Source: a virus
IMG/VR virus record: IMGVR_UViG_3300045999_005825
Location: 1-44,156 of that record
DNA: 44,156 bases
Strand: one strand, 5' to 3'
Translations under genes and position numbers: made by a program
Notes under the pieces: model-generated
Databases searched by the model: none
What the model saw: only the letters and a program-made list of their open reading frames with translations
What the model was told of the DNA's origin: nothing
Shown: positions 1 through 44,156 of the stretch, piece after piece
Numbering within the stretch: position 1 is the first letter of the stretch
Layout of the letters: each line of letters starts with the position of its first letter

Positions 1-125
1 GCTGGAGGCCGGACTGTGAGCGTGACTCTCCCCTCCCGCCATCCAATCCTGACGCCACAGTGGATCAAGAACGAGCTATGGCGCCGCGCTCGTGCAGTCC
101 CCTCGCTGGACCTGCGCTTTGCCGA
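1..125. repeat. left copy of contig-end repeat
   Basis: Identical to 43272-43396. Bases 1-19 are the 3' end of the gene that finishes at 43290, so the left end of the contig is preceded by the same gene as the right-end copy. This indicates a closed or terminally redundant genome read twice across the tail-fibre locus rather than a tandem gene duplication. Confidence 0.9.
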
Positions 126-1887
126 CAACAAGAGCCTCGTCGATGCCACTACCGGCCAGAACCTCGTCACCTCCACCCGCGCCAGCAGCGGCGCCTACGT
201 CGATAGCCAGGGTGTGATTCGGACGGCGGTGACGAATTTGAGCCTTCGCAGCCAAGAACTTGACAATGCTGCTTGGACCAAAACAGCATTGTCAATCACT
301 GCAAACGCTACTGCGGCTCCCGATGGAACCATCACTGCCGACAAGCTGGTAGAAGACGGCTCAACGGCGACTCACAACATCGTTGAAGCTGCTGTAATTA
401 CCTACACAAGCGGTGTCGCATATAGCTTTTCGTTCTTTGTGAAAAAAGCTGAGCGTCAGACAGTGCAAATCCTGATGCACCCAAACCCGTTCCCTGGAAC
501 TGTTGGTCAGCGCACAGCAATTTTCAACAGCAACACTGGAGCGTTCGTCTCTGTTGGCTCTGCCTTCACAGGCAGCTCTGTCACATCGCTTTCTAGTGGT
601 TGGTATCGCGTGTCTGTAACGTCTACGGCTGATGCAACTGCTACGGGAAACTTTGCAATTAGCCTCTGTTCCGACGACGCCGGTACAACTAGCTACGCTG
701 GCGACGGAGTATCAGGTTTATTCCTCTGGGGCGCCCAACTAGAGCAGTCCAGCACGGTCGGTGAATACATCCCCACCACCAGTACGATCAACAGCGCCCC
801 ACGCTTCGACCACAACCCCACCACGGGCGAGAGCTTGGGGTTGTTGGTGGAGGAGCAGAGGACGAACTTGTTGCTGCAAAGCAACGGGTTTGATACGACT
901 TGGACAAGTACCAACACCAGCCAAACCGCAGCAGCAGGTACAGCCCCAGATGGAACCAACACCGCTTGGGAGATAAAAGACACTGTTGACGGTTCTGCAG
1001 TTAATCATCTTTTAGGTCAAACAGTTAGCGCAACAGCAGGTGTAAATTATACTGTTAGTGTTTGGGCAAAACAGGGAACGCTACCGGAGGTCTTACTATT
1101 CTGGCCTGCTGCTATTTTTGGGGCTGCAGTTAACACAAGATTTAATTTAGCGACCGGAGATATTATTTCATCGGGGACGGGCGTCACCGCATCAATCGTA
1201 AGCTTTTCAAACGGATGGTATCGAGTTGCTGGAACACTACAATCATCGGCTACGGCAAGCGGAAACTTTCAGATTCGCTTAGGCAATGGGACAGGTGGTA
1301 GTTACCAAGGCGACGGCACCGGCACCATCTACCTCTGGGGCGCCCAACTAGAAGCCGGCTCCTTCCCCACCAGCTACATCCCCACCACCACAGCAACAGT
1401 CACCCGCAGTGCTGACGTGGCCAGTATTAGTGGGAGCAACTTCTCTTCTTGGTATCGGCAGGATGAGGGGACGGTTTTTGCGGACTCTACTGTTGCTGCC
1501 ACCAACAACACACGTATAGCTGCAATTTCTGATAACACAACCACTAACCGAATATTCCTATCCCGTGGTTCTGGGTCTGGCGGCAACATCAATATGACAG
1601 TTACGAATACAACAGTTCAAGTTTCCGCGCTTATATTTGCAACTGCACTAGCTGCTGGCACATCCAATAGAGTAGCTGCAGTCTATAAAGCCAGCGATTT
1701 TGCTGGAAGCGTTAATGGTTTAACTGCTGTAACGCAAAATACGGGAACAGTTCCATCGGCGGTAACTCAACTTGGAATTGGCACCGGAGAGATATTGGGT
1801 AACAACACCATGACCGGCACCATCCGCCGCCTCACCTACTGGCCCCAACGCCTCTCCAACTCCACCCTCCAGCAGATCACGCAATGA
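16..1887 (+). CDS. modular tail fibre / adhesin (allele A)
   Basis: 623 aa with a GTG start that overlaps the stop of the upstream gene (seen entire at 43287). Two tandem beta-rich modules of about 200 aa each follow a conserved N-terminus of about 70 aa. Each begins near 'TNL.LRS' and ends in the signature WGAQLE...YIPTT (about residues 240-260 and 440-460), typical of phage head-spike/tail-fibre and carbohydrate-binding-like repeats. The C-terminal 150 aa look like a concanavalin/LamG-type sandwich ending in RRLTYWPQRLS. It probably binds the host surface. Stretches inside the modules (about 960-1240 and 1480-1790) are visibly richer in A+T than the flanks, which suggests module exchange. 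The first module differs completely in the copy at the right end of the contig. The fold assignment is inference from motif recognition. Confidence 0.8.
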   Translation: MSVTLPSRHPILTPQWIKNELWRRARAVPSLDLRFADNKSLVDATTGQNLVTSTRASSGAYVDSQGVIRTAVTNLSLRSQELDNAAWTKTALSITANATAAPDGTITADKLVEDGSTATHNIVEAAVITYTSGVAYSFSFFVKKAERQTVQILMHPNPFPGTVGQRTAIFNSNTGAFVSVGSAFTGSSVTSLSSGWYRVSVTSTADATATGNFAISLCSDDAGTTSYAGDGVSGLFLWGAQLEQSSTVGEYIPTTSTINSAPRFDHNPTTGESLGLLVEEQRTNLLLQSNGFDTTWTSTNTSQTAAAGTAPDGTNTAWEIKDTVDGSAVNHLLGQTVSATAGVNYTVSVWAKQGTLPEVLLFWPAAIFGAAVNTRFNLATGDIISSGTGVTASIVSFSNGWYRVAGTLQSSATASGNFQIRLGNGTGGSYQGDGTGTIYLWGAQLEAGSFPTSYIPTTTATVTRSADVASISGSNFSSWYRQDEGTVFADSTVAATNNTRIAAISDNTTTNRIFLSRGSGSGGNINMTVTNTTVQVSALIFATALAAGTSNRVAAVYKASDFAGSVNGLTAVTQNTGTVPSAVTQLGIGTGEILGNNTMTGTIRRLTYWPQRLSNSTLQQITQ

Positions 1888-2165
1888 CACACTTTATACG
1901 CTTCCCGGACGCTGAAACCGGCATGACTGCCCTAGACGATGCAGGGCTGTTAGATGGTGACCTGCAGTTCATCACCGCTTCCCACAACCACGCCCTTGAT
2001 GTAATCGGCACCATCACCCGTGGCGGTGAATGGGACGAGGAAGGCAACGTCATCACCCCACCTGAAGTGCTCAACGGCTGGCACGTCAACTATGCGGGTG
2101 AGCTGCCTGAAGGGTGGGAGGAGTTTGTGGTGACGCCTGAAAACCCTGCAAGGGTGTGGGCGTAG
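1884..2165 (+). CDS. small hypothetical protein of tail-fibre cassette
   Basis: 93 aa, starting on an ATG that overlaps the stop of the tail-fibre gene (ATGA), so translation is coupled. It is acidic, with aromatic-rich ends ('GGEWDEEGNVI', 'LPEGWEEFVVTPENPARVWA'). Small proteins of this type sit directly behind tail-fibre genes in cyanophages and may be fibre-associated or chaperone proteins, but I cannot name a family. The next gene overlaps its stop by one base. Confidence 0.65.
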   Translation: MTHFIRFPDAETGMTALDDAGLLDGDLQFITASHNHALDVIGTITRGGEWDEEGNVITPPEVLNGWHVNYAGELPEGWEEFVVTPENPARVWA

Positions 2166-2299
2166 TGGCAGTCAAGAGCAAGACCGGCACCGGCGCTGTG
2201 CCCCGCAAAGAGCCGGTGCATCACAAGACGACTCAAGGCGCAGGCCGTGGCAGCAAGCCCAAGCCCGGCCGTAAGGCATACAAGGGGCAGGGCCGCTAG
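2165..2299 (+). CDS. 44-aa basic peptide
   Basis: GTG start at 2165, overlapping the preceding stop by one base, and TAG at 2297-2299. The product is a Lys/Arg/Gly-rich 44-aa peptide (MAVKSKTGTGAVPRK..., ending GRKAYKGQGR) with no hydrophobic segment. Comparable tiny basic proteins occur near terminase and tail genes of cyanopodoviruses and may bind nucleic acid. The function is unknown. Its last four bases overlap the convergent 53-aa gene. Confidence 0.55.
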   Translation: MAVKSKTGTGAVPRKEPVHHKTTQGAGRGSKPKPGRKAYKGQGR

Positions 2300-2457
2300 T
2301 TCACCTTCCAGGGCATCGGCCCCCACTTGGCGACCAGCCCGGTGAATAGCCCGTGGCTGGGGTGGCAGTCATGCTGCCTTCCGTCCAGTCTGTACAGCTT
2401 GTCCAGCCACTCCATCCGACGCTCATCTTCACGGCGCCACTTCGGGTCGTAGGTCAT
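2296..2457 (-). CDS. 53-aa hypothetical protein downstream of terminase
   Basis: ATG at 2455-2457 (reading leftward) and stop at 2296-2298. The product is MTYDPKWRREDERRMEWLDK... ending WGPMPWKVN. It is charged and probably helical at the N-terminus and rich in His/Trp later. It begins 24 bp after the terminase stop in the same direction and is the last gene of the leftward operon. No family recognised. Confidence 0.55.
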   Translation of the reverse strand: MTYDPKWRREDERRMEWLDKLYRLDGRQHDCHPSHGLFTGLVAKWGPMPWKVN

Positions 2458-2481
2458 GGATTTACTTGACTCGCGGCAAGG

Positions 2482-4197
2482 TTAGATCCAGTTGCACCCT
2501 TCTCCTGCATCAGCAGCCCGCGCCTGTTCCAGTGTCATTCCCATGGCCATCCGGTCTGGTGTCATCACCACATGGCCGTGCCAGTCACCGATCATTGCCT
2601 CCAGCATTTCAACGCTGCGGGCATCACGCCGCACCTGCTGATCCTGTGCCGCCTGTTCCTGGAACCACTGGACACACATGGCCCAGGCATCCAGACGGTC
2701 ATCGTGCAGCAGTGAGCCACGGTCTGCTGTAAGACGCGTCATTTGATAGAAGAGGCTGTAGGAGCTGTCCTTGTCCTCCACCGCAGCCCTAAGCAGTTCG
2801 GCGTCCGCTTCAACAACACGTCGATCCACCACCATCCGATGCGTCTGCATCACCGGGGCCAACGTGTCGATGATCCGTAGCTCCTTCCGCTGATTGGAGC
2901 GGATCGGCTCCACCCGGCAGTTGGCCCCAGCCTTTACCAGGAATGGCTTGAGCAACTGGGCGTAGATCTCCAAGCCGCCGAAGTTGGTCTCCACCAGGAT
3001 CTCGTTGACCCGATGCTGCTTGGCCAGGGAGGCGATCTTCTCCCACAAGCTCTCGCCAACGCCCCCCAGGCGTCCACCGGATTCCATCAGGTAGTAGTTG
3101 CCAGCCCATGCCTTGACGATTGCCCAGGCGAACTCATCACTGCCCCCACCACTGGGGTCTAGGGCCATGACGGTGGGGACTTCCCCAACAGGCACTGTGC
3201 CTTCTACTTGGGCCGGGCGGTAGAACCTCGGGTCATGTGCCATGCCAACGCAAGGCAGGTCATCCAATGCCAGGTACTTCGCCTTCTCGTGGGTGAGCAC
3301 CTCCGGCAAGTGGCCATCGATGGTCATCACCATCAGGTCAGCGCAACGCAGCGGGTAGCGCTCAATGTCACTGAGGGTGGCATCCAGGAGGAACTGCAGC
3401 TTCCACTGCATGGGGCTCATGCTCAGCTCCCGCTGCAGCAGCTCGTCTTCCGAGAAACGTGTGTCTGTAGGCCGGCCATCGGAGATGCCCACCCGCTTCT
3501 GGATCAGCGGAGCCAACGCACCGCGGTATGGGGTGGGGTCAGCTGGCACCCGAGCTGGCCACATCCGCATGTCGTAGTTCAGGTCACGCTGCAACGCGAA
3601 GTAGATCGAGTCCGTTGAGCTATGGGGTGTACCCAGGTAGACGATCTCTGGTCCCTCCCCTGGCTTAAGGATTGCCTCCAGCTCGTTCAGCGAGTTCCTC
3701 AACTTCTCCCGTTGCACCTGTGTCAAACAGGTCTGCGGTGTTTCGCAGTCATCAACAAGGATCGTGCTGGCACGGGAGCCTGTGATCTGCCCCGTGATTC
3801 CCGCAGCGCGGACACTCGGTGATTGCTCAATCGACGCACAGGTTCCAACATCAAAGTTGATTCGGCTGTAGCGCCCATCATGGCTGTCGGGTTGCATGTG
3901 CTTCAACCACGGCACGCGGCTGATCGTTTGCAGCAGCCAGGCCGTCATGGCCTCTGATCTGGCCATCGATGCACTGATGATCAAGCACTTCTCGTCTGGG
4001 TTGCGAAACAACTTCCACAGCAGATACATGGCAGATAGCGTGGATTTGCCGCACCCACGAAACGCAGCAATCACTCTGCGCTTTGGACCGTTTTCGAGGT
4101 ACTCGATGATCTGGAGCTGCACAGGTGTTGGCGCATCCGCCATGTGTAGCTCTCGCATTAACGCTGTAGTGAACTGCGCGAGGGTTGCATCTTTCAT
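2482..4197 (-). CDS. terL: terminase large subunit (T7 gp19-like)
   Basis: 571 aa from the ATG at 4197; an upstream TTG in frame would add two residues. This is the packaging ATPase-nuclease that docks on the portal and cuts concatemeric DNA. The Walker A motif is FRGCGKS (about residues 48-54 counting from the TTG) and the Walker B is ILVDD (about 148-152). The C-terminal nuclease half has ALDPSGGGSDE and DDRLDAWAM acidic motifs. Length agrees with T7 gp19 (586 aa). The gene is last but one in a leftward operon with an HNH nuclease, and is separated from the small terminase by the tail-fibre cassette on the other strand, which is unlike T7. A strong hairpin lies just upstream of the start. 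Confidence 0.96.
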   Translation of the reverse strand: MKDATLAQFTTALMRELHMADAPTPVQLQIIEYLENGPKRRVIAAFRGCGKSTLSAMYLLWKLFRNPDEKCLIISASMARSEAMTAWLLQTISRVPWLKHMQPDSHDGRYSRINFDVGTCASIEQSPSVRAAGITGQITGSRASTILVDDCETPQTCLTQVQREKLRNSLNELEAILKPGEGPEIVYLGTPHSSTDSIYFALQRDLNYDMRMWPARVPADPTPYRGALAPLIQKRVGISDGRPTDTRFSEDELLQRELSMSPMQWKLQFLLDATLSDIERYPLRCADLMVMTIDGHLPEVLTHEKAKYLALDDLPCVGMAHDPRFYRPAQVEGTVPVGEVPTVMALDPSGGGSDEFAWAIVKAWAGNYYLMESGGRLGGVGESLWEKIASLAKQHRVNEILVETNFGGLEIYAQLLKPFLVKAGANCRVEPIRSNQRKELRIIDTLAPVMQTHRMVVDRRVVEADAELLRAAVEDKDSSYSLFYQMTRLTADRGSLLHDDRLDAWAMCVQWFQEQAAQDQQVRRDARSVEMLEAMIGDWHGHVVMTPDRMAMGMTLEQARAADAGEGCNWI

Positions 4198-4210
4198 CAA
4201 CAAAGCATAA

Positions 4211-4238
4211 GAGCCGCCTGGAGAAATCCAAGCGGCTC
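4211..4238 (-). promoter_or_regulatory. hairpin in the terL leader
   Basis: On the minus strand GAGCCGCTTGGA pairs with TCCAGGCGGCTC (12 bp with one G-T wobble) around a TTTC tetraloop, ending 14 nt before the terL start. There is no T-run, so a terminator is unlikely. It could control terL translation or be an RNA-processing site. Confidence 0.6.
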
Positions 4239-4299
4239 ACCTTGCCTGACCTCGCCATGCCTTGCCTTTCCCAGGCGTGCCCCGCCACGCCTTACCAAG

Positions 4300-4375
4300 C
4301 CTTGACTGCCCATGAGGGCAGCAGAGGAGCGATCCAGATGGACGCCCCAGTGCTGCTTTCACAGCCCCTGCCCGG
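4300..4375 (-). repeat. structured repeat R1
   Basis: Composite repeat: block 4300-4324 (CTGCCC-ATGA-GGGCAG hairpin), variable core 4325-4349, block 4350-4375. On the minus strand AGCAGCAC before the core and CTGCTGCC after it can pair, and the core itself folds as GGGGCG.TCC / GGA.CGCTCC with a bulged T. The outer blocks match R2 almost perfectly while the core does not, yet both cores form a hairpin. Confidence 0.7.
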
Positions 4376-4426
4376 CAATGCCACTCCGCGCCACGCCATG
4401 CCCCGCCTGGCCTCAACCCTGCCCAA

Positions 4427-4496
4427 CCTTGACTGCCCATGAGGGCAGCAGGGAAGAGCCGAAGCTCCTCCGTGCTGCTTTCACAGCCCTTGCCCG
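4427..4496 (-). repeat. structured repeat R2
   Basis: Second copy: block 4427-4451 is identical over 25 bases to 4300-4324, and block 4472-4496 differs from R1 at one base. The 20-base core 4452-4471 reads on the minus strand GGAGGAGC-TTCG-GCTCTTCC, an 8-bp stem with a C(UUCG)G tetraloop, which favours the minus strand as the RNA strand. Sequence change with retained pairing relative to R1 points to a selected RNA structure. Confidence 0.7.
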
Positions 4497-4590
4497 ACCC
4501 GACCAGGCCTCGCCTCGCCCAGCCTCGCCTGACCAAACCGTGCGCTGCCGGACCACACCTGGGACTTACACCTAACGGAAGCCCAGGCGA

Positions 4591-5229
4591 TCAAACAGCC
4601 AGCAACTGTTGATTGATCTGCTCCGCAACAGCAGGGCGATCAACAACCTTGGCCTCAAAGCGGCCATGCTTTGGCCTCCAATCGCCTATGCCAACAAGCT
4701 TGCCGGCATCAACGACGATCTCCTCGACCTCCCGCAAGTTCAACACATCAGGGTCGTACTGCATCTCAACGAGCGCAGACCACTCTCGGAAGATCGGGCG
4801 CGTGCGCATGACCTTGGCCATTCCAACGCGCACGCCAGCAACATGAACGTACTGCCCGCTGGCAAACATGCTTTCAAGAGCGCCGTCGTCGATTGATGCG
4901 GGCTTGCCTGGGAATAGCAGCGATGCGTGCCCAGTGATGTAGATGCCAGTCTTGGCCTGAGGGCCTCGCTTGGACTTCTTCGCGCCGCCGATCAAGGCGC
5001 TCTCGATCACGTAGTCCGGGACAACAAGGTCGTCCTGGAACCTGTACAGACCTGCCATCCACTCAAGTTTGGCCAGTTCATCCAGGTCTGCATCCGTCTT
5101 CTTGCGCTTACTGCTGACCGCCTTCATCGCCTTGGCGTAGATATTTCGCGGATCTGCTGTTTGCCCGTTGTGGAGGAGCAATGGGCTCACTCCAGACAGT
5201 TGAAGCCAAATTGTTGGCAGTGATGTCAT
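4591..5229 (-). CDS. RAMP/Cas7-like phage protein (putative)
   Basis: 212 aa from the ATG at 5229 (MTSLPTIWLQLSGVSPLLLH...); a longer frame opens at 5304 but its first 25 residues overlap the HNH gene and look non-coding. Three features recall the RAMP (ferredoxin-like, Cas7-type) fold: an N-terminal strand with 'GVSPLLLHNG', a central 'KRKKTDADLDELAKLEW' helix, and a C-terminal glycine loop 'GIGDWRPKHGRFEA' preceded by 'RTRPIFREW'. I recognise the family as a frequent uncharacterised protein of tailed phages; the RAMP link is my inference. It lies between an overlapping HNH nuclease (122 bp overlap) and the pentamer repeat block. It may bind nucleic acid, perhaps RNA from that block. Alternative: an ssDNA-binding or recombination accessory protein. 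Confidence 0.5.
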   Translation of the reverse strand: MTSLPTIWLQLSGVSPLLLHNGQTADPRNIYAKAMKAVSSKRKKTDADLDELAKLEWMAGLYRFQDDLVVPDYVIESALIGGAKKSKRGPQAKTGIYITGHASLLFPGKPASIDDGALESMFASGQYVHVAGVRVGMAKVMRTRPIFREWSALVEMQYDPDVLNLREVEEIVVDAGKLVGIGDWRPKHGRFEAKVVDRPAVAEQINQQLLAV

Positions 5230-5572
5230 GTCGCTTTGATGGGATGTGTGTCGATAAAGCTGGGGCTGATACAGGCACGTGAGAGACCTGCTTACGTGGG
5301 TCAAGCTTGAAGCGCTGCTGCCTGACTGAGTTAGTAATGCCGTCGTGGCATGTCGAGCACAACGTCAGAAGGTCTGACAACCGCTCATTCCCAAACGACG
5401 GGTACCTGTAGTCAGGCGGCCCTGCATTGATGTGATGCACTTGCAAGCTTGGCCATCCGAGGTCGTCTAACTGCTTGGCAGTAATTCCACAGCCCTTGCA
5501 GCTGTAGCCGTCGTGCTCAAGCCTCATGCGCCGTTTCTCTTGCCACTCCGGTGAGGAGTAGTAGTCACTCAT
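5108..5572 (-). CDS. HNH endonuclease
   Basis: 154 aa. Zinc-ribbon HNH (beta-beta-alpha-metal) nuclease: CKGC at residues 25-28 and CSTC at 72-75 bind the structural metal, HH at 46-47 with N62 and H76 form the catalytic HNH set. The C-terminal 70 aa are low-complexity and overlap the next gene. HNH nucleases beside terL are common in phages and may assist DNA cleavage during packaging, but a free-standing homing nuclease cannot be excluded. A leftward sigma70-like promoter (5613-5641) lies 41 bp upstream of the start. Confidence 0.85.
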   Translation of the reverse strand: MSDYYSSPEWQEKRRMRLEHDGYSCKGCGITAKQLDDLGWPSLQVHHINAGPPDYRYPSFGNERLSDLLTLCSTCHDGITNSVRQQRFKLDPRKQVSHVPVSAPALSTHIPSKRHDITANNLASTVWSEPIAPPQRANSRSAKYLRQGDEGGQQ

Positions 5573-5584
5573 GCGTTTGCTGGG

Positions 5585-5767
5585 TCATGTGCGCTTGCGT
5601 GTTGACCCACTCTTTCTACGTGATCTCTTCCGGCCTGTCAAGTGTTGAACGGTGTCAACACCATCCCGCAACGCAGCCTCACGTTCCTCCCTCATCAGCG
5701 CCTGTAGCTCCTGGTAGCCAGGCGCATCAGGAACCCCTGCGCTCCTCAAGATCTCCGTCCAGTTCAA
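5585..5767 (-). CDS. 60-aa hypothetical protein
   Basis: Starts with TTG at 5765-5767 overlapping the upstream stop (TTGA), so it is probably translationally coupled. The N-terminus 'NWTEILRSAGVPDAPGYQE' resembles many small phage proteins of the form 'W..iL...gvpe.PGY.e'. The C-terminus is strongly basic (GRKRSRRKSGSTRKRT). The regulatory motif at 5645-5658 and a TTGACA box fall inside this gene. Function unknown. Confidence 0.5.
   Translation of the reverse strand: MNWTEILRSAGVPDAPGYQELQALMREEREAALRDGVDTVQHLTGRKRSRRKSGSTRKRT
5613..5641 (-). promoter_or_regulatory. leftward sigma70-type promoter for HNH/terL operon
   Basis: On the minus strand TTGACA (5636-5641), a 17-bp spacer, then TAGAAA (5613-5618). 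It lies immediately after the 14-bp motif copy at 5645-5658 and 41 bp before the HNH start codon. Confidence 0.5.
5645..5658 (-). promoter_or_regulatory. TTGACACCRTTCAA motif, copy A
   Basis: Minus strand TTGACACCGTTCAA, followed by CACTTGAC. One of six copies of an imperfect 14-bp palindrome. This copy sits at the head of the leftward HNH/RAMP-like/terL unit and points along it. Confidence 0.6.
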
Positions 5768-6027
5768 CCACCCCGTCTCCTCAGCTCAGCCTTCAGCCTC
5801 CTCACCTCATCCAGCAACCTCGCCTCCTCCGCCGTCAGTACCTTCACGCTCCCCTGCTTCGGCATCCCACTCCCAATCCCCCTCCCCAGCAGCTCCTCCT
5901 GCCTCCTCTTCAGCCTCCCCCACAACTTCTTCTGCGCTCCCTTCCACTCACCCCTCAGCTCCGTACTCATCCAGTGCAAACACGCATCAACCTCCTCCAG
6001 ATTCATCTCCGGTACCGCCATGTTCAT
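5764..6027 (-). CDS. 87-aa coiled-coil hypothetical protein
   Basis: I prefer the ATG at 6027, which has AGGG about 9 nt upstream; the frame is open to 6096. The protein (MNMAVPEMNLEEVD...) is highly charged and helical, with a Lys/Arg-rich middle (GAQKKLWGRLKRRQEELL) and a C-terminal heptad-like helix (LLDEVRRLKAELRRRGG). Such short helical proteins at the start of an early operon may bind DNA or be terminase-associated. No family recognised. It is the first gene of the leftward unit; the region to its right is non-coding. Confidence 0.55.
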   Translation of the reverse strand: MNMAVPEMNLEEVDACLHWMSTELRGEWKGAQKKLWGRLKRRQEELLGRGIGSGMPKQGSVKVLTAEEARLLDEVRRLKAELRRRGG

Positions 6028-6107
6028 CTTGTACATCCCTTTCCCCATGCTCACTTGCTCCACTGCTCCCCACCTCATCACTCCACGCCATCCCAACTCT
6101 CAACACC

Positions 6108-6121
6108 TTAACACCGTTCAA
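6108..6121 (+). promoter_or_regulatory. TTGACACCRTTCAA motif, copy B
   Basis: TTAACACCGTTCAA on the plus strand followed by CAGTTGACT; a second TTGACA starts 12 bp after that TTGACT. It lies at the left edge of the non-coding region and points toward the rightward early genes. Confidence 0.55.
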
Positions 6122-6294
6122 CAGTTGACTCAATACTTGACACGCCCGGTATCCTGATACTCGAAGAGGGGCGACACTCGCTCAGCTCGGTTCAGCCCGC
6201 TGGTCCCGTCCCGCTTCACTCGGTGCCTCCCAAACCGTGAAATCCCGCCACTGATTGGTAAGTGGGTGAACGCAAGCTGGCGTTTTTGCTTTCT

Positions 6295-6306
6295 CCCCCT
6301 AGGGGG
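6295..6306. promoter_or_regulatory. perfect 12-bp palindrome CCCCCTAGGGGG
   Basis: Perfect inverted repeat in the non-coding control region, just after a weak hairpin plus T-run (AACGC-AAGCTG-GCGTT, 6268-6287). Possible operator; no further evidence. Confidence 0.35.
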
Positions 6307-6411
6307 TGTGCGTCTGAACGCCTAGGCGCACTTGCAACCAGCCAGTGGTGCACAGGGTTCTCAGAGGATCACCAGTCCGTTGGATTTGCAACCAAGGGAT
6401 TGGGAGGGGGA

Positions 6412-6444
6412 CAGGTGCACTATCGAGTGCACCTGAGGGTGCAC
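6412..6444. promoter_or_regulatory. GTGCAC iterons with 20-base perfect inverted repeat
   Basis: CAGGTGCACT at 6412-6421 pairs perfectly with AGTGCACCTG at 6426-6435 around ATCG. GTGCAC cores start at 6415, 6427 and 6439, exactly 12 bp apart, with a fourth at 6348. Regular phasing of palindromic cores indicates binding of several copies of a dimeric protein; the ribbon-helix-helix protein at 8836 or the MarR-like protein at 9783 are candidates. Confidence 0.6.
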
Positions 6445-6662
6445 AGATCCTTCACACGCCCGACCCTGCGAAAGTGAGGGTGAGGGGGTGGTGAATGAGG
6501 GGGGTGAGGTGGAGGTGCAGGTGGAGGTGCCGAGTGAAGTGAAGGGCCGTCTTGGAGAGCTCGCGGGAGCGAGCGAGCAGGCCCGGAACGAGCGAGCTCA
6601 CCTCAGGTGATGAGATGAGGTTGAGAGGTGAGTGAGTTGCTGTTGTTGATGAGAGCGAAGCT

Positions 6663-6722
6663 CTCCTAATTAGGAGTCAATTAGGAGTTACTCAGGAGTT
6701 ACTCAGGGGTTACTCAGTGGTT
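6663..6722. repeat. palindrome followed by five 11-bp repeats
   Basis: CTCCTAATTAGGAG (6663-6676) is a perfect palindrome. From 6668 five 11-mers follow head to tail: AATTAGGAGTC, AATTAGGAGTT, ACTCAGGAGTT, ACTCAGGGGTT, ACTCAGTGGTT. The unit length is close to one helical turn, as in iterons or operator arrays. It is also a locally AT-richer spot next to a GT-skewed tract. Confidence 0.7.
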
Positions 6723-6962
6723 TGGTGTGTGGTTTGGGTTGAGGTATGTGGGTGTCGGTGTGGGTGGGTGACGGGTGAGATGGGGCGATCCGGTGGAAAT
6801 GCAACCAAGGGGAGGGGGAAGGGATGAGAGGGGAAGGGGAGTGGTTGAGAGAGGTGAGCTCGCTTGCTTTGGGCCTGAGGTCGGCCGCTGTGGCGGCCGC
6901 CTCCGGGACGGCCCTTCGCTGCGCTCGGCACCTAGGGGGTGGAGGTTGAGGGGAGGCACCTG

Positions 6963-6991
6963 TTGACAGGAGGCAAGGTGTGTGATCTGAT
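6963..6991 (+). promoter_or_regulatory. rightward early promoter
   Basis: TTGACA (6963-6968), 17-bp spacer, TCTGAT (6986-6991) with TG one base upstream of the -10 (extended -10). It would start transcription about 45 bp before the first rightward early gene and be read by host sigma70 RNA polymerase. Confidence 0.55.
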
Positions 6992-7041
6992 TGGGTGATG
7001 AGGCAGCAACGCCTCGTGACGTGAACCTTGCAACCTGACCA

Positions 7042-7584
7042 ATGCCCACTCAAGTGACCGGCTCCGGCCTTCTCTCCTTAGTTGCCGACTTCGGCTCTGA
7101 GGCGCCCAAATCCCAGCTAGTGGCCGCGGCCGGCTACATCAGGCCTGATGGGAAGCTCGCTTGGACTTCCTTCTACGAAGCACTGCTAGAAGCCAAGGGG
7201 ATCAACCCCGTGGTCACCAAAGACGAAGACGAAGACTACGAAGCACTAAGCAGCGAGGCCCAAGGCCTCTACGACGAGATCCACGAGCGGATCGGTGAAA
7301 AGTGGGATCACGCTGATCTGATGGAGATGCTCGGCAAGGTGCAAGACCTTGGCATCGAAACCGCTGATCAATTCGCCGATGCCCTGAGCTTCGTGGCTGA
7401 CGATCCCTGGCACTGGCAGCGGGACTTCGTGGAGAGCCTCCTAGAAGACAACTTCACCAACGATGCAGGGCTGTACAGCTGGGTTGTGATCGATCACGAA
7501 GCGACGTGGGAAACCGCCCTGCGATACAAATACAGCGAGATCGAATTCGATGGATCGGTTTACGTGTTCAGCAGCAACTTCTAG
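7042..7584 (+). CDS. cyAbrB-N / ArdA-like early protein
   Basis: 180 aa, acidic. Residues 10-53 (SQLVAAAGYIRPDGKLAWTS, then FYEALLEAKG) resemble the N-terminal domain of cyanobacterial AbrB regulators. The remainder, with an acidic helical middle (about 65-145) and C-terminus VVIDHEATWETAL...YVFSSNF, resembles ArdA-type antirestriction proteins (DNA mimics that end in an 'iDyea..y.vF' segment). It is the first gene of the rightward early operon, where T7 also carries its antirestriction gene 0.3, so inhibition of host restriction is a reasonable guess. No Shine-Dalgarno; the start is preceded by GTGAACCTTGCA as in the clamp-like gene. Both domain assignments are inference. Confidence 0.5.
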   Translation: MPTQVTGSGLLSLVADFGSEAPKSQLVAAAGYIRPDGKLAWTSFYEALLEAKGINPVVTKDEDEDYEALSSEAQGLYDEIHERIGEKWDHADLMEMLGKVQDLGIETADQFADALSFVADDPWHWQRDFVESLLEDNFTNDAGLYSWVVIDHEATWETALRYKYSEIEFDGSVYVFSSNF

Positions 7585-7634
7585 CGGCCTCTCCTTGCCA
7601 CCGTTCTGCTGTTGAGCGGTGGCACTATCCGGAA

Positions 7635-7674
7635 GCTCCCACCAAGGCCCTACGGGGCCTTGCTAGGGGCCTCA
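7635..7674 (+). repeat. early intergenic repeat, copy 1 (diverged)
   Basis: Related to the copies at 8431 and 8757: GCTCC..., AGGCCCTACGGGGCCTT, TAGGGGCCTCA. It forms an AAGGCCC/GGGCCTT hairpin with a TACG loop. It lies between the stop of the 180-aa gene and the start of the clamp-like gene. Confidence 0.65.
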
Positions 7675-7707
7675 CAACAGCCCCAGCGTGAACCTTGCAT
7701 CTCAACC

Positions 7708-8433
7708 ATGGCAACCACTGATCTCACTAACGCAACAGCCGAGCAGCTGCAGGCCCTGCAGATCGCTCAGTCCGATCCGGCGTGCACCGCAGTTCTTCCC
7801 TACTGGCCGGTGTGGGCTGCTGCGCAGTTCGCGTCAACCGATGAGTGCAAACAGCTGCTGCAGTTTGTGCATGTTTGGCGCGACGGCGACATGTTCCAAA
7901 TTGAGTCAACCGATGGGCACCGCGCCTTCCGGTATCGCTTCCCAGCTTGGGGCTCTGATTGCCTGCCCACACTGTGGCGCTTCCCGGATCAGGGCCTGCT
8001 GTTGCACGCCAAGGCCCTGCGCAAGGCGGTGAGCTACTGCAAGCTGCTCACCGTCACAAACGACATGCGGGCCGTCTTTCATGGCGGGAAGAAAGACTCA
8101 CTAGCTGAGCTCTCATCAGTCAACCTTGCCGGCCACTACAGCGTGAACACCGCTGCAGATTGCGGCAAGGTCGGCACTTTCCCGAACATCAATCAGCTCT
8201 GGCCGGAGAACTTCACTTGCGCTCCCGGCAAGTCTTGGGCATTTAACGCTCGCTATCTGAAGGAGTGGTGCGCCGTGGTGGAGAAGCTCTCCCATAACGG
8301 TGTGACGCGGACGCAAGGCAACGCCGCCACCACACCGTTCACGTTCAGCAGCAGCTATCAGCCGCGGATTGGGCAGCACTGCAGCGATGCGCAGCTAGAG
8401 CTCCTGCTGATGCCAGTTCTGCTGCGCGATTGA
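7708..8433 (+). CDS. two-domain sliding-clamp-like protein (DnaN domains II-III)
   Basis: 241 aa from the ATG at 7708; the frame is open to 7612 but those residues translate the intergenic repeat. Landmarks match domains II and III of the bacterial beta clamp in order: strand pair ending STDGHRA (67-73; family TDGHRL), 'GLLLHAKALRKAV' (96-108), FPNINQLWPE (158-167; family FPDY..v.P), FNARYLKEW (179-187; family FN..Y..d) and a C-terminus LLLMPVLLR (232-240; family y.vMPMRL). Domain I of the usual 366-aa clamp is missing, so a ring would need a trimer as in PCNA or T4 gp45. A clamp tethers DNA polymerase to DNA; this genome has no polymerase of its own, so the partner is presumably the host Pol III or its clamp loader. 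Flanked by repeats and preceded by GTGAACCTTGCA. Homology is by eye only. Confidence 0.6.
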   Translation: MATTDLTNATAEQLQALQIAQSDPACTAVLPYWPVWAAAQFASTDECKQLLQFVHVWRDGDMFQIESTDGHRAFRYRFPAWGSDCLPTLWRFPDQGLLLHAKALRKAVSYCKLLTVTNDMRAVFHGGKKDSLAELSSVNLAGHYSVNTAADCGKVGTFPNINQLWPENFTCAPGKSWAFNARYLKEWCAVVEKLSHNGVTRTQGNAATTPFTFSSSYQPRIGQHCSDAQLELLLMPVLLRD

Positions 8434-8474
8434 CGCTCCTACTGAGGCCCTGCGGGGCTTCTCTAGGGGCCTCA
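8431..8474 (+). repeat. early intergenic repeat, copy 2
   Basis: 44-bp element starting at the stop codon TGA of the clamp-like gene and 43/44 identical to 8757-8800. It contains GAGGCCCTGCGGGGC (GCCC-TGCG-GGGC stem) and a wider GAGGCCC...GGGGCCTC pairing. No T-run follows. Confidence 0.8.
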
Positions 8475-8498
8475 AGCCCCTCCAATCGCAAAGAGACA

Positions 8499-8759
8499 AT
8501 GGAACTCACAGAAGAACTCACAGCAGCACTCACAGAAGCCGAAAACGAAGGCCTGCCAGGCCTGCCGTATCGCTCACCTGTTCGCCTCGCCGCATGGATG
8601 TGCGAGCACGAAACCCAGCTGCTCACGATCCACAGGCTGTTTCAGGTGGCGAGCTACGACGCACAGCTTGAGGATGAAGAGCTAATCGAGCGAATCAAGG
8701 ATGGCGTTCACCTCTACTGCGAGGTGATGACTGGCTACCGGGAGCGGTTCTGCCTCTGA
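8499..8759 (+). CDS. 86-aa acidic hypothetical protein
   Basis: Starts at the ATG 8499 (MELTEELTAALTEAENEG...), downstream of the repeat; the open frame to its left is repeat sequence. It is helical and acidic with 'LAAWMCEHETQLLTIHRLFQ' and a C-terminal 'EVMTGYRERFCL'. It is an early gene between two copies of the 44-bp repeat, whose second copy begins at this gene's stop codon. No family recognised. Confidence 0.6.
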   Translation: MELTEELTAALTEAENEGLPGLPYRSPVRLAAWMCEHETQLLTIHRLFQVASYDAQLEDEELIERIKDGVHLYCEVMTGYRERFCL

Positions 8760-8800
8760 CGCTCCTACTGAGGCCCTGCGGGGCTTCTCTAGGAGCCTCA
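8757..8800 (+). repeat. early intergenic repeat, copy 3
   Basis: One mismatch to 8431-8474 and again beginning at a TGA stop codon. The hairpin core AGGCCCTGCGGGGCTT is conserved. Confidence 0.8.
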
Positions 8801-8835
8801 CCTGGGCTCCCTGTTGCACCTTGCAATGCCTGATC

Positions 8836-8994
8836 ATGCACTACAGATCAAACCCGCGGCTGACCGTGGTTTTGCCGCCTGTTGTATTTGAGCGCATCGC
8901 GCACTTATCTACTCAACAGGGGCGAAGCATGTCTAACCTAGTGGCACACCTACTTGAGAACGCGTTACAGCGTCACCGATCAGAACCTGAATGA
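8836..8994 (+). CDS. ribbon-helix-helix (CopG/Arc-type) DNA-binding protein
   Basis: 52 aa, MHYRSNPRLTVVLPPVVFER... A basic strand (NPRLTVVLP) followed by two helices with the typical turn 'STQQGRSMSNLVAHLLENAL' is the classic ribbon-helix-helix layout, a dimer that binds operators. An upstream ATG (8826) directly after CACCTTGCA opens a different 21-codon frame that overlaps this start, so translation may depend on reinitiation. The stop overlaps the next start by four bases. Likely an early regulator of the phage, perhaps acting at the GTGCAC or 14-bp sites. Confidence 0.75.
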   Translation: MHYRSNPRLTVVLPPVVFERIAHLSTQQGRSMSNLVAHLLENALQRHRSEPE

Positions 8995-9239
8995 TGAAGC
9001 ACTTTTGCACCGTGGCGGCCCTAGTGGCCGCCTTTCTTCCGGCTCCTGCCGGGGCCTATCCGGCGCCTAGCACCTACGGCCAGCCGAGCACTCCCTACGG
9101 CCAGCCTTGGGGGCAGTCACAACAGCAGCAGGAGATCCGCAACCTGCAGCAGGAGGTTTACAACCTGAAGGATCAGCGGATGAAGAACTGCGTGAACAGT
9201 GGTTCTACCTACTGTGGCTGGGACAAAGGAGGCTGGTGA
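8991..9239 (+). CDS. small exported protein with signal peptide
   Basis: 82 aa. An N-terminal signal sequence (MMKHFCTVAALVAAFLPAPA, cleavage likely after GAY or AGA) is followed by a Pro/Tyr/Gly repeat (STYGQPSTPYGQPWGQ), a short Gln-rich coiled coil (EIRNLQQEVYNLKDQRMK) and two cysteines near the end (NCVNSG..YCGW). It is translationally coupled to the ribbon-helix-helix gene (ATGA) and to the next gene. It would act in the periplasm or envelope; superinfection exclusion is a guess from position and export only. Confidence 0.65.
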   Translation: MMKHFCTVAALVAAFLPAPAGAYPAPSTYGQPSTPYGQPWGQSQQQQEIRNLQQEVYNLKDQRMKNCVNSGSTYCGWDKGGW

Positions 9240-9406
9240 TGGATCTGGAAGCCCTCATCGCACACCATGTTGAGGCCTTGATTGGCCTCGGTTGGAGGTG
9301 GGAAGGCCGCGGCCTGGTGCCCACTTTGCGTGCCAAGAACGTGCCTGCGATCAACAGTCAAAGGCTGTCACTAGAAACAATTAACCATCCACCGGAGAAA
9401 AGTTAA
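9239..9406 (+). CDS. 55-aa hypothetical protein
   Basis: ATG at 9239 overlaps the previous stop by one base and its TAA overlaps the next ATG by one base. MDLEALIAHHVEALIGLGWR... with a short amphipathic helix and 'GRGLVPTLRAKN'. It shows no hydrophobic segment long enough for a membrane span. The seamless coupling on both sides supports it as a real gene. Function unknown. Confidence 0.55.
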   Translation: MDLEALIAHHVEALIGLGWRWEGRGLVPTLRAKNVPAINSQRLSLETINHPPEKS

Positions 9407-9615
9407 TGAATCCCTGGAACATGTTGGGTGTTGCGATGGGCTTAACTGCAAGTTGCTTCGCGATACAACTTGGTGATCCCCAATTCTTTACCTCCGAGCA
9501 CGCTGAGATCTGGCATGAACATCTGGCTCCCGGTCGACTTTTACCTGAGCCTGTCCAAGAGCCGTACCAGATTGCTGGAGGTGCCGACCGTGGTGTTCCA
9601 CAGTGGGGTTACTAA
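9406..9615 (+). CDS. 69-aa exported or membrane-anchored hypothetical protein
   Basis: ATG overlaps the preceding TAA by one base. The N-terminus MNPWNMLGVAMGLTASCFAI is a hydrophobic segment with a possible lipobox-like 'LTASC'. The rest is acidic and Pro-rich, ending 'ADRGVPQWGY'. It is the last gene of the four-gene coupled set 8836-9615. Confidence 0.5.
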   Translation: MNPWNMLGVAMGLTASCFAIQLGDPQFFTSEHAEIWHEHLAPGRLLPEPVQEPYQIAGGADRGVPQWGY

Positions 9616-9662
9616 GGCGGTGCGCATTGAGTGCTGCATACTGCTGCACTTGTGCCTGATTA

Positions 9663-9691
9663 TTGATTTTTCGCTAATCAACCTTTATAAA
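9663..9691 (+). promoter_or_regulatory. sigma70-type promoter for regulator/integrase/RNA polymerase
   Basis: TTGATT (9663-9668), exact 17-bp spacer, TATAAA (9686-9691), in a short AT-rich island within otherwise GC-rich DNA. It lies about 90 bp before the MarR-like gene and would let host polymerase transcribe it, int and the phage RNA polymerase gene. Confidence 0.65.
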
Positions 9692-9782
9692 GTCTTCCGC
9701 CGATGAGCTACTTAAACGCACTCAAGTGATGCACCGCATAGGCAACGTTTGACTTACGTTGACATTGTGAGAGCACCTTGCA

Positions 9783-10133
9783 ATGTCAAATCTGTCCAAA
9801 CTCCACGCGGCAATGCGGTTTTGCCGGCGTGAGCACGCCCAGCTACGCGCAAGCCAGCTGGAGCTGTTGCTAGCCATCCAACTCAAACCAGGCCAAACCC
9901 AGTCAGAGCTTGCTACTGACTGCAGCTTGACCCTTTCGGCTGTCTCTAGGGCGGTCGATGTTATGGGCTCGAAAGGGCGCAGCGACAACAAGGGTCAAGT
10001 GGCCATGCAGTGGGTGGAAACACGCGACAACCCGCATGACGAGCGGATCAAGCAGGTCTATTTGACACAAAAGGGCTCCGAATTCCTTCACCTATTGGAG
10101 ATGATCACTTATGGCAGTACGGTTCCGGAGTGA
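9783..10133 (+). CDS. MarR-like winged-helix regulator
   Basis: 116 aa. A helix-turn-helix region 'GQTQSELATDCSLTLSAVSR' (about residues 37-56) is followed by a wing-like segment and 'RIKQVYLTQKGSEFLHLLE', the typical MarR layout (recognition helix then 'v.lT.kG..l...l'). It is shorter than usual MarR proteins (about 140 aa) and has an insertion 'GSKGRSDNKGQVAMQW' before the wing. The gene overlaps int by 23 bp and starts directly after CACCTTGCA. It probably regulates integration or early transcription. Confidence 0.65.
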   Translation: MSNLSKLHAAMRFCRREHAQLRASQLELLLAIQLKPGQTQSELATDCSLTLSAVSRAVDVMGSKGRSDNKGQVAMQWVETRDNPHDERIKQVYLTQKGSEFLHLLEMITYGSTVPE

Positions 10134-11139
10134 CCGAAACAAGTGGTATGCCCAGGTCACCACTGATCACGGTCGATTCTCCAAGTCTTTCGATACTGAA
10201 AGGGAGGCAGCTGAATGGGAGGCCGAGGCCCTTGCTGCCACGGCACCCAAGGTCAAGGCCCACGAGCGGCCCTTCCCACCTACCAGCGAGGGCTCCCTGG
10301 GCCAGCTGGTTCGGGTCTGTGAGCAGATCGACTGGGCCGGGAAGGATGACTCCCAGATGAAGAACGCCCACCGCCTCGTGCGGATGCTTGGCCCTGATAC
10401 CCACATCAGGGAGCTCACGATGCGCCGCCTTGACGATCTGGTGGCTGACCTGCGGGTTGCTGGCCCCAAGGGCGAGCCCCTCAGTAACACCACGATCCTC
10501 AAGTACATCAGCGCCGCCTCGATCATGCTCAAGCGGGCCACCCGGCTGGGCTACATCGATCAGCCACCGCTGCTGCCCGAGAAGCGCACCCTGCGCACGC
10601 CTGAGCCGCGTGATCTGGTCATCTCAGACGAGTGGTTCGCAGCCCTGTTGGACGGCATGGAGAAGCGCGAGCAGCGCCTGTCCATCGCCATCACCCTGTT
10701 CCTCCGTCACATGGGCTGCCGCGTGGGCGAAGCCCTCAACCTGACCTGGGATCGAGTTGATCTGAACAGGGCCTGGGTTCAGTTCGTGAAGACCAAGGGC
10801 TCGATGCCTCGCCGCCTGCCTGCTTCCGAGGAGGTGCTCTCAATCCTCAAGGCGATGAAGGCCCGGAAGACCCAACGCGTCTTCCCGATCCGCTACTGGA
10901 CATACCTCACCCACTACTCAGATGCGAAGCACGACGCGTGCGACGCCCTGGGCCTAGGTGAAACCGTGCGGAAGGAATGGGTGATCCACACGCTTCGGCA
11001 CACCCGGATCACGGAGCTGGCCAGCCAGGGCCACCAGGCCCCAGCCATCCAGCAGTGGGCTGGACACAAGTGTTTGGCAGTAACTCAGCGCTACATCCAT
11101 GGCGCTGGCATCAACCTGCAGGGGCTGGTGCAATGTTGA
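10111..11139 (+). CDS. int: tyrosine integrase
   Basis: 342 aa. Site-specific recombinase with all catalytic residues: R204 (GCRVGEALNL), K in 'FVKTKGSMPRRLP', H293 and R296 (IHTLRHT), H319 (WAGHK) and the nucleophile Y328 (TQRYIHG). The N-terminal arm- and core-binding domains occupy about residues 1-160. It is followed within 110 bp by a leucine-tRNA fragment that should be the attP core, as in P-SSP7-type cyanophages. GGAG lies 12 nt before the start, inside the overlapping regulator gene. A 14-bp motif copy overlaps the stop codon. Confidence 0.93.
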   Translation: MAVRFRSDRNKWYAQVTTDHGRFSKSFDTEREAAEWEAEALAATAPKVKAHERPFPPTSEGSLGQLVRVCEQIDWAGKDDSQMKNAHRLVRMLGPDTHIRELTMRRLDDLVADLRVAGPKGEPLSNTTILKYISAASIMLKRATRLGYIDQPPLLPEKRTLRTPEPRDLVISDEWFAALLDGMEKREQRLSIAITLFLRHMGCRVGEALNLTWDRVDLNRAWVQFVKTKGSMPRRLPASEEVLSILKAMKARKTQRVFPIRYWTYLTHYSDAKHDACDALGLGETVRKEWVIHTLRHTRITELASQGHQAPAIQQWAGHKCLAVTQRYIHGAGINLQGLVQC

Positions 11140-11149
11140 ACGGTGTCTA
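11136..11149 (-). promoter_or_regulatory. TTGACACCRTTCAA motif, copy C
   Basis: Minus strand TAGACACCGTTCAA followed by CATTGCACC. It overlaps the int stop codon and is the only copy whose TTGACACC orientation runs against the flanking genes. Confidence 0.5.
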
Positions 11150-11161
11150 GTAGGTGAGACT

Positions 11162-11194
11162 TGGTTGCAACCACGCGCAACCAAAATGCAACCA
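11162..11194. promoter_or_regulatory. putative integrase arm-type sites
   Basis: TGGTTGCAACCA (perfect 12-bp palindrome) opens a series of GCAACCA heptamers at 11167, 11177 and 11188, spaced 10 and 11 bp, i.e. one helical turn. Between int and the tRNA fragment this is where integrase arm sites are expected. The same heptamer occurs at 6334, 6388 and 6801. Confidence 0.55.
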
Positions 11195-11244
11195 AACAAC
11201 AAAGGTTGATTTGAAAAACCCTGTCCTGGTCTAGGATTTGAACC

Positions 11245-11290
11245 GCGGGAGCATGGCGGAATTGGTAGACGCAGCGGACTTAAAATCCGG
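11245..11290 (+). other. attP core: 5' half of a leucine tRNA (UAA)
   Basis: ATGGCGGAATTGGTAGACGC is the D-arm of a bacterial tRNA-Leu, followed by the anticodon stem-loop with CTTAAAA (anticodon TAA). The variable arm, T-arm and acceptor 3' strand are absent, so this is not a functional tRNA. Phage int genes followed by a tRNA-Leu fragment of this kind are established for P-SSP7-type cyanophages. Confidence 0.85.
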
Positions 11291-11328
11291 GCAAAGATTG
11301 CCACCGCGCAAGAACCCAGGCCAGAACA

Positions 11329-11352
11329 GGGATTCCCACTGAGATCCCTGAG
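11329..11352 (+). promoter_or_regulatory. hairpin just upstream of RNA polymerase gene
   Basis: CAGGGAT pairs with ATCCCTG (7 bp) around a 10-nt loop, ending within about 3 nt of the RNA polymerase start codon. No Shine-Dalgarno is visible, so the hairpin may influence translation or mark an RNA-processing site. Confidence 0.4.
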
Positions 11353-11353
11353 A

Positions 11354-13738
11354 ATGTCCGAACAACAGTCAAACGCTGTCAAGCAACCACTGCAACCACA
11401 GCTTGAGCTGGAGGAGTGGTGCAGATCTACGAGCACAAGCCGTTTCCTGAGAGATGGATGGCAGAAGGGAGCGAGTGGAACAATCGTTCAACGGTTGGCA
11501 TCTCTTTATCTCGAAAAAGTTCTGGAGATCTATGAGAAATCGAAGCTCTCTCCTGGCCGCCAACATCACATTTGGGCATTGATGCACAGCCGTGAGGCTG
11601 TCCGGCATGTTGCACTTGAAAGCCTTGCTTACCTGCTGGGCAACCTCAACGACGAGCGCCCCTACAACCAGATCTGCGGGATTCTCGGGAAACGGGCTGA
11701 GTACGTCCTCTGGTTGACCCATCCCTCATGGGGGCGTGGCCTGCACCTGCAGGGCCTGCGGCTGGCCAGCAACAACGACCTGTCAATGGGGCTGATCCGC
11801 AAGCGGCTACGGGACAAGGGGTTCCGCAAGGCCGCGGCCTACAGGGAGCTCAAGCATGTGGAGCGGGCTGCCCTGGGTGCCTTCTTCATCGAGTGCGTGG
11901 CCATGAGCACCCAGATGCTGGAGGTGTTCGTGCAGGTGAAGCACCGGCGCAAGACCCGGATGGTCCGCTACACCCCGCTGTACTGGAACTTCCTCAAGCG
12001 CTGGCGGGAGGCGGCCACCCTGTTCCGGCCGCTGTACATGCCGATGGTCCAGCCGCCGCGGCCATGGTCCGGCCATACCGGAGGCGGGTATCTGAGTATC
12101 GGCTCAACCGTCTCCACTGTTGGGTGGGAGCGCTGGCCTGAAGTCAGCAAGCGGATGCTGCCTTGCGTGCTGGGCAGCATCAACCTGCTGCAGGCCCAGG
12201 CTTACGAGCTGGACCACGCGCAGGTGGCGCTGACTGAAGCGTGCTGGAACCTGGGCCACGAGATGGGCAGCCTGCCCAAGCGTGAGCGGCTGGCTGAACC
12301 CGTCGATGCTGAGTTCAAGGAGCAGGGCCTAGGTCCTTCTGCCTACTGGAAGGCGGTGTGGAAGTGGAAGAGCGATCAGCGCAAAGACGGCCAGCGTTCC
12401 CGCTTCATCAATGCACTGATTGCATACCGCCGGTTGGAGGAGGCGCCCTCGATCTGGTTTGTCTGGCACATGGATCACCGGGGCCGCCTCTACAGCAGGG
12501 GTGCCCAGCTCAACATCCAGGGGCCCGATCACCTGCGCAGCATGACCCGCTTCCACGAGCGCAGCCCGATCAAGGGTCACGAGAAGGCGTTTGCCTGGAG
12601 CCTTGGCGAAGCCCTCGGTACACCACCGCATCCGGCAGACAGGCTGGGCTACCTGGAGCTCATGTCCACCGTGGTGGGCAGGGTGGGTGGTGACCCGCTC
12701 GGCAACATCGGCTATTGGGAGCGGGCCAAGGAACCTTGGCGGTTGATCCAGCTCTGCCGGGACTGGCACCAATACCTGGAGGACCCCGGCTACTGCAGCG
12801 GCACCATCCACTGGTTGGATCAGACCTGCTCGGGCTGGGGCCACGTGGCCTGCCTGACGGGTGATGGCACGTTGGCTCAGTACACCAACGTGGTCGGCAG
12901 CAAGCCAGCTGACCTGTATCTGGGCATCGGAAAGCTGGTCAAGACCAGGATCCGTTGGCAGTGCGAGCAAGAGCACCCCGAGCGGAAGCAAAAGGCGTTC
13001 GAGTGGTGGCGTAACCACGAGATCCCTCGCTCCCTATGGAAGAAGGTGCTGATGCCCGTGATCTATGGGCGCAGCTACCTGAGCCTGGCCGAGGAGATCA
13101 AGCTGTACCTGCGGGATGAGGTGGGTGACTTCCTCACTGATGAAGGGCTGCGGGTGTTGGACCTGGCCCTGACCCTGGCCACCACCGTGAACAACGTGGT
13201 CAACGAGGCGCTGCCTCATGTGAAAGACCTGAGCCGGTGGCTGGTGACGTTGAGCAACCTGCAGATCGATGCAGGACTGCGGCCCTACTGGTTCACGCCC
13301 AACGGGCTGGCGATTGAGTGCTATCAGTCAGCCACCAAGCGGGACAATATCGAGCTGAACCTGGCGAAGCGGACCATCAGGTTGAGCCTGAATGACGCCA
13401 CTGGTTGCAAGCCAGACAAGCGGAAGACAGCCCGCAAGTTGGTGCCTGACTTCATCCACAGCATGGATGCGGCGTACTTGCAGCGCTTTGTCGCCCACTG
13501 GGGAACGTACAGGCATCCGATTGCAACGATCCATGACTGCTTCGGTACAACGCTGGAGCACGTGGAGACGTTGCAGTCAGAGCTGAATGATCAGTGGCAC
13601 CGCTTCTACTCGGTGGACCACCTGCGTAAACACAAGGAGATGGTTGAGGTTCTGCTTGGGGCTGAAGTCCCTGACCCGCCGATGGTGGGCACGCTGGACC
13701 GCAGCCGCATCGGCGAGAACCGCTACTTGTTCACTTGA
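11354..13738 (+). CDS. rnap: single-subunit DNA-directed RNA polymerase (T7 gp1-like)
   Basis: 794 aa (T7: 883). Transcribes the phage middle and late genes. The palm motifs are present: motif A with D489 (LDQTCSGWGH), the fingers helix with K and Y571-G572 (WKKVLMPVIYGRSY), and motif C HD at 727-728 (TIHDCFGTT). The C-terminus is shorter than in T7 and ends RSRIGENRYLFT rather than the FAFA foot. Gene order int, attP, rnap matches integrase-bearing cyanopodoviruses. Early transcription by host polymerase is expected to reach this gene from the promoter at 9663. Confidence 0.97.
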   Translation: MSEQQSNAVKQPLQPQLELEEWCRSTSTSRFLRDGWQKGASGTIVQRLASLYLEKVLEIYEKSKLSPGRQHHIWALMHSREAVRHVALESLAYLLGNLNDERPYNQICGILGKRAEYVLWLTHPSWGRGLHLQGLRLASNNDLSMGLIRKRLRDKGFRKAAAYRELKHVERAALGAFFIECVAMSTQMLEVFVQVKHRRKTRMVRYTPLYWNFLKRWREAATLFRPLYMPMVQPPRPWSGHTGGGYLSIGSTVSTVGWERWPEVSKRMLPCVLGSINLLQAQAYELDHAQVALTEACWNLGHEMGSLPKRERLAEPVDAEFKEQGLGPSAYWKAVWKWKSDQRKDGQRSRFINALIAYRRLEEAPSIWFVWHMDHRGRLYSRGAQLNIQGPDHLRSMTRFHERSPIKGHEKAFAWSLGEALGTPPHPADRLGYLELMSTVVGRVGGDPLGNIGYWERAKEPWRLIQLCRDWHQYLEDPGYCSGTIHWLDQTCSGWGHVACLTGDGTLAQYTNVVGSKPADLYLGIGKLVKTRIRWQCEQEHPERKQKAFEWWRNHEIPRSLWKKVLMPVIYGRSYLSLAEEIKLYLRDEVGDFLTDEGLRVLDLALTLATTVNNVVNEALPHVKDLSRWLVTLSNLQIDAGLRPYWFTPNGLAIECYQSATKRDNIELNLAKRTIRLSLNDATGCKPDKRKTARKLVPDFIHSMDAAYLQRFVAHWGTYRHPIATIHDCFGTTLEHVETLQSELNDQWHRFYSVDHLRKHKEMVEVLLGAEVPDPPMVGTLDRSRIGENRYLFT

Positions 13739-13745
13739 CGCATTG

Positions 13746-13774
13746 TTGACACCATTCAACATTGCCTCTATCAT
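13746..13774 (+). promoter_or_regulatory. 14-bp motif copy D combined with sigma70 promoter
   Basis: TTGACACCATTCAA (13746-13759) supplies a perfect -35 (TTGACA); after a 17-bp spacer comes TATCAT (13769-13774). It lies 80 bp before the ssDNA-binding protein gene and heads the replication operon. It is the only copy of the motif with a good -10 at the right distance. Confidence 0.65.
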
Positions 13775-13854
13775 CTTGCCCAGCGGGCATTGGTGGTGAG
13801 CTTCGGTCCACGCCATGTAAGACCCGCCTACCCACGTTTCATCAGGAGTAATTC

Positions 13855-14448
13855 GTGCCCAAGTTTGTGTCTCCCATCGGAGCCATGGTGTTCGGCAGCA
13901 TTGTCGAACCACGCGAGAATCCCAACAGCGGCAAGGTCGAGTGGAACCTCGGCTTTGTTCTCAGCTTGGAAGACTCCAACACCATCATGGAGAACATCGC
14001 AACAGCTGTTGCTGCAAAGCGTGCCGCCAATCCCAAGTTTCCTCAGACCGACGACAAGCTGAAGTTCCCCTACCGCCCCTCGCAGCGCCGCAACGAGGAG
14101 GGCGAGAAGGAAATGGACCCCGACAACCTGCTCTGGAACTTCAAGCGCAACGCCACCTACCAGACCAAGACCGGAGAGATCAAGCAGAACAATCCCCCTG
14201 CTCTGTACGACAGCCTCGGCCGCCTTGTCACCGGCACTATTGACCGCGTGCCCTCCGGCACCACGGGCAAGGTGGTCTACGAAATCTACGTGTACGACAT
14301 GCCCGGTGCCAAGGGCGTGTCCCTGCAGATCGTTGGCTTCCAGATCGCAGAGATGAAGAAGATTGAGACTGACCTGGCACCTATCGAAGGTGGCTGGGTG
14401 CCGGACGAGATCGACGACATTGCCGCTGCCCTAGCCGCCGATGCTTGA
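13855..14448 (+). CDS. ssb: ssDNA-binding protein (T7 gp2.5-like)
   Basis: 197 aa with a GTG start behind a perfect AGGAG. OB-fold-type protein with a beta-rich core and an acidic C-terminal tail (EGGWVPDEIDDIAAALAADA). The tail lacks the terminal aromatic residue important in T7 gp2.5. It coats single strands and interacts with replication proteins. Position directly after RNA polymerase and before endonuclease I is T7-like. It overlaps the next gene by 8 bp. Confidence 0.85.
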   Translation: MPKFVSPIGAMVFGSIVEPRENPNSGKVEWNLGFVLSLEDSNTIMENIATAVAAKRAANPKFPQTDDKLKFPYRPSQRRNEEGEKEMDPDNLLWNFKRNATYQTKTGEIKQNNPPALYDSLGRLVTGTIDRVPSGTTGKVVYEIYVYDMPGAKGVSLQIVGFQIAEMKKIETDLAPIEGGWVPDEIDDIAAALAADA

Positions 14449-14980
14449 CCGGTACAACCGGCGAGTACGCAGCAAGAACGACAAGGAGCGCCGCTCCAAG
14501 CTTGAAGATGAAGTGGAGCAAGCCCTGATTAACCAGGGCTACTCACCTGAGTACGAGAGCGAGCGGTTCTCCTACGTCTTGCATCGGAAGTACCGCCCCG
14601 ACTTCAAGGTGGGCAACGTGTATGTGGAGGTGAAGGGCTGGTGGCCACCGGCGGAACGATCCAAGTTCCTGGCGGTGATCTTGAACAACCCTGGCCTGCC
14701 GATCTTTGTGGCGCTGCAACGTCCCAACTTGACGTTGAACAAGCAAAGCAAGACCACCTACGCCGAGTGGTGTTCTCGGCATGGCGTTGCCTGGTGCCCC
14801 ATCCCAATCCCACCTGACTTCATGAAGCAATGGCAAGAGGGAGCGCGACCCACATTCCATGTCCCAACGAAGAATGTGGAAGCTCGGACGCAGCAACCGA
14901 GTACTCAGACGGTTCTATTTACTGCTTCTCCTGTCAACAACGATTCACCTCTGATGGACAACCTTGGAAACAGTCAATGA
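14441..14980 (+). CDS. endonuclease I / Holliday-junction resolvase (T7 gp3-like)
   Basis: 179 aa. Catalytic PD-(D/E)xK set: E22 or E25, D54 (YRPDF), E63 and K65 (VEVKG), and a T7-like tail segment 'TTYAEWCSRHGVAW'. It resolves branched DNA before packaging and degrades host DNA. The C-terminal 50 residues, Thr/Gln/Ser-rich and without homology to T7 gp3, are encoded in a 151-bp out-of-frame overlap with the zinc-finger end of the primase-helicase gene. Confidence 0.93.
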   Translation: MLDRYNRRVRSKNDKERRSKLEDEVEQALINQGYSPEYESERFSYVLHRKYRPDFKVGNVYVEVKGWWPPAERSKFLAVILNNPGLPIFVALQRPNLTLNKQSKTTYAEWCSRHGVAWCPIPIPPDFMKQWQEGARPTFHVPTKNVEARTQQPSTQTVLFTASPVNNDSPLMDNLGNSQ

Positions 14981-16506
14981 ACTCAACCGCAAAAAAGGCC
15001 TTTCAAGCCCTTCCACGCACTGATTCAGTCACCGCCAAAGCCAGCCTGTTAATCGGAAAAGCTGCCAGCATCCCCTCCCGAAAGATCACCGAGCGCACCT
15101 GTCGCTTGTTCGGCTACGACGTCTCGACTTACAGAGGACAGCCTGCGCAGATCGCCAACTACCGGGATGAGAACGGGCTGACCGTTGCCCAGCACATCCG
15201 GTATGGCGAGAAGCAGTTTGCCTGGGTCGGCCGAGAGAAGGGTCTCAAGATCCAGCTCTTCGGTCAGCACCTCGGCACCGATGGCACCCTCATCCTCACC
15301 GAGGGGGAGATCGATGCCATGTCGGTCTACGAGTGCTTGTACAAGCACCGCCACCAGAGCAAGTTTGTTGTTGCCTCGATTCCTGATGGAGCTCAAAGCG
15401 CTAAGGAGTACGCGAAGGCGGTTGATTCGCCCAAGAGCCAGCTCCGTTACATCCTGGGCTTCAAGCGGGTCGTCATCTTCATGGATACAGACGAGCCCGG
15501 CCGCAAGGCTGCTGCTGATCTGGCTGCACTTATCGGCCCTACTGCTGCTATCGCAGGAGGCTTCCCTTACAAGGACGCCAATGAGGCGTGGATGGCCGAT
15601 GACTACAACGCCATCCTTGAAGCCATCAACAACGCCAGGCGCCATCGGCCGGAGGCGATTGTCCACGCACCAGATCTCCTTGAGAAAGTCCTCAAGCCTG
15701 AGCACCGCTTTGGCTTGCCATACCCCTGGGCCGGGTGGAACCGGATGACCGAGGGCATGAAACCGGGGCAGCTGGTGATGGTGTCCGGGGGAACCGGGAT
15801 CGGGAAGAGCCTGTTCACCCGCAGCATCGCCTTGCATCTCTGCCGAGATCACAAGGTCAAGGTTGCCTACATCGGCCTTGAGGAAAGCTGCGAGACCAGC
15901 CTGGAGCGGATGCTGTCTGAACAGATGGGCGTTCCGCTTCACCTCGATAAGCCAGAGGAGAGGGCAGCTCGGGAGCCCGCAACCATTCGCTCAGCGATGG
16001 ACGCTTTCGCCAACAATCTGTTCTTACTGGACAAGTTTGGCAGTGATGACTTCGACTCTTTTGTTGCCACCGTTAAACATTATGTCCTGGGGGAGCAGTG
16101 CCAAGTTGTTGTCCTTGATCACTTCTCCTTGCTCGCGGATGGCATTGCCCTCAATGCTGATCAGCGCAGGGCTATTGATCGCTGCATCAAGGATCTCAAG
16201 ACGCTGTGCGTCGAGCTCAACTTTACGATGGTCGTCGTGTGTCACCTCTCCAGAAGCGGTGGTATTGGCCCATCTCACGAAGAAGGAGGCGAGCCAAGTC
16301 TTGCGGAACTTAGAGGGTCACACAGTCTGGCCCAAATCCCGGACTTCGTAGTCATGTTGCAGCGCAACCCCCGCGCTGAAGACAAGGAGGAAGCCAACAC
16401 CACTACCTGTTGGCTGAAGAAGAACCGGGTCAAGGGCGAGCTTGGCCCCATGTGCAAGCTCAAGTACCTGAGCAGCTTCTGTCGATTCCAGGAGATCGAT
16501 GCGTAG
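14830..16506 (+). CDS. primase-helicase (T7 gp4-like)
   Basis: 558 aa (T7 gp4A 566). N-terminal zinc ribbon with C11, C16, C32 and C35, then the TOPRIM primase with TEGEID (E158 region) and MDTDEPGRKA, then a RecA-type helicase with Walker A SGGTGIGKS (K326), 'IGLEES', Walker B VVVLDH, and 'VVVCHLSR' plus 'LRGSHSLAQ'. It unwinds DNA and makes primers at the fork. The ATG at 14830 must be the start because the zinc ribbon lies wholly inside the overlap with the endonuclease gene. Unusually, no DNA polymerase gene follows. Confidence 0.96.
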   Translation: MARGSATHIPCPNEECGSSDAATEYSDGSIYCFSCQQRFTSDGQPWKQSMNSTAKKAFQALPRTDSVTAKASLLIGKAASIPSRKITERTCRLFGYDVSTYRGQPAQIANYRDENGLTVAQHIRYGEKQFAWVGREKGLKIQLFGQHLGTDGTLILTEGEIDAMSVYECLYKHRHQSKFVVASIPDGAQSAKEYAKAVDSPKSQLRYILGFKRVVIFMDTDEPGRKAAADLAALIGPTAAIAGGFPYKDANEAWMADDYNAILEAINNARRHRPEAIVHAPDLLEKVLKPEHRFGLPYPWAGWNRMTEGMKPGQLVMVSGGTGIGKSLFTRSIALHLCRDHKVKVAYIGLEESCETSLERMLSEQMGVPLHLDKPEERAAREPATIRSAMDAFANNLFLLDKFGSDDFDSFVATVKHYVLGEQCQVVVLDHFSLLADGIALNADQRRAIDRCIKDLKTLCVELNFTMVVVCHLSRSGGIGPSHEEGGEPSLAELRGSHSLAQIPDFVVMLQRNPRAEDKEEANTTTCWLKKNRVKGELGPMCKLKYLSSFCRFQEIDA

Positions 16507-16729
16507 CTCAATCGTTAGTGCCGAGGGGTACAACCCCATCAACCGCGGCCGCACTTTTTCTGATGATCCTAAGCACCCACTATGGAAGATCCAGGTCAAG
16601 TTCCCAACAGCGAAGCCAATGGTGGAGCTGATCAAAGCTCCGACCAAACAGGCAGCGATCCAGTACGCGAAGACCAAGTACCCGGAGTCCGAAATCTCAT
16701 TGCTTACGGCTACTCCTGTGCGCCGCTAG
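16499..16729 (+). CDS. 76-aa hypothetical protein
   Basis: ATG at 16499 overlaps the primase-helicase stop by 8 bp. Small basic alpha/beta protein (GRTFSDDPKHPLWKIQVKFP, ending LLTATPVRR) with a helix 'APTKQAAIQYAKTKYPESEI'. It occupies the start of the interval where T7 has gene 5. No family recognised. Confidence 0.6.
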   Translation: MRSSIVSAEGYNPINRGRTFSDDPKHPLWKIQVKFPTAKPMVELIKAPTKQAAIQYAKTKYPESEISLLTATPVRR

Positions 16730-16929
16730 ACCCGGACACTGAGTACCGCATCTGGGGTTCATACATCAACTCGATGTGTGACCACGCCATTGAACACTTC
16801 AACAACGCACCCAACCCTGATTATGCCCAAACGTCGTTCGCCCAAGCCTTCTGGAACGGTTACGGAGTCGCAGCCGGAATCCTTAGAAACACCATCAGGA
16901 GCTATCCCGTTAATCCAAAGGTGCAATGA
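16582..16929 (+). CDS. hypothetical protein, start uncertain
   Basis: The open frame of 115 aa overlaps the previous gene for 148 bp. The part after about 16700 looks coding (YRIWGSYINSMCDHAIEHFN, then QAFWNGYGVAAGILRNTIRS); the first 40 residues are low-complexity and may not be translated. Alternative start: ATG at about 16772. The stop TGA overlaps a following ATG. Function unknown. Confidence 0.4.
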   Translation: MEDPGQVPNSEANGGADQSSDQTGSDPVREDQVPGVRNLIAYGYSCAPLDPDTEYRIWGSYINSMCDHAIEHFNNAPNPDYAQTSFAQAFWNGYGVAAGILRNTIRSYPVNPKVQ

Positions 16930-17113
16930 CGCCTACTGGTTTCCTGACTCGCGTTATGCGCTGTCTGATTCGGTGCGTATGGCGTCCGCCCTCAAGATCA
17001 TTGCCGACGAGGTGGATGAGTGGTCGGCGGAGTGCAAGGCTAAGGGGTCGGAGATCGTTGCCCTTGCTCTACATGGGGTGGCGGAACGGCTCAGAGATGC
17101 AACAAATGTCTAG
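16778..17113 (+). CDS. hypothetical protein, true start probably near 16970-16981
   Basis: The coding-like part is the C-terminal 60 residues: NDAYWFPDSRYALSDSVRMA, a helix 'LKIIADEVDEWSAECKAKGS' and a second helix 'VALALHGVAERLRDATNV'. Upstream residues translate the overlapping frame of the previous gene. The most likely starts are a GTG or ATG around 16974-16981. It ends in a short overlap with the next ATG. No function recognised. Confidence 0.4.
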   Translation: MTTPLNTSTTHPTLIMPKRRSPKPSGTVTESQPESLETPSGAIPLIQRCNDAYWFPDSRYALSDSVRMASALKIIADEVDEWSAECKAKGSEIVALALHGVAERLRDATNV

Positions 17114-17345
17114 TACCCCTTTCACCCCTGCGGTCGTGGAGGAGAGCTGGCTCAGCGACACCGTTCATGCACAGCACATCTCCAGGGATGGGGTGAGTGA
17201 TCTGTACATCGGTGGAGTCGGCAACAAGTCGATTGTCTTCTACAGCCTGCAAGACCTATCCCAATGGTTCATTGAGCATGGCATCGATGCTGATGATCCT
17301 GTCTGGCTGTACCTGGAACACCTTGCCAACGAGGAAACGAACTGA
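17106..17345 (+). CDS. 79-aa acidic hypothetical protein
   Basis: ATG at 17106 overlaps the preceding stop. MSSTPFTPAVVEESWLSDTV..., with beta segments 'DLYIGGVGNKSIVFYSLQ' and an acidic C-terminus (EHGIDADDPVWLYLEHLANE). The longer frame to 16926 is Arg-rich shadow sequence. Its stop overlaps the next start by one base. Function unknown. Confidence 0.55.
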   Translation: MSSTPFTPAVVEESWLSDTVHAQHISRDGVSDLYIGGVGNKSIVFYSLQDLSQWFIEHGIDADDPVWLYLEHLANEETN

Positions 17346-17605
17346 TGGGACTATCTGCAACAGGCCCTGACTGCCCCTCCTGCGGGGCATGGATCACCAA
17401 GGTGATCCTCACCAGGGCCAACACAGCCTGCGACGAGTTGATCAGGCGTCGCCACTGCCACTACTGCGATCACCGCTTTTACACCAGGCAGGTGAGAGAG
17501 GAGATCGTTGACGTGAAGTGGGTGCCTGGCGCCAACGGGAAGTCAACGATTCCCAAGGTGATCAAGGTCTATGACACACCACTCAAGGGGAGGGCTGCAG
17601 CGTGA
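17345..17605 (+). CDS. NrdR-like zinc-ribbon protein
   Basis: 86 aa. CPSC (residues 10-13) and CHYC (about 38-41) with 'DELIRRRHCHYCDHRFYTRQ' match the N-terminal zinc ribbon of NrdR, the repressor of ribonucleotide reductase genes (family 'IRRRReC..C..RFtTyE'). The ATP-cone that follows in NrdR is missing; instead there is a short basic tail. It could bind NrdR boxes in the host and derepress nucleotide synthesis or be a general DNA-binding element. Coupled to both neighbours. Confidence 0.65.
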   Translation: MGLSATGPDCPSCGAWITKVILTRANTACDELIRRRHCHYCDHRFYTRQVREEIVDVKWVPGANGKSTIPKVIKVYDTPLKGRAAA

Positions 17606-18441
17606 CCATCTTTCTGCTTGACGGCGACATGCTGTTGATGCGTGCCGCCACTGCCACAGAGGTAGAGGTGCAGCTGGGCGACGACGTATGGACGCGCCAT
17701 AGCGAGCTGCCCCAGGCCAGGGAGATGTACTGGCAACAGGTCGAGGCCTGGTGCGACCAGTTCGAGATCACGTTGGATGACGTGTGGCACTGCTTCACTG
17801 AAGCCAGTGCCTTCCGCAAGGAGATCTACCCCGGCTACAAGGCGAACCGGAAGAACAAGCCCAAGCCGATTGGGTACAAGCAGTTGAAGGCGGAGATCAT
17901 GGGGGAGCCGAACGCGTTCTGCTTCCACCAGATCGAGGCGGACGATCTCATCGGGATCTTCGCCACCATGCCGGAAGCGAAGGATGAGCGTGTCGTCATC
18001 GCGGCACGTGACAAAGACTTAATGCAAATCCCTGGCATCCACGTGTGGATGGATGAGGGGCAAGATGTGGAGGATCAAGATGGACTTGTGGTTCAACGCG
18101 TCAATGGCACCGTCATCCAGACCAATTCGCCAGAACACGCCGAGCGCTTCACGTACCAGCAATACCTATCGGGTGACTCGACCGATGGAATCCCAGGCTG
18201 CCCCGGTCTGGGACCCGTGGGAGCCGCACGACTCGTCAAGGAGTTCGACATCACGCAGCCTGTGGATTGTTGGGAAGCGGTTGTTCGGGCGTATGAGAAG
18301 GCACAGAGCAAGAAGAAACTTGATCTATACAACGCACCCGAGTACGCCACGCAGCAAGCGCGACTAGCTCGCATCCTGCGACATGGCGAGTATGACTTCA
18401 ACACCCACAAGGTCACGCTATGGAATCCCCCGACACGTTGA
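17602..18441 (+). CDS. exo: 5'-3' exonuclease (T7 gp6-like, FEN family)
   Basis: 279 aa. Metal-binding acidic residues occur in the usual order: LDGDML (8-ish), 'EIYPGYKANRKNKPKPIGY' arch helix, EADDLIG, AARDKDLMQ and the helix-hairpin-helix region 'GDSTDGIPGCPGLGPVGAAR'. It degrades host DNA and removes primers. In T7 the DNA polymerase gene lies immediately upstream of this gene; here the zinc ribbon gene does, overlapping by 4 bp. Confidence 0.93.
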   Translation: MTIFLLDGDMLLMRAATATEVEVQLGDDVWTRHSELPQAREMYWQQVEAWCDQFEITLDDVWHCFTEASAFRKEIYPGYKANRKNKPKPIGYKQLKAEIMGEPNAFCFHQIEADDLIGIFATMPEAKDERVVIAARDKDLMQIPGIHVWMDEGQDVEDQDGLVVQRVNGTVIQTNSPEHAERFTYQQYLSGDSTDGIPGCPGLGPVGAARLVKEFDITQPVDCWEAVVRAYEKAQSKKKLDLYNAPEYATQQARLARILRHGEYDFNTHKVTLWNPPTR

Positions 18442-18602
18442 AGCGCATCATCACCAAGCACCTTGACGATGAATTGCTGGACGCTCTTGATCAGTTGTTC
18501 CCCGAAAGAACTCCTGAGCTGAATGACTCTATTGATCAGATTCGGTACGCTTCTGGTCAGAGATCTGTCATTCGCTTTCTCAGGGGGTTAGTTGATGGCT
18601 AA
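18420..18602 (+). CDS. 60-aa helical phage protein
   Basis: Starts inside the end of exo (22-bp overlap) and ends inside the next gene. 'DDELLDALDQLFPERTPELN' plus 'GQRSVIRFLRGLVDG' is a layout I know from many small podovirus proteins located near exonuclease or head genes, without assigned function. Confidence 0.65.
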   Translation: MESPDTLKRIITKHLDDELLDALDQLFPERTPELNDSIDQIRYASGQRSVIRFLRGLVDG

Positions 18603-19644
18603 GAAAAAGTCCTCTCCGACAAAGGTTCAAACCAATGCCGGAGTCAACCCAATGGGCGCTCCTGCAAAGCCAGCAGCTGTGTCATCAATCGCGGCGGCTG
18701 GTCCTGTACTTAGCAAGAGCGAAGCGAGAAGCATCGCCGATGCCAAAGGCAAGACGGTCGCCCAGGTTATGGCCAACGCCCAAAACAAAGGCGTTGCGCT
18801 TGGATCTGGCTTGGTCAACCAGTTCAACAGTGGAAAGCTTGGACCAAACACGGCAATAGCCGGCACAAAAGCCTTTGACGCACTGCGCGGGCTTCAAGGC
18901 CTGCAGATGAATCCAGGCACGGCCTACGCCGGCTACAGCACCACAAGCACGCCTGCCAGTCGTTCCGTCAATGGCGGCTACACCAGTGGTTCTTCGACGA
19001 TCAATCCGATTGTCCTGCCACGAAACATCGTCAGAGCTGCCGCTGGCGCAACCGGCACGGCCAGCGGCGGAGCCGGCGGGACTGGCGGAACCGGCGGGAC
19101 TGGCGGAACCGGCGGAACCGGCGGGACTGGTGGGAAAGGGGGCAAAGGCAACAAGCCCGGCACCCAGGGGTATATCAACAGCCAGTTCGACGCCTACCAG
19201 GAGTGGGCTCAAACCACTATTGACACGCTGACAACAGGCCAAGACGTACTGACCCAGCAGATCCTTGACCTGCAGACGCGTAATGATCAGAACGTTGCCG
19301 ACATCATGGCAACGTTCAGCGATCAGCTGTCCGCAACTCAAAGCGCAGCAGATGAGCAGATCGCTGGGCTGCAGAACTTGATGATGCAGCAGGAGCAGCA
19401 GTTCCAGCAAGCAAACACTGCTCAGCAGCAACAAGCGGCTTCCGCGCAGGCCGCCTACGAGGAGCAGCGTCGTCAGGCCGAAGCCCTTGCTCGTGCCTAT
19501 GTCCCGAACATGGAGCCCACCGCTTCCAACCTGACCTACGGCAGCAACAAGAAGCAGGAGGACACCAACCTGCTGTCCAGCCTGACGATGCTCTCCCCCG
19601 CTAGCTCCACTTCGCCTTACCTCGCCGGTCTGCAAATCGCATGA
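18595..19644 (+). CDS. Gly/Ala/Gln-rich virion-type protein upstream of portal
   Basis: 349 aa from the ATG at 18595 (AGGGGG upstream); an in-frame TTG at 18592 is possible. Basic N-terminus (MAKKKSSPTK), Ala-rich region, a Gly-Gly-Thr tract (about 155-185) encoded by nine 9-bp repeats, then a long Gln-rich coiled coil (about 195-310). Its position corresponds to T7 gp7.3, a tail/adsorption protein upstream of portal, and to long coiled-coil structural proteins of cyanophages. The role in the virion is inferred from position and composition. Confidence 0.6.
   Translation: MAKKKSSPTKVQTNAGVNPMGAPAKPAAVSSIAAAGPVLSKSEARSIADAKGKTVAQVMANAQNKGVALGSGLVNQFNSGKLGPNTAIAGTKAFDALRGLQGLQMNPGTAYAGYSTTSTPASRSVNGGYTSGSSTINPIVLPRNIVRAAAGATGTASGGAGGTGGTGGTGGTGGTGGTGGKGGKGNKPGTQGYINSQFDAYQEWAQTTIDTLTTGQDVLTQQILDLQTRNDQNVADIMATFSDQLSATQSAADEQIAGLQNLMMQQEQQFQQANTAQQQQAASAQAAYEEQRRQAEALARAYVPNMEPTASNLTYGSNKKQEDTNLLSSLTMLSPASSTSPYLAGLQIA
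19066..19146 (+). repeat. nine tandem 9-bp repeats (GGCGGAACC/GGCGGGACT)
   Basis: In-frame minisatellite coding for a Gly-Gly-Thr/Ala/Lys linker. Unit number could change by slippage without shifting the frame. Confidence 0.85.
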
Positions 19645-21230
19645 AGAACACTGCTCAGTCCCGGTGGAAAGACCTGGAGCCGTACCGGAGCCTTTGCCTC
19701 CGGCGTGCGATTGATGCCAGCAAGCTCACCATCCCAACGCTGATCCCTGAATCCGATCAGAACGACAGCTGGGCAGGTGATCGCTACAACAGCATCCCAA
19801 GCCTGTACCAAGGGGCAGGCGCCCGTGGCGTCAATAGTCTCAGTGCCAAGCTGCTGCTTGCTCTCATGCCCCCGAGTCAGCCCTTCTTCCGGCTGACCAT
19901 CGACAAGGGAAAGATCCAGCAGTACCTGGAACAGCGCGGCGGGCAGGAGGAGCAGCTGCTCAGCCAGCTTGATCAGGCTTTGTCCGATCTGGAGCGCCAA
20001 GTGCTGCGCCGCCTGGATCAACTTCAGGCCCGCTCCGCCCTGTTTGAAGCGGTCAAGCATTTGATCGTTGGTGGCAACGCACTGCTGTACATCGGTGCTG
20101 ACGCGATCCGCATGTACACCCTGCGGTCCTTCTGTGTTGATCGTGACCCGGAGGGGAACGTCACCGAGATCGTGGTGCGCGAGCAGGTGGCTGAGCGCTA
20201 CATGCCCGTGCGTGAGCCCAAGGAGTCAGGCGAGGGCGAAAGCGACGAGCGGGAAGACGTGTACACCCACGTCAACATCAGCCCCCAAGACAACCGGGTT
20301 GAGTGGTATCAGGAATACGACGGGGAAAAGCTGGCTGGCAGCGCTGGCTTCAGTTCCCTGGAGACCAGCCCCTGGGTGGTCCTAAGGCTTCGGAAGGTGG
20401 CTGGCGAAAGCTATGGCCGCGGCCTCGTGGAGGAGGTGCTGGGTGATCTTCAGAGCCTGGAGTCACTGAGTAAGGCAGTGGTGCAGGGTGCGTTGATCAG
20501 CGCCAAGGCGTTGTTCCTGGTCAACCCCAACGGCACGACCAGGGCCGACGTTCTGGCCCGCGCTGAGAACGGAGCCATCGTTGCAGGCAACGCAGCCGAC
20601 GTGGAAGCGCTGCAGGTGCAGAAGTCATCCGACATGTCGGTTGCGCTGCAGGCCATGCAGTTACTGGAGCGCAGGCTCAGCTACACGTTCCTTGCCGACG
20701 AGGCGATCCAGCGTGACGCGGAGCGCGTTACTGCTGAAGAGATCAGGCTTATGGCAGAGAGCCTTGAACGTGGATTGGCGGGCGTGTACTCCATGCTCAG
20801 CGCCGAACTGCAGCTGCCATTGATCCGCAGGGTGATGCACCTGATGGAGCGCGAGGGCGACATTCCCCCGGTGCCGAAGGGACTGGTTGAGCCTCAGGTG
20901 ACTACCGGCCTGGAGGCGATTGGCCGCGGCAATGACAAGCAACGGCTGACCACATTCCTGCAAACAGTTGCTGCATCCATTGGTCCTGAGCAGTTCCTGC
21001 AGTACATCAACCCCAGTGAGTTGATCCGTCGTTTCGCTGCAGCGGACGGCATTGATACAGCTGGACTGGTTAAGGATGACCAGGAACTACAGGCTGAGCA
21101 AGCACAGCAACAGCAGGCTATGTTGGCACAACAACTCGCACAAGGAGCGATCCAGAGTGGAGCAACGGCGACGCCGCAACCCAGCGGAGGAACAGCTGTC
21201 GGAACTGATCAAGGAGCAGTCGCAGCCTGA
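19641..21230 (+). CDS. portal / head-tail connector (T7 gp8-like)
   Basis: 529 aa (T7 gp8 536). Dodecameric portal of the capsid vertex. N-terminus 'RWKDLEPYRSLCLRRAIDAS', 'GARGVNSLSAKLLLALMPPS', 'SYGRGLVEEVLGDLQSLESL' and 'ERVTAEEIRLMAESLERGL' are typical of podoviral connectors. The Gln-rich C-terminus (AEQAQQQQAMLAQQLAQ) overlaps a small gene in another frame. Start overlaps the preceding stop (ATGA). Confidence 0.95.
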   Translation: MKNTAQSRWKDLEPYRSLCLRRAIDASKLTIPTLIPESDQNDSWAGDRYNSIPSLYQGAGARGVNSLSAKLLLALMPPSQPFFRLTIDKGKIQQYLEQRGGQEEQLLSQLDQALSDLERQVLRRLDQLQARSALFEAVKHLIVGGNALLYIGADAIRMYTLRSFCVDRDPEGNVTEIVVREQVAERYMPVREPKESGEGESDEREDVYTHVNISPQDNRVEWYQEYDGEKLAGSAGFSSLETSPWVVLRLRKVAGESYGRGLVEEVLGDLQSLESLSKAVVQGALISAKALFLVNPNGTTRADVLARAENGAIVAGNAADVEALQVQKSSDMSVALQAMQLLERRLSYTFLADEAIQRDAERVTAEEIRLMAESLERGLAGVYSMLSAELQLPLIRRVMHLMEREGDIPPVPKGLVEPQVTTGLEAIGRGNDKQRLTTFLQTVAASIGPEQFLQYINPSELIRRFAAADGIDTAGLVKDDQELQAEQAQQQQAMLAQQLAQGAIQSGATATPQPSGGTAVGTDQGAVAA

Positions 21231-21336
21231 AGCCCCAACTCCTAGTGACAAAAGCTTGACACCAGGCAAGGGTTCACATACGCAGCCCCTGCCTGACGGT
21301 GGTCACATGATTATTCGGGATGGGTTCAATGTCTGA
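21157..21336 (+). CDS. 59-aa basic/acidic protein between portal and scaffold
   Basis: GTG at 21157 with a perfect AAGGAG 9 nt upstream. The gene overlaps the portal 3' end by 74 bp and the scaffold start by 17 bp and fills the space between them. VEQRRRRNPAEEQLSELIKE... then 'LPDGGHMIIRDGFNV'. The strong ribosome site and filled spacing argue for a real gene; the function is unknown. Confidence 0.55.
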   Translation: MEQRRRRNPAEEQLSELIKEQSQPEAPTPSDKSLTPGKGSHTQPLPDGGHMIIRDGFNV

Positions 21337-22033
21337 AGTTGCATTTGATGGTCAGTCAGGCAGCCCTGCAGAGCAGGGAGCTGCGGCCGAAGAGTCAGCC
21401 AAGATTGAGGCAGCCCGCGCTGAGCTTTACGACGAACAGGCGGGTGCCCAAGGGCAAGGCGAAGGGTTGATTCTGGGGAAATACCAGTCAACCGAGGACT
21501 TAGCCCAGGCGTACCTGAACCTGCAAAGGGAGTACAGCCGCGTCAAGAATGGCCAGCTGCCAAGTGATCCAGCACCCGAGCAGCAGGATGCTGAGGACTA
21601 TGCCGGAGATGACGACTCCGAGGATGGTCCTGATCAAGGGGGGATTGACGCAGCCACCGCCTCCGCCATCCGCACCTCAGTGCTTGAACAGGCCGGAGGA
21701 GAAGCTGAGTATCAACGCCTGTCCACTTGGGCGGTGAACAATCTGCCGCCCGAGCGGACCGAGGCGTACAACGCTGCGTTGGCCTCTGGCGATCAGGCTG
21801 CAATCATCAACAGCCTCAAGGGTCTGCAGTATGACTACATGATGCAGAACGGCTACGAGCCCAAGCTCACTGGTGGCCGCGCTCCTGCGAATGAAGTGCG
21901 TGGCTTCAGCTCTCGTTACCAAGTGACGGAGGCAATGGCTGATCCGCGTTATGAAAAAGACGCGGGCTATCGACAGGAAGTGGAGCGGCGTATAGCTGCA
22001 TCGCCTGATTCCATTTTCGGTTTCCAGCGTTAG
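21320..22033 (+). CDS. scaffolding / capsid assembly protein (T7 gp9-like)
   Basis: 237 aa, strongly acidic; start at 21320 or 21329. 'LILGKYQSTEDLAQAYLNLQ' is the family hallmark of T7-type scaffold proteins. The C-terminal helix-rich part ends 'RRIAASPDSIFGFQR', basic as expected for the segment that contacts capsid. It directs procapsid assembly with the coat protein encoded next. Confidence 0.88.
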   Translation: MGSMSEVAFDGQSGSPAEQGAAAEESAKIEAARAELYDEQAGAQGQGEGLILGKYQSTEDLAQAYLNLQREYSRVKNGQLPSDPAPEQQDAEDYAGDDDSEDGPDQGGIDAATASAIRTSVLEQAGGEAEYQRLSTWAVNNLPPERTEAYNAALASGDQAAIINSLKGLQYDYMMQNGYEPKLTGGRAPANEVRGFSSRYQVTEAMADPRYEKDAGYRQEVERRIAASPDSIFGFQR

Positions 22034-22043
22034 GGGCTATAAA

Positions 22044-22077
22044 AGGAGCAGATCAACCAACCACGTGATCTGCTCCT
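22044..22077 (+). promoter_or_regulatory. strong hairpin upstream of capsid gene
   Basis: AGGAGCAGATCA (22044-22055) pairs perfectly over 12 bp with TGATCTGCTCCT (22066-22077), loop of 10. No T-run follows, so an RNase III-type processing site or an mRNA-stabilising 5' structure fits better than a terminator. Confidence 0.6.
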
Positions 22078-22176
22078 GGGCCGGTGCGCCGACACCCCAG
22101 AGACGCGACGTTGGTGAAGGCAAGACGCCTCAGTGGTTAATCAACCGCACACCTTTCATCAACTAGGAGCCACATC

Positions 22177-23214
22177 ATGGCTGCACCTAACGCAACACTG
22201 TCTCGCCCCGGTGCTATTAACAACACCACGGGTACTTGGGCGCAGGACAACGCCCTGTTCCTCAAGGTCTTTGGTTCGGAGGTTCTTACAAGTTTCGAGA
22301 GAAACTGCATTTTTGATGGCCTCGTTCAGACCCGTTCCATCCAAAACGGGAAGAGCGCCCAGTTCCCCGTGACGGGCCGCTTTACCAGTCGCTACATGAC
22401 CCCCGGTGAAATGCTCACCGGTCAGGGCAACATGGCCCAGAACGAGGTGGTCATCAAGATCGACGACCTGCTGATTGCAGATGCCTCGATCTTCGACCTG
22501 GATGAGGCCAAGGTTCATTTCGACATTCGCTCGATCTACTCGGTTGAGCTTGGTCGTGCCATGGCTCGGAGCTACGACAAGCGCCTGGCCCGCGTGCTGA
22601 CCCTGGCTGCTCGCACCAGCACCAGCGACCTCACCGCCAACCTGCCCACCGGCTTGTCTCCTGACGATCCGTACCGCGTTGGCACCCGCATCGACATCAA
22701 CAAGGCCACTCCTACCCCGGACGACCTTGTTGCCTCGGTGTTTGCTGCTGCTCAAGCCCTGGATCAGAAGGACATCCCTGCTGATGGCCGCGTGCTCGTC
22801 TGCTCGCCGGACGTGTACTACACCCTGATCCAGTCCAGCCGTGCTGTGAACTTCGACTTCAACCAGCCTGGCGCCAACGGCAGCTATGCCACTGGCCAAA
22901 TTTCCAAGCTGGCTGGATTCAACATCCTCAGCAGCAACCACATCCAGCAAGGCAACGTCACTGCTCCCACCGGCGAGCAGGGCTACACCTTCGGTGGCGT
23001 GGACACCGTGCTGTCTTCTGTGAACATGAGCACCACCAAGATGCTTGCGTTCCAGAAGGGTGCAGTTGGTGTCGTGAAGCTGCGTGATCTGACCATGCAG
23101 ATGACCGGCAACGATTATGCCGTGACTCACCAAGCCACTCTGATGGTTTCCAAGATGGCTTATGGCGCAGGTCCCCTGCGTCCTGAAGCTGTGGTTGAAA
23201 TCCACAACGGTTGA
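22177..23214 (+). CDS. major capsid protein (T7 gp10-like)
   Basis: 345 aa, same length as T7 gp10A. HK97-fold coat protein; 'LKVFGSEVLTSFERNCIFDG', 'GKSAQFPVTGRFTSRYMTPG' and 'ALDQKDIPADGRVLVCSPDV' are recognisable T7-like capsid segments. Good ribosome site (TAGGAG 7-8 nt upstream). It is followed 24 bp after its stop by a Rho-independent terminator, as T-phi follows gene 10 in T7. Confidence 0.95.
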   Translation: MAAPNATLSRPGAINNTTGTWAQDNALFLKVFGSEVLTSFERNCIFDGLVQTRSIQNGKSAQFPVTGRFTSRYMTPGEMLTGQGNMAQNEVVIKIDDLLIADASIFDLDEAKVHFDIRSIYSVELGRAMARSYDKRLARVLTLAARTSTSDLTANLPTGLSPDDPYRVGTRIDINKATPTPDDLVASVFAAAQALDQKDIPADGRVLVCSPDVYYTLIQSSRAVNFDFNQPGANGSYATGQISKLAGFNILSSNHIQQGNVTAPTGEQGYTFGGVDTVLSSVNMSTTKMLAFQKGAVGVVKLRDLTMQMTGNDYAVTHQATLMVSKMAYGAGPLRPEAVVEIHNG

Positions 23215-23238
23215 GTTCGGTCAAGTTGTTGGCAGGAT

Positions 23239-23262
23239 GGGGGCAGCGATGCCCCCTTTTTT
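23239..23262 (+). terminator. Rho-independent terminator after capsid gene
   Basis: GGGGGCA-GCGA-TGCCCCC (7-bp GC stem, tetraloop) followed by six T. The next ATG begins immediately after the T-run. Readthrough would be needed for the tail genes downstream unless another promoter is used. Confidence 0.88.
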
Positions 23263-23263
23263 C

Positions 23264-23749
23264 ATGGCAACGACAATCACCACTATCAATCCACCCAGCA
23301 CAGTCACTGCACTGGGTTGGAACTGGCAAGATCAACAGACCATCGATCCTCTTGGCGCACAGGCTGTTGTGACTCTGGCCTCGGGTTTGGCCACTGGCAC
23401 CCGCGCCGATGGCTCCGCCACCACCGCTCAGGTCTATCGAGTGACCGGCGTGAATGGCATCGTTGGCCCCGGCGGCTGGAAGGGCAACGGCGGCGTTCCA
23501 GGTGCAGCAGTGACTGCCAGCGCAGTGGCTGTGATTAACAACGGTGCCAGCGGTGCAACCAACAAGACCGGAGTTGCAACGGTGGGTGGCAGCGGCACTG
23601 GCCTGACCGTGAACCTCACTGCTGGCAGCGGCGTCGTCGCTTCTGCTGCTGTGAATGCTGCCGGTACTGGCTACCGGGCTGGCGATGTGGTCCGTGTCAC
23701 CGCAACTGTGGCTGGCACCGGTGAAGACGTACTGCTGCGAGTGAGCTGA
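23264..23749 (+). CDS. Gly/Thr/Ala-rich structural protein
   Basis: 161 aa from the ATG at 23264; starts at 23249 or 23237, inside the terminator hairpin, are also in frame and have a better ribosome site. Beta-rich low-complexity protein with 'GGWKGNGGVPGAAV' and 'NAAGTGYRAGDVVRVTATVA', a GxGYxxGDvv-type repeat seen in phage surface proteins. Position directly after the capsid gene suggests a head decoration or minor head protein. It overlaps the next gene by one base. Confidence 0.6.
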   Translation: MATTITTINPPSTVTALGWNWQDQQTIDPLGAQAVVTLASGLATGTRADGSATTAQVYRVTGVNGIVGPGGWKGNGGVPGAAVTASAVAVINNGASGATNKTGVATVGGSGTGLTVNLTAGSGVVASAAVNAAGTGYRAGDVVRVTATVAGTGEDVLLRVS

Positions 23750-24375
23750 TGACTGAGCTGGAGGCGATCAACACGCTGCTGTCCGTCATCGGGGAGGCGC
23801 CCATTGATCGCCTCAGTGACATCAGCGTCAACGAGATCACGGACAGCGCCCTGGCCCGCAAGGTACTGGGTGAAGTTGAACGTGACGTTCAGGCCGAGGG
23901 CTGGTCGTGGAACACCGACCACGAGGTGCCGCTGCAGATGAACTCAGCCAATGAGTTCCCGCTCAATAGCAGTGCGTTATCGGTGCAGTTCTCGCCAGCC
24001 CGTTACCCCAACATGCAGTACGTGGCACGGGGCAACCGTGTGTACGACAGGCTGCAACGCAAGTATGACTTTGGGGTGACAGGCATGTCACCGCTGTATG
24101 TGGATCGGATTGTCACCAGGCTGTCCTGGGATGAACTGCCCCATGCAGCGCAGCAGTACATCACGATCCGTGCGGCCCGGATCTATGCCGACCGCTACCT
24201 GAATAGCAACGCGATCTACGCGTACACCGTCCAAGACGAGGAGTACGCCCGCGCCATGTTGATCAGGGATGAGGAGCGGCAGCTCAATAACAACCTGCTT
24301 TGGGGCAATGACCGGGGTGCTGGTCAAGGCCTTGGCTACATCCCTGCAGAGGGTGTCAACTACCGGAGAGTCTGA
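23749..24375 (+). CDS. tail tubular protein A (T7 gp11-like)
   Basis: 208 aa (T7 196). 'MTELEAINTLLSVIGEAPID' and 'ARKVLGEVERDVQAEGWSWN' are characteristic of the gatekeeper protein that joins portal and nozzle. Stop overlaps the next ATG by one base (TGATG). Confidence 0.93.
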   Translation: MTELEAINTLLSVIGEAPIDRLSDISVNEITDSALARKVLGEVERDVQAEGWSWNTDHEVPLQMNSANEFPLNSSALSVQFSPARYPNMQYVARGNRVYDRLQRKYDFGVTGMSPLYVDRIVTRLSWDELPHAAQQYITIRAARIYADRYLNSNAIYAYTVQDEEYARAMLIRDEERQLNNNLLWGNDRGAGQGLGYIPAEGVNYRRV

Positions 24376-26966
24376 TGCGTTCCAAGTCTCGGCTGACCCC
24401 TCGGCGTGAGGTGCCAGCAAGCCTGGTGCAGGCCAACGTTGATTCGTTGACCCAGGGCATCAGCCAGCAACCTGCCCACCTGCGTCAGGTGGGTCAAGCC
24501 GAGAAGCAGGTGAATGCCTGGAGCTCTCCGGTGGAAGGTCTGACCAAACGCAGACCGACGAAGTACGTGGCCAGGGTGAACTCCAGCCCGGTCACGGACT
24601 TCTTCATGGAGTTCATGCAGGTCACCCAAGGGGAGACCTACAGCCTGATGCTGTACCCCAGTGGCTCTGGGATGAAGCTCCAGCTGATGAACAGCGGGGC
24701 GGCACCTGCGCTGGACGTGCACGGCACTGGCCTTAGCGTGTCAGCCTCGCCTGGCGCCATCGATATTGCGAACACCGGCTACCTGTACAACTCAGGATCT
24801 GAATTCAGCGACAAGTACGTCTTCATCAACAGCGGTCCGCTCGGTCTCCTGCTGAACAGGGAAAAGGTGACGGCGATGGACGCCGCCACCAAGCCTGCGG
24901 CAGTGAACGAAGCAATGCTGTTCATCCAGGGCGTGGCCTACGAGATCAGCTATACGGTCAAGCTGAACGGCACAGCGCTGACCACATACACAACGCCTGC
25001 CGCCACCGCGACGCCGAACACAATCAGCACCACGTTGGTTGCCAACACCCTGGCTACCACCATCGGCGCAGTCAGCGGCTTCACAGTGACTCAGGTGGGT
25101 CCGATTGTCTACGTGAAGAAGACAGACGGCAGCGACTTCACGATCAGCATTGACGACGGCCGCAGCAACACGCTGGCCAGGGCAATCAAGGGCAAGGTCA
25201 CAACGGTCAGTCAGTTGCCCACGCAGGCGTACAACGGGATGATCCTGCAGGTTGACTCCAACCCTGGGGACAACCTGGATGACTATTGGGTGCAGTTCTC
25301 TACTGACGATCCCACCGTCAACATTGGCCCTGGTAACTGGCAGGAGGTGACCCAGCCAGGCCAGCAGTACAAACTCAACGTGGACACCATGCCGCTGGTG
25401 ATCTACCGCAGGGATACCAACGTGGTGTTTGTCGGCCCAGCCGATGGGGCCACTCGTTCATTGACGGTTGGGCCAACGACCTACAGCTACACGTTCCCGA
25501 AGTGGTCTGAACGGGACACGGGTAACTCCACCACGATTGAGACCCCTGCCTTTGTTGGCCAGAAGATCCGGGACCACGTGCTATTCCGCGGCCGCTATGC
25601 GGTCTGCGCTGGCCAGACGGTCATGTTCAGCGCGACTGATGAGCCGTTCCGGTTCTTCCAAAAGACCTCGACGCAGCTGCTGGACACCGACTCGTTTGAC
25701 GTAAGGGCAAGCTCGGAGCGAGGGGAGGAGCTGAACTGGCTGCTCCCTATCGATGAATCCCTGCTGGCCTTCAGCCAGTCCAGCCAGTTCCAGGTGAGGG
25801 CAGCTGACGTTGACGTGTTGACGCCTAGGACGGCCACGATCCTGCGCCTGACCAACATCGAGATGAACCCCTACCTGCGGCCCAAGATTGCAGGTCCGAC
25901 CATCATCTTCTCGACCAAGGAAGCTGGGTACACCAACTTCCGGGAGTACCAGTTCATCGATAACCAGCAGCGCAGGCTGGGCTTGAACTTGGGCAGCAGC
26001 CTCAACATCAGCCTGCACGCTCCTAAGTACATCAAGGGTATTGCAACGCATTGGGACGTTGACGAAAGCCTTGACTACTTCTTGTGCAGCTCGCCAGATG
26101 ATCGCAAAAAGCTGTTCATCTACAAGTACCTGTACCAGGCTACAGGCGGCGGCACTGCCAAATCCCAGGCCAGTTGGAGTGAGTGGACGTTTGACGGGGA
26201 CATCCGCTACATGCGTTTCCTCGACGGCGATCTGTGGTTGGTCATGACCTACCCGGATGGCACCTACAACTGCACTTTGTCAATTGATGAGCTGCGGGTC
26301 ACTACCGAGCCAGAGATCCTGCTAGATCGAAAGATCAACTACCCCGAGTGCAATGCGAACGTTGCACTTACGGACAACATCACTGCCAGCTACAACGCCG
26401 CCACGGACCTGACAACGTTCACCTTGCCGTACCAGATGCAGGGTGAAACCAAGGCTGTCATCAGGTTCGACAACAGCCGGCTGAAGGGGCTACAGCTCGG
26501 CATTGCAACCACTGGCACCACCATCGTCTGCACAGAACGGGGAGACTACACCGGAGACAAGATCTCTTTTGGCCGCACCTACACGATGGAGTACGAGTTC
26601 AGCACCCCGTACACCGTCGAGAAGGACCAGGCCAGAAGTCGAATCATTGGCGATCTGGATGGGCGACTGCAGGTTGCGACCTGGACTACCCACCATCAAG
26701 AGACTGGTGAGTACGAAGTTGTTGTGCGTCGCCTGAACAGGGCGAATGACAGCCGCCAGCAGTTCCGCAGCCGCAGGCTCAACGTGCTGAACAACTTGAT
26801 CAGCACAGAGACAAGTGTGCTTGAGAATGGCAGGTTTCGTGTTCCTGTTTATTCCAAGAACACGCAATGCAGTGTCACCATCGAAAGCAGCAGTTGGTTG
26901 CCAGTGACCATCACTGGTGCTTCATGGGAAGGCAATTACACTAATCGCAGCAAGAGCTTGAACTGA
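24375..26966 (+). CDS. tail tubular protein B / nozzle (T7 gp12-like)
   Basis: 863 aa (T7 794). N-terminus 'DSLTQGISQQPAHLRQVGQA' and 'NAWSSPVEGLTKRRPTKYV' are the family signature; later segments 'ESLLAFSQSSQFQVRA' and 'ISLHAPKYIKGI' also fit. It forms the tail nozzle. It is about 70 aa longer than T7 gp12, probably by a domain inserted around residues 180-280. Coupled to the next gene (one-base overlap). Confidence 0.94.
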   Translation: MRSKSRLTPRREVPASLVQANVDSLTQGISQQPAHLRQVGQAEKQVNAWSSPVEGLTKRRPTKYVARVNSSPVTDFFMEFMQVTQGETYSLMLYPSGSGMKLQLMNSGAAPALDVHGTGLSVSASPGAIDIANTGYLYNSGSEFSDKYVFINSGPLGLLLNREKVTAMDAATKPAAVNEAMLFIQGVAYEISYTVKLNGTALTTYTTPAATATPNTISTTLVANTLATTIGAVSGFTVTQVGPIVYVKKTDGSDFTISIDDGRSNTLARAIKGKVTTVSQLPTQAYNGMILQVDSNPGDNLDDYWVQFSTDDPTVNIGPGNWQEVTQPGQQYKLNVDTMPLVIYRRDTNVVFVGPADGATRSLTVGPTTYSYTFPKWSERDTGNSTTIETPAFVGQKIRDHVLFRGRYAVCAGQTVMFSATDEPFRFFQKTSTQLLDTDSFDVRASSERGEELNWLLPIDESLLAFSQSSQFQVRAADVDVLTPRTATILRLTNIEMNPYLRPKIAGPTIIFSTKEAGYTNFREYQFIDNQQRRLGLNLGSSLNISLHAPKYIKGIATHWDVDESLDYFLCSSPDDRKKLFIYKYLYQATGGGTAKSQASWSEWTFDGDIRYMRFLDGDLWLVMTYPDGTYNCTLSIDELRVTTEPEILLDRKINYPECNANVALTDNITASYNAATDLTTFTLPYQMQGETKAVIRFDNSRLKGLQLGIATTGTTIVCTERGDYTGDKISFGRTYTMEYEFSTPYTVEKDQARSRIIGDLDGRLQVATWTTHHQETGEYEVVVRRLNRANDSRQQFRSRRLNVLNNLISTETSVLENGRFRVPVYSKNTQCSVTIESSSWLPVTITGASWEGNYTNRSKSLN

Positions 26967-28111
26967 TGCCGTTCGCAGCCGCTGTCCCATATATCTTTGG
27001 CGCTCTTGGCGTTGGCCAGTCGATTCTCGGCGGCATGGGCCAGCAGGCTGCCGCTGACGCGCAAAACAAAGAAGCAGAGCGAATTGCCAAAGCTCAGTTC
27101 AAGCGGGCCCGGCAGGAATACCAGATCCAGAAGAAGCGCGACGTGACCCAGTGGTACTGGGATCGTGCTCGCGTTGAGCAGCTGCGCTTCAACGAGAAGC
27201 AGACGGCCCTGGATCAGGCCACCTATGGCGCCAAGCTGATCTCTTCGGCCACTGAGAACCTGGCCATCAACAGTCAGGCTCTCTACGACAAGTTCGTGAC
27301 CGAGGAGCGGCTGCGTGCCACTCAGGTCGGCATGGACTACCAGTACACGACCAACAAGCTGGCGGCCGATAGCACCGAGGCGGTGCGCCAGTACATGCAG
27401 AACATCAACCAGACAGCGCTGCAGAGCAGTGCCACGGTTGCCAAGCTCACGACCGATACGCAGGAGCTGTTGGCCAGCCTGGCGCTGGAGGAGCAGCGTG
27501 ACTACCTGGGCTGGCAGCTAAACGTGCTGTCAGCCGCGGCCAAGGACAGCGAAGTCAAGGCTGCAGTCAGTGCCCGCCAGGGTGGAAGCAACACCTCTAG
27601 GAAGCTGGCTGTGCAGGCAGCGCAGCAGCTTGGCCGCACATGGGCTGAGCTTGACCAGCGGGCTACCAGCCGGGACGTGAAGCTCGGCCTGCTGAACAGC
27701 GCGATGAAGAACGACGTGTCTCGTCAGCTCAGCCAGTACGCGCTGACGATGCAGGACGAGACAGACAAGATCAAGTACACCAACCAGCGGTACGTCTCTG
27801 ACTACGGGCTGGCCAAGAGTCAGATGGAAAGCCTGACGATCCCGAGCTTCCAGCTAGCTGAAAACCAGTACGGGCGTGAGCTGAAGAGCCTGCAGCTGCA
27901 GACGCGTCAAGCGTTTGATGAGGCGACAACGAAGTACCGCGAACAGACCTTCTTCGATCCGCTGAAGCCTGTTGCAGGTCTGCGGCCTCAGTACATCGCA
28001 CCCACTGCGATTGCAGGGCCAAGCACCGCTTCCATCATTGGCAACGCGATTGTCAGTGGCATTCAAGGGGCTGCATCGGTCAGTGATCCCAAGAAGTGGG
28101 TTGGAGGTTAA
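26966..28111 (+). CDS. internal virion protein (T7 gp14-like)
   Basis: 381 aa. A hydrophobic N-terminus (MPFAAAVPYIFGALGVGQSI) is followed by a long Ala/Gln-rich helical region, as in gp14-type ejection proteins that form the outer-membrane pore. Position right after the nozzle gene is T7-like. The other, larger ejection proteins are on the opposite strand at 33366-42360, so the ejection set is split. Confidence 0.8.
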   Translation: MPFAAAVPYIFGALGVGQSILGGMGQQAAADAQNKEAERIAKAQFKRARQEYQIQKKRDVTQWYWDRARVEQLRFNEKQTALDQATYGAKLISSATENLAINSQALYDKFVTEERLRATQVGMDYQYTTNKLAADSTEAVRQYMQNINQTALQSSATVAKLTTDTQELLASLALEEQRDYLGWQLNVLSAAAKDSEVKAAVSARQGGSNTSRKLAVQAAQQLGRTWAELDQRATSRDVKLGLLNSAMKNDVSRQLSQYALTMQDETDKIKYTNQRYVSDYGLAKSQMESLTIPSFQLAENQYGRELKSLQLQTRQAFDEATTKYREQTFFDPLKPVAGLRPQYIAPTAIAGPSTASIIGNAIVSGIQGAASVSDPKKWVGG

Positions 28112-28113
28112 GC

Positions 28114-28127
28114 TTGACAGCGTACAA
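28114..28127 (+). promoter_or_regulatory. TTGACACCRTTCAA motif, copy F
   Basis: TTGACAGCGTACAA (12 of 14 matches) followed by CTGTTG. It occupies the short gap between the gp14-like gene and the cyAbrB gene and points toward the latter. Confidence 0.45.
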
Positions 28128-28138
28128 CTGTTGTTCTC

Positions 28139-28540
28139 ATGGCGAAGCTGAAAGGGCAAGAATTGCTTGCTTACATCCAGGAGCGTGCCGGCACTGATGA
28201 AGGTGCCATCATCCAGGGTGCTGGCTACTACGGGTATCGCAACGGCAAGCTCAATCTGCAGCGCACAAAGTTCTATCGCGCTATCAGCCAAGCGAATGGC
28301 CTTGTGATCGGAGACCCTGTGCCTGACGAGCGCCCTGGCAAGGAACCCACCTTCCGCCTCAAGGTTGGCCCCAAGGGACTGGTCCCTGTAGGTCGCGCCT
28401 ATACGGAGCAATGCAACATGAAACCAGGAACCTTTGTGAAGGTCTTGGTTGAGGATGGCTGCGTGATCCTTGAGCCTGAAGATGCAGCACCAGCAGGATG
28501 CCCAATGCCTCCTGCTGCCACATTGGCAAGCATTGCCTAG
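28139..28540 (+). CDS. cyAbrB-family regulator
   Basis: 133 aa. The N-terminal MAKLKGQELLAYIQE and 'GYRNGKLNLQRTKFYRAI' (about 32-50) and the C-terminal AbrB-like domain 'GLVPVGRAYTEQCNMKPGTF' with 'VILEPED' (about 73-115) follow the order of cyanobacterial AbrB proteins (family 'LtGkeLLakv', 'L.f..FYeAl', 'l.vG.aYt...glkpGdefei'). cyAbrB proteins are global regulators of carbon/nitrogen metabolism in cyanobacteria, so this phage copy may compete with or replace the host's. It lies between the gp14-like gene and endolysin, right behind a copy of the 14-bp motif, and is followed by a terminator. No Shine-Dalgarno is evident. Confidence 0.75.
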   Translation: MAKLKGQELLAYIQERAGTDEGAIIQGAGYYGYRNGKLNLQRTKFYRAISQANGLVIGDPVPDERPGKEPTFRLKVGPKGLVPVGRAYTEQCNMKPGTFVKVLVEDGCVILEPEDAAPAGCPMPPAATLASIA

Positions 28541-28562
28541 CCTCAACAAAGGGGAGATCGTG

Positions 28563-28589
28563 GAGGGGTTGCAGCGACCCCTCTTTTTT
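28563..28589 (+). terminator. Rho-independent terminator after cyAbrB gene
   Basis: GAGGGGT (28563-28569), 7-nt loop, ACCCCTC (28577-28583), then six T. The endolysin start codon follows 6 bp after the T-run, the same arrangement as at 23239. Confidence 0.85.
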
Positions 28590-28594
28590 GTGCC

Positions 28595-29731
28595 ATGGGG
28601 ATCAAAGAAGTGCAGTTCACGCCTGAGCGGTGGCTCCAGTTCTGGGACAACTACAAGGGCCTAGAGCACCAAGTCGATGCCATTCGCAAGCTTGGCCAAC
28701 ACATCAACGAAGCAGACCCCTGCCTGCTGAGTGAATCAGCCGACTGGGTGCAGACCTGGCGTACACCCATCGTTGATGTACCCAATACTTGGGAGGGAGT
28801 GGAGCTTGCAGCCAAGAACTCAGGCGCCAAGTTTCCCGAACTTGTTGCAGCCCAGTGGGCTCTGGAAAGCGGCTGGGGCAAGCACACCAGTGGACGCCAT
28901 AACTACTTCGGGCTGAAGGGGCCTGGCACTGCTCAGAAGACGCAGGAGGTGGTGAACGGCAAGACCATCACCATCACCGATGAGTTCCTCAACTTCCGCA
29001 GCCTCAGCGAATGCGTTGAGTACCTCGTTGACCGCTGGCATCGGGACTTCACTGCGAACGGCAAGACCTACCGCGGGGTCAACAATGCCAGCTGCCGGGA
29101 GACCGCAGCACGTGAACTGCAACGCCAGGGGTATGCGACCAACCCAAGCTATGCCGACCGCCTGATTGCGTTGATGCGTCAGCGGCGCCCTGTTCAAGGG
29201 GAGGCCATTACCCGCAACCCGTTGAATGTCCGCTGGCAGAGCCAGAACGACAACAAGAGCGGCACCGGCTACCGGGAGTGCTTCTCCTCCAGCTGCGCCA
29301 TGCTCGCCATGTTCTGGGGCAAGGTCGTTGGCGATGACGCCTACAACGCCATCCGCCAGAAGTACGGCGACACCACCAGCGCACAGGCACAACTGGCAGC
29401 ACTGCGCTCCCTTGGGCTGCGGGCTGACTTCCACACCGATGGCAACCCCAAGAAGCTGGAGGAAGAGATTGATGCTGGTCGGCCTGTTGCCGTTGGCTGG
29501 CTACACAAGGGGCCCGTCTCCAACCCCAGCGGCAGCGGCCACTGGTCCGTCGTGATCGGCTACACGGACATTGCCTGGATCCACAACGATCCGAACGGCG
29601 AGGCATCCCTTGTAGGCGGCGGCTACGCCAACAACAGCAAGGGGGCTGGCATTGCCTACAGCCGCAAGAACTGGAATCCACGCTGGATGCCTGGTGGCTC
29701 TGGCGGCTGGTATCTCACCTGCAAGCCATGA
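28595..29731 (+). CDS. bifunctional endolysin: glucosaminidase plus C39-like peptidase
   Basis: 378 aa. Residues about 60-200 form a FlgJ-type N-acetylglucosaminidase domain (VAAQWALESGWGKHTSGRHN with catalytic E91, then NYFGLKG). Residues about 205-370 resemble papain-like C39/NlpC-type peptidases: Cys229 (YRECFSSSCAM), His in 'SGHWSVVIGY' and the Asn-Asp of 'HNDPNG'. No signal peptide, so a holin should release it. It replaces the T7 gp3.5 amidase and lies late in the operon, next to small membrane protein genes on the other strand. Confidence 0.82.
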   Translation: MGIKEVQFTPERWLQFWDNYKGLEHQVDAIRKLGQHINEADPCLLSESADWVQTWRTPIVDVPNTWEGVELAAKNSGAKFPELVAAQWALESGWGKHTSGRHNYFGLKGPGTAQKTQEVVNGKTITITDEFLNFRSLSECVEYLVDRWHRDFTANGKTYRGVNNASCRETAARELQRQGYATNPSYADRLIALMRQRRPVQGEAITRNPLNVRWQSQNDNKSGTGYRECFSSSCAMLAMFWGKVVGDDAYNAIRQKYGDTTSAQAQLAALRSLGLRADFHTDGNPKKLEEEIDAGRPVAVGWLHKGPVSNPSGSGHWSVVIGYTDIAWIHNDPNGEASLVGGGYANNSKGAGIAYSRKNWNPRWMPGGSGGWYLTCKP

Positions 29732-30093
29732 AGAGAGAACGACTTCACCTCAGCGTCTACACCAACATCGAAACAGGTGTGGACTGGAACGGGCGGTATT
29801 ACATCGCCTACACCAACGGGGCCAGCATGTTCTTCCGTTGCCCCAAGGAAACGCGGAAGTGGCTGAAGCTCCCGGCCAAGATCCCTTCTCGTGAGGCCTA
29901 CGACAGCTGGATCGCTTCGCTTGAAGCGGCAGACCAAGCACGTGTCAGCAAAAAGGCCGAACCTTTAACAAGGGAGGAGCCTATTGAACAAATGTCGCCC
30001 AACCTTTCACAAGAGCTGCTGGCCACAGGCTTTGGCCCCGAGTGTCACCTGGATGAGACTGACCCCAACCACCAGACCAAGATGATCACCTAG
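29728..30093 (+). CDS. 121-aa hypothetical protein
   Basis: Start overlaps the endolysin stop (ATGA). N-terminal beta-rich part 'VYTNIETGVDWNGRYYIAYT' and 'FFRCPKETRKWLKLPAKIP', acidic Thr/Glu-rich C-terminus. Soluble, no membrane segment. It ends 8 bp into a convergent gene. No family recognised. Confidence 0.55.
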   Translation: MKRERLHLSVYTNIETGVDWNGRYYIAYTNGASMFFRCPKETRKWLKLPAKIPSREAYDSWIASLEAADQARVSKKAEPLTREEPIEQMSPNLSQELLATGFGPECHLDETDPNHQTKMIT

Positions 30094-30304
30094 CCCTGTG
30101 GGCCTCCCAGGCCTCACCCAGGTTCTCCGCTGCTTCCTGGGCAAACCAACGGGCAATGGCTGTCTGCTGATGCCAGAGCTGGTTGAGCAGCACTGCCGTG
30201 TTCAACAGCCCTTCATAGTCCTGTGACTCAAACAGGTCGAGCAAGGTCCGCTTGGTTGCTTCCTGCCTGAATTCCAGCTCCTGACCGACAACAAAGGGTT
30301 GCAC
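30086..30304 (-). CDS. 72-aa helical hypothetical protein
   Basis: MQPFVVGQELEFRQEATKRT..., two amphipathic helices rich in Gln/Leu/Glu ('LLNQLWHQQTAIARWFAQEA'). Soluble. In size and helix content it vaguely recalls NblA-type proteins but the conserved NblA residues are not convincing. It is the last gene of the long leftward operon. Confidence 0.5.
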   Translation of the reverse strand: MQPFVVGQELEFRQEATKRTLLDLFESQDYEGLLNTAVLLNQLWHQQTAIARWFAQEAAENLGEAWEAHRAR

Positions 30305-30307
30305 GGT

Positions 30308-30493
30308 CTACCTCTTGACCATTGGGCTGACGATCCCAGCCAGAACCTCAACGGCTCGATAGAGCTTGACTGCAAGCCTGCGGTAGCTGCTCAATGCTTC
30401 ATTGTCCTTCGGCGTTGGGGTCATGTTCACGATGACCAGGGCAACACCATGAATCGCTACTGCAAGCGCAACGTAATCACTGATGCGATCCAC
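30308..30493 (-). CDS. holin-like small membrane protein
   Basis: 61 aa with a hydrophobic N-terminal helix (DYVALAVAIHGVALVIVNMT), the turn TPTPKDNEA, then 'YRAVEVLAGIVSPMVKR'. Small phage proteins with the 'vNlTPTPkD' signature are common beside lysis genes. A role as holin or lysis accessory is inferred from topology and the endolysin gene 600 bp away. Confidence 0.55.
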   Translation of the reverse strand: MDRISDYVALAVAIHGVALVIVNMTPTPKDNEALSSYRRLAVKLYRAVEVLAGIVSPMVKR

Positions 30494-30521
30494 TGTTGAA
30501 AAGCGTCTCGCTCAACCCTAC

Positions 30522-30824
30522 TTAATCCTTGACAGCTGGCAAGTGTGTTTGCTCCAGGTTGCGAAGGCGCACCTCATGGTCTCGCAAATCGTCTTCTAGG
30601 ACACGAATATCCTTTTGCAGCTCAGACCGCAACATCCTGACCTCATTGAGAATCGCGTCCATTCCTCGCTTCATAGAGCCGTGCTCGACGGCCATTTTCC
30701 ATAGGGCGCCTGTCGCGGCCACCCCAACAACAGACGCGACCTCAAGCACGGATTGCACCCAATCTTTGGCCAGCCTATCTAGGCCATCAAGATGAGCTAC
30801 ACCCCGGTTGGCTTCAGCGGCCAA
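30522..30824 (-). CDS. membrane-anchored coiled-coil protein (lysis-type)
   Basis: 100 aa if it starts at the TTG 30824; GTG codons near residues 23 and 26 are alternatives. One hydrophobic segment (SVLEVASVVGVAATGALW) is followed by a heptad coiled coil (LNEVRMLRSELQKDIRVLED...). The architecture resembles spanin-like or XhlA-type lysis accessory proteins with reversed topology. It overlaps the upstream gene by 28 bp. Confidence 0.55.
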   Translation of the reverse strand: MAAEANRGVAHLDGLDRLAKDWVQSVLEVASVVGVAATGALWKMAVEHGSMKRGMDAILNEVRMLRSELQKDIRVLEDDLRDHEVRLRNLEQTHLPAVKD

Positions 30825-31222
30825 ACAAGATTGAACGGGTCAGCTTGCTGTGTGATGTCCCGTAGCTCCTGCCGATAAACAGCCCAAGCGGCAGCATCGA
30901 CTGGTGCATCAGGCAGTTGTGTCCAGTCGGAATCAGCTAGGCGCTGGTTGCGTTGAACGCGGACTGCTGCCCACTGCTGGTCAAGGACGACCTGACGCTC
31001 CTCGGTGGTCATGGGACGGACTGAAAACTCAGTGCCCGACCACTCCAGAACTTCGCTGTACTGATCAAACGATGGGCGTGTGAAAGGCCCGGTGTAACCC
31101 CAGGCTGTTAGCTCTTCAGCAGTGAAGGTGCTGGGGTCAGTGCGGGTAGAGCCATCAGCGAGCTTGATCCGAAAGGGAAGCTCCTGTGGCCACTGCTGGT
31201 TGTGTGAATAGAGGTTGGTCAT
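30797..31222 (-). CDS. tail-fibre assembly chaperone-like protein
   Basis: 141 aa. The C-terminal pattern 'VRVQRNQRLADSDWTQLPDA' followed by 'WAVYRQELRDITQQ' and a final NLVWPLKP is typical of phage tail assembly chaperone/tfa-type proteins that follow fibre genes. The N-terminus has a small beta domain. Located just downstream of fibre genes in the same direction. Confidence 0.75.
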   Translation of the reverse strand: MTNLYSHNQQWPQELPFRIKLADGSTRTDPSTFTAEELTAWGYTGPFTRPSFDQYSEVLEWSGTEFSVRPMTTEERQVVLDQQWAAVRVQRNQRLADSDWTQLPDAPVDAAAWAVYRQELRDITQQADPFNLVWPLKPTGV

Positions 31223-31228
31223 GGTTGA

Positions 31229-31972
31229 TTAGGGCGGCAGGAGCCACATGGAGACTGGGCGACCGGATTGGCTGTACTCCACATAGGAAGTATTTCCGTT
31301 ATTCCAGATGTACTGGTTTGAAGTGGCTTGACTAAAAGGCCAGCGACTGGAAGAAGGTCCGCCAACGGTAGTTATCACGTAAGCCCACCAGTTGCTGCTT
31401 GAATAAATCAGGTTGTAGTCAACGCCTGATATATCGCATCCCGATAGCTCGTCCCACCAGAACAGCTGGTAATCAAGCCCTGCCCCAGGGTTGATAGCAA
31501 CTGAAGCGGCAAACGAGTTTTGGTTGTTGCAGCTATTGCCAGCGGCAATGCGCTTGACATTACCGGCTTGGATTGTCTTGCCAAACACGTTGCTGCCAGT
31601 TGGCTCGTCCCAATACCGCAGGTCAAATCTCCAGTTCAAGCTATTTGTGACCGCTTGCGTATATAAATAAGAAAATCTGGAATCATCCAGACATAATCCC
31701 GCGTCTGGGTAGGTCTTCGCTGGCTTGACGTACCCAGTTGTTTTAGGCGTTGGATAACCAACAACTGTGGCTGGTCCAGGATTGTAAGTGCCAACAAGTA
31801 TCTCCCCATTTGCATTTGTTGCATATGGAGCAAGATCTGGATAAAGAGGCGTCGCCCACACCCCATCAACGCGACGCTCAAACACTTCCTGCTGCTTCCA
31901 CACCCCAGTACGGAAGGATGCACCGGTAGGGCGTGGCCCAATGATTCCTCCTACAGGCGTGATGACTGTCAT
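31229..31972 (-). CDS. putative receptor-binding / fibre tip protein
   Basis: 247 aa, rich in Asn, Ser, Trp and Tyr ('LNWRFDLRYWDEPTGSN', 'SGCDISGVDYNLIYSSSNWW'), no Lys-rich helices, beta-type composition. Base composition is more AT-rich than in its neighbours (especially 31600-31830), as in the fibre modules at 16-1887, which suggests exchange. It lies between a small structural gene and a chaperone-like gene, starting on ATGA overlap. No family recognised. Confidence 0.55.
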   Translation of the reverse strand: MTVITPVGGIIGPRPTGASFRTGVWKQQEVFERRVDGVWATPLYPDLAPYATNANGEILVGTYNPGPATVVGYPTPKTTGYVKPAKTYPDAGLCLDDSRFSYLYTQAVTNSLNWRFDLRYWDEPTGSNVFGKTIQAGNVKRIAAGNSCNNQNSFAASVAINPGAGLDYQLFWWDELSGCDISGVDYNLIYSSSNWWAYVITTVGGPSSSRWPFSQATSNQYIWNNGNTSYVEYSQSGRPVSMWLLPP

Positions 31973-32310
31973 CAGGTGATCTCCAACGCTGAGACCGTTA
32001 CCTCAAGATCACTAGCAGCACTGGCTGTTGCTCGGATTTTCTCTCCTCGCTTGAGGATTAACTTATTGGGGATCGCTTCCAGCGTGCTGTCAGCAGGCAC
32101 CTGAATCGTGTTAGCGATCTTGGCGATAGCAGCATCAGTTGAATCAGTGATCGTCAACGTGATGTCTGCACCATTGGTGCCATCCACATTGGCAACGAGG
32201 CAGCTCAACACAACAGCGCGATCTGCGTTGGCCACGTTGGGCGCTTGATACACATCAGTGATGGTGGTTGTAGAAAGGGCAACGGATGCCCGATTGAAGG
32301 TTTCAGCCAT
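31972..32310 (-). CDS. small beta-sandwich virion protein
   Basis: 112 aa. 'FNRASVALSTTTITDVYQAP' and 'IPNKLILKRGEKIRATASAA' correspond to a small structural protein family common in cyanophages, associated with tail fibres. Acidic with no cysteines. Its stop overlaps the next start by one base. Confidence 0.65.
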   Translation of the reverse strand: MAETFNRASVALSTTTITDVYQAPNVANADRAVVLSCLVANVDGTNGADITLTITDSTDAAIAKIANTIQVPADSTLEAIPNKLILKRGEKIRATASAASDLEVTVSALEIT

Positions 32311-32321
32311 GAAGGGTTACC

Positions 32322-33332
32322 TCAGGAAAGTGCGACGGCAAGGCCAAGACTGACGCCAACACCGCCCGCAAGCGTGCCGTTGATGACGCCTTGAACCGTG
32401 AGGCTGCCCTGCACGGTTTGGTTGTTGGCCATCGTGATGTTCCGGCTTGCATCGATGGATACGGCATTCTGCCCACCTACTGCCACACCAAGTTCATTTG
32501 CCCCGGTTCTATACAGGCCGGTATCTGTGTCACCGTCAAAGGAGATGCTTGGAGCGGAGGCGTTTGCGGTGTTGCTAAACCTGGCCTGCCCGGTGAATGT
32601 TGCGCTTGTGCCAACAATGGCTCCAGTAAATGTTGCGCCAGTCAGCCTTGCGTATCGTGCGTCCGGCTCTTTGACGCCATAGCCAAACCACACCCAACTT
32701 GTCGTAGCGCTGTTGTAGATAATCCTTGCTGTTAAGCCAGCATCGCCCACAAAGCCAGGAGGGAGGCCCGTCAAGGGCGAAAAAGACTCAATGCCAGTGC
32801 TGTTGGCGACCTCAACGGCTGTTCCGTTCGCAGGCGCTGCAGGAATTGCAGCGACATTCGCAACCTGAGCGAAAGCAGTCAGACCGCCGACTACAGCGAT
32901 AGCGCTTTCAATCGCCTGCTGTGCCGCCTGCACTTCACTCAGTGTCGTGCTCAAAAGATCACTTGTCTCCTGGTTAACAAAGGAGTTGCTGCTTGCTTCG
33001 TCATTCAGCTGCTCAGCTGTCAACAAAGAGCCCGACTGGAAGGTGACGTAGGTGCCGTCGTTGGGAGTGATCCTCTTGACTCGCACCCATGTTCCGCTTG
33101 CAATTCCAGCTGCCAAGCGAGCCACCGTTCCACTGCTGACGAAATCCCACTGCGATGGCCTGCTCAGTTCGGTCCACGACGCACCTTGATTGATACTGGT
33201 GTAGACGTGTATGTGACTTGGCTGCAGATAAGAGATTGTCTTCGCTGCAGACGACACCAGCGGAAAGTCTGTGGCCCCAGCAGTGCCAGCTGTGTAATCG
33301 TTGCCGCTATAGGTGTAGTAGGTAGCTGTCAC
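32322..33332 (-). CDS. tail fibre with T7 gp17-like N-terminus
   Basis: 336 aa. The first 150 residues carry the T7 tail-fibre attachment domain (YYTYSGNDYTAG..., 'ISYLQPSHIHVYTSIN', 'VRVKRITPNDGTYVTFQSGS'), followed by a helical stalk (QAAQQAIESAIAVVG) and a triple-helix-type C-terminus ('GLYRTGANELGVAVGGQNAV'). It attaches to the tail and may carry the fibre tip encoded downstream. It is much shorter than T7 gp17 (553 aa), so receptor binding is probably done by separate proteins. Confidence 0.85.
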   Translation of the reverse strand: MTATYYTYSGNDYTAGTAGATDFPLVSSAAKTISYLQPSHIHVYTSINQGASWTELSRPSQWDFVSSGTVARLAAGIASGTWVRVKRITPNDGTYVTFQSGSLLTAEQLNDEASSNSFVNQETSDLLSTTLSEVQAAQQAIESAIAVVGGLTAFAQVANVAAIPAAPANGTAVEVANSTGIESFSPLTGLPPGFVGDAGLTARIIYNSATTSWVWFGYGVKEPDARYARLTGATFTGAIVGTSATFTGQARFSNTANASAPSISFDGDTDTGLYRTGANELGVAVGGQNAVSIDASRNITMANNQTVQGSLTVQGVINGTLAGGVGVSLGLAVALS

Positions 33333-33365
33333 TGGCCCGCTGCAGTGCTTTTGCTCAGCCTACCG

Positions 33366-36227
33366 CTAGTAACCACGACGAGCACGCTCGTACAAGGCGT
33401 CGATCTGTCCATCGATAGTTGATGCCTCGCTGGCGTTATTTGCCATTGCAGCGTTGCGGCTCCCCTCAAGCAGCATGTAACGCTCACGCAGGCTTGCGTT
33501 GCTTTCGATCACTCTGTTGTATGCAGCGTCGTAGTAGTCATTGATGATGTTGTCGAGGCCTTGCTCGATCTTGGTGCGAACGTCGATGAACGCAGCACCG
33601 CGCTTGTCTACATACGCCTGCACCTCGGGCCGATTGCGGTACGCCAGCACCGCCTGCCGCAACGTTTGACCGCCAATGCGGATCGTCGCCATCTCCTGGT
33701 TCAGCTCCTGCTGCTCACGCACCGTGACCTTCAGGCCCGAACGCGAGGGGCTCTTCTCTGTGTAGCTGCCCTTGATCTCGAAGATGGCCTGCCATGCAGC
33801 ATCAGCCTCACGCTTGCCGCGGGGCAGGAAAGGAATAGCCATCTGCAGCGGGTTCAACCCGCCGGGCCCCTCGCCTGGATAGGTGGGCACCGGCTCCCCT
33901 GTGATCTGGTCGATCAACAGTGGGGTAACTCCACCTGCTCCAGGAATCCGGTCGGTCAGCCTGGCAAAGATGCCTGTGCCGAACGTGTCCTCGTGGACGC
34001 GCATCACCTCGGCAAACGTCGCGCCCTGGTAGGCGTGCTTGTACGGGTCAACGATCTTGTCCACGTAGTTGAGCAGACCACCGAAGGGTGTCTGCGTTGC
34101 TGCGTAGTTCTGCAGCAGGCGTGCGCCCTTGGTGCCCAGCACGAGGTTCTTGTCGCTCAGCGTGTCCATCACATCGTTGATGCCACGCAGGAACGTCGCC
34201 TGGTACAAACCAGTGACCATGATTCCGGCCATGGCTGCCACCCATTCCTCCTGAGCGGCCTGCGGCACATAGGCGCTGTACTGCCCCATGTCTGCTGCCA
34301 TTCGCAGAACGCCAGCGACTGGCTCCCCGAAGCGGTCAAAGGGAATCTCCATGTCGCCCAGCCTCAGTACATAGGGGCGATTGCCAGCGCTCTCCCAAGC
34401 CTTTTGCGCAGCACTGCCACGACCGCCAGAGGACCAGCGACCAGGGCCGCCTCCAACAATCTGACCGTCCATGGCCATGCCATAGAACGCCGCGGCCACC
34501 GTGGTGGTGAAGGCAATCTGACCAGCTACCCGGAAGGTTTCACCGGGGTCCTTGAGTAGCTCCTGCTGAATAGCGATCACTGAGGCGGTGGGGTTGAACC
34601 CAGCACCGGCGATGGCCTTGCTGGCATTCATCACTGCCCCGAAGCCAGTGGACTCAACAAAGCCCTGCTTCAGGATGTTCAGCGGAGTGCGGACGAACGG
34701 AACGAAGGGCCGCAGGTATGGGGCTGTCTGCAGCAGGTTGTTGACCTTCTGCGCGATTGGATTGATCTCCTGGAACGTGGCGCGGTCAGCCTCGACCGAG
34801 ATGCCATTCATCAGGTTGTAAGCACTGTCGAGCTTGTACTTCTCCCAAAGCTCCGGCTTGTGCAGGTTGAACGCTGCATTGGCCTCCTTCTGGATGAAGG
34901 TCTCCAGTGCTGCCTTGTCCTTTAAGTCCACGCCTTCCCGAGCTGCACGTTGCACCGCCCGAGCCGCCACCTCGCCGCGAATGACTAAGTGTTTGGCGAA
35001 CTCGTCAGTTCCGAGCAGCGCCCTGGACGGCAAACGCAACACCTGCCCAAGGGTGTCCACCGTGTCCTTGAGGCCATCACTGACCTCAACCCCACGCCGC
35101 CCCAATAGCTCCTCCAGCTTCCCACCGGTGATCGCAGCATCAATGCCTGTCTCTGCACCGGCCTGGTACAGAGTTGTCTCCGTTCGGGCGGCGTGCCAGC
35201 CCAACTCCAGCGCATCGCGCCAAGCAACACGCATGGCAGACAACGCAGCACCAGCTTCAGTTGCTGCCTGCTCTGCCATCTGCCGGCCAGCCATGCCGGT
35301 GGCTGCATAAGCACTGGCTGCACCCAACTGCAGCATCGGACGGGTCACTGCCCAGACCACGCCAGCAGCGTTGGTGACAAAAGTGCCAGGCGCAGACAGC
35401 AGACCGTTGATGAACACCTCGGTCCAAGCGTTGCCTGCAATCTCCAAGCTCATCGATGACTTGGCGATCTTCAGGGGGTCATCGAGGAACTTGACCCGCT
35501 TTGCCAAGTTGATCAGCTCGTTGATGCCATCAACCTTTTGCTGACCGTCGCCTTGGAGCTTGGCGGCGATCTCCGTGAACTTGTCCTGATACTGGCCAAC
35601 GTTGCCTAGGCGATCCGCTGTTTCCTGCAAGAAGCGGTCTGCATCACGGGTGGCATTTGGAACTCCACGCCGGAGGGCTTGTGTACGCAGGCCACGGCCA
35701 TAGCTCTGATCCCAGCCGAGCACGTATCCGCCGAAGCGGGACAGGTGCTGCATCTGCTGGGCAAAGATCAACCCTTCGGTGGTTGCGTTCTGGCCAGCGT
35801 CAACCTGACGCAGGAAGTTTTCTCCTGCCTGCTTGATCGCTCCTGCCGTTGACTCCAGGTAGGTCTTGGTGACCGCTGCGGCGAGGCCTTCCTCTTCACC
35901 GCCCACCATGGCGGCCTTGTACACCGCATCTCTCGCCCCAGCCTTGGCAGCTTCTTCCGTTGCCTTCTTGTCAACGCGAAGCCAGCCCATCTTCCGGTAG
36001 TAAGCCGTCAGCTCGCTCCACTCCATCGGCAGCATTTGCTGCAGATGTTTCACCATCTTGCGAGTGGTTACTTCATCAAACCCCTCCCGCTGCTTGGTGT
36101 AGAGGCCTGATGCTTCCGCTGCACGTAGAGCGCCGACAAAGAACTCACCGCGATCAGCGGCTTCCGAACGTTCGATGAACCGCGGAGTTGCGTAGGGGCT
36201 GGGGTTGGCACATGCGACGCGGGCCAT
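33366..36227 (-). CDS. internal ejection protein (T7 gp16-like C-terminal part)
   Basis: 953 aa. Large helical virion protein; segments 'PYLRPFVPFVRTPLNILKQG' and 'GINDVMDTLSDKNLVLGTKG' are typical of the gp16-type ejection proteins of marine podoviruses, with hydrophobic stretches such as 'GNAWTEVFINGLLSAPGTFV' and 'IAFTTTVAAAFYGMAM'. Proteins of this class leave the capsid and form the conduit across the cell envelope. Overlaps the preceding gene by one base. A transglycosylase domain as in T7 gp16 is not visible here. Confidence 0.78.
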   Translation of the reverse strand: MARVACANPSPYATPRFIERSEAADRGEFFVGALRAAEASGLYTKQREGFDEVTTRKMVKHLQQMLPMEWSELTAYYRKMGWLRVDKKATEEAAKAGARDAVYKAAMVGGEEEGLAAAVTKTYLESTAGAIKQAGENFLRQVDAGQNATTEGLIFAQQMQHLSRFGGYVLGWDQSYGRGLRTQALRRGVPNATRDADRFLQETADRLGNVGQYQDKFTEIAAKLQGDGQQKVDGINELINLAKRVKFLDDPLKIAKSSMSLEIAGNAWTEVFINGLLSAPGTFVTNAAGVVWAVTRPMLQLGAASAYAATGMAGRQMAEQAATEAGAALSAMRVAWRDALELGWHAARTETTLYQAGAETGIDAAITGGKLEELLGRRGVEVSDGLKDTVDTLGQVLRLPSRALLGTDEFAKHLVIRGEVAARAVQRAAREGVDLKDKAALETFIQKEANAAFNLHKPELWEKYKLDSAYNLMNGISVEADRATFQEINPIAQKVNNLLQTAPYLRPFVPFVRTPLNILKQGFVESTGFGAVMNASKAIAGAGFNPTASVIAIQQELLKDPGETFRVAGQIAFTTTVAAAFYGMAMDGQIVGGGPGRWSSGGRGSAAQKAWESAGNRPYVLRLGDMEIPFDRFGEPVAGVLRMAADMGQYSAYVPQAAQEEWVAAMAGIMVTGLYQATFLRGINDVMDTLSDKNLVLGTKGARLLQNYAATQTPFGGLLNYVDKIVDPYKHAYQGATFAEVMRVHEDTFGTGIFARLTDRIPGAGGVTPLLIDQITGEPVPTYPGEGPGGLNPLQMAIPFLPRGKREADAAWQAIFEIKGSYTEKSPSRSGLKVTVREQQELNQEMATIRIGGQTLRQAVLAYRNRPEVQAYVDKRGAAFIDVRTKIEQGLDNIINDYYDAAYNRVIESNASLRERYMLLEGSRNAAMANNASEASTIDGQIDALYERARRGY

Positions 36228-39200
36228 CAGAGATCCTCACAATGCAGTCCACCGTTATCCAGGGTGGTTCTGGTGTCGTTGACAAGACCATCAACGAATC
36301 GCTGCGCTCTTGCCTGAGGCTCAAGCAGCTTCATTTCTGTGTCTAGTTTGTCGGCCAAGTTGCGCAATGCACGCAGCTTGGGGCTGCCTTTGATGTCGCC
36401 TGCTTCTTGCAGCACATCACGGATGCCGTTCTGCAAGGCAAGCATGTCGCCCTGAGACAGCTCAAACGTGCGCTTCTGTGGGCCTAGCTCGTTGATGTTG
36501 AAGAACGCACTCTCGCCGCGACGCGTCTTCCATGCCTCATCCAGCTTGCCATCCAGGCTGGGCAGGATGCCCTGAACGGCGCGGATCTGTGCATCAGTGA
36601 GCTTGACTTTGCCAACGATGTCGGAGTCGTACACCGGATTGCCGATGGTCACATTCATCATTTCGTCGGTTGCATCAGCTTCCATCTGCCGCGCCCTGGC
36701 AAGCACTGCATCGCGGTTCTGCTGTAGTTGCTGCTCAGCAAGTTGATCGGCTTGGCGCTTAGTGGTTGTGCGGCCAAGGAGTTCACCATTCTCATCAAAC
36801 ACTTCCCAGCCGCGGCCTATCTCAGCCTTGCGCACCTCAGGAACTGGAACGGTGTCAAGGGTTGTGCCCAGCATTTCGCGCACAACCGTCTGGTCATCCA
36901 TCAGCCCCTGCAGCCCTTGGGCATCTGCAGCGCTGAGCCGTAGCTCCTCGGCGGTGTCGAACTGGTTGAGGTTCTGACCAGCACGGATGGCTTCTTCCTG
37001 TGCCGCCACCGTGGCCTGATCAACCTTCAGCTCAGGCGGCATTGCAGCTTGCTGCGCTTCCCAGTTGTCGTAGGCATCACGAGCTTCCTTGGCGGCCAGG
37101 TTGTCCTGCACCTCGGGGCGCATCTGGGGGTTGCCGTTGACCAGCTCCTTGTTCCACAGCCACTCTTCGTAGCGAGTGGCCTCGTCGATCTTGCTGGCCT
37201 GATTGATAACCAGATCACCGCGGTCCAGATCGGCCGCGGCTTTCCGGTTGAATTTGACCGCCATGGTGTCCGGGTCAATCGATGCCCAGCCCTCGTTGAG
37301 CCCACGCTCATAGAGAAAGTTCATCCAGACCGAATCGGAGGCCGGCACCACGCCGTACCGGTTGGCAGCAGGACGGAAGTTGTTGAGGTACTCCAGGGCA
37401 TCAACCCTGGTGCGAGGCATCAACTGCCGGACCTGCTGCTGTAGCTCGGCCATGGAGCGCATGATTCCGTCAGGGCCCTCCTCGAAGGTCAGCTCCTGCG
37501 CCTCCATGAATGCCTTGTAGGCATCCCGCTCAAAGGCGTTACGGATCGTTTGCGGAGTAACGGTTGCCTCTGGCGGCCGGGGGCCAAGGTCAACAACCTG
37601 GGCTGGCTCGACAGCTGCAGCTGCCGGGAACTGAGCCATGCCTTGCGGGCCAGGCTGCACCGGCGCCAGCTCTCCAATCCCCTCCAGTCGGCGCAGTGAT
37701 TGCTGGACCTGTGGGTTGAGCTCCGCATCCGGCAGCCGGGCCTTCTCTTCCAGCCACGCCTTGTACGCCTGCAGGTCATCCGGCCCACCTTGGGTGGATG
37801 GAGCAGGCATCGCACCTTGCGCCGCAAACTGCTGCAGCGCCGGGTTGCCATCAGCCTGCGGCGGCATGAACTGCTCAGCCGGGGCCTTCTCCATCAGCCA
37901 TTGCTGGTAGAGCGGGTCTTCATTGAGCTGGCTGGCCAGGCCCTCCATCTGTGCCAACCGGTTCTGCACCGGACTGGCCATGTCAGCAGGCACGCCTTCT
38001 GCTGGAGGCATGGGCCGCTGATCAAATGGCACCATTGCGCCGCCCGGCTCCGTCTGCACCTGCCGAGCCTGCGCCTGCTGCATGTCCTGCAGGAACTGGT
38101 TCTTTGCCTCCTGCGAACGACGAGCTTGGTCAACCTGGAACTGCAGGTCGCTCATCGCGCCTGGCATCCGCACGCCAGACACTCGACCCTGGGCCACCAG
38201 GGTGCGGCCGATGCTGTCCCCGATCTCCTGGCTACTGGCGTTCAGCGCTTCAACAATCAGCCGGCGCTCGCCATCTCCCGCTGTACGGAAGTTCTTGGCG
38301 TACTTGTAGACGCGGTACTGGTCGATGATCCCGTTCAGTACCGGGGCCATAACCAGACCCTCCAGCATCTGCTTGGCCTTACGGGTCAGCGCACTGTCTT
38401 CCGCGTAGGTGGCGGTGGTATTGCCAATCCCCTGCAACCACGGGATCCCCGTGGACGAGAGCATGTCGCCGAACGTCTCGTCGAACTCGGCGTCTCCCTC
38501 GCCATAGACGTTGAACGCCGCAAAGGCATCCCATGCCAGGGCCTGACCAACAGTGCGGATGCGTGCGCCAGGCGTCCCTTTGCTGAGCTGGGTCCACGCC
38601 TTGGCTGACTGCCGCACGTCGTCCATCCAGCTCCCGACTTCGGGGACTGACTTGGCTACGTCCTGATAAGTCAAGGCCAACCAGTCATTGCGAATAGCCC
38701 GGCTTGCAGCCCGTTGTGCAGCCGTGCCCTTCTGGAAGGTCTTCTCGACTTGCCCTAATGCGGTGGCTGCATTGGTGACCTTCTTGGTATTGGCCAGGTC
38801 ATCCAACTTGGTCAACCAGTTACTGGCACCCGTGGCCACATCGGCCACGCCACCCAGCGCTTTGATGCTGCCTGCTGCACCAAGCGCCATGGCAGGCGCC
38901 TTGAGCGCCACCTTCGGCAGCGTCGTGACCATTGTTCCGAGACGGACCAAGTTGCTGACCGCCTGACCAGCCTGCGTCTCAGTCCGGAAGGTCTCGCGGC
39001 GCCACTGGGTCCAGGGGTTGTCGCTGTCGTCGAAGACGCTGATGTTTGGATCAGCCTCCCCAACGGCGACGATGTTGGCCGTCTGGCGAACTACATCCGC
39101 AACACCAGCGCCAAGGTCAAGGAAGTCGGTGCCAAGACCGACTGCAGCGTTGGCAGCGATCTTGCCCAGATCACCAAAGAACTGCCCAGCGTTCTGAGCA

Positions 39201-39400
39201 AACATGGGCCGCTGGTCGCCGCCCTGCTGCACTGCCATCTCGGCAGACCTGAGCTCATCCTTCTGCTGCTGCTCATACTCCCAGGCAGCCCTGCCGGCAT
39301 AGTCCAAACCCTGAGGAGGGGTTGAGACTGCAACAGACCCTCCTGGTTCAAGATCGTCCCAAACCCACTGCTGCTTTTGTGAGTCCCAGCGAGCAGCCAT
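36227..39400 (-). CDS. large internal virion protein
   Basis: 1057 aa. The start MAARWDSQKQQWVWDDLEPG is followed by a region with hydrophobic helices ('LVRLGTMVTTLPKVALKAPA'), then long Gln/Ala/Glu-rich helical stretches and Pro-rich linkers (about residues 420-600). Low cysteine content. Position between two other ejection proteins suggests it is part of the internal core. One-base overlaps on both sides indicate translational coupling of all three giant genes. Confidence 0.68.
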   Translation of the reverse strand: MAARWDSQKQQWVWDDLEPGGSVAVSTPPQGLDYAGRAAWEYEQQQKDELRSAEMAVQQGGDQRPMFAQNAGQFFGDLGKIAANAAVGLGTDFLDLGAGVADVVRQTANIVAVGEADPNISVFDDSDNPWTQWRRETFRTETQAGQAVSNLVRLGTMVTTLPKVALKAPAMALGAAGSIKALGGVADVATGASNWLTKLDDLANTKKVTNAATALGQVEKTFQKGTAAQRAASRAIRNDWLALTYQDVAKSVPEVGSWMDDVRQSAKAWTQLSKGTPGARIRTVGQALAWDAFAAFNVYGEGDAEFDETFGDMLSSTGIPWLQGIGNTTATYAEDSALTRKAKQMLEGLVMAPVLNGIIDQYRVYKYAKNFRTAGDGERRLIVEALNASSQEIGDSIGRTLVAQGRVSGVRMPGAMSDLQFQVDQARRSQEAKNQFLQDMQQAQARQVQTEPGGAMVPFDQRPMPPAEGVPADMASPVQNRLAQMEGLASQLNEDPLYQQWLMEKAPAEQFMPPQADGNPALQQFAAQGAMPAPSTQGGPDDLQAYKAWLEEKARLPDAELNPQVQQSLRRLEGIGELAPVQPGPQGMAQFPAAAAVEPAQVVDLGPRPPEATVTPQTIRNAFERDAYKAFMEAQELTFEEGPDGIMRSMAELQQQVRQLMPRTRVDALEYLNNFRPAANRYGVVPASDSVWMNFLYERGLNEGWASIDPDTMAVKFNRKAAADLDRGDLVINQASKIDEATRYEEWLWNKELVNGNPQMRPEVQDNLAAKEARDAYDNWEAQQAAMPPELKVDQATVAAQEEAIRAGQNLNQFDTAEELRLSAADAQGLQGLMDDQTVVREMLGTTLDTVPVPEVRKAEIGRGWEVFDENGELLGRTTTKRQADQLAEQQLQQNRDAVLARARQMEADATDEMMNVTIGNPVYDSDIVGKVKLTDAQIRAVQGILPSLDGKLDEAWKTRRGESAFFNINELGPQKRTFELSQGDMLALQNGIRDVLQEAGDIKGSPKLRALRNLADKLDTEMKLLEPQARAQRFVDGLVNDTRTTLDNGGLHCEDL

Positions 39401-42360
39401 CAGCCTCTCCTCCTGTAATCGAAAGTGCCGGCCCTGGATCTCTGGTCAGCCAGCAGACGGGCGTAGTTGTTGCCAAAGCCGCTCGCCTCCAGGCGACCGG
39501 TGGCTGGGTTGAAGAACGAATCAGCTCTGGCCTTGGCAATGGCCTCGATGGTCACGCCGGCCTGGATGATCCGAGGTAAGCGCTTCAGGAAGTCAGGCAG
39601 TGCTGCGGGTGCCTGTACCGCCAGATCCAACGCGTTGAACAGAAGGCGGTTGAACCCAACGCTGTTTTGCGGGATCCCCATGCGCTGGAGCAACGGAGTC
39701 ACCTTCACCGCGGTGTTGGTCAGAATCCCCATCCAGCGGCGATCACTGGTCTGAGGGGTGCCACCCTGCTGACCGGAAACGGTGCCGACGTTCAGCTTCC
39801 CGTTGCCAGGGTCGCGGTGCCCGAAGTACGCCTGGGTGTAACCACCGTCAGCAGTCCGGGTGCCTTCGTTGATGCCAATGGCCACCATGATCGGGTGCCG
39901 ATCACTGCTGATCGCCAACGGCACAGGAGCTGCTGGGGCTGACGCCACAACCTGAGGAAGCGCCGGAGTCTGTACAGACATGGGCCGCTCGTTCCTCCAG
40001 AGCGACGCCATGGCCGCCAGGTTCTCGGAGTTGATCACCAGATCAGCCAGGTTTGGCTTGGCCGCGGCAGGAGTCGGCGGAGCATCAGGAACTCCGGCCA
40101 ACACCGCCAGACCACCACCGACCACCTGCCGAGCCAGCTCTTGCTGGGGAGATTGCTGGCGAGCGGGTTGCGCCTGCTGCTGTTGAGGCTTGACCGCACC
40201 CTGACCAGACGAAGGCTTGGGTGCCTGGCGGGCAGCAGTTGGAGCAGCTGATGCGCCACCCAGGTCAATACCAACCTTGCTCAACAGTGACGACAGGCTG
40301 GCCAGGGCATTGCCCGGCTGAACCATGCCCAGACCAAAAGCAGACATGGCATCTGCAGGGATGCTGAGGGAGGACTGACCGGTTGTTCCCCTTGTCCGCT
40401 GTCCCTGCGTAAGGGGAATCTTCTGGATCATCTGACGCCAGTATCTCTGAGGATCCGGGTAAGCCTCGCCCTTGTCATTCTTGGCGGCCCCCATCCGATT
40501 CAAGAAATACTTGGTGACATTTTTGTAATCCATCGATACCCCTCTGGCCTTTGCCCCATTTATGACGCTTTGAGGAAAAATGCTAATTGTTTCGTATTTG
40601 CCCGGACCCAAACGGTTCATATTTGCCTGAACTTCATTCACTTCGTTCATGACGCGCTGGTTAAAGCTGAGCCCCTCCGGGACATCTTGCTTGACTCCCT
40701 TCATCCTGCTGTTGCGCAACGCCTCAAGCTCGTTTCGGAAAATGCCCAGAGCATCGTCTCTGCTGACAGGCTTTTCAGATCCGTTAATTCTTTCCTCCGT
40801 TTGCTTCGTCGCCTGAATGCGCAGCTTCCTTGCGTTCTCTGCGAGGAGAACTTTTGCTTCTTTGCCACGGAATTGAGGCTGATCCAGTTGCGCAATGGTT
40901 ATGTCAATAGCAGCCTGCTCGATCAAGTCATCGCTTTGGGACTTAGCCCACGCGGCATTTGACGCCGGCGAGCCACTATCTTCCTGCAAGTTCTGCAACA
41001 AGAGTTGCGCTTGTCGTTCAACGGGCAAGCCAGAACTCCGAATCCGTGACGTGATCTGGTCCCTGTTTCGGCCGGGGGTGTTCACCTCTTGGAGAAGGTC
41101 TAGGTACTGCTCTCCGCGATCTCCAGTGAGCTGCTGGCCAAAAGACTCGTATTGGTTGAACTGAGAAACAATTTCACGCAATGCGTCCGGGCTGTTTTGC
41201 CATTCGCCAGCCCTGGACTCAAGCTCTGCTCTCGCCGATGTGTCTCCCCTCAGCGCACGCACAAACAGACCGCCAACGCTCTTTAGCGCTTGCTTGCGCT
41301 CGTACTCCTCCTGCAGCGGCTTGAGTGTAGTTGCTCGATCAGAAATGTACGAGCGCAACGTCCGGCCAGCTGCATTGATCGGTTGGTCGAAAAGATCAAC
41401 AGGCGACGCGGTGCCCTCTCCCAAGATGATCCCGTCGTCGGCCCATGAGTCGATGTTTCGCAGAAGAGCGTCCGCCTTGTCAAAGTCGCCCCTGCCAGCG
41501 TAAAAATCGACCCTATCTGCAACGCTTAATGCAAACTGCTCGGCAAACTCAACCGATGTGTATATCCCCTCTTTTCCGTAATACTTTGCAAGATCTTGGA
41601 TGTATTTGCGTGATTGCCCTTTGAACTTGACTGCTCCTTCAATGTTCTGCTCCGCCAGCAGCTTTTCCTTGCCTGCTGTAAGTCCCTCAAGGTCAACCCC
41701 GATCTTCCGGCGATTTCGTGCGTTCTGCTCCTGGACTGTGTTAGCCGCAAGTCCCTCATAGCTCCTCCCTCTGATCGACGCCTCTTGTTGGGCAATCGCT
41801 GGCACCAAGGGCGTAACGTACTGCGGGGGCAGCGCCTTAAGCCCAGAACTCTCCATTGCGCTGTCGCGGATCCGCGTCCGTTCCAGAGCGATTTCTTCCT
41901 GGGTGCTCTGCGGATTCGTGAGAATCCGGCTGTTAGCGGTGTTGACGCTTACGCGCTGCACGAACTCAGCAGCATTGGCCTGCGCCAGAGCCTCGTTGGC
42001 TATGTCCTGAGCACGAGGGCTCATTGCCTTTACGGCGTCACGAGCCTTTTGGTCGCCACTGCGGTACAGCGTGGCAACATCCATGTTCGAGAACAGTTCA
42101 CCGACCTGCTTCTTCGCCTGCTGATCGGCGTAGGCGTTGTAGATCGGAGCAGCAGTCTTGGTGAACTGATCGAGAAAGCTTGCGACTTCTGCAAAGCCTT
42201 GGCCGGCGTTTCGCCCAGCGACAGCAGCATTGCGGTTATCGAGAAGCGGCCCTGAGGAGCCAAGACTGACGCGCAGATCCGGAGCACCCGACACCCGGTT
42301 GGGTGTTGCAGGCCGGAAGAAGGCGTTGACCTCGCTGGTTCCAGGGCGGCTGTAAGTCAT
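39400..42360 (-). CDS. internal virion protein with C-terminal peptidoglycan-hydrolase-like domain
   Basis: 986 aa. The N-terminal 650 residues are helical and gp15-like. A Gln/Pro/Ala-rich linker (about 690-790) precedes a C-terminal domain with 'AIGINEGTRTADGGYTQAYF' and 'GHRDPGNGKLNVGTVSGQQG' (about 820-870), a lysozyme-like pattern I associate with virion muramidases and cyanobacterial cell-wall hydrolases; the Glu of NEGT is the likely catalytic acid. It would open the cell wall during DNA entry. The middle (about 40500-41950) is richer in A+T than the rest, hinting at recombination. Confidence 0.72.
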   Translation of the reverse strand: MTYSRPGTSEVNAFFRPATPNRVSGAPDLRVSLGSSGPLLDNRNAAVAGRNAGQGFAEVASFLDQFTKTAAPIYNAYADQQAKKQVGELFSNMDVATLYRSGDQKARDAVKAMSPRAQDIANEALAQANAAEFVQRVSVNTANSRILTNPQSTQEEIALERTRIRDSAMESSGLKALPPQYVTPLVPAIAQQEASIRGRSYEGLAANTVQEQNARNRRKIGVDLEGLTAGKEKLLAEQNIEGAVKFKGQSRKYIQDLAKYYGKEGIYTSVEFAEQFALSVADRVDFYAGRGDFDKADALLRNIDSWADDGIILGEGTASPVDLFDQPINAAGRTLRSYISDRATTLKPLQEEYERKQALKSVGGLFVRALRGDTSARAELESRAGEWQNSPDALREIVSQFNQYESFGQQLTGDRGEQYLDLLQEVNTPGRNRDQITSRIRSSGLPVERQAQLLLQNLQEDSGSPASNAAWAKSQSDDLIEQAAIDITIAQLDQPQFRGKEAKVLLAENARKLRIQATKQTEERINGSEKPVSRDDALGIFRNELEALRNSRMKGVKQDVPEGLSFNQRVMNEVNEVQANMNRLGPGKYETISIFPQSVINGAKARGVSMDYKNVTKYFLNRMGAAKNDKGEAYPDPQRYWRQMIQKIPLTQGQRTRGTTGQSSLSIPADAMSAFGLGMVQPGNALASLSSLLSKVGIDLGGASAAPTAARQAPKPSSGQGAVKPQQQQAQPARQQSPQQELARQVVGGGLAVLAGVPDAPPTPAAAKPNLADLVINSENLAAMASLWRNERPMSVQTPALPQVVASAPAAPVPLAISSDRHPIMVAIGINEGTRTADGGYTQAYFGHRDPGNGKLNVGTVSGQQGGTPQTSDRRWMGILTNTAVKVTPLLQRMGIPQNSVGFNRLLFNALDLAVQAPAALPDFLKRLPRIIQAGVTIEAIAKARADSFFNPATGRLEASGFGNNYARLLADQRSRAGTFDYRRRG

Positions 42361-42366
42361 CGGAGA

Positions 42367-42426
42367 TCAGCAGCCTTTTTTGCCGCCACCTTTAGAGCCC
42401 TTGCCCTTACCACCTTTGCCTGTCAT
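42367..42426 (-). CDS. 19-aa Gly/Lys micro-peptide
   Basis: ATG at 42426, TGA at 42367: MTGKGGKGKGSKGGGKKGC. It precedes the ejection-protein gene by 6 bp in the same direction and starts 4 bp after motif copy E. Extremely basic; similar in character to the 44-aa peptide at 2165. Could be a real micro-protein or a leader. Confidence 0.35.
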   Translation of the reverse strand: MTGKGGKGKGSKGGGKKGC

Positions 42427-42429
42427 TGC

Positions 42430-42443
42430 TTGAATGGTGTCAA
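42430..42443 (-). promoter_or_regulatory. TTGACACCRTTCAA motif, copy E
   Basis: Minus strand TTGACACCATTCAA, at the head of the leftward 12-kb ejection/tail-fibre operon and between it and the divergent small terminase gene. There is too little room for a normal sigma70 -10 before the first leftward start codon. Confidence 0.6.
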
Positions 42444-42463
42444 GTACAGCCGCAAGCTACCGC

Positions 42464-42706
42464 ATGTCACGTGCTTCGGAAGCCCTACTGGCGCAAATCC
42501 ACGGACTAGTTGGTCAAGAAATCGTGTCGTTGCTGCACTCGGATGATCCACGAGAGCGCATTGCAGGGCTGGATCGTGCAATGCGTTTTCTAAAAGACAA
42601 TAACATCACAAGTACATTAGAAGCATCAGTGCCAATTCAGCAGATACACGCTTCCTTGCCAAGCCACGAAGAGCTTGAGAGACTTATGACCATGACCCCC
42701 GATTAG
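42464..42706 (+). CDS. terS: terminase small subunit (T7 gp18-like)
   Basis: 80 aa from the ATG at 42464 (MSRASEALLAQIHGLVGQEI...); an in-frame ATG at 42434 lies inside the 14-bp motif and is less likely. 'DDPRERIAGLDRAMRFLKDN' followed by 'NITSTLEASVPI' is the layout of small podoviral terminase subunits (T7 gp18 89 aa), which recognise the DNA to be packaged. It is followed by the tail-fibre cassette rather than by large terminase. Confidence 0.72.
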   Translation: MSRASEALLAQIHGLVGQEIVSLLHSDDPRERIAGLDRAMRFLKDNNITSTLEASVPIQQIHASLPSHEELERLMTMTPD

Positions 42707-42708
42707 CC

Positions 42709-43290
42709 ATGACCGTCTACACGAACCCCCAAACACCGCTAGTAGGCGCTGTCACGATGGTTGGCAGCCCCTCGGAGCGAGCAAGCGGAACCTCCTACCG
42801 CTCAGTGGTTGCTATCACACGCCCAAGCAACACCACCGCATACACAGCTGGAGATGTGATTGGTGTTGCAGACGCAACCACACCTGCCAACGCAGGCAGC
42901 GCCATCCACACGCTCGCATCAGTTGGCCCATCTGGCGGCTATGTGATCATCCAATCGGTTGAGCTTGCTATTGGCAACACAAGTGCCCCAAGTGGCATGG
43001 GCGGTTTCAGGCTGCACTTTTACACTGCCTCTCCCACTGCGATTCTTGACAATGCAGCGTTTGACCTAACTAGCGGAGAGGTCTCTGCATACCTCGGCTT
43101 TGTTGAGCTTCCTTCCCCTCAGGATCTTGGTAGCACCCTCTACACCCAGGCTGATTACACGGGCCGCCTGATCAAGCTTGCAGATAGCAGCACGAGCTTG
43201 TTTGCGGAACTTGAAACGCGAGGCGCTTACACCCCAGCAAGCGGCACCCTGTACACCCTGCGAGTCAAAACGCTGGAGGCCGGACTGTGA
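42709..43290 (+). CDS. tail-fibre-associated structural protein
   Basis: 193 aa. Beta-rich, low in Lys, with 'MVGSPSERASGTSYRSVVAI', 'TAYTAGDVIGVADATTPA', 'GGFRLHFYTASPTAILDNAA' and a C-terminal 'ASGTLYTLRVKTLEAGL'. This protein type commonly precedes tail-fibre genes in cyanophages. Two bases separate it from terS and its stop overlaps the GTG start of the fibre gene by 4 bp. Confidence 0.65.
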   Translation: MTVYTNPQTPLVGAVTMVGSPSERASGTSYRSVVAITRPSNTTAYTAGDVIGVADATTPANAGSAIHTLASVGPSGGYVIIQSVELAIGNTSAPSGMGGFRLHFYTASPTAILDNAAFDLTSGEVSAYLGFVELPSPQDLGSTLYTQADYTGRLIKLADSSTSLFAELETRGAYTPASGTLYTLRVKTLEAGL

Positions 43291-43396
43291 GCGTGACTCT
43301 CCCCTCCCGCCATCCAATCCTGACGCCACAGTGGATCAAGAACGAGCTATGGCGCCGCGCTCGTGCAGTCCCCTCGCTGGACCTGCGCTTTGCCGA
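43272..43396. repeat. right copy of contig-end repeat
   Basis: Identical to 1-125; the first mismatch is C126 versus T43397. Together with 44058-44156 it frames the divergent fibre allele. Confidence 0.9.
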
Positions 43397-44156
43397 TAAC
43401 AAAAGCCTCGTTGACGCAACCACCGGGCAGAACCTTGCCACGTTCACCCGCGCCAGTAGCGGCACCTACGTCGATAGCCAGGGTGTGATCCAAAGGGCGA
43501 CGACGAATTTGCTGCTGAGGAGTGAGGAGTTTGGGACGACTTGGACAGCAGTGCGATCTAGTATTACAGCAGACGCTGCGACCGCCCCTAATAACACTTT
43601 AACCGCAGACAAACTGGTCGAAGATACAACCGCCACTAATAGTCATCAGCTGCAGCAGTCGGCAACCATTGCTGCAAATACAACTTACACTGTTTCATGT
43701 TTTATTAAAGCCGCAGAACGATCTGAGTTGCGTTTTCTTTTTGTTGCTGGAGTCGATGGCATCAATGCACTATTTAATCTAGGCACAGGCATAGCTACCG
43801 CTCAGGCAAATACAGGCTCAGGCTCAATAGTATCTGCAAGCCTCACACCTGTAGGCAATGGTTGGTTTCGCGCTGTATGCACAGGGATCGTTTCGCCGAC
43901 ATCTACAGCGGCAACTCTTACTATGCGGCTTATCTCTTCTGGCGCCAACTCCTATACCGGCGACGGCACCTCAGGGCTCTTCCTCTGGGGCGCCCAACTA
44001 GAGCAATCGAGCACGGTCGGCGAATACATCCCCACCACCAGCACGATCAATAGCGCACCACGCTTCGACCACAACCCCACCACGGGCGAGAGCTTGGGGT
44101 TGTTGGTGGAGGAGCAGAGGACGAACTTGTTGCTGCAAAGCAACGGGTTTGATACG
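43287..44156 (+). CDS. modular tail fibre / adhesin (allele B, truncated by contig end)
   Basis: 290 codons, open to the window end. Residues 1-70 are nearly identical to the gene at 16, the module at about 71-230 differs (TTNLLLRSEEFGTTWTAVRS..., 'RSELRFLFVAGVDGINALFN'), and from FLWGAQLEQSS on it is again the same. The variable stretch is 661 bp here and 673 bp in allele A, a difference of four whole codons. It is best read as a second strain's version of the same gene. Confidence 0.8.
   Translation, partial: MSVTLPSRHPILTPQWIKNELWRRARAVPSLDLRFADNKSLVDATTGQNLATFTRASSGTYVDSQGVIQRATTNLLLRSEEFGTTWTAVRSSITADAATAPNNTLTADKLVEDTTATNSHQLQQSATIAANTTYTVSCFIKAAERSELRFLFVAGVDGINALFNLGTGIATAQANTGSGSIVSASLTPVGNGWFRAVCTGIVSPTSTAATLTMRLISSGANSYTGDGTSGLFLWGAQLEQSSTVGEYIPTTSTINSAPRFDHNPTTGESLGLLVEEQRTNLLLQSNGFDT
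44058..44156. repeat. right end identical to 799-897
   Basis: 99 identical bases where the contig stops. A terminal exact match of 99 bases is what a k-mer assembler would leave on re-entering sequence already used. Confidence 0.88.

Follow-up and report, generated by a model that had tools for sequence, protein, structure and literature searches.

What does a small RAMP-type protein do beside DNA that is phased in steps of five bases? The question is raised by a locus on the minus strand of the window, the whole 44,156-nucleotide stretch analysed here (positions 1 to 44,156 of IMG/VR virus record IMGVR_UViG_3300045999_005825), which a preliminary description had put forward as a candidate unknown ribonucleoprotein system. 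We identify this locus (4199–5572, minus strand) with great confidence as a VIPR system, composed of a RAMP protein and guide RNAs. The core system is not unknown, since it has already been reported as VIPR (PMC13142463, preprint 2026, April–June 2026). The identification is based on the fold, homology to SUSP1 Vipr, array statistics, covariation in the RNA tails, the code and sister-phage targets of the clade and the linkage to an HNH gene, and all VIPR features that can be tested by sequence and fold are present in the window locus except for the accessory gene.

As reported in PMC13142463, Vipr is an approximately 20-kD RAMP of phages and its vrRNAs are composed of 9–16 YNNGG repeats, with a conserved GGY, a hypervariable NN and a structured 3′ tail, which read double-stranded DNA as NN followed by one skipped base; the targets are satellites and rival prophages. 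DNA binding, transcriptional repression and phage interference have been shown for the VIPR of SUSP1, and co-purification of vrRNA with Vipr together with transcriptional repression for SUSP1 and P. fulva (PMC13142463). By analogy with SUSP1, the window copy would likewise form an RNA–protein complex, bind DNA, repress transcription and interfere with other phages.

The vipr gene of the window (4591–5229, minus strand, with its ATG at 5229 and its stop at 4591) encodes a RAMP protein of 212 aa which contains both the GVSPLLLHNG beginning and the glycine loop GIGDWRPKHGRF from which a RAMP had initially been suspected. The protein belongs to phrog_4652, a PHROG family without known function (E 1.8e-49); neither Pfam nor PADLOC holds a model for Vipr and the window protein has no Pfam match. 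On its own it matches PDB 36pp_D, ‘SUSP1 Vipr protein’, with E 1.4e-27 over residues 9–198 (phmmer), and the clade profile matches the same protein (PDB 36pp) with E 1.7e-52. An AlphaFold2 model built from 52 window and locus sequences (pLDDT 90.8, pTM 0.84) gave 54 Foldseek matches in the PDB at E <= 1e-3, of which all 50 listed are CRISPR Cas7-type RAMPs, Csm3, type VII Cas7 and other CRISPR backbone subunits among them; the CRISPR RAMPs among the matches listed show VIA Z values of 9.1–10.6 and span residues 1–199. The window Vipr is thus predicted to have a Cas7/Csm3-type RAMP fold, and with its 212 residues and Csm3/Cas7 matches over residues 1–199 it agrees with the minimal single-RRM RAMP fold of about 20 kD. 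Three relatives (L025, L028 and L030) share a premature stop at Vipr residue 23 (HNG*TADP) and retain their arrays, which could represent a decaying system or a recoded stop.

The carrier is a T7-like phage genome with genes for an RNA polymerase, a gp2.5-like SSB, a primase–helicase, an integrase, terminase, capsid and endolysin. The closest relative that bears a name is the uncultured marine Krakvirus S39C11 (Autographiviridae), with which it shares 71% identity in both terminase and capsid; the Vipr profile found no match there. The carrier is probably a marine virus of bacteria; as to the host, the terminase points to Prochlorococcus podoviruses and the capsid equally to Roseobacter phages. 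No such T7-like RNA polymerase was seen in the contigs of twelve Vipr-carrying relatives, some of which are fragments, and the VIPR cassette has probably been passed between phages that are not related. The window's two ends resemble each other (92–93% alike) in two stretches (1–240 and 700–897 compared with 43272–43511 and 43959–44156), which may represent duplicated parts of genes or ends that overlap imperfectly.

Relatives of the protein are widespread. A first scan for relatives with the single window protein gave no match; tblastn of this protein against INPHARED identified 135 phages, including Felix O1-like, Pseudomonas, Gordonia and Mycobacterium phages, and an eight-sequence alignment recovered more than 500 relatives in IMG/VR, of which the best 80 were kept. 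In each of the seven loci that were read, GGNNN arrays lie on the coding strand, either upstream or downstream of the gene. The preliminary description had placed members of this family in other phages near such repeats, and had named as refuting outcomes homologues without pentamer arrays or a predicted fold unlike a RAMP. Neither came about: arrays lie within ~0.9 kb of vipr in 83 of 87 loci, with none on the opposite strand, which bears out the association, and the predicted fold is the RAMP-like one described above. Periods of 3, 4, 6 and 7 gave almost nothing beside vipr in the 87 loci. With a stricter parser arrays were found in 138 of 164 loci, as against two arrays on the reverse strand, and arrays of at least eight repeats in 60 of 77 bacterial genome loci, these locus counts including near-copies and hence not being independent; the phylogenetic tree was built on 136 distinct proteins. 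Across 276 unique arrays, entropy runs from the first to the fifth position as 0.55, 0.72, 1.44, 1.97 and 1.99 bits: the GG is fixed, the third base is C or T and the NN is hypervariable. Placement of the array shifts with the genomic context, upstream or downstream of vipr and near DNA polymerase, tail or regulatory genes.

A second gene of the locus, which the preliminary description did not mention, lies upstream of vipr (5108–5572, minus strand) and encodes an HNH endonuclease of 154 aa (Pfam PF01844 above cutoff; PHROG HNH families), a candidate accessory nuclease. It overlaps the start of vipr by ~120 bases (5108–5229). The vap1-like profile found no match in the window, and the HNH gene occupies a conserved slot. 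An HNH gene lies directly upstream of vipr in 45/45 loci of the clade and in 57 more, such that 165 loci divide into 102 with HNH, 41 with vap1, 22 with neither and none with both. The window itself falls within a fully supported set of 35 rows of the tree, all with HNH. The two classes differ also in the position of the vrRNAs, which lie 172 downstream and 6 upstream in HNH loci vs 46 downstream and 38 upstream in vap1 loci. The 22 loci devoid of both vap1 and HNH (L068, L071, L079, L080, L137 and others) retain arrays in 21 cases.

Could this HNH gene be a bystander, a homing-type or cos-associated endonuclease beside the terminase and outside VIPR? HNH genes are frequent near phage terminases, and in the window the HNH gene, vipr and the terminase gene are neighbours. 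However, with the window left out, 101 of 101 HNH profile hits occupy the slot directly upstream of vipr on the same strand, bacterial genome loci included, and none lies elsewhere in the loci. HNH moreover never occurs with vap1 (Fisher 5e-23, near-copies retained), overlaps vipr by ~40–200 bases in one and the same relative frame in 86/86 overlapping loci, and keeps its zinc and catalytic residues C25, C28, H46, H47, C72, C75 and H76 invariant in 55 relatives. We therefore regard a bystander as unlikely, if by no means far-fetched. Coupling and a frameshift fusion are both candidate readings of the long conserved overlap.

The HNH gene is intact and probably functional; we infer that it is the effector of this branch. 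On this basis we tentatively suggest a larger reading, which we hold to be quite possible: a branch of VIPR, carried by phages and coupled to HNH, that does not only silence the DNA of rival phages but cuts it, in which hnh, vipr and vrRNA would constitute a minimal three-part RNA-guided nuclease with a 2-of-3 base reading, mobile between unrelated phages, spread over viruses and bacteria, and with either vap1 or HNH, never both, as the effector. The main text of PMC13142463 describes nucleases only in types III and V, which it finds enriched in the defence islands of hosts, and makes no mention of HNH; the phage-borne HNH pairing goes beyond that main text.

Downstream of vipr, on its own strand, 390 bases had initially been described as non-coding and in strict 5-base phase. 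The phase is real: autocorrelation reaches 0.42–0.43 at lags 5 and 10 vs ~0.22–0.34 at lags other than multiples of 5, and when the entire 44 kb was scanned for GG in phase, the eleven top-scoring 100-base windows all fell in the array stretch on the minus strand. The strictness did not hold, as the stretch comprises three phased GGYNN arrays (14, 12 and 12 repeats) with one extra base, split by two homologous structured tails that are unphased, and then a terminator-like hairpin. All of these features lie on the minus strand. A leader hairpin, CTGGGC...GGTGTAAGTCCCAG (4559–4589; clade conservation, fold z −2.2), precedes the first array, and this hairpin (GGTGTAAG; GTGTAAG and flanking complement) is found 3′ of vipr in 41/44 clade loci. 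In one sub-clade the TAA in the leader motif GGTGTAAG seems to serve as the stop codon of vipr, as read from L025. The repeat tract of vrRNA 1 (4490–4559) contains 14 GGYNN repeats with the NN series GT CC AG AC TT CA GA TG GA GA CT CG CG AA and is followed by a structured 3′ tail (4433–4489; fold z −3.7). The tract of vrRNA 2 (4368–4428) contains 12 repeats and one inserted base, with the NN series TG AG TG(A) CA GG AT GT GC GT AT CG AG, of which the array parser retains only the last 9 repeats; its structured 3′ tail lies at 4306–4367 (fold z −3.3). The tract of vrRNA 3 (4242–4301) contains 12 repeats, NN being TT AA GT GG AC TG AA AA AT GA CA AA, and the array is closed by the terminator-like hairpin (placed at 4211–4238 within the segment 4199–4238; fold z −6.1), the one such site found where 1.2 would be expected by chance. 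Besides the pentamers, the repeats of the window comprise two 122-base units of vrRNA and tail which are 78% alike. The insertion in vrRNA 2, which follows the third repeat (GGTTGA), may make this a damaged guide; it also offers a natural test of slippage in the frame of the code. A 6-repeat ‘array’ parsed at 6065–6094 was taken as a chance match.

The tails are supported as RNA structures by covariation. Alignment of 36 homologous clade tails, those of vrRNA 1 and vrRNA 2 being of this type, reveals compensatory changes in a GGGCTGC/GCAGC hairpin, a central hairpin and a 3′ hairpin. In a two-hairpin model of the 36 tails 96.7% of cells are paired, compared with near 50% for slid versions, and 60 cells are changed on both sides vs 14.8 in shuffles; such both-side changes affect 9 of 12 base pairs of the tail, and the score was reached by 0 of 500 shuffles. 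An alternative long pairing which uses the same segment also covaries and is mutually exclusive with the two-hairpin model; the tail may switch conformation or form a pseudoknot. No Rfam family was found for the array, the tails or the leader, the weak matches being those of chance, and readings of the window repeats as DNA iterons, a packaging site, an overlapping coding frame, or a tRNA or ribozyme were dropped. In two actinophage loci, those of Gordonia phage Trine (L006 3579–3870) and L008 (2840–2900), the tails hold a tRNA T-arm-like GGGGTTCGACTCCCC, and ARAGORN calls one such vrRNA tail (L006/L008) a tRNA of unknown anticodon, possibly a tRNA-like processing handle. In Escherichia phage wV8 (L007 2768–2825 and 4161–4218) repeats annotated as ‘DR_4’, to which the record assigns no meaning, overlap the ends of the VIPR arrays.

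The NN letters can be read. The vrRNAs were parsed from all loci and their NN strings searched in the same loci with 0, 1 or 2 bases skipped between dinucleotides, which at E < 1e-3 gave 0, 6 and 0 matches respectively, compared with 1, 0 and 1 when the order of the NN was shuffled. For the clade of the window (44 loci and the window, 75 vrRNAs against clade DNA) there were 0, 12 and 0 matches at E < 0.01, and each of ten skip-1 shuffles yielded at most one match; the shuffles are the better control, because E is a binomial tail multiplied by the positions searched. The one-base-skip rule of PMC13142463 is thereby reproduced in a lineage other than those its main text describes as tested. The matches join different phages, such as L024 to L052 (25/28), L033 to L039 (26/30) and L047 to L019 (22/24), and the targets sit inside long reading frames, for example a terminase-like gene. 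In targets with one clearly dominant frame the skip falls on the third codon position, whichever strand is matched; the targets of L021 and L047 are less clear-cut. The mismatches are often found in the final one or two repeats, beside the tail, and those repeats may therefore not be guide letters. The source phage's own copy of the targeted gene usually matches less well (e.g. 20/30 vs 25/30), which fits self-avoidance.

These matches decide how the array is to be understood. As only a binding track, the RNA would be coated by Vipr at its fixed 5-base period so as to be sequestered, packaged or counted, with an uninformative NN; the RAMP fold and the 5-base phase agree with this, and the conserved GG and Y letters alone would suit it. 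The NN nevertheless decode to genes of sister phages, under one skip rule only, for 12 of the 75 vrRNAs vs 0–1 when shuffled; the array thus supplies guide RNAs and is more than the track of a filament. Changes to the NN also redirect the SUSP1 VIPR (PMC13142463). For the clade of the window the track-only reading is thus already refuted, provided that the skip-1 matches hold up with a larger, independent set of targets, and we give it very little probability overall. What stands of the preliminary description is a ribonucleoprotein on a 5-base period, as supported by the co-purification reported in the relative SUSP1 (PMC13142463); its view of the RNA as a track has to be extended, the NN being guide letters. 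Least probable of all is that the arrays are DNA-level sites (an origin, a packaging site or an iteron-like operator) bound by a neighbouring protein or operon, since, even though the window array abuts the terminase gene and repeats are common beside phage packaging genes, the arrays keep to the coding strand in the 87-locus set, RNA pairs of the tails covary, array position varies with genomic context and RAMPs bind RNA.

For the three vrRNAs of the window itself, no target above chance was found in six IMG/VR pattern scans (one of 20 and five of 16 specified bases, exact cores required) or, with as many as 3 mismatches allowed, in 50 related records; within the window no self-target was found, nor any site targeted by the vrRNAs of relatives. 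This is weak evidence, because the rival may never have been sampled and a diverged core would have escaped the scans. The best extended matches, 23/28 (L089), 22/28 (L215), 21/24 (L231, L238 and L239) and 20/28 (G041), do not go beyond chance for the number of hits obtained, and an 18/18 match of trimmed vrRNA 2 to L124 was discounted as it had been found by searching 16 of those 18 bases.

Comparison with known systems places the locus closest to the VIPR of the Escherichia phage SUSP1 (type II; PMC13142463, PDB 36pp), whose Vipr is homologous over its whole length and about a third identical, and which is likewise phage-borne with a multi-vrRNA array, GGY/NN vrRNAs of 9–16 repeats and structured 3′ tails; its one-base-skip code is shared by the clade of the window. 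Unlike SUSP1, the window has an HNH gene upstream in place of vap1, its tail sequence belongs to a different family, and nearly all vrRNAs of the HNH class are downstream of vipr. In the nuclease- or helicase-linked types III–V the accessory is a predicted enzyme, to which an HNH nuclease would fit, but types III and V are placed in host defence islands by the main text of PMC13142463, whereas the window VIPR resides in a T7-like phage. The Cas7/Csm3/Cmr4 backbone of Class 1 CRISPR-Cas resembles Vipr as an RNA-guided backbone protein with a RAMP fold and G-loop. In contrast to Class 1 systems, the window has one small RAMP only, and a 2-of-3 pairing as opposed to contiguous 5-of-6; no CRISPR-type direct repeats or spacers were found in the window, and no other cas genes (Cas5, Cas6, Cas10/Cas8, Cas3 or Cas1) among ~35 ORFs scanned with PHROGs, PADLOC having been run on two proteins. 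IscB and other RNA-guided HNH nucleases also combine an HNH nuclease with an RNA-guided module. This is a resemblance only, the window HNH domain having a weak NCBIfam match to IscB far below cutoff, and unlike in IscB the HNH and the guide binder are encoded by two distinct genes that overlap, the guide binder being a RAMP and not RuvC-like.

In the proposed mechanism, Vipr would assemble along short vrRNAs that are either cut out of the array or transcribed from it, with each subunit gripping one GGY triplet and exposing the next NN dinucleotide. The NN series would pair with double-stranded DNA with every third base skipped (NNxNNx...), which would confer tolerance of codon wobble changes; a target of vrRNA 1 of the window would carry GTnCCnAGnACnTTn... 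under this one-base-skip reading. The bound complex would silence or mark a gene of a competing phage and, with the overlapping HNH gene replacing vap1 in the lineage of the window, the bound DNA would be cut as well as blocked.

Starting from raw sequence, the analysis thus provides an independent confirmation that VIPR is present well outside the characterized systems. The one-base-skip code holds in a further lineage, in which the guides of the clade aim at structural genes of sister phages. The HNH partner leads to a testable proposal, that of a two-protein RNA-guided nuclease in a phage, and its pairing with Vipr bears on how silencing-only VIPRs could become target-destroying, CRISPR-like immunity.

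Follow-up and report, generated by a model that had tools for sequence, protein, structure and literature searches.

What purpose could a phage protein serve that resembles the sliding clamp DnaN and is too small for the known clamp ring? This question was raised by an early gene in a viral record of 44,156 bp, which was analysed over its whole length and is called the window here. The preliminary description of the 241-aa gene product had pointed to four landmarks (STDGHRA, FPNINQLWPE, FNARYLKEW, and LLLMPVLLR), all of which are present, exact and in order, and had proposed a shortened two-domain clamp of DnaN type. The product is referred to as mini-clamp in the following.

The mini-clamp gene is real and under purifying selection. 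Its product is 79, 71, 71, 65, and 53% identical to the proteins of five relatives, start and full length are kept in the relative with 79% identity, and dN/dS values of 0.12–0.23 were obtained in comparison with six relatives. The gene lies ahead of a MarR-like gene, an integrase gene and the RNA polymerase genes, so that the term "early", as used in the preliminary description, fits in the T7 sense. The coordinates of the gene, its parts and its neighbors are compiled in Table 1.

Table 1. Features of the mini-clamp gene and of its surroundings in the window.
Feature	Position	Strand	Remarks
Upstream early gene	7042-7584	+	Weak PHROG match to anti-restriction protein, E 0.0047
Leader with ACCTTGCA	7687-7707	+	Directly 5' of mini-clamp ATG; ACCTTGCA common to three more early sites
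CDS, mini-clamp (predicted ringless), 241 aa	7708-8433	+	ATG at 7708, TGA ending at 8433; ORF call, relatives, codon comparison
N-terminal extension, residues 1-26	7708-7785	+	Predicted helix 11-22; poorly conserved
DnaN domain II (units IIa and IIb), residues ~27-154	7786-8169	+	IIb helix one turn in model
STDGHRA, residues 67-73	7906-7926	+	Pocket subsite I; E. coli T172, G174, H175, R176, position 177
FPNINQLWPE, residues 158-167	8179-8208	+	Pocket; E. coli P242, 246, 247; Q and L as in cyanobacterial DnaN
Junction, unit IIIa absent	8209-8238	+	DnaN carries ~55 extra residues here (I272/L273, E298, E304 in E. coli)
DnaN domain III second half (IIIb), residues ~178-241	8239-8430	+	Model and alignments
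FNARYLKEW, residues 179-187	8242-8268	+	Pocket; E. coli N320, Y323
LLLMPVLLR, residues 232-240	8401-8427	+	Pocket; E. coli 360-365
44-nt GC-rich hairpin-like repeat	8431-8474		Begins at mini-clamp stop codon; further copies 7631-7674 and 8757-8800
Downstream early ORF, 86 aa	8499-8759	+	Without known family (family search)
Replication block	13855-18441	+	Four genes; no DNA polymerase detected among them or elsewhere
gp2.5-like SSB	13855-14448	+	Replication block
Endonuclease I	14441-14980	+	Replication block
Primase-helicase	14830-16506	+	Replication block
5'-3' exonuclease	17602-18441	+	Replication block

As a single query, the window mini-clamp gave no Pfam match, DnaN included. In PHROGs it matched PHROG 3007 (E 2.4e-8, residues 37-237), followed by a weak second match to PHROG 947 (DNA polymerase processivity factor). 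Searching the Protein Data Bank (PDB) with a family profile of 43 members revealed DnaN clamps alone among the top matches (best E 2.6e-7), whereas PCNA-type chains reached E values of 0.9–1.1. HHalign aligned the mini-clamp family with 12 DnaN sequences at a probability of 99.7% (E 3.5e-26) with a single long gap. The AlphaFold2 model generated from the family alignment (pLDDT 89.2, pTM 0.88) was superposed on DnaN with VIA-align, which placed mini-clamp residues 21-240 on DnaN residues ~120-377 with ~177 aligned positions (Z 11.7–13.9, mostly 3–4 Å rmsd, 172–186 residues), and Foldseek ranked DnaN clamps first and found short phage clamps in BFVD. Moreover, the coliphage form (Sf11 gp36) matched E. 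coli beta with an E value of 6e-13. A second AlphaFold2 model (pLDDT 93.7) was made of an IMG/VR copy that equals Sf11 gp36 at 100% identity (tblastn); it aligned with E. coli DnaN 126-366 over 165 of its 178 residues (33% identity, Z ~13.8). The preliminary description had named two outcomes that would speak against it, no DnaN match and no clamp fold; both were examined, and a DnaN match as well as the clamp fold was found. These results firmly establish that the window protein is a relative of the DnaN clamp, and its proposed nature as a shortened clamp of DnaN type is borne out by profile, model fold and Foldseek alike.

The mini-clamp comprises about one and a half domains, namely DnaN domain II and the C-terminal half of domain III (IIIb). 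Cyanobacterial DnaN and E. coli DnaN were aligned with 21 mini-clamps from cyano-, marine, entero-, Vibrio, Acinetobacter, Pseudoalteromonas, and Xanthomonas phages, and domain I as well as unit IIIa was missing in all 21. Residues 123-249 and 316-366 of E. coli DnaN are mostly covered by each mini-clamp, and just 7–13 mini-clamp residues align within 250-315; likewise, the Pfam domain III profile matched Sf11 gp36 at positions 69-121 of 121 only. The N-terminal extensions of the mini-clamps, which several coliphage relatives have in short form or not at all, bear no resemblance to domain I. Neither the window phage nor its relatives matched the Pfam domain I profile, with the three-domain phage S-H1 as positive control, and profile searches found neither a separate domain I gene nor a second clamp piece elsewhere in the window phage. 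None of eight dimer-interface positions (I78, R103, F106, L108, I272, L273, E298, and E304) has an aligned mini-clamp residue. Because domain I and IIIa are absent, the mini-clamp retains neither half of the DnaN dimer interface. The earlier notion of a two-domain clamp is thus correct for domain II, which is complete, but not for domain III, of which half is missing.

In DnaN each beta-alpha-beta unit bears a helix that faces the DNA, and in solved structures that of unit IIb is longer than in the mini-clamps. According to the DSSP lines of the AlphaFold2 models, from which secondary structure was taken, the window protein has helices in IIa and IIIb and a IIb helix of three residues, and this helix is absent in the Sf11 gp36 model. 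Judged by the models, its shortening or loss would reduce the IIb face while the pocket side is kept. With IIIa and domain I gone and the IIb helix reduced to one turn or absent, the previously suggested PCNA- or gp45-like trimer finds no support.

A review (PMC11139829) lists the residues that form the pocket in E. coli DnaN. Comparison with these residues revealed that the landmarks noted at the outset are the clamp-binding-motif (CBM) pocket, kept with host-type residues, and binding is predicted from this likeness. The window mini-clamp equals picocyanobacterial DnaN at 16 of the 18 pocket residues (~20% identity elsewhere), and Sf11 gp36 as well as a Dhillonvirus protein equals E. coli DnaN at 16 of 18 (27–29% elsewhere), in a comparison in which the landmark motifs anchor the alignment and DnaN pockets are conserved anyway. 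In every group the pocket sites showed lower entropy than the other sites, and none of 20,000 permutations was as low. Seven sites split cyanobacterial from E. coli DnaN. At these sites the window protein carries K, Q, L, T, L, V, and L, of which six are cyanobacterial and none is E. coli-type, and Sf11 gp36 carries R, R, V, T, V, M, and R, of which six are E. coli-type. Plain descent from a DnaN of the host lineage could produce the same pattern. In trees built on all columns each mini-clamp group leaned to the DnaN of its own host, whereas without the pocket columns the mini-clamps leaned to one another; neither one nor several origins of the mini-clamps was rejected (AU p 0.27 and 0.21).

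The closest GenBank protein, at 41% identity, is a "DNA polymerase III beta subunit" annotated in 2022 as ORF14 of Synechococcus phage S-SRP02 (PMC8790148), and short phage "beta subunits" such as gp20 (209 aa) of Burkholderia phage AH2 have been annotated for years (PMC3483164). In view of this homologue and of many annotated short phage clamps, the statement that no case was described in this phage group had been too strong. The missing half-domain, the host-like pocket and the function of mini-clamps were not found described in the open-access papers searched. The family is widespread; on the Sf11 branch, 296 GenBank records with a match and 308 matching stretches in viral contigs were counted. 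Members of the family are labelled "DNA pol III beta subunit", "RusA-like" or hypothetical, and "RusA-like Holliday junction resolvase" stands on DnaN-related mini-clamps in NC_054636.1, PQ850625.1, other GenBank/RefSeq records and PHROGs. The RusA identity carried by the label of PHROG 3007 was rejected as a label error: the window protein and its seven-member alignment gave no RusA Pfam match up to E 10, and the RusA-labelled Sf11 protein is itself DnaN-like (E 6e-13). A database label has thus spread to a clamp family. Patterns derived from the window protein, which reach close relatives only, detected no mini-clamps in bacterial genomes; none was found on plasmids, and a PADLOC run returned nothing. 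Three-domain clamps with cyanobacterial-like sequence occur in other phage sequences of our set (L002:18187-19236 and L032-L044); cyanophages may have acquired this complete DnaN in a separate event.

No gene for DNA polymerase A, B or C was found in the window phage, in four relatives of 41–44 kb (G001, G006, G007, and G009) or in S-SRP02, of which S-SRP02 is a complete record and the IMG/VR contigs are possibly incomplete. The contrast drawn earlier with the T7 polymerase and thioredoxin is not applicable, since no such polymerase gene is detectable in the window phage. The annotated "DNA polymerase I" of S-SRP02 is a 5'-3' exonuclease only, although the published tree was built on a gene called DNA polymerase. 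The T7-type primase-helicase profile matched in the window phage and G001 only, and gave no match in S-SRP02, G006, G007, G009, and G079; a clamp-loader gene of the delta-prime/gamma type (PF13177) was found neither in the window phage nor in its freshwater relatives. As a polymerase, a clamp loader and, in these five relatives, a primase-helicase match were not detectable, a phage partner polymerase for the mini-clamp appears to be lacking. Pol A is present in some marine relatives and in G013, and in Acinetobacter phage 4316 and Xanthomonas phage PhiXhv-1 the mini-clamp gene has a phage DNA polymerase I gene as its neighbor. The stretches viewed of Cedarrivervirus Sf11 and Murrayvirus IME_EC2 carry no annotation of a DNA polymerase. 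Krakvirus S39C11, the closest sequenced relative, is co-linear with the window phage and has the same replication block, and gave neither a pol A nor a mini-clamp match. Since mini-clamps occur both in phages that have a polymerase and in phages that lack one, and Krakvirus S39C11 does without a mini-clamp, they are better explained by an accessory role directed at host proteins than as a core part of replication. The mini-clamp gene of S-SRP02 occupies the equivalent place in its genome, and in a further relative (L097) a T7-type terminase lies upstream on the opposite strand and the ORF order is similar to that of the window. Judging by the likeness to S-SRP02 in the mini-clamp gene and in gene order, the window phage probably infects a cyanobacterium.

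Several repeats were observed in the window. All copies of ACCTTGCA (7025, 7692, 8818, and 9775) lie in the early region on the plus strand, 0–9 nt before an ATG; the copy count by itself has no significance. Two of the three copies of the 44-nt repeat start precisely with the stop codon of an early gene (0.03 expected by chance for the core), and these repeats may be terminators or mark the borders of gene cassettes. TGTTGAACGGTGTC occurs in four near-identical copies at 5643, 6110 (minus strand), 11134, and 13748 (minus strand) with 0.01 expected; one of them lies close to where the integrase gene ends, upstream of the RNA polymerase gene, and they are candidate att sites or phage promoters. 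Finally, two ORFs on the minus strand (36227-39400, 1057 aa, and 39400-42360, 986 aa) without PHROG match adjoin an internal-virion-protein-like ORF.

As the ring parts are lost and the pocket is kept, the mini-clamp probably grips the host replication machinery instead of encircling DNA. The reading that we prefer, and to which the sequences lead us to give about even weight for and against, is that of a ringless, DnaN-derived pocket module acting as an early diverter of host replication proteins. Such a protein would form no DnaN-type ring, and its pocket would compete with the host clamp for the CBM peptides of, among others, the host replicase alpha, the clamp-loader delta and Pol I. Encoded in an early, host-takeover-like region, it would most likely draw host replication proteins off the chromosome; in the version that we favor the captured proteins would be sequestered, but they might also be passed to phage DNA. 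The position ahead of the phage RNA polymerase gene is common to relatives and was counted for this reading. A beta variant that is monomeric owing to a broken interface binds delta ~50 times more tightly than dimeric beta does, but is unable to tether Pol III (PMC11139829); by analogy, a decoy would need just these properties. The suggestion of the preliminary description that the protein might recruit, or poison, the host replicase is, on this footing, the best functional guess. Several observations argue against a decoy. A mini-clamp beside the pol I gene, as in phages 4316 and PhiXhv-1, points to a replication cofactor more than to a poison, and full sequestration of the host replicase would harm a phage without polymerase of its own. 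Moreover, loss of IIIa should expose a hydrophobic IIIb face that could serve as an oligomer interface, and the likeness of the pocket could reflect the descent considered above, on which the trees are undecided.

Some of these observations suit a recruiter, or open-clamp processivity factor, better. In this rather unlikely alternative the module would bind the CBM of a host (or phage) polymerase and hold it on phage DNA through another phage protein or direct contact, working as a clamp without ring like herpesvirus UL42 or UL44; phages without polymerase could thereby use the host replicase. The mini-clamp is indeed carried by polymerase-less freshwater cyanophages, Sf11 and IME_EC2 lack an annotated polymerase in the stretches seen, and in the two phages just named a pol I gene lies next to the mini-clamp gene. 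Viral clamps without ring or loader are known as well (PMC9690074). The net charge of the mini-clamp, ~0 compared with -12 to -18 in host DnaN, is also in line with this alternative, but it is not strongly positive. Furthermore, the mini-clamp seems dispensable for such replication, as Krakvirus S39C11 has the same replication block, also without pol A, and gave no mini-clamp match; and in the window phage the gene is not part of the replication block. The patterns used detected no CBM in the phage pol A of relatives, and the search for CBMs in the proteins of the window phage that the preliminary description had proposed revealed no enrichment among the window ORFs (strict pattern, 2 observed and 2.05 expected from shuffles).

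A true ring, in which a homo-oligomer closes on DNA and slides, is improbable. Known clamps have 12 beta-alpha-beta units per ring as a rule, and four subunits of three units, among other possible numbers, would give 12; the model keeps the clamp fold, and the exposed edges of IIIb and IIb might pair. This has to be set against the loss of both halves of the known dimer interface, the IIb helix, which would line the channel but has shrunk to a single turn in the model of the window protein and is missing from that of Sf11 gp36, and the lack of a detected clamp-loader gene. We would be equally surprised if the mini-clamp proved to be a guard against host nucleases or repair, occupying the CBMs of host repair proteins such as RecB (QVEMEF), MutL or Pol IV instead of those of the replicase and so shielding phage DNA. 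The CBM of RecB binds the same clamp pocket (PMC13254535), and the neighboring upstream gene weakly matches an anti-restriction protein, but the RecB motif is known from E. coli and the support is indirect.

If the mini-clamp acts as a decoy or hijacking adaptor, it would stand for a class of replisome-targeting phage proteins that copy the clamp rather than bind it. Phage inhibitors of the clamp are known to bind it (e.g., Gp168 on the beta-clamp, PDB 7evp), and a copy of the pocket would be the converse strategy. It would also account for hundreds of phage "beta subunits" that are too small for the known ring, and it bears on the replication of T7-like phages without a DNA polymerase gene. 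That phages of widely different groups carry a host-matched, ringless copy of the pocket as a decoy or hijacking adaptor is a tentative generalization, which we doubt slightly more than we believe. Because close forms occur in the coliphages Bas77-Bas81 and in Shigella phage Sf11, the idea is testable at once in E. coli.

The window protein can be compared with several known systems. S-SRP02 ORF14 belongs to the same family and has the same architecture and early location, but is known by annotation alone, the accessible passages of PMC8790148 giving neither architecture nor pocket. The short clamps of PHROG 3007 (Sf11 gp36, Dhillonvirus, and IME_EC2) likewise consist of domain II and IIIb with the pocket; they differ in length (174–223 aa, several with little or no N-terminal extension) and in their proteobacterial-type pocket, and are labelled RusA-like, beta clamp or hypothetical. 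The three-domain phage clamps (S-H1, 349 aa, and L032-L044) share the DnaN family and the cyanobacterial-like pocket, but unlike the window protein they are complete, with domain I and IIIa. DnaN itself (PF00712/PF02767/PF02768; 366–390 aa) is homologous to the window protein in domain II and IIIb and has a near-identical pocket, whereas the window protein is without domain I, IIIa and the known dimer interface and has a reduced IIb helix. E. coli beta* is a shorter, UV-induced product of DnaN that comprises domains II and III. It resembles the window protein in having no domain I, but keeps the whole domain III. Herpesvirus UL42 and UL44 function without a closed ring (PMC9690074). Together with PCNA and T4 gp45 they have the clamp fold in common with the window protein, but they possess two complete domains, and in sequence the window protein appears to resemble DnaN rather than PCNA, gp45, UL42 or UL44.
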